A DNA stretch of 22,277 nucleotides from a virus. Made by a program: the position numbers and the translations under genes. This document shows positions 1 through 22,277 of this stretch, one piece after another (the stretch's first letter is position 1; the number at the start of each line of letters is the position of its first letter). The notes under the pieces are model-generated. The model was given only the letters and a program-made list of their open reading frames with translations. It was not told the origin of the DNA and did not search any database. Location: IMG/VR virus record IMGVR_UViG_3300025887_000158, positions 1-22,277 of that record; one strand, 5' to 3'.

Positions 1-3000
1 GTCAGTGAAGCTGTCGGACATATCCTGTGCTGGGTTTTCCAGCCAAGCATCAGAGACGGCTTCGTTGATCAACGCTGAAAGTGTGTCGATGCCGTCGGCA
101 GGCATCTCCAGACCGTCAAAGACAGGTAGAGTTTTCAGTGCTGTTGGATCCAGAGATTCCTTGGCGAAGTAATTCACCATCATCTTTGCGTCACCCCGGG
201 AGATCGTCAGAAGAGCAGAGACTTTTACGCCTGCTTCTGCTGGACGTGGGATCGTTGCATTTCCGGAATATTCGTTATCCATGCTCCGGAAGAATTCATC
301 TTGCGACTTCGATGCTGCTTTGTTCGAGAGGTTCAGGTGGTGCTCATCATTCTGGATCGGAGCGATCACGGCCCCAAACTTGGCCATCTTGTCGAACACA
401 GCTTGATAATCATTCTCACTCATGAAGTCGGCGCCGCCCAGCTCACCCTTTTCCCGCTTCTCTTTGAGGACTTCTTGCACGGCATTGTCGAAGCGCGTGA
501 TCAGGATCAAAGACTGAGCCTGTGTAGCCTTCTGGAAGACTTCAAGTGTGGACTGGGTCCCGCCCATCATCTGTTTAATGGCCGCGTTCATTGGTGACAC
601 AAACAGGTTCTGCAGGTTCGTCGACAGCATCGCCATATTTCCACGGCTCAGCTGAAAATTGACGCCATCGTTGATGTCCCCCAGAGGGTGGCGCTTCTTA
701 TCGAAGTCCTTGTCAGTGACATACCATTCGGTTTTGCCCCCTTTGCGAGACTTGCCCACACGGGTTGTGGTCAACATCGTCAGGTCTTTAGCCAGTGTGG
801 GATAATTCTGCAGGCTTGGGACGTCCGACAACTGCAGGCTTGGGTCTGCCAGATCGACACGCATCTGCTCCAGCTCGGTCATCTTCTGGTACAGGACCTC
901 TGTTACCGCAGAAGTAACTTTGTTGGCTATGCCTTTGACTCCAGAGCCATAAACGGTCACCGTCAGTGGGTTCTTCAGGATGCCCCGCCCAATGACCAAC
1001 TCGCCCTTCTCGTTGAAGCTGGCGTCTTTGATCAGGTAGTTCATGATGTTGTTTACGGCCGTCATGTGCCCTTGGGCTTTTGTCCCCATGACACTTTTCT
1101 GGACCTTAGCAAGTTCGTTCTGGAACAGCACAGCCGCTGTCTCGTACAGATCGACGCTGTCGCCTTTGATGTATTCGTTCAGGGTCTTGCCCTGCTCGTT
1201 GGGGTAAAACCCGCCCTTAGCCATGTTCAAAAGCTGTGACGCATCAAACTTCCCAGTCAGGAAGTGGATCATCGCATTGATCGGGCCGTCGGTTTTACCG
1301 TCTGCCTCGAGGGAGAGGTTGTGCTTGAAGCTTGTCAGGGCTTCTCCACCTTCCGCTACAGCCAGGTTATATTGGGCAACTGAAAGAATGGCGTGCAGTA
1401 TTTTCGGTGTGCCTTCGCCGCCAAGTTCACCCAGAAGGACGTCTTTTTGGGCTTGGCTCAACTCGCCTCCGGCTTCCAGGAACTCCTCCATCACAGTGAT
1501 CGAGTCACCGAATTTCTCGAAGATCTTCTCCTGGACAATGTCGATACCGTCGGCCCGGGCTTCTTTCTCTGTCTTCACCAGATCAGAGGACTGGGCCACA
1601 GTGAGCCAGAACAGCTCCCTGCCCTTCTCCGTCGTCATATCAAGCGTCGATACCGTGGCGACGAAAGCTTCCCGCATTGTCTTGTCCGACTGGGGGTTAA
1701 AGCCATCAGCATGGATACGTTCGTTTGAGACCACATACCAATCGAAGTGTGTCTCTACCTCGTCGGGGTTCTTGCCTTCTCTGTCGGCATAGCCCTCCAG
1801 CTGAGCATTATGGCTTTCCACTCCATTCCAGGAATAGTCGACAGAGTTATTCTTGCCTTGGATCGAAACCACGTCGACTTTGTTCATCCGGGTCTCTTCA
1901 ATTACCCGCTTGCCCATCAGCTCACCAAAGGTCTCCCGGCCGATCGCCTGCATCATATTGAGATACGGCGTGTTCCGCATGAACGCGATATCCTGGTGCC
2001 GCCTCAGAGCCTTGGTCATCTTCGCACCAAGCTTGCCGAGTGGGTTGTTCTTCTGGCTCTTGCGAACAGCGTCCGGTGTCTGATCAAAGTAGAACGCACG
2101 CTCAGCTTCTGGGAGAAACGCATCCTGCAGGAACATACGTGTTCCCTTCAGCTGCTCGATGACCTCTGCAGAAGTTTCGTTCGTCAGCTGAATGAAAATA
2201 GCATCTGCTGTGACGCCTGTTTCGGCTATTTCAAGCTCGAAGGTGGACTTGGTCACCAAGTGCCCGTCCATGACTGATAGCAGTTCAGCAGCGATTGCCT
2301 GAGATATCCCCAAAGTATCCGACATAGGGGCATCTTTGTTGGTGGTTACACCCCAGAATTCCCGGATGGTTCTGGCGAGAGATTCAGCAGCAGTATTTGC
2401 ACCCAGACCAGAGTTGGCAGCGTGCATCATTCCTGGTGTCACGGCGTCTTCTTCGACACCAAATATCTTGGCGACCTCCTCCGCAGAGTTGTTCCGGCTG
2501 CCGGATGTGTTCATCGTCCAATGCAAGGCGGCCAGTGCTGCTGCCTGGATCAAACGTGGATCGTACACCTCTGCTTCTGGATCAACCAAGTTGAGGGCCC
2601 GTGTTTCACGGAAGCCTGTGTAGTCCTTGTCTTGCGCCAGAGCTTCCAGCGGTGTCAGCTTTCCACTGCTGAGAGCTTTCTTCTTGGTTTTCAGAGACGC
2701 ATTCATGCGATTGACCAAGCCACCGACTTGGCGTTCGATGAGCGTGTTCCAGGCTTTGATCTGGTCTTGGTCCATCCGGTAGTTCAGCGCCAGCTGATCC
2801 CGGTACGTCTCGTAGGAACCAAGGAGCTCTAGAACACCCCGGGCCGGGTTATCACTTTGCATCAACAGAGACTTCTTGGTGTCGACTGTGTAGGCCCGCA
2901 CGAAACGAACGACGCCTTTGGCTGTCTTGGCTAGGTTATCAAAGCTGAGGCTTCTTCCGGGTTCAGCAATGACAGAGTCACTTGCTGGTTCAGTTCCCGC

Positions 3001-6000
3001 TTCATCTTGGTCCGGAGTGCTTTGCGACACGCTCTCCGTGACGCTTTCCTCAGCAATTTGTTCTCCTGTAATTTCCTGAGAAACAACCTCTTGTTCGCTT
3101 TCTGCTCCGACTTCGACAGATACTGCGACATTCTGCTGCTCCTGAGTTTGGACTACTTCTTGGGTGGCAGCTTCCTCAGTCTCTCCAGGAAGCCCTTGGG
3201 TATCTTCGATGACGGGTGCACTGGTTCCCGCATCAGCTTCTTCGACGGCAGGGATTTTTCCTCCGGCTTGTCCGATGGTTTCTTCAACGTAAGCTACTCC
3301 TTTAGGCATCAGTGTTTTTGCTACATCAGCGTCGATGAGCAACATTAGGGCGCCGATCTCAGCGAAGAGTTCCGAAGCCAGAATTGCAGGGTCTTCCTGA
3401 CCCAGAGCGTATTCAAAATACTCGGCCATTTCCGGGTCTGATTCAACAAGTCCCAGGACTTCTGCGTGTATTTTGCCACCCACCATCAGCTCGTTTTGTT
3501 CCATGGATGCTGTGCGGCCGAAGGTCTTTGAGGCCGCCGCATCAATCATGTGCATCAGCTCGTGATACGCAACGTGAATCCCATCTTTGTCGACACCCGC
3601 AATCATCTTCTTCAAGACAGACGGCTTCAAAGAGAGCACCCGCTCGGTCCAGTAAGCTTGACCCAGATGATCTTTTTCTGGCGACTTGAGCCAGGCTATC
3701 CGACGAATAAGTGAGGGGGCGAGATTGAACCTTTCGAGGATAGGGTTCACTACGTCCCGCACCTGTTGAACCCTCTGAGGGATCATTGGCAGGCTCTCAA
3801 CGTCAGCTTCCCAGCCATTAACCGAAGTCAGTAACTGGTCATCGGTCATCGCATCGAAGTCAGCTTTTGTCCGTGTCTCGTTGTCGGCCAGCTCCAGCGC
3901 ATCAGGCTCGGCTTCGTTGACAATCGTTTCAGGCTCAATCTGATCCACAACCTCGGTTGTCTCTACTGGAGTAACCTCAACAGGGTCCGCTACATTCTCG
4001 GTATTTTCCTGAACTGCAGGGGCCGGTGTAGCTTCACGCAACGGTGGCAAAGCCTGACCAGTCAACTCACTGCCGTAGATCGTGATCAGATTGTTGTAGA
4101 GATTGGACACAGTCTCTGCGTCGATCGCTGCTTCTTTTCCCAGCTGAATCGAATTCGGGGAGTTTGCGTTGATCCCTATCTTGCCTGCATTGTCCTTGTT
4201 GGCCTCAATCCAGGCAACTCCAGTCCATGTGCGATAGGGCACAGTGTTGTTCTTGGATTTCCCAAGCGCAAACGACTCTCTGGCTGCCTTCACTTTGTTC
4301 TGCATGTGCTCGCCAAAGTTCCGGAGGTTATCCAGTGCAAGCTGTGCCATGAGTTGATCGCCATTGTTCAGCGATGTCACGATGCCTGAAAGGTGGCGGG
4401 ACAAGCCGATCTGTCCAGCCTCATCGTCTTTACCTTCAGTGAGGATTTCGCGGCGCACGATGTCGACAGTCTTTCGGGCCTGTTTACCCGCACCCGTTGG
4501 TTGGGCTTGGATCACAGCTGTGGTCTCGGCGACCATGGCTTCCTTCTTTTCAGAAGCTGCGTTGGCTTCTTTGGCGATAGCGGCCGCTGCTTCCAGACGT
4601 TTCATGACTTTGTCTGAGAACTGGATCTTGCCCTTGCTGCGCTGATCCAGAATGGAATCAACGAACTTCGGATCAATGCCGGCAGGGTTCGACTGGGCTA
4701 TCTGAATGGTCCGGGCCAAGGCATCCTTGACCTCAGGGCTGTTGATGTTCCTGTCGGTTATCTCCGGCAGGGAGCCAGGTTCGAAAGATGCGCTCTGTGC
4801 TTGCTCTACAGCCTTTTGCAGTGTCGGGTTCGCCAGTATCGTATCCACGGCAGCCTGGCTTGCAGCAGCCATCTCCTGGATCTCTGCAGGCAGGCTGGAC
4901 ATGTCCTCGTTGCGCAGGGCCTCAAATGCTTTTGCCTGCTCATAGAGCCAGAGAGACGCAGCCTCGGTGTCTTGTGCGGACTGGTTTCCAGACTCGATCT
5001 CAGTCAGCAGTCCTGACAGCACATCCAATCGATCGACCTGCAGGTCATCAGGGATCACTTCCCCCTCGCCTGCTATCAATCGCTTCACGGCATCAGGTGT
5101 CTCGTTCACCTCGGGCCCGGTCATGACCAAAGCTTCCTTGGCACGTTGCATAGGAGACTTCTGGGCAGGCTCTGCCTCTACAGTCTCGACACTTTCAGCA
5201 ACTATAGGTTCGCTCTGAACAACCGCTGCTAGGCTTGTCTTGGCTGTTTCAACTGCTTCAGTTCGAGCCACTGATCCAACTGGAGAAGCGGCATCCTGAG
5301 CAGCTGCAATGCTTTGGACCCGGCCATCAATAGCTCGTCCAGCTGCTCTCACAGTTCCTTTTGCCCCTGCCACGACACCGTCACGAAGAAGTCCCGGCGC
5401 TTGCAAAGTGGCAGCCATACCAGCACCACCGACGGCACCCATGGCCACAGCTTCACCAACCGTGTCACCGACTTGGCGGAATTTATCAGCTTGGGTCTTT
5501 ACACCAAGGTCAGTCGTCAGTTCACCGGTTCCAGACTGGAAACCTTCTTCCAACGTCTCTTTGCCGATGTCCTGCAAACTCCGGGTCAAGGAAGTTGTCT
5601 TGAGAGGATTTGCCTGGAAACGGGAAACCGCTTTACCAGCCACGATTGCGAGAGGGAGTTGCACTGCAGCACCCAGCAAACCAGCATCGTTGGCGACACC
5701 TCGTTGTGCCTCTTCGTGAGTGTCCCCTTGCCGGCGCATCTCTTTGTAGGCTTCGCTGGCAACAGACAGCTCATCTTCGCTCATGCCCATGACTTCGTTG
5801 ACAGCCTGTGAGTACACGCCCCCAGATTCAGTCAGACCAATGGCGCCAGTCGTTACAGCACCTTGTGAGAGTGTCGGAGCCACACGGCTCCCCAGCTTTC
5901 CAAGAGCCAGTGGCACCGCAAAGGAGCCAGCAGACTCACCGACCAGTGATCCCGCCATTGCTGGATCTTGGGCCATATTTGCAAAGGTATTCCCCACGTC

Positions 6001-6702
6001 CCGACCGAACTTTCCCAGAACGTCAGTCATGGTGGGCTCATCTATTGCGTCATAGATCTTGTTTGAATCGACCGAGTCTTGGTTCTGGAGGCGTCCGAAA
6101 GACTCTCTTCGCTCACTCAGTTCACTGGACTGAAACCCTTTCAGGCTCTGGCTCAATGAAGACGCACCTTGGGAGATCGCTGTACCAGCGTTTTCATTCA
6201 CAGCACCGACCGCAAGTCCTGCAACACCACCGACAGCTGCCGCTGCTCCGGAACCAACATCAAGGAGGGTATCTCCGATACGTTGTTCAGCAGTTCGTCC
6301 AGCATCCAGGCTTGAATTGAAGCGCTGCTTTTCCTCGATCAGTTTGTAACGGTTCCGGGCAACATCTTCGCCGTACTTTTGAACCAGAGAACCGAAGTCC
6401 ATGTCCTGCAAATCACGTACAACCGGATCTTCTGAAAGAGTGTTCCCACCTCGTTCTGCCGCGGCAATATCACGTTGGGCATCCGGCCCACCCAGTACAA
6501 TCTGCTTGGCCCGGGAGACCTCGTTGACCTTGTTCTGCTTGTCCGATGGCTTTGCGCCTAAGCGACGAAGCGTCTCCGATGCGAGGTCACCCGGCTGATT
6601 GGGGGCCACAGGTGTGATATTTGGAGCAGGAGCAATTCCGGCTTCCCCCAGTATCTTGTCGAATGCGGAGTTGATGGGGTTTACGCCTGGTACTTCGGCC
6701 AT
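1..6702 (-). CDS. Giant virion-encapsidated RNA polymerase, N4 gp50-like (C-terminus beyond window)
   Basis: Single-subunit T7-like RNA polymerase that, in N4, is packaged in the capsid, injected with the DNA and transcribes early genes from hairpin promoters. 2234 residues are open here and the frame runs off the left edge; N4's protein is 3500 residues. Motifs seen: an arginine (R1662) followed by FNPQ (1668-1671), in the place of the T/DxxGR motif; motif A with D1805 (TDGPINAMIHF); motif B R1906-x3-K1910-x3-T-x3-Y1918-G; motif C D2196 (FDGLEMPAD). The spacing R-D-K-Y-D is close to N4's R424, D559, K670, Y678, D951. Upstream are Gly/Ala-rich hydrophobic stretches (about residues 139-430), an acidic linker, an HELMH domain (H1047, E1048, H1051) and a second acidic linker ending near 1251. 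The ATG at 6702 has a good ribosome site (GAGG, about 6 nt spacing). Last gene of the visible late block, separated from its upstream neighbour by a terminator. Confidence 0.93.
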   Translation of the reverse strand, partial: MAEVPGVNPINSAFDKILGEAGIAPAPNITPVAPNQPGDLASETLRRLGAKPSDKQNKVNEVSRAKQIVLGGPDAQRDIAAAERGGNTLSEDPVVRDLQDMDFGSLVQKYGEDVARNRYKLIEEKQRFNSSLDAGRTAEQRIGDTLLDVGSGAAAAVGGVAGLAVGAVNENAGTAISQGASSLSQSLKGFQSSELSERRESFGRLQNQDSVDSNKIYDAIDEPTMTDVLGKFGRDVGNTFANMAQDPAMAGSLVGESAGSFAVPLALGKLGSRVAPTLSQGAVTTGAIGLTESGGVYSQAVNEVMGMSEDELSVASEAYKEMRRQGDTHEEAQRGVANDAGLLGAAVQLPLAIVAGKAVSRFQANPLKTTSLTRSLQDIGKETLEEGFQSGTGELTTDLGVKTQADKFRQVGDTVGEAVAMGAVGGAGMAATLQAPGLLRDGVVAGAKGTVRAAGRAIDGRVQSIAAAQDAASPVGSVARTEAVETAKTSLAAVVQSEPIVAESVETVEAEPAQKSPMQRAKEALVMTGPEVNETPDAVKRLIAGEGEVIPDDLQVDRLDVLSGLLTEIESGNQSAQDTEAASLWLYEQAKAFEALRNEDMSSLPAEIQEMAAASQAAVDTILANPTLQKAVEQAQSASFEPGSLPEITDRNINSPEVKDALARTIQIAQSNPAGIDPKFVDSILDQRSKGKIQFSDKVMKRLEAAAAIAKEANAASEKKEAMVAETTAVIQAQPTGAGKQARKTVDIVRREILTEGKDDEAGQIGLSRHLSGIVTSLNNGDQLMAQLALDNLRNFGEHMQNKVKAARESFALGKSKNNTVPYRTWTGVAWIEANKDNAGKIGINANSPNSIQLGKEAAIDAETVSNLYNNLITIYGSELTGQALPPLREATPAPAVQENTENVADPVEVTPVETTEVVDQIEPETIVNEAEPDALELADNETRTKADFDAMTDDQLLTSVNGWEADVESLPMIPQRVQQVRDVVNPILERFNLAPSLIRRIAWLKSPEKDHLGQAYWTERVLSLKPSVLKKMIAGVDKDGIHVAYHELMHMIDAAASKTFGRTASMEQNELMVGGKIHAEVLGLVESDPEMAEYFEYALGQEDPAILASELFAEIGALMLLIDADVAKTLMPKGVAYVEETIGQAGGKIPAVEEADAGTSAPVIEDTQGLPGETEEAATQEVVQTQEQQNVAVSVEVGAESEQEVVSQEITGEQIAEESVTESVSQSTPDQDEAGTEPASDSVIAEPGRSLSFDNLAKTAKGVVRFVRAYTVDTKKSLLMQSDNPARGVLELLGSYETYRDQLALNYRMDQDQIKAWNTLIERQVGGLVNRMNASLKTKKKALSSGKLTPLEALAQDKDYTGFRETRALNLVDPEAEVYDPRLIQAAALAALHWTMNTSGSRNNSAEEVAKIFGVEEDAVTPGMMHAANSGLGANTAAESLARTIREFWGVTTNKDAPMSDTLGISQAIAAELLSVMDGHLVTKSTFELEIAETGVTADAIFIQLTNETSAEVIEQLKGTRMFLQDAFLPEAERAFYFDQTPDAVRKSQKNNPLGKLGAKMTKALRRHQDIAFMRNTPYLNMMQAIGRETFGELMGKRVIEETRMNKVDVVSIQGKNNSVDYSWNGVESHNAQLEGYADREGKNPDEVETHFDWYVVSNERIHADGFNPQSDKTMREAFVATVSTLDMTTEKGRELFWLTVAQSSDLVKTEKEARADGIDIVQEKIFEKFGDSITVMEEFLEAGGELSQAQKDVLLGELGGEGTPKILHAILSVAQYNLAVAEGGEALTSFKHNLSLEADGKTDGPINAMIHFLTGKFDASQLLNMAKGGFYPNEQGKTLNEYIKGDSVDLYETAAVLFQNELAKVQKSVMGTKAQGHMTAVNNIMNYLIKDASFNEKGELVIGRGILKNPLTVTVYGSGVKGIANKVTSAVTEVLYQKMTELEQMRVDLADPSLQLSDVPSLQNYPTLAKDLTMLTTTRVGKSRKGGKTEWYVTDKDFDKKRHPLGDINDGVNFQLSRGNMAMLSTNLQNLFVSPMNAAIKQMMGGTQSTLEVFQKATQAQSLILITRFDNAVQEVLKEKREKGELGGADFMSENDYQAVFDKMAKFGAVIAPIQNDEHHLNLSNKAASKSQDEFFRSMDNEYSGNATIPRPAEAGVKVSALLTISRGDAKMMVNYFAKESLDPTALKTLPVFDGLEMPADGIDTLSALINEAVSDAWLENPAQDMSDSFTD
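3270..3880 (-). other. Probable zinc-metallopeptidase domain inside the virion RNA polymerase
   Basis: Domain of roughly 200 residues (about 942-1144 of the polymerase). It carries the zincin motif HELMH at residues 1047-1051 (codons 3564-3550). A segment SELFAEIGAL follows about 64 residues later, and either E1111 or E1115 could be the third zinc ligand, as in gluzincins. The pattern of HExxH followed by a Glu in an ELxAE-type helix is known from peptidase domains in large polyvalent phage proteins. The domain is bounded on both sides by acidic, Pro/Glu/Thr-rich segments that look disordered, which supports a separately folded unit. Peptidase activity is inferred from the motif only. It could be an inactive or structural fold. 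Confidence 0.6.
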
Positions 6703-6731
6703 GGAATTCCTCACAGGATTCGCAGAAAAAT

Positions 6732-6758
6732 AGGGGGAAACCATTTAGGTTTCCCCCT
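6732..6758 (-). terminator. Rho-independent terminator upstream of the virion RNA polymerase gene
   Basis: Perfect inverted repeat with 11-bp arms (6732-6742 and 6748-6758, core GGGGGAAACC/GGTTTCCCCC) and a 5-nt loop. On the minus strand the stem is followed directly by TATTTTT, a U-tract. On the plus strand only a short TTT follows, so it works mainly on minus transcripts. It lies in the 147-nt gap after the 597-residue protein gene and before the vRNAP start codon at 6702. The rest of the gap (6759-6849) is AT-rich and contains no gene; I do not see a convincing bacterial promoter there. Confidence 0.85.
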
Positions 6759-6849
6759 TTAGGTATGGGAGCCTTCTAGCACAGATAATCTAGGCGCTTC
6801 TAGTTAATACTTTCCGCAGATATTGCAGAAATATCAATCTGATCTTTGC

Positions 6850-8643
6850 TTAGTTTCCCCCCGAAAGAACCTGAGCTGCTTGCTCGGCCTGAATTCTGGT
6901 TTCATCAGTCCGTGGCAGGGTGCTCACTCTCGCCAGCAATTGCTGAACCACAGTATTCATCTGCTGTGCATCCAGCTGAGCAAGCTCCCCGGGAGCAATT
7001 CCAGTCACACCACTGACAATTTCCAGAGCAGCATTCTGAACAGCCTGCGCTTCATTTTGAATTGCAGCCTGGGCAGGGGATCCTGCAGCCGCAGGTGCAG
7101 CAGCTTGGCCACCTACGATCGGGTTATTCGCATAGATGTTTGTTGCAGCGTCGACTTTCTGTGCCAACGTTTTGCGCAGGGCAGCCGCCTCGCTTGCGTT
7201 ACCACGAGACTCCTGCAATCGAACCTGGCGGCTCAGGTCTTCAATCTCACCGCGGATACTTTCTGCTCCAGCCTTGTTCTGGTTCCCAAGCGTTTCAACC
7301 TCATTGGCTGCACGCTGACTTTCAACAGAACCAAGGTTACCCAGGAGCGCAATTGCCTCGTCTGGGTCGAAGCGTGTCTGACTGCCATCTTGTCCATCAA
7401 ATGGTACGAAGCGACGGCCACGGCCGACCGTTTCAGCCAAAGCTGCAGCAGCTTCCGCAGGAGATACACCTGCTTCTTTCGCAACTCGGTTCATGGCCGC
7501 CTGTACCTGACCAGGACTATCGTCGGTCAGGGCTTGATCTGCTAATGTCGAAGCCGGATCAGGTGTGGCGTATGTGCTTGTTGCGTTGGTCTTGATCCGT
7601 ACACCTTGGTTCCGTGCAAGTGCCTGATTCTGCTCGCTTTCGAACTGCTGCAGAGCCACCTCGGCAGTCGCAACACCAGGTAGTGGAGCTGCATTGGGGT
7701 CGTTTGGTGCTGTCTGAATTCCAGCAACATCAATTGCCCCCTCACCAGTCAAGCGAGCCAACACAGCAGTCTTATCCTGGGCCGGAATATCCATATCCGC
7801 CACAAGACGTGGGATGTCTTGTTGGTTCGTAGCTGTGCCGGCAACCTGATAGGCCAACTCTTCGACCCGTGTAGCCCGGTCCCGTCCTTCCAAAGTCTGG
7901 TCGAACGTATCGTCCCGGCCTCTGTCTGCATCCTCAGCAACACGTTGAGTGTTGAAGGTTTCCACGTTCCCGTTGATGAGGTCGTTTACGCGCTCAGGGC
8001 TCAGAAGTCTCGTTCCTTCCCCTCCGTTAGCGTTCGCCAATAGCTGGGAAATACGATCAGGACGTGTATCTGGATTCACCGACTGTGGGGAGCCAGGCAA
8101 GAGAGCCTCACCACCAACCACTCCACCAGGGAGAGGCGCAATGCCAGTTCCTTCTGGAGCCAAGTAGCCTCCGCCTGCGGTGTTAGCCTGCTCTCGGATA
8201 CGGGCAATCTCCGACGCCAAGGCACCTGCTTCATCTTGTTCTGCAAACTCACGAGCCTGCTTTGCCGATAAACGAGCATTGTCTGCATTCGTTTTACCCG
8301 TGCGGGCATTGATACCCCGGGTCTCTGCATTAGTCTTGTCGTACCCAAGTCCCCGACCACGTAAGGCCAGCATTGCTGCCTGCAGCTCTGGCGTCATATC
8401 AGACGAGTTGATCTGTGCGGAGATACGCTCCAGAGCAGGGTCAACCTGCTTGGCATTCGCAACTCCTGCAAGGATATCTGTGGCAGTGGCGCTACGGTTC
8501 GATTTCTGCGTACCCCGCAAAGTCGAGATGTTGTCCCCGACACCATTCAAGCCGCCAGCAAAGTTGCCAACGGCATCATTTAGTAGTCTCCCAGCTGCGC
8601 TGAAATCGGGGCCGTCAACGTTACGCCATGTCAATGGTGCCAT
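6850..8643 (-). CDS. Putative internal virion (ejection) protein, N4 gp51-53 region
   Basis: 597-residue Ala/Gln/Asn-rich protein without a membrane segment or obvious enzyme motif. It begins MAPLTWRNVDGPDFS, an N-terminal pattern I associate with internal core or ejection proteins of podoviruses, followed by long helical, low-complexity stretches. Its position between a gp14-like small protein and the virion RNA polymerase matches the block of N4 virion proteins below gp54. A role in capsid-interior assembly or delivery of the vRNAP is inferred from context. The start ATG at 8643 follows the upstream stop by 11 nt with AAGG about 9 nt before it. Exact orthology to an N4 gene number could not be fixed without a search. 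Confidence 0.8.
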   Translation of the reverse strand: MAPLTWRNVDGPDFSAAGRLLNDAVGNFAGGLNGVGDNISTLRGTQKSNRSATATDILAGVANAKQVDPALERISAQINSSDMTPELQAAMLALRGRGLGYDKTNAETRGINARTGKTNADNARLSAKQAREFAEQDEAGALASEIARIREQANTAGGGYLAPEGTGIAPLPGGVVGGEALLPGSPQSVNPDTRPDRISQLLANANGGEGTRLLSPERVNDLINGNVETFNTQRVAEDADRGRDDTFDQTLEGRDRATRVEELAYQVAGTATNQQDIPRLVADMDIPAQDKTAVLARLTGEGAIDVAGIQTAPNDPNAAPLPGVATAEVALQQFESEQNQALARNQGVRIKTNATSTYATPDPASTLADQALTDDSPGQVQAAMNRVAKEAGVSPAEAAAALAETVGRGRRFVPFDGQDGSQTRFDPDEAIALLGNLGSVESQRAANEVETLGNQNKAGAESIRGEIEDLSRQVRLQESRGNASEAAALRKTLAQKVDAATNIYANNPIVGGQAAAPAAAGSPAQAAIQNEAQAVQNAALEIVSGVTGIAPGELAQLDAQQMNTVVQQLLARVSTLPRTDETRIQAEQAAQVLSGGN

Positions 8644-8654
8644 CTGTTTGAACC

Positions 8655-9092
8655 TTACAAGCTATGTTTTTCTAGGTAGGCGTCTGCTTGACCTGAGGTT
8701 TTGCCTTCGGTGTTGTACCGATTGCGGATCTTGTCATCGAGCGACGTGTTGTACGTTTGGGTTTGGTTGGCCAGGTTTGTCGCATAGGACTGCTTGGAGA
8801 AAGCCAGCTGATCCTTTGCCAGGCCAACACCTTTGATCGCACCGTAGACTTGACCCAGAGAAGCAAGCCCTTTGGCGAAACCTTCAAACTTGTCCAGCCC
8901 ACCGAGGTCCCCAAAGAGACCCCCGTCGATTTCGTTATCGCCACCCAAAGAACCAAGACCATTGTCATCCAACGACAGCCCACCGAGAGACGATGGGGAT
9001 TGGCCAATCTGCTGAGTTTGATTTTGCCCAAAGCTGGACAAGGATGCGAGCAAGTTCTTCATAAAGCCTTGTTGTTGTTGAGCATCTTGCAT
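8655..9092 (-). CDS. Small internal virion protein, T7 gp14-like character
   Basis: 145-residue protein. It has a Gln-rich start, a Gly/Ser/Leu/Asp-rich central part (about residues 30-70) and a helical C-terminal half with GLAKDQLAFSKQSYATNLAN followed by a short arginine-containing segment. The pattern GLAKDQxxFxKxxxxxNLANQ is typical of small podoviral internal virion proteins near the ejection-protein genes. The ATG at 9092 has AGGA with 5-nt spacing (AGGAccatcATG), which decides the start. It follows the 897-residue gene by 11 nt and precedes the 597-residue gene by 11 nt, so the three are probably co-translated. The function is inferred from family resemblance and position only. Confidence 0.8.
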   Translation of the reverse strand: MQDAQQQQGFMKNLLASLSSFGQNQTQQIGQSPSSLGGLSLDDNGLGSLGGDNEIDGGLFGDLGGLDKFEGFAKGLASLGQVYGAIKGVGLAKDQLAFSKQSYATNLANQTQTYNTSLDDKIRNRYNTEGKTSGQADAYLEKHSL

Positions 9093-9103
9093 GATGGTCC
9101 TAT

Positions 9104-11797
9104 CTATATCGATCTATCTAATTTGAGGGTGAGTTCCGCGAAACCACCGATCATGTTGAGACTCATCTCAGCGATGTCAGTGCCCGTCAGGAGTGTTCTT
9201 TTAAGGAATGCGTCAGCAGTCTCCACGTTAGGTGCGGAGCTGTCCTGAATTTCTCTGAACAGTAGCGGATTTATTACTCCACCGCCATACCCAAGTATAT
9301 CAGCGGTCATCCGTTCGATCTTCTCTTCTTCTCTTTCATACTCGTCGGTGGCTACATCCAGATCAGCTTGGTATCTCCCGACCTGCATCTGGGCCATTTC
9401 TGCAACTATATTCGCTGTGGCGCTGGTGAGTTTGGTCAGGTTATCCGCCTTCATAATCTCACCCCAGTTCACAGCCATGCTACCAGTCTCGTGGTAGTTG
9501 CCGATTGCGTTGCCGGCCAATACCGTCACAACAGTTGCGATTATGGCGCCGAGTTCATCTCCGAATATTGAGGTTGCGACCCCTTCGATTACCGACAGGA
9601 GGATCATGGCAGCAATTGCGTTTACCACTGCACCGACGACGACGGCCGTCATAGTACCAGCCGCGAAGCCCAGACTTGCTCCTACCGCGGCATTTGTTCC
9701 CAACACACCTGCACCAGCTGCGGGCCCAAAGACCAACGTCACCACGACTGCGACGACGATGGAGATGATGACTTTGAAAATCCCCTTCTCATACCACTTG
9801 GTCTTCACCACCGTGTAGGAATTGAAGACGACAATCCGATTAGAGATGGCGAATTCATTGCCCGTCCGTAAGGACATTTCCAGCATAGATGGGTAATGTA
9901 GGGGCACCACAAAGCCGCTATCATCAGCATCGGCCAAGGCTTGAGCCACAGAGATGTAAACAGCTGTTCCATCATAGATGTGGTTAGAATGCTGCATCCC
10001 TATCAGGGTCAAAGACCGGTAGGAGTTCTCCCCATCTTGCCACCACAAGTTGTGCCGGGCAATTCTGACATCGGGTGCTGTATATCTTATAAAAGGTCCA
10101 AAAAAGATCACCTCCCCAGGGACGACAATATCGCTCAGGGTCTCCCACTCAAAGTCCCCGCTGACCATTCCAGGCCGCACACCTGTGTAGATATTCTCAT
10201 CAATCGTCAGCCACTTAAGGCGAACATCATACCCAAGGGTTGAAGTTGTTCTTACCCGAAGCGTGGAATACGGTCTGGCAGTTGAGGTGTCCGGTAGGGT
10301 TGGCCTCGGCGCGTTAAAATAATCACCAAATCCAGCATCGTTGTCTATTTCCCACTGCCGCATCGCAGCTCTGGCAATAATCCTGGCGATCCAGCCCGAA
10401 GTCCACTCATCTACTTCTGCAGCAGACGTCTCCTGGAATTGAATCAGGTTCCGGAAGAATTCGTAGAGGTAGCGTTTCCCGTGATTTTCTTGGGTATTCA
10501 GCTCCACCCCGTGAACCACGTAAGAATAATCGATATCCCCCACATTCGGGTTATCCTCGATCTGTGCGAGTACGTTAGATATGTCGTCGCCGAACACCCT
10601 CTCGTAGGTTTTGGCATAGTCAGCGTAATCGTCATCAAAATCAGGGTGACTGATCGGCTTGTTGTTTATGCGCAGAGGTATGACCGGGTAAAACTCGGTC
10701 TCGTATCCTGCCACACTATTCTGCAGTGCATCCAGGACCGCGTTCCCTGAACCAATCTCGTATAGGAAGATCCCTGCCTCATCCGCTACTTGCGGGTACT
10801 CAGTCCGGATGAAGTTAAAGACTTGGTAGGTCCACCCCTCATACCACTGAAGGTTGCGCTCTTCCTCAATGGTCCGCACACCAAATTCATCAGTGGTGTC
10901 TGAGACCGTCTCCCAGACGTAGACGCCGTTGATCGCGTTACTATGGGTGTCAGTCTCAATAAAGAATTCCAGCCCGGTTCCGCCTGCCGTGTCGACAGCA
11001 CCAAGCGGGGTCTCTTTGTAATACTCAGCATTGGTCAGGAAGTAGGCGATGTTGTACGTGGTTTCGGGGGGGTTGGTCACGACAGGAGGATCGACCCCGT
11101 TATCAACGGTCGTTCTGTAGAACACGTAAGCAGGATATAGCGACGCGACATTCGTCTCCGATACAACGTCCCATCCCGTTCTGTCCGGTCTCGCACCTAC
11201 ATCTGCCCCACCCTCACCTTCGACAGGTACGGTAGAGGTGGTGGGCCCAACGGCGCGGTAATAGGCGATGATGTAACGTGATGCGGAATTGAAATCAGTT
11301 AAGATGACACTCTCGGTGCTGGTGTCTTCGTATGTGATGAGCATCCTTTGCAGGTTGCTCTGCCACTCAACAGTCCAGTCTGAGGTATATAGCTCTGGGG
11401 AGTTATTGAGAATGTGCCTTTGGGCCCAGAAGATGATGTCCCCATCATCGAGAATGGCCGTGTCTATTTCTAAAGTATCTCCGGCTGGTATCGAAATGAA
11501 TGGGGCAAGGACTGCGGGATCAACTTCACTCTGGGTAGAGATCTCGCCGATCAACCTTCCTGGAGTTTGGTTGTTTTCTGCCCATCTAAAGAACGCCCTC
11601 TGCTTTAGTTGAGGGCCCCTAAGCTGACCATTTACGATGACGTCACCAAGTGATCTGGTTCTCAGACCTTGGCCTGACATCAGAGCACCCCGTGCGACAG
11701 TGCTCTTCAAATAATCTGGACGCTCAATAACTTCACCGGCCATGTTGTAGGCCGTTGAGGAAACATATGTTGCGTAGCTGCTAGAGAACCAACCCAT
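9104..11797 (-). CDS. Large virion protein with C-terminal hydrophobic domain, N4 gp52/gp53 position
   Basis: 897-residue protein. Residues 1 to about 650 are rich in Tyr, Thr, Asp and beta-type sequence, without enzyme motifs I recognise. Residues about 666-766 form an unbroken hydrophobic Val/Ala/Gly/Ile tract with several potential membrane-spanning segments (for example VIISIVVAVVVTLVFGPAAG). A polar helical region of about 130 residues ends the protein. A soluble virion body with a late membrane-active tract fits a protein that enters or docks on the host envelope during genome ejection, but this is inference. The start at 11797 has only a weak ribosome site and sits just after a strong hairpin (11806-11825). 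Codon choice appears richer in AT-ending codons than in the capsid gene. Confidence 0.82.
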   Translation of the reverse strand: MGWFSSSYATYVSSTAYNMAGEVIERPDYLKSTVARGALMSGQGLRTRSLGDVIVNGQLRGPQLKQRAFFRWAENNQTPGRLIGEISTQSEVDPAVLAPFISIPAGDTLEIDTAILDDGDIIFWAQRHILNNSPELYTSDWTVEWQSNLQRMLITYEDTSTESVILTDFNSASRYIIAYYRAVGPTTSTVPVEGEGGADVGARPDRTGWDVVSETNVASLYPAYVFYRTTVDNGVDPPVVTNPPETTYNIAYFLTNAEYYKETPLGAVDTAGGTGLEFFIETDTHSNAINGVYVWETVSDTTDEFGVRTIEEERNLQWYEGWTYQVFNFIRTEYPQVADEAGIFLYEIGSGNAVLDALQNSVAGYETEFYPVIPLRINNKPISHPDFDDDYADYAKTYERVFGDDISNVLAQIEDNPNVGDIDYSYVVHGVELNTQENHGKRYLYEFFRNLIQFQETSAAEVDEWTSGWIARIIARAAMRQWEIDNDAGFGDYFNAPRPTLPDTSTARPYSTLRVRTTSTLGYDVRLKWLTIDENIYTGVRPGMVSGDFEWETLSDIVVPGEVIFFGPFIRYTAPDVRIARHNLWWQDGENSYRSLTLIGMQHSNHIYDGTAVYISVAQALADADDSGFVVPLHYPSMLEMSLRTGNEFAISNRIVVFNSYTVVKTKWYEKGIFKVIISIVVAVVVTLVFGPAAGAGVLGTNAAVGASLGFAAGTMTAVVVGAVVNAIAAMILLSVIEGVATSIFGDELGAIIATVVTVLAGNAIGNYHETGSMAVNWGEIMKADNLTKLTSATANIVAEMAQMQVGRYQADLDVATDEYEREEEKIERMTADILGYGGGVINPLLFREIQDSSAPNVETADAFLKRTLLTGTDIAEMSLNMIGGFAELTLKLDRSI

Positions 11798-11805
11798 ACT
11801 TTATT

Positions 11806-11825
11806 GGGGGGTCCTCAGACCCCCC
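11806..11825 (-). other. Strong G/C hairpin just before the 897-residue protein gene
   Basis: Perfect 8-bp stem GGGGGGTC/GACCCCCC (11806-11813 and 11818-11825) with a 4-nt loop, inside the 34-nt gap between two virion genes. On the minus strand it is followed by AATAAAG and then the ATG, so there is no U-tract and simple termination is unlikely. It may set an RNA processing point or reduce initiation at the next start codon. Confidence 0.6.
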
Positions 11826-11831
11826 CTCCTA

Positions 11832-12668
11832 TTAATCAAGACCTGCAGCTGTTCGGAGATTGGCGATCACACCATCGATCTCGGCGTTCACCAGTTCAGC
11901 TGGTGTCGCCAGATTTTCATCCAATGTCTTTCCAGTGATCCAGGCATCAAGGTACATCTTGGCAACCTTCTGCTCAGTGTCTCGCTGGTAGGAAGAGATC
12001 TGCTGGGTGTAGAGCTCTCGCTGCTTGCCCACAGAGCCGACGATCGGTGTGAAGTCGTCTTCCTGCACATCGTAAGTCTGCCCACGTGCAGCGAGCGCTT
12101 GGTACTCCACAAGATGGACCTGTGCGTGAGCCAGCTCGTACTTCATCTGCTGCTCTGGGAGCTGCATGACGGTCTGAACGTATTGTGCGTTGATCAGTTC
12201 AGCCTGGCGGTTCGCAGTGGCCAGCTGAGCTTTGGCAGTCTCAAGAGCAACAGCAGCAGTGACGGATTCGATCTCAGCACGTCGTGCCTGCAACTGAGCC
12301 ATGACAGCAGCCCAGTGGTTCTGCTCTCCAGTCAGGACCATCTGCAGACCGGCTGCCAATGCGGACGCAGAAAGCTCGATGTACGCCTTGGTGTATTGGT
12401 CTCCGGTGATCAGCCCCTTGTCATATTGATCTTTCAGGTGAACCCGGTTCGAGGTCATAATGACATCGTAGGTTCCTGTGCCACCGACCAAGGCCTCTGT
12501 GAGAGTGGCAATGGTCGGGGCTACGATATCGGAATAAAGCGCATTTCCAACATCAGAGGGAAGTTGGAATTCGGCGCCCGTAAGGTCAACCGCTGGCAGA
12601 GTGAAGTCCTGACCCAATTGGGTCATAATGGCTTCGGCCAGATCTGGTGCTTCTGCTTCAACGGTCAT
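11832..12668 (-). CDS. Virion/tail structural protein, N4 gp54-like
   Basis: 278-residue protein, about the size of N4 gp54, which lies at the same place in the N4 gene order and is a virion protein linked with the tail tube. The N-terminal part (1-70) is acidic. A long Ala/Gln-rich helical stretch (about 110-215) is likely coiled coil. The C-terminal quarter is helical, with MYLDAWITGKTLDENLATP. No enzyme motif is seen. The ATG at 12668 starts 6 nt after the stop of the preceding gene, with GTGGAG upstream, so translation is likely coupled. Family assignment rests on size, position and general sequence character; a profile search would settle it. Confidence 0.78.
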   Translation of the reverse strand: MTVEAEAPDLAEAIMTQLGQDFTLPAVDLTGAEFQLPSDVGNALYSDIVAPTIATLTEALVGGTGTYDVIMTSNRVHLKDQYDKGLITGDQYTKAYIELSASALAAGLQMVLTGEQNHWAAVMAQLQARRAEIESVTAAVALETAKAQLATANRQAELINAQYVQTVMQLPEQQMKYELAHAQVHLVEYQALAARGQTYDVQEDDFTPIVGSVGKQRELYTQQISSYQRDTEQKVAKMYLDAWITGKTLDENLATPAELVNAEIDGVIANLRTAAGLD

Positions 12669-12674
12669 TTGGGG

Positions 12675-13277
12675 TTACTCCACGTTTACGCGCTTGGCGG
12701 CTTCTTGGTTCAGCGCCAGCTCTGCAAGCTCGGACGCCGTCAAGTTCGGTAGGACTTCGATGTTGTACTCAGGGACGAGGCGTGTGCTGATCGAGATATT
12801 GCCATTCACACGCTTGGTTGCGACTTGCTGGAACTTCCGGTTGGACAGCTCCGTGAAGACGATGTTGGGGATGTGGTATCCACCGTCAGTCATTTCACCG
12901 AACGGGATGAACTTCCGTACAGTCCCGACATACTTGTTACCCACAGTGATGATCTCACCCTGCAAATCCCGCTTGCTGGGGTTCAGGTTGTAGATCCGGC
13001 AACGCACAAGCTTCAACGCTTTTTGAGTAACCGAGACGCGTACTTCCTGCTCGAGTTGCTTTTCTGTCTTTGGGACCTTCACGTTTTTAACAATCGGTGC
13101 TGGTTCGGGCTTCACGCCTTCAAGCTGGTCGGAGATTTTCTTCTTCAGGGAGGTGACCCCGATGTTTCCAGGGATGCTGATCCCCATTGCCTTTGCGCGT
13201 TCACGGAGAAGGGAAAGCTCCAGTGCAGCGTTGTCTACTTCAGGGGCTTCGATGATATCGGTGGGTTGCTCGTTCAT
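12675..13277 (-). CDS. Conserved virion-cluster protein with LEM/SAP-like N-terminal motif, N4 gp55 position
   Basis: 200-residue protein placed directly after the major capsid gene, as N4 gp55 is. Residues about 20-52 (LRERAKAMGISIPGNIGV, then a lysine-rich helix) resemble the helix-extended-helix LEM/SAP-like motif often found in phage proteins of this position. Residues about 90-150 contain KLVRCRIYNLNPSKRDLQGE, then VGNKYVGTVRKFIPFG and a glycine-rich YHIP segment; this is a recurrent block in podoviral proteins beside the coat gene whose job is not established. A lysine-rich linker (60-80) separates the parts. The start at 13277 has AGGA with 7-nt spacing. Confidence 0.8.
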   Translation of the reverse strand: MNEQPTDIIEAPEVDNAALELSLLRERAKAMGISIPGNIGVTSLKKKISDQLEGVKPEPAPIVKNVKVPKTEKQLEQEVRVSVTQKALKLVRCRIYNLNPSKRDLQGEIITVGNKYVGTVRKFIPFGEMTDGGYHIPNIVFTELSNRKFQQVATKRVNGNISISTRLVPEYNIEVLPNLTASELAELALNQEAAKRVNVE

Positions 13278-13312
13278 TTCGAGTTCCTAGATTTTAATTG
13301 GGGAAAGAGGTT

Positions 13313-13338
13313 GGAGGAGGAGATTTCTCTCCTCCCCC
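13313..13338 (-). terminator. GNRA-loop hairpin after the major capsid gene
   Basis: On the minus strand an 11-bp stem (one G-U pair) closes a GAAA tetraloop: arms at 13328-13338 and 13313-13323. It begins about 8 nt after the major capsid stop codon. The downstream side is pyrimidine-rich (AACCTCTTTCCCC) but has no clean U-run, so it is either a weak terminator or a 3'-end stabiliser for the capsid mRNA. Confidence 0.55.
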
Positions 13339-13346
13339 GGGTTCGC

Positions 13347-14756
13347 TTAGTTGCGAGCTACTGTCTTGATGACAGCAAGGCGCTCAGGGCGCTTGATCAG
13401 TGTACCGTAGTACCATTTGATCGAGCTGAAGCCCATTTCGCCGTATGGATCAGCGCGATCCGCAGTCTTCTCACCAGGCATCTTCGTGGTGATCTTGAAC
13501 TTCGTCGACTTCCCGTCAGTCTGGAAACCGATGGTTGTGAAGCTATCGCCACCAACAACCAACATTGGGAACACGTCGTAAGCACCGCCCGTGGCACGGT
13601 AGCCAGGGTTTTCGCCAACAGGTGCACCAGCGCCGGCCCAGTTGAGCATCTCAGGAACAACAACAATGCGGAACTGATCGATGGTTCCGATTTCGCCGTT
13701 CAGAAGCGTGCCTGCGTCAGCGTACTGGTTCACAGGAACAAAGGCTGCGTTGGAGAATGGGTCCAACATGACTTTGACAGTCGATTCCAACTCGGAACCG
13801 ATATACATCACACGACCAGAGTTGATCGTCTTCGTATCGATCATGCGCGAACCAGTGATGACTTTGGTCTGACGTGGAGTCCGGTTGTCATTCAAAATCG
13901 TGTTGAGGCGCATGAAGTCGTCATAGTCAACGATGGAAGCAGTTGCTCCACCTTCAGCAGTGATCTCGACGTCTGCAGTTGCGGCACCTGCGAAGAGCGT
14001 AACACCAGCTGCGACCAACAGGTCAATCTGGAGTGTTGCTTCGGTCAGCTGCGTAGCACCTGTAACCAATTCCCGCGACATGTGCTGGTAGAGATCAGCG
14101 TCGGAGTCAAAGTCAAAGCTTTCCTGGGTGAACTCGGTGAAGAAACCGACTTTGACCAGGGAACCAGAACGCTCGATACGTGTGAAGCCCACACGGTTAA
14201 CACGGCCGCCGACTTCGGTGAGTGTTGGCATACGACCAGTGATCGTGCCTACATCACGCGAGGAACCGTATAGATTTCCGGAACCTTGGGCGATGGTAAC
14301 GAGTGGAAGCTCATCCGCAACAGCGGCAGTCTCGATTCCCGTACCAGCGACAAGCGTGCCTTTGGACATAGTTACAGTCCAAGGACCTGCGCCCGTTTTG
14401 ACAGCAACGCCGGCTTCGATTGCATTGACAGCAGCAACAGTTGCGTCTGCGTCGCCTTCAACAGCGAACTCATAAGCAACATCGTCGAAGCTTACGAAGA
14501 ACTCAGTGCTCAGGATCGTGGCGCCAGCAGCGTCGATACCCTGATCGTTGATGTTGCGGTCGTCCAAGAGTGGGATGTACTGATACACCTTCATCTCTTT
14601 GCCATAGTGCTTTGGCATGGACATCACGTCGGCAAGAGGTGTGAAATACATCTCTTTTTTAGCGTCGATGATGGCCTTCTTGTGCCAGGCGAAAACTTCC
14701 ATCTGAGAGCCGATGTTAGATGGCGAGCCCCCGGCTGGATCATTATACTGTTGCAT
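13347..14756 (-). CDS. Major capsid protein, N4 gp56 family
   Basis: Shell-forming coat protein of the HK97 fold. The conserved N4-gp56-family blocks are visible: [13 protein letters not shown] (63-75), [10 protein letters not shown] (161-170), [12 protein letters not shown] (183-194) followed by [15 protein letters not shown], and the C-terminal part ending near [20 protein letters not shown]. At 469 residues it is about 70 longer than N4's coat (near 400). The extra length maps to about residues 80-160, a Thr/Ala/Val-rich segment between two conserved blocks. AGGAAG lies a few nt before the ATG at 14756, a strong ribosome site fitting high expression. It follows the scaffold gene by 22 nt. 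Confidence 0.95.
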
Positions 14757-14778
14757 GGTTTATCTTCCTGTGTGCGCG

Positions 14779-16008
14779 TCAGACTCGCCTTGCGAGCTCC
14801 GCGTTTTTCTCGAAATCCTCATCCGACATGGAGAGGGGATTAAAGTCTGCCACGACTTTCTTCGCCGCGGCTTTAGGAGTTGATGCAGCTCGGGCCTGTG
14901 CGTTATTGGCCACCGGTTTCCGCTGTGCGGGGCGAGTCTCCACTACGCGACTTGGCTGGGGTGTGACCACTTCAGCTGCCGGTTGGGTTTGGCTCAACGC
15001 GCCACTTGCGTGCATCTCTTCGCCAACAGATTTGTAGGCGTGAAGGAAAGGAGTATTGCTGAGTTGCCCCAGCATCTTGCGTCGCTCGACTTCAGAATGA
15101 ATCTGGTCATAAAGACCATTTGTCTTCTGCTCGGTCATGACACGAAGCACATCTGGATCGGACCAAAGAAGCTCTTTGCTTTGCGCATCCCATGTCCGGT
15201 TGATGTCGACAATCATCTGTTTGCCCACTGGGTCGGAAGCAACTTCCTCCAGCGTGGAATTGAATCTTATCTCTTCATCCGAAACTTGGTGATTACCAGG
15301 CTTGTAATCTGGTTCTACGGATGTATCGATCTCAAGTGGATCAACGCCGCTTTCCCGGATTAGCTTCTGGATCGCTGCAGGGTTCTTCTTATCTATATCG
15401 ATTAGATAAGTTAGCTTGCCCTCGTCTAGTAGTCCGTTGTTCTCCAGCATCTTTAGCAGCTTAAGATTCGGCTGCAAAGCCTGAAGTTTCTTCGTATAGT
15501 TAGCTCCCATCTGCATTAGCTTTACAGCTTCTTCAGGGGATTTCAGCGAGACCTCTTTGCCATTCGCCTTGAAAGACATCATCTTTTTGTAGCTGGCCTC
15601 GAAATCTATAGCTTCTGCGACGGTCTCTACCGCAGCTTCTTTTGGATCTTTCTCGGGGTCGTCAGCACCTTCGGCCTTAGGATCATCCTTGTTAGCTTTG
15701 CCCCCTTCGGCTGGCTTTGCATCAGCTGCAGGTTCATCTGCCATTGGATCTTCGGCGCCTGACTTGGCATCGTCAGAAGTAGCCAGAGGATTGGGTTCAT
15801 CGACGACAGGCTCCTCCGGAGGTGATCCAGGAACATCATCATCAGCAACCACCACTTCTTCCGCAGCAACCGCGGATTCTTCTTCAACGACCGCCGCTGC
15901 CTCTTCGACTACGGGAGCAGCCTCAGGTTCCGGCACATGAGATTCCATGCTCATGAACTCGTCATCAGACATGTTGAGCATTTCATCTTCGGTGAGGGGC
16001 TTGTTCAT
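14779..16008 (-). CDS. Capsid scaffolding protein, N4 gp57-like
   Basis: 409-residue, strongly acidic protein. Residues about 20-135 are almost only Glu, Asp, Ala, Pro and Val (disordered). Residues about 135-330 hold a helical core with SFKANGKEVSLKSPEEAVKL and ANYTKKLQALQPNLKLLKML, a pattern common in phage scaffolds. The last 70 residues are basic and Ala/Pro-rich with a final short helix, as expected for a coat-binding tail. It lies between the portal-side genes and the coat gene, the usual scaffold place. The start at 16008 overlaps the previous stop by 4 nt (ATGA). A related acidic motif (MSDDEF, MSDEDF) occurs near both ends. Confidence 0.85.
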   Translation of the reverse strand: MNKPLTEDEMLNMSDDEFMSMESHVPEPEAAPVVEEAAAVVEEESAVAAEEVVVADDDVPGSPPEEPVVDEPNPLATSDDAKSGAEDPMADEPAADAKPAEGGKANKDDPKAEGADDPEKDPKEAAVETVAEAIDFEASYKKMMSFKANGKEVSLKSPEEAVKLMQMGANYTKKLQALQPNLKLLKMLENNGLLDEGKLTYLIDIDKKNPAAIQKLIRESGVDPLEIDTSVEPDYKPGNHQVSDEEIRFNSTLEEVASDPVGKQMIVDINRTWDAQSKELLWSDPDVLRVMTEQKTNGLYDQIHSEVERRKMLGQLSNTPFLHAYKSVGEEMHASGALSQTQPAAEVVTPQPSRVVETRPAQRKPVANNAQARAASTPKAAAKKVVADFNPLSMSDEDFEKNAELARRV

Positions 16009-16346
16009 TCGTCATCTCCCTCTTCACGGAGCTCTTCCAGAACTTCCTCGGAGTCTTCGATCTCACGACGGGCCATGTCAGCGCGTTGAACGAGTGTGCT
16101 GAGATACCGCTTGAAGCCCCCCAATCCGTGGATGTCACGCATCACTACATCTCGGATATTTTCGGGAAGTGTGGGCTCTGAGGAAAGCATTGCCAGACGT
16201 GCTGCCTCGGTTACAAAATAGCCGTCGAGGACGAGCTTTTTGAATTCACGGTTGCCGGCCAGTTTCAGGGCCATATCACCTTTCTCGACGAGCTTGCGGG
16301 CCTCATCGATCGTAACTTCAATCTCTTCGATTTCGTGCTGAGACAT
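16005..16346 (-). CDS. Small helical protein between portal and scaffold, N4 gp58 position
   Basis: 113-residue, acidic, mostly helical protein (MSQHEIEEIEVTIDEARKLV at the start, DGYFVTEAARLAML in the middle, a Glu-rich C-terminus). Small proteins with this IEEI...ARxLV...LDGYF...EAARL pattern sit beside the portal gene in many podoviruses; their function is not established. I place the start at the ATG at 16346, not the upstream ATG at 16433, because GAGG lies 6 nt before it and the longer form would overlap the portal by 35 nt with poor support. The stop overlaps the scaffold start by 4 nt. Confidence 0.85.
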   Translation of the reverse strand: MSQHEIEEIEVTIDEARKLVEKGDMALKLAGNREFKKLVLDGYFVTEAARLAMLSSEPTLPENIRDVVMRDIHGLGGFKRYLSTLVQRADMARREIEDSEEVLEELREEGDDE

Positions 16347-16398
16347 GTGTTTCCTCAGATCTTTCTTTGCGGGGCTGGCTTGCCAGTTACCCTTGATT

Positions 16399-18567
16399 TT
16401 AGAGAGCGCCGCCAGTGTTGCTGGCGTTGGCATCAGTCAGCGCGTTGTATCCAACGGCCGCTTCTACATCCGGATCACTTTTCGCCGGATCGTTCTGTGC
16501 CAGGAGGCCTTTTGTGACGGCCAGGTCCTGGTTTGATCTTGCTTGTTCGGACTGCTTTTGCAGATCTCTCTGATGCGCAGTCCCCGTCTCCTGCTCGACA
16601 TAATCGAGGTCAGTCCGGTCAGCTTCTGCTTGGGCTTTGGCAGCCTGAGCACGCTTCAGCTGTACTTGTGCTTTGATCTCTTCGATGTCGGCTTCCAGCT
16701 TAGCGATGGTCAGCTCTTTCATCTTTTCTTCGACTGGATCAGGCTCTGGAGTGTAGGCCATTATCTTTTGGGCCAATGCAGGCATACGCTTGAGCGTGGC
16801 GATATCAGCCAAGATCATCTTCGACATTTCTGGGTCCATGTTCGGGCCCATAGTCTGCAGCATGAATCCAAGGTCCTGGGACTTCGCTTCGTCGACTTCA
16901 GCAGTGGATATGTCCACGATCAGATCAAAGTTACCTTTGAGATCTTCCCGCTTGATCGTCACATACGCTCCATTTGTGACCCGGATCGTTTCTTCTTCAG
17001 ACAGGAACACACCGTTCATCGAGATGATTTTCACACCGATTTGCTGAATGCCTTTGGCCAGACGCCGCAGGATGTTCATCTCCCGCTTCGAGGAAGCGTC
17101 CAGCACGCCTTTGATCCCTGCAGCGACTTCCCCATAGGCCTCTCCTGAGATGCCCCCAGAGTAGCTCTTCACGCCTGAGATGGCCTCTGCTTCATTGTTC
17201 TGGATGCTGAGCATCGTCAGAGCTGAATTGGGGATCTCTGGGTATTTGTGCTGATGAATTGATTGATCTGGGTTGCCGTTGCCTGGGTTGAACTCGTAGT
17301 CCTGACCCGATTCAAACCGTCTGCGGTTTGTCGTATCTAGGAAGCCTTTTGCCATGCCCTGCTGGGAATTGGCAGAACGACCCATAAGATCGATCATACC
17401 CCGTGTCACAGCGCCGAGGATCTTCTGGTTATCTTCCAAGATCTCAGCATCAGGTTCACCCATGACCTGACGTTTGACCGGTAGGTATGGAACCACAACA
17501 AAGGGGATCTTTTGATCCGGGAATGGGTTCTCTTCCATCCGGACCATCGTCTCGCCAATCCAAGTGGCCACGATTGGAACCAGAACATCATCCCCGTTCA
17601 CATCGTAAAAGCCCCAGTATTCGTAGGCGACAACCCGTTTGCGCAGATCGTCATTGAAGTTGAAATCATTCGGGGTCTCTGTGTCGTGGTCTGGCTGAGC
17701 CAGGGGTGAGTTCCCGCTCCAGTTCACCTTCTTCAGGTTCTTGTAGCGACCGTCCTTCAGAAGCTCTGCTTTAGAGGTCTCAAAACTGATGACCGCAAAG
17801 TTCGCTTTGTCCACGTCGCTGTTGCAAGATGGGTCGAGAAAGAAGTTCTCAATATTGACCATCTCAGCCGTTGGCTTGTTGACAAGAATCTCTTCTTCTT
17901 GGACTTTCTCGGTGCCGATGATCACAGCCACAGTGGGGACTTGTGTTTCGGCGTAATAATCAACAGCGGCTCGGATTTCCTCAGGGAGATTCAGGTATTC
18001 CCGGGGGTTCACATCCTTGAAAACGATCGCTTCTTGCAGCTCTGTCTGCTGGTCTTCTGTCTGCAGCTCGACATACTGGAAGATGGGCACATCAACTTCG
18101 ACCATCTTTGTCTCACGCTGCCACCCGAGGCGTACAACGACAGTACCCTCATCCACTGCAGTTCGGACATATTCGTCAATGAAAGCAACTTTGTTCAGCT
18201 TCGTGCGGAACTGCCAGTTAATGACAATTTCGTTCTGTTTCGCGGAGGCCTCATCTTCAAAGGTCACACCGTCGAGATCGTACATCTTCTCGCTCGACAG
18301 GAATGGCTCGGACAACGCTGAATACCGCCACTCAGCTTGACGGCGCACCAGCTTGGGTTGGACTTCCGACCGACCCTTCTTGGTCTTCGGCTTCGCACTT
18401 CCTGTAACGTTTCGGAGATCATTCCACTGCCGCACCTTTAAAGTGTGTGCGTCTTGGGCAGGCTTCGATGCTTCCAAGTCATTCTTCAGATCCATAACAG
18501 TGGGCTCTTTTTCCCATTCTGTTAGTTTCGTCTCACCTGGCACGCCGGTTTCATCATCATCATACAT
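16399..18567 (-). CDS. Portal protein, N4 gp59-like
   Basis: 722 residues from the ATG at 18567 (N4's portal is 763). Forms the dodecameric ring at one capsid vertex through which DNA is packaged and ejected. The body contains VNIENFFLDPSCNSDVDKAN, a YEYWGFYDVNGDD segment and PFVVVPYLPVKRQVMGEPDA, all typical of this portal group. The C-terminal 150 residues are a long Gln/Ala/Lys/Glu helix (barrel-type), with ADRTDLDYVEQETGTAHQRD before a disordered tail. The frame extends upstream to a TTG at 18642, but that would overlap the o-spanin by 83 nt. The ATG at 18567 overlaps the o-spanin stop by only 8 nt and has GAGG upstream, so I prefer it. Confidence 0.93.
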   Translation of the reverse strand: MYDDDETGVPGETKLTEWEKEPTVMDLKNDLEASKPAQDAHTLKVRQWNDLRNVTGSAKPKTKKGRSEVQPKLVRRQAEWRYSALSEPFLSSEKMYDLDGVTFEDEASAKQNEIVINWQFRTKLNKVAFIDEYVRTAVDEGTVVVRLGWQRETKMVEVDVPIFQYVELQTEDQQTELQEAIVFKDVNPREYLNLPEEIRAAVDYYAETQVPTVAVIIGTEKVQEEEILVNKPTAEMVNIENFFLDPSCNSDVDKANFAVISFETSKAELLKDGRYKNLKKVNWSGNSPLAQPDHDTETPNDFNFNDDLRKRVVAYEYWGFYDVNGDDVLVPIVATWIGETMVRMEENPFPDQKIPFVVVPYLPVKRQVMGEPDAEILEDNQKILGAVTRGMIDLMGRSANSQQGMAKGFLDTTNRRRFESGQDYEFNPGNGNPDQSIHQHKYPEIPNSALTMLSIQNNEAEAISGVKSYSGGISGEAYGEVAAGIKGVLDASSKREMNILRRLAKGIQQIGVKIISMNGVFLSEEETIRVTNGAYVTIKREDLKGNFDLIVDISTAEVDEAKSQDLGFMLQTMGPNMDPEMSKMILADIATLKRMPALAQKIMAYTPEPDPVEEKMKELTIAKLEADIEEIKAQVQLKRAQAAKAQAEADRTDLDYVEQETGTAHQRDLQKQSEQARSNQDLAVTKGLLAQNDPAKSDPDVEAAVGYNALTDANASNTGGAL

Positions 18568-18820
18568 CGCTTGGATTTTCCTCGCATCGGCCTGCCGCAA
18601 TGCAAACTGTTGTGATCCGGTTGTTAGCTTTTCGAAGCGCAATCGTGTTCTCCACGTAGGCTCCGGTCAGTTGGCCGACATTGCGTATCGGCCCTGAGAA
18701 TTCTGGCTCTGTCTCGAAAACGCTATTAGGGAGCCCCGATAGGGGTTCCGGCTTCGCCGTGCAGGCGGTCAATGACACGAATAATATCGCCAGACAGAGG
18801 TGTGTTGTAGCCGTCCGCAT
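18560..18820 (-). CDS. o-spanin (Rz1-like outer-membrane lipoprotein)
   Basis: About 86 residues from the ATG at 18820. A lipoprotein signal with a hydrophobic core (LAILFVSL) is followed by the lipobox LTAC, the cysteine being residue 20; the mature part is short and Pro-rich. It overlaps the 3' end of the i-spanin gene by 95 nt in another frame, the classic Rz/Rz1 arrangement. The pair fuses inner and outer membranes in the last step of lysis. Other in-frame starts exist at 18844 (with AGGA 5 nt upstream) and 18868; they add a polar N-terminus but do not alter the lipobox. The final codons overlap the portal start. No sequence family was recognised; the call rests on lipobox and position. 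Confidence 0.85.
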   Translation of the reverse strand: MRTATTHLCLAILFVSLTACTAKPEPLSGLPNSVFETEPEFSGPIRNVGQLTGAYVENTIALRKANNRITTVCIAAGRCEENPSDV

Positions 18821-19052
18821 TCTGAAGCTCTTTTCTAAGATCATCTCGTTCCTGCGTAAGAGTCGCATTATCTGTTACGAGCTGTTCCGTCAATATGATC
18901 GCTGCTTTAATATCTACCAATGTCTGTTCAAGATCACTAGATATTTTCCTCTCGTTATCCAAGCGAACCGTCTGAACCGTTGCCACTGCTGTTGCAGCCA
19001 GGGCAAAACTGATGAGCGCGATGCCCAAGTAGAGCTTAATAGTTGAAAACAT
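18726..19052 (-). CDS. i-spanin (Rz-like inner-membrane protein)
   Basis: 108 residues from the ATG at 19052. One N-terminal membrane segment (LYLGIALISFALAATAVATV, residues 7-26) is followed by a Leu/Asp/Glu-rich coiled-coil region (about 30-80) and a short tail: the architecture of an i-spanin anchored in the inner membrane with its body in the periplasm. It follows the endolysin by 4 nt and overlaps the o-spanin. GAGG lies 11 nt before the chosen ATG; an upstream ATG at 19076 would overlap the endolysin and push the membrane segment inward, so it is less likely. Confidence 0.87.
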   Translation of the reverse strand: MFSTIKLYLGIALISFALAATAVATVQTVRLDNERKISSDLEQTLVDIKAAIILTEQLVTDNATLTQERDDLRKELQNADGYNTPLSGDIIRVIDRLHGEAGTPIGAP

Positions 19053-19056
19053 TTCT

Positions 19057-19575
19057 TCATGTCCCTCTAAGTCCATCGAGGCAGAGATCTCTCTCTTCCA
19101 ATCGACGAGTTACGAGTCCGGGTAGAACTCGGAGCGGCCGGCCAGCTTTGGTGTAGAGCATCATTGCCTCACAGGCCTGAACCTTCTTGCCCATGTTCCA
19201 GCGCTTTAAAGCAATATTCCGGCAATATATTCCGGGACCCAAGTTGTAGGTGAACGACAGGAACGCAGCCTCAGTTTTCACTGGCATGTCCCCTTTGGTG
19301 CAGGACCTCATTTGTTTGAGAAAGCCCTCAAGACGGGGCGCCAGCATCTGCGTGCATTCCGCTTTGCTTTTGCTCTGACCCAGCTCCACACCGAGGGTTT
19401 CCCCGAAGCAGATTGTGGGAATGCCAACTGGGTCGAGGTACGCATCTGTCCTCAGTCCCTCGCTGACCATCACCAGGGGCAGTGCAACAGTTATCGCTGT
19501 GGCGGCTGCAATGGTCGCTATAGGTCTTTTCATGGGGCGGCGTTTGAACACTGCCCTGAGCCAATTACTTATCAT
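19057..19575 (-). CDS. SAR endolysin, GH24 lysozyme family
   Basis: 172 residues. It hydrolyses the glycan strands of peptidoglycan at lysis. The catalytic triad E39-x8-D48-x5-T54 is seen in SEGLRTDAYLDPVGIPT, as in T4/P1/P21-type lysozymes. Before it is a moderately hydrophobic, Ala/Thr-rich segment (about residues 19-37) flanked by basic residues, fitting a signal-anchor-release domain that tethers the enzyme in the membrane until the membrane is depolarised. The cysteines (C57, C75, C92, C118 among them) could take part in disulfide control, as in P1 Lyz. The start at 19575 overlaps the holin-like stop by 11 nt. A second ATG at 19533 would still keep the SAR segment. Confidence 0.92.
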   Translation of the reverse strand: MISNWLRAVFKRRPMKRPIATIAAATAITVALPLVMVSEGLRTDAYLDPVGIPTICFGETLGVELGQSKSKAECTQMLAPRLEGFLKQMRSCTKGDMPVKTEAAFLSFTYNLGPGIYCRNIALKRWNMGKKVQACEAMMLYTKAGRPLRVLPGLVTRRLEERDLCLDGLRGT

Positions 19576-19783
19576 CTACGAATTCTTTCTGTGCGATCAG
19601 CCTGGCTGCGAAAGCTCCTGCCGATGTGAAGAGAACCAGAACTCCGAAGATGCCTGGATGGATGTTCAAGGGGAGGTACGGCAGTGCCACCTCCAGCCCT
19701 GAAAGAATGGCCGCCAGAACCATGAACCGAACGGACCATGACTTGGTGAGCACCTTCTTCCAGTCTTTGTGCGCTTTGATCAT
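19565..19783 (-). CDS. Holin-like small membrane protein (DUF7940-type)
   Basis: 72 residues: a basic N-terminus with KSWSVRF, one or two hydrophobic segments (FMVLAAILSGLEVALPYLPL and FGVLVLFTSAGAFAARLIA), and a charged end. The KSWSVR...LSGLE...ARLIAQK pattern is that of small phage membrane proteins usually found next to endolysins and called holins. With a SAR endolysin directly downstream, it could be a pinholin, which depolarises the membrane without forming large holes. The ATG overlaps the stop of the previous gene by 4 nt (ATGA) and is preceded by AAGG, so translation is coupled. Holin function is inferred. Confidence 0.85.
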   Translation of the reverse strand: MIKAHKDWKKVLTKSWSVRFMVLAAILSGLEVALPYLPLNIHPGIFGVLVLFTSAGAFAARLIAQKEFVDDK

Positions 19784-20031
19784 TTGCCACCTTTCATCGC
19801 AGGGATGATTTGCATCCCAGTGGCATCCAGCCCGTAAAGGCCGAGCGCTGTTGTTCCGGTGAAAAGGGTGATGATCTTGTAAAACAAGACGAGCGCTTCG
19901 AGCTCTAGCTCACCGAGCGAGCCCCGCAAAATTCCCAGCAGAACCAGAACAGAAACGCCAACCCAGATGACCAGGATGCAGTTTGCTGCTTTGCGCTTTC
20001 CGCGTTGTTCTTTTTCCTGGGAAACCGACAT
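19780..20031 (-). CDS. Small two-helix membrane protein in the lysis cassette
   Basis: 83 residues. A charged, basic N-terminus (1-16) is followed by a first membrane segment (ILVIWVGVSVLVLLGIL) and a second (ALVLFYKIITLFTGTTALGL), with a short polar tail ending in KGGK. Two membrane helices, small size and the place upstream of the holin-like gene suggest a holin, an antiholin or another membrane partner. I recognise no family. It overlaps the upstream gene by 1 nt (TGATG) and the downstream one by 4 nt. Confidence 0.82.
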   Translation of the reverse strand: MSVSQEKEQRGKRKAANCILVIWVGVSVLVLLGILRGSLGELELEALVLFYKIITLFTGTTALGLYGLDATGMQIIPAMKGGK

Positions 20032-20276
20032 CAGTGCTGGTTCTCTTTGGTGCTCAAGATGATCAGGACCTGCTTTATGTCAGTGCGCATTTCCTTGAGG
20101 TTGTCGTCCATCTTGTCCCGCTGACGATCAGCGTGCTGTACGTCCTCTTTACGTTGAGCTTCCATGCGATTGATGTCTTTCCTGTTACCGATCATCCCGG
20201 ATTCCAGCCGAGCCAACCAGATAACAAAGCCGATCGTTCCCGCAAAAATAGCCCAGTAATCTTTAATAAGTTCCAT
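20031..20276 (-). CDS. Small membrane protein with cytoplasmic or periplasmic coiled coil
   Basis: 81 residues. One N-terminal membrane segment (YWAIFAGTIGFVIWLARLE, about residues 7-25) is followed by a highly charged Lys/Asp/Glu/Arg helix (about 30-75), a shape shared by several phage lysis-cassette proteins. It could modulate the holin or be a second spanin-like part; no family is recognised. AGGG lies 7 nt before the ATG at 20276, and the stop overlaps the next start by 1 nt. Confidence 0.82.
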   Translation of the reverse strand: MELIKDYWAIFAGTIGFVIWLARLESGMIGNRKDINRMEAQRKEDVQHADRQRDKMDDNLKEMRTDIKQVLIILSTKENQH

Positions 20277-20290
20277 GTGTTAGCCCTGCC

Positions 20291-20305
20291 TTCGGCCCAG
20301 CCGAA
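20291..20305 (-). other. Perfect short hairpin with 3-nt loop upstream of the lysis cassette
   Basis: A 6-bp stem TTCGGC/GCCGAA with a 3-nt loop (TGG on the minus strand) lies in the 69-nt gap between the cysteine-rich protein gene and the first membrane-protein gene. A 12-nt palindrome CCTGAATTCAGG (20332-20343) lies in the same gap. No U-tract follows, so a terminator is not supported. The geometry resembles the 5-7 bp, 3-nt-loop hairpins used as N4 vRNAP promoters, but I see no further consensus match. Confidence 0.35.
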
Positions 20306-20345
20306 ATCTGAAGTATGTCGTGAATGTAGGGCCTGAATTCAGGTC

Positions 20346-20477
20346 TCAGATGTCTTCCCATTTCCCTTGGGGGCAACTCAGGAAGGGGGCCACAGTTTTG
20401 AGAGGCAGGTAGCATCCGCAGTCTGCACACTTCGTCGAAACTGCTTCAAACGAGGGGCAGGCTCGGCACACTTCCAT
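20346..20477 (-). CDS. Tiny cysteine-rich zinc-ribbon-like protein
   Basis: 43 residues from the ATG at 20477. Cysteines occur as C4-x2-C7, C17-x2-C20, C22 and C35, with the ending SCPQGKW; this matches a widespread phage family of very small putative zinc-binding proteins with unknown role. The ATG at 20477 has GGAG 6 nt upstream. The frame stays open to an ATG at 20558 (70 residues) and a GTG at 20528 (after GGGAAGG), but that upstream DNA also encodes the lysozyme-like remnant in another frame, so I prefer the short form. It overlaps the remnant's end by 32 nt. Confidence 0.75.
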   Translation of the reverse strand: MEVCRACPSFEAVSTKCADCGCYLPLKTVAPFLSCPQGKWEDI

Positions 20478-20655
20478 GCGCCGCTCCGATTGTTCTGTCT
20501 TCTTTGGTGGGCTTGTAGGCCTCCCCACGGTAACCTTCCCACTTCGTGATGTGGTCAATATTGCCGATCTTCGTTGCCGATGTTATTGGCTCGGGATTTC
20601 GTGCTCCGAATAGCGACGAGATAAACCCGAGGATGCTTTGGATGATTGCGACCAT
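20446..20655 (-). pseudogene. Truncated GH24-lysozyme-like reading frame
   Basis: 69-residue frame. It has a hydrophobic or amphipathic N-terminus (residues 1-17), a polar linker, then residues 33-61 that read IDHITKWEGYRGEAYKPT... and DRTIGAAHG. The order WEG-x4-AY...TIG-x2-H is the start of a T4-type/GH24 lysozyme catalytic domain (EG-x4-AY...TIGYGH). Eight unrelated residues and a stop follow, so at least 100 residues of a normal lysozyme are missing. The ATG overlaps the stop of the upstream gene (TAATG), so it is probably still translated. It may be a decayed endolysin, or a short peptide kept for another role. No frameshift continuation exists downstream, where the cysteine-rich gene begins. 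Confidence 0.6.
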
Positions 20656-21011
20656 TACAGTTTACTCTTTATGAAGGCCCGCTTCTGGGCGTCGGTTAGA
20701 TTTGGGAAGCCGGGGATACCCGCATCTGACAATCTGTCGTAGATGTCGAATACGGTAAGGGCTAAGGCCTTAATACCACTTTGGGTTTCCATGACACCAT
20801 CAACGAGTTCTTCGAGGAGTTTGTCTTGCCTCTCATCGATGGTGGACTGTGGGACAGGACCAAATGATGATCCGTCCCACGTACCGCCTATTACCGCGTT
20901 ACCATCCCCCACGACCCATGAGGCCATGTGTGGAGGAATATCTTGGTCATCTGCGTTGGCGATGTTCACGACTTCGCCGTCACGTATTTCACATAGTTTT
21001 ATTTTGGACAT
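20655..21011 (-). CDS. Small tail-fibre-associated protein of unknown function
   Basis: 118 residues. The first half contains IRDGEVVNIANADDQDIPPH and a tryptophan/glycine segment (WVVGDGNAVIGGTWDGSSFG), a pattern common in short phage proteins encoded just after tail fibres. The second half is helical and Leu-rich, and ends in a basic tail. A role as fibre chaperone or accessory tip protein is inferred only from position. The start at 21011 has GGGAG upstream that spans the fibre stop codon; its stop overlaps the following start (TAATG). Confidence 0.8.
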   Translation of the reverse strand: MSKIKLCEIRDGEVVNIANADDQDIPPHMASWVVGDGNAVIGGTWDGSSFGPVPQSTIDERQDKLLEELVDGVMETQSGIKALALTVFDIYDRLSDAGIPGFPNLTDAQKRAFIKSKL

Positions 21012-21014
21012 GGT

Positions 21015-22277
21015 TTACTCCCTTATGACCCAAACGCGAACAACTCCGTCGCCGCCTGTTCCCGCGCCCGCTGGCGAAGATGCCGTGTAGTCTGTGTCTC
21101 GACCGCCACCGCCGCCGCCGGGGAACATGCCGTTTCTCAAAGCCGCTGCCGTAGAGCCAGTGCCACCACCCATACCGCCTCCTCCCGCATACATAGAAGG
21201 ACCACCGCCTGCGTCGCTGCTGTTGTTCGTTGACCCACCGCCGCCGCCGCCGCCGCCAGCTATGGACGATTTACCAGTTCCAGACGTCGCGTTACCAGCG
21301 CCGCCATCGCCACCGCCTTGGCCCAAGTCTGCCGCAGGTACAGTTCCATTCGCGCGACCTTCGACTTGGCCGCCATTTGCACCACTTGTGTTGCCAACAT
21401 TTGGACCACCCGTCCCACCGTACCCGATCAGGTATTCAAAAGTTCCTGATGATCCGAACGTGGTGTTACCGCCGTTTGCCGCCGCCGTTGCGCCACCTGC
21501 GCCCACGACCAGCGAGACGCTCGCCGGAAGATCATCTACTTCGTTAAAACGTTGAAATGCACCGCCACCGCCGCCGCCGCCCGAGCCACCGAAAGAGCTT
21601 TGCCCTCCAGCACCACCGCCGCCGACCACATGGACAAGGACCTTATCGCCACTCGCGGCAGAAACGGGTTTTGTCCAAGTGCCAGAAGTCAGGAACTCTT
21701 GGTAATCAACCACAAGGCTTGCGCTAGTCGCACCTGCGAGGGCGTAACGAGCGTCCCCCTTCTGTCGCGTGATGATCGTTGTGCTGGCAGGAGCAGACGT
21801 GCCCCCAGCGTCAAAACGAGCCGCGATGGCTCCGGCAGTTAGGTCATCGTTAGCTGATGGGATCAGATATACGCCAAGTGTTTCAGCGTCACCTTGGATC
21901 AAGAAGTCTGTTGCTGAGGTAGAATTATCTTTAAGGAGTAGCGTCGGCTTGAAACTCTCAATCCTAATAGAAGCACTCTCCCGTGTGCCAGCCGAGTTAA
22001 CACCAGCAGTGTTGGTCAGCACACCAGAGATGGTCGTGTTCTCGGTGAACGTGTTAGCAGCTCCTAGTTGAGCATATCGTAAATCGCCATTGCTGCGCGA
22101 GACCACACTTTTAGTCTGGGTCAACCCACCGCCTCTGTCAAACCGGGCAAGCGAAGAAGCCCCTGTGTAACCGGGGCCAGTATATGTGCCGATGGTGACA
22201 GAGCCGTCTGTCGTGGTGATGTACGACCCTTGGATAGCCTCAACCTGATCCGTTTCTTTGAACTTGATGATCGGTAC
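21015..22277 (-). CDS. Tail fibre-like protein with glycine-rich C-terminal domain (N-terminus beyond window)
   Basis: The frame is open from the right edge, so at least 420 residues are present and the true start lies outside; an internal TTG at 22124 should not be taken as the start. The N-terminal visible part carries two related modules ending in GDLRYAQLG and GDARYALAG, each preceded by an ARFD-x-GG segment; these repeats are typical of long phage tail fibres. After FLTSGTWTKP the last 210 residues are Gly-rich with runs of up to seven glycines, a domain found at the tips of many phage fibres and adhesins. Likely role: host receptor binding. It is followed by the accessory gene after 3 nt. 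Confidence 0.88.
   Translation of the reverse strand, partial: VPIIKFKETDQVEAIQGSYITTTDGSVTIGTYTGPGYTGASSLARFDRGGGLTQTKSVVSRSNGDLRYAQLGAANTFTENTTISGVLTNTAGVNSAGTRESASIRIESFKPTLLLKDNSTSATDFLIQGDAETLGVYLIPSANDDLTAGAIAARFDAGGTSAPASTTIITRQKGDARYALAGATSASLVVDYQEFLTSGTWTKPVSAASGDKVLVHVVGGGGAGGQSSFGGSGGGGGGGAFQRFNEVDDLPASVSLVVGAGGATAAANGGNTTFGSSGTFEYLIGYGGTGGPNVGNTSGANGGQVEGRANGTVPAADLGQGGGDGGAGNATSGTGKSSIAGGGGGGGGSTNNSSDAGGGPSMYAGGGGMGGGTGSTAAALRNGMFPGGGGGGRDTDYTASSPAGAGTGGDGVVRVWVIRE
21238..21255. repeat. (CCG)6 trinucleotide tract in the fibre gene
   Basis: Six perfect CCG units encode part of a glycine run. Shorter CCG tracts occur near 21101-21120 and 21565-21590. Such in-frame repeats can change copy number by slippage and so alter loop length in the fibre tip without breaking the frame. 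Confidence 0.7.

Follow-up and report, generated by a model that had tools for sequence, protein, structure and literature searches.

The roles of the virion RNA polymerase (vRNAP) of N4-like phages are well understood only for the polymerase and, in part, for the N-terminal domain (NTD). In N4, the vRNAP is ejected and its NTD is membrane-associated (PMC12633501). The locus analyzed here carries a clade-specific second peptidase-like unit at a vRNAP hinge that accepts modules, which raises the question of whether N4-like phages deliver non-polymerase enzymes as soon as infection begins and, if so, what these enzymes cut.

The window, i.e. the whole 22,277-base stretch of the virus record that was analyzed, holds the late genes of an N4-like phage according to Pfam and PHROG annotation: those for a portal, a protein annotated as tape measure, the major head protein, gp53- and gp52-like proteins and the vRNAP. 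The genes neighbouring the vRNAP match schitovirus head and tail PHROGs, and the homology of its NTD and mini-vRNAP regions, together with N4 gene order, identified it as an N4-type virion RNA polymerase. The Pfam domains N4_RNAP_helical, vRNAP_dom and vRNAP_dom_2 were found in its reading frame. Residues are numbered from the first ATG of the longest reading, and the remaining C-terminal part of the protein was taken from L006, a contig that is near-identical and mismatches at 4 of 4363 bases. The parts of the vRNAP in the window are the following.

1..6744, minus strand: vRNAP open reading frame, 2248 amino acids, open at the window end; PHROG 2206 virion RNA polymerase, E=3.5e-278
4012..6495, minus strand: N-terminal domain, residues 84-911, by phmmer to the N4 vRNAP NTD
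3841..4011, minus strand: acidic linker, residues 912-968, net charge -16, by composition
3250..3840, minus strand: M90/MtfA-like zinc-peptidase-like unit, residues ~969-1165, by homology, profile, AlphaFold2 (AF2) and Foldseek
2923..3249, minus strand: acidic linker, residues 1166-1274, net charge -24, by composition
1..2922, minus strand: polymerase core, residues 1275-2248, truncated where the window ends, by phmmer to N4 mini-vRNAP structures (e.g. 2po4) and Pfam

Homology to the N4 vRNAP ends at residue 912 and restarts at ~1169-1275 (phmmer); the alignment to the solved minimal polymerase starts at residue 1275. The hinge thus has a length of ~364 residues in the window vRNAP versus ~100 in N4, where a linker of ~100 residues between NTD and polymerase has been described (PMC12633501). 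The original prediction, made from the window sequence, had estimated ~240 extra residues before the polymerase relative to N4, which is close to this difference, and its ~200-residue unit flanked by two acidic linkers was recovered in our analysis. The HELMH motif that it placed at 1047-1051 lies at 1061-1065, the earlier count having started at Met15 and being 14 lower, and the ELFAE sequence that it noted downstream was found at 1125-1129. Candidate functional residues of the unit map as follows.

3550..3564, minus strand: HELMH, H1061-H1065; both histidines and the first glutamate invariant in all nine units, with H1061 and H1065 as candidate zinc ligands and E1062 as candidate catalytic residue
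3541..3543, minus strand: D1068, invariant and also present in MtfA (HExxHxxD)
3370..3372, minus strand: E1125, candidate third zinc ligand, aligned with the glutamate of the MtfA sequence ECFAV (3dl1)

Nine hinge units were aligned, namely that of the window phage and those of eight Rhodovirinae, to which the window unit is 19-25% identical in this alignment. Across all nine, residues H1061, E1062, H1065, D1068, G1090, E1095, E1125, F1127 and A1128 are invariant, and the glutamate that is the candidate third ligand lies 62-65 residues past the first histidine in every unit. All nine therefore show the sequence signature of zincins/gluzincins, HExxH plus a conserved downstream glutamate, and none of these homologues has lost HExxH, the case that the original prediction had named as refuting. 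Two glutamates had been offered for the third ligand, E1111 or E1115 in the earlier numbering; the first, E1125 here, stands, and the second, E1129 here, was rejected because it varies among the nine sequences.

Three of the roseophage units pass the Pfam cut-off for peptidase M90 (PF06167, 26.2 bits), those of DFL12phi1 (32.5), V13 (33.6) and RPP1 (28.4), and the R7L and SupP_AX units score slightly under it. The window unit by itself has no Pfam match. A profile built from the eight Rhodovirinae units, with the window left out, matched the window unit at 34.6 bits (iE 9e-10), and the best of 1000 shuffles reached 5.6 bits with the same profile. The closest solved sequences by profile were MtfA, at a marginal E of 0.024, and then PPEP-1/Zmp1, within an E range of 0.02-0.2. 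Like the hinge unit, MtfA/M90 proteins (PF06167; PDB 3dl1, 3khi, 9srw) have HExxHxxD followed 62-65 residues on by the E of E-x-FA; unlike M90/MtfA, which are free-standing, the window unit is embedded in a vRNAP and falls under Pfam detection when searched alone.

The AF2 model of the window unit, built from seven sequences (pLDDT 81.3, pTM 0.81), shows the core elements of a zincin in order: a helix, three strands, the HExxH helix and, further on, a helix that contains E1125. The same order of helices and strands is given for polyvalent-protein MPTases by Iyer et al. (PMC5512222). Foldseek against the PDB placed gluzincins at all of the top 22 ranks, but with weak scores (E 0.01-0.3), led by the anthrax lethal factor catalytic protein and archaeal minigluzincins, with TM no higher than 0.40 when normalised by query; across the window and roseophage models, TM values reached about 0.4-0.5. 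Viral matches of the window unit included polyvalent and SprT-like proteins. A roseophage unit gave a similar model (pLDDT 77.7) and a more mixed Foldseek list. Predicted fold and sequence thus provide good support for placing the hinge unit in the zincin/gluzincin superfamily, in agreement with the gluzincin-type fold expected at the outset; the predicted fold alone does not prove M90 as its exact family.

A search of 50,697 phage records with the window unit found Dinoroseobacter phage R7L (E=9e-5). The R7L unit in turn found 23 records, all of them roseobacter phages and all within the vRNAP, and the V13 unit again found 23. Of the 23 vRNAPs whose complete sequences were read, nine have the hinge HExxH, those of all eight Rhodovirinae and of the window phage, and the other 14, N4 included, lack it, which bears out the suggestion of a motif that one clade conserves and N4 lacks. 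A quick tree places the window phage next to the N4/ort11/JWAlpha clade; by polymerase and C-terminal domain (CTD) it lies outside the Rhodovirinae, and forced grouping with them was rejected (p-AU 0.006, quick tree). Presence of the unit requires two changes on this tree, an ancient gain followed by a loss in the N4 clade costing the same as two gains. Identity between the window and roseophage proteins is 23-29% in the NTD and 25-29% in the polymerase, and that of the hinge unit, at 21-32%, is in a like range. This similarity makes recent transfer of the unit from a roseophage unlikely and leads us to regard an old common origin followed by loss as the simpler guess; two separate gains would be the alternative of equal tree cost.

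The original prediction also knew of no such domain described for N4 vRNAP, a suggestion of novelty that was not supported. Another HExxH domain, distinct from the hinge unit, lies C-terminal to the polymerase in 23 of 23 vRNAPs examined, including that of N4 (HELVH at 2228, L007) and that of the window phage (HEMLH at 2480 in joined numbering; L006 5057-5071), and in most of them the motif is followed by NEFMAW-like candidates for the third ligand. In N4-like vRNAPs this C-terminal domain was published in 2017 as an MPTase domain (Iyer et al., PMC5512222), and the C1 subdomain of the N4 vRNAP CTD, residues 2124-2375, was seen by cryo-EM in 2025 (PMC12633501). The C1 subdomain and the hinge unit are alike in being HExxH zincin-like domains of the same polypeptide family; however, the C1-type domain follows the polymerase in all 23 vRNAPs, whereas the hinge unit precedes it in nine. 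A similar comparison holds for the polyvalent-protein MPTases, which are likewise zincin-type HExxH domains in large ejected phage proteins (PMC5512222); the hinge unit differs from them, the C-terminal vRNAP one included, in being separate, located before the polymerase and of M90-type sequence. Neither M90 nor MtfA is named in the main text of that paper. The Rhodovirinae hinge-unit profile did not match the C-terminal HExxH domain, and profile-profile comparison of the two gave a similarity of 29 columns around HExxH at a probability of 25%. These results led us to reject a recent duplication of the C-terminal MPTase as the source of the hinge unit; the two may still share a remote common origin. 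Thus, the principle of a peptidase in a vRNAP is already known, and the variant here is a second, M90-type unit in the hinge. The window vRNAP combines a polymerase and two zincin-like domains in one sequence and, by analogy with N4, would be ejected; judged from sequence, the window phage and the roseophages probably deliver two peptidase-like units versus the single one known in N4.

The hinge also accepts other modules. ART-PolyVal (PF18760) scored above cut-off upstream of the M90-like unit in the hinges of 5 of 8 Rhodovirinae vRNAPs (L005, at vRNAP residues 942-1022, L008, L009, L010 and L014); the window hinge showed no ART domain and carries the peptidase-like unit only. The vRNAP of Roseovarius Plymouth podovirus 1 (RPP1), noted with its ART domain in PMC5512222 (CBX87992.1), resembles the window vRNAP in having an extra enzymatic module, and we located this ART domain in the hinge, upstream of the M90-like unit. 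The hinge of EE36phi1 (L008) contains a clean 154-residue insertion (residues ~1049-1202) that is missing from the near-identical DSS3phi2 (L009), and PTxVEE-type linker motifs border this cassette. A linker motif, PT[AG][IV][ED], was observed in the hinges of 7 of 8 Rhodovirinae (L005, L008, L009, L011, L012, L013 and L014), often at module borders, and is absent from the window hinge; it might serve recombination between hinge modules.

Our preferred reading, held tentatively and at a little under even confidence, is that the unit is a second zinc metallopeptidase, of the M90/MtfA type, in the hinge of the ejected vRNAP. It would form a bead in the flexible hinge, with the membrane-associated NTD on one side and the polymerase core on the other, enter the host together with the polymerase and refold near the inner membrane; zinc would be held by H1061, H1065 and E1125, E1062 would act as the general base, and the unit may then cleave host proteins near the entry site. 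Activity is argued from the catalytic-type residues, which are intact and invariant in nine units, the other eight being 19-25% identical to that of the window, and host substrates are favoured because roseophage hinges also carry ART-PolyVal and the EE36phi1 cassette. Since the unit occurs in all eight Rhodovirinae despite their different hosts, a house-keeping role, self-processing for example, fits no worse than a host-specific effector. Its universality in the Rhodovirinae sampled also speaks for an alternative in which an active peptidase cuts the vRNAP's own acidic linkers, either in the head or once ejected, and frees the polymerase from the NTD. The unit sits between two long disordered acidic linkers, exactly between NTD and polymerase, and self-processing is a main role proposed for polyvalent-protein MPTases, with phage P1 DdrB as precedent (PMC5512222). 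However, the same paper states that the N4 vRNAP, its own MPTase included, is packaged unprocessed, an argument against cleavage inside the head that does not extend to cleavage after ejection, and the N4 model leaves the polymerase tethered by the linker (PMC12633501). We rank self-processing, at clearly less than even odds, below cleavage of host substrates, but it is a serious rival and nearly as plausible.

Loss of catalysis appears distinctly less probable. MtfA binds the repressor Mlc, a precedent for a non-catalytic reading, in which the zincin fold would serve the mechanics of ejection or the binding of proteins or zinc. Such a bead would suit the beads-on-a-string model of vRNAP passage (PMC12633501), but the invariance of E1062 and of all three ligand candidates at 19-25% identity would be unexpected. 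A chance HELMH in a helical linker, for which only the missing Pfam match of the window unit by itself would speak, is very improbable: for 2248 residues with the composition of this vRNAP, the expected number of HExxH motifs is ~0.018, and the 9 of 9 conservation, the profile match (iE 9e-10) and the confident zincin-like AF2 model led us to reject it. Beyond the preferred peptidase reading, it is possible, although we would not bet on it, that the NTD-polymerase hinge of schitoviruses is a payload slot for interchangeable enzymes (M90 peptidase, ADP-ribosyltransferase and others), with the M90 unit as an injected peptidase against a host target. If so, the first protein into the host would drive transcription and deliver effectors as well. 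The homologous hinge unit also occurs in roseophages whose hosts are in culture, so the question can be approached without the metagenomic phage.

Several minor observations were made along with these analyses. The loci L002-L004 from the first viral scan were discarded as false positives, having neither a vRNAP nor HExxH in a long ORF, and searches for the gp53-like protein in viral contigs, for P0001 in genome contigs and for the V13 unit in plasmids led nowhere. Directly upstream of the vRNAP, in the position of N4 gp51 (ejection tunnel), the window encodes a 597-aa protein (6850-8643, minus strand) that matched no PHROG and gave no Pfam match of significance. A phage lysozyme (PF00959, 95 bits) is encoded near the late genes (19057-19575, minus strand), and an open-ended tail protein (21015-22277, minus strand) combines a glycine-rich domain (PF21722, 45 bits) with a tail-fibre-assembly PHROG match. 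Finally, the hinge of the Escherichia phage Bas96 vRNAP (L026) holds a different, apparently globular segment at residues ~985-1125, for which Pfam gave no match.
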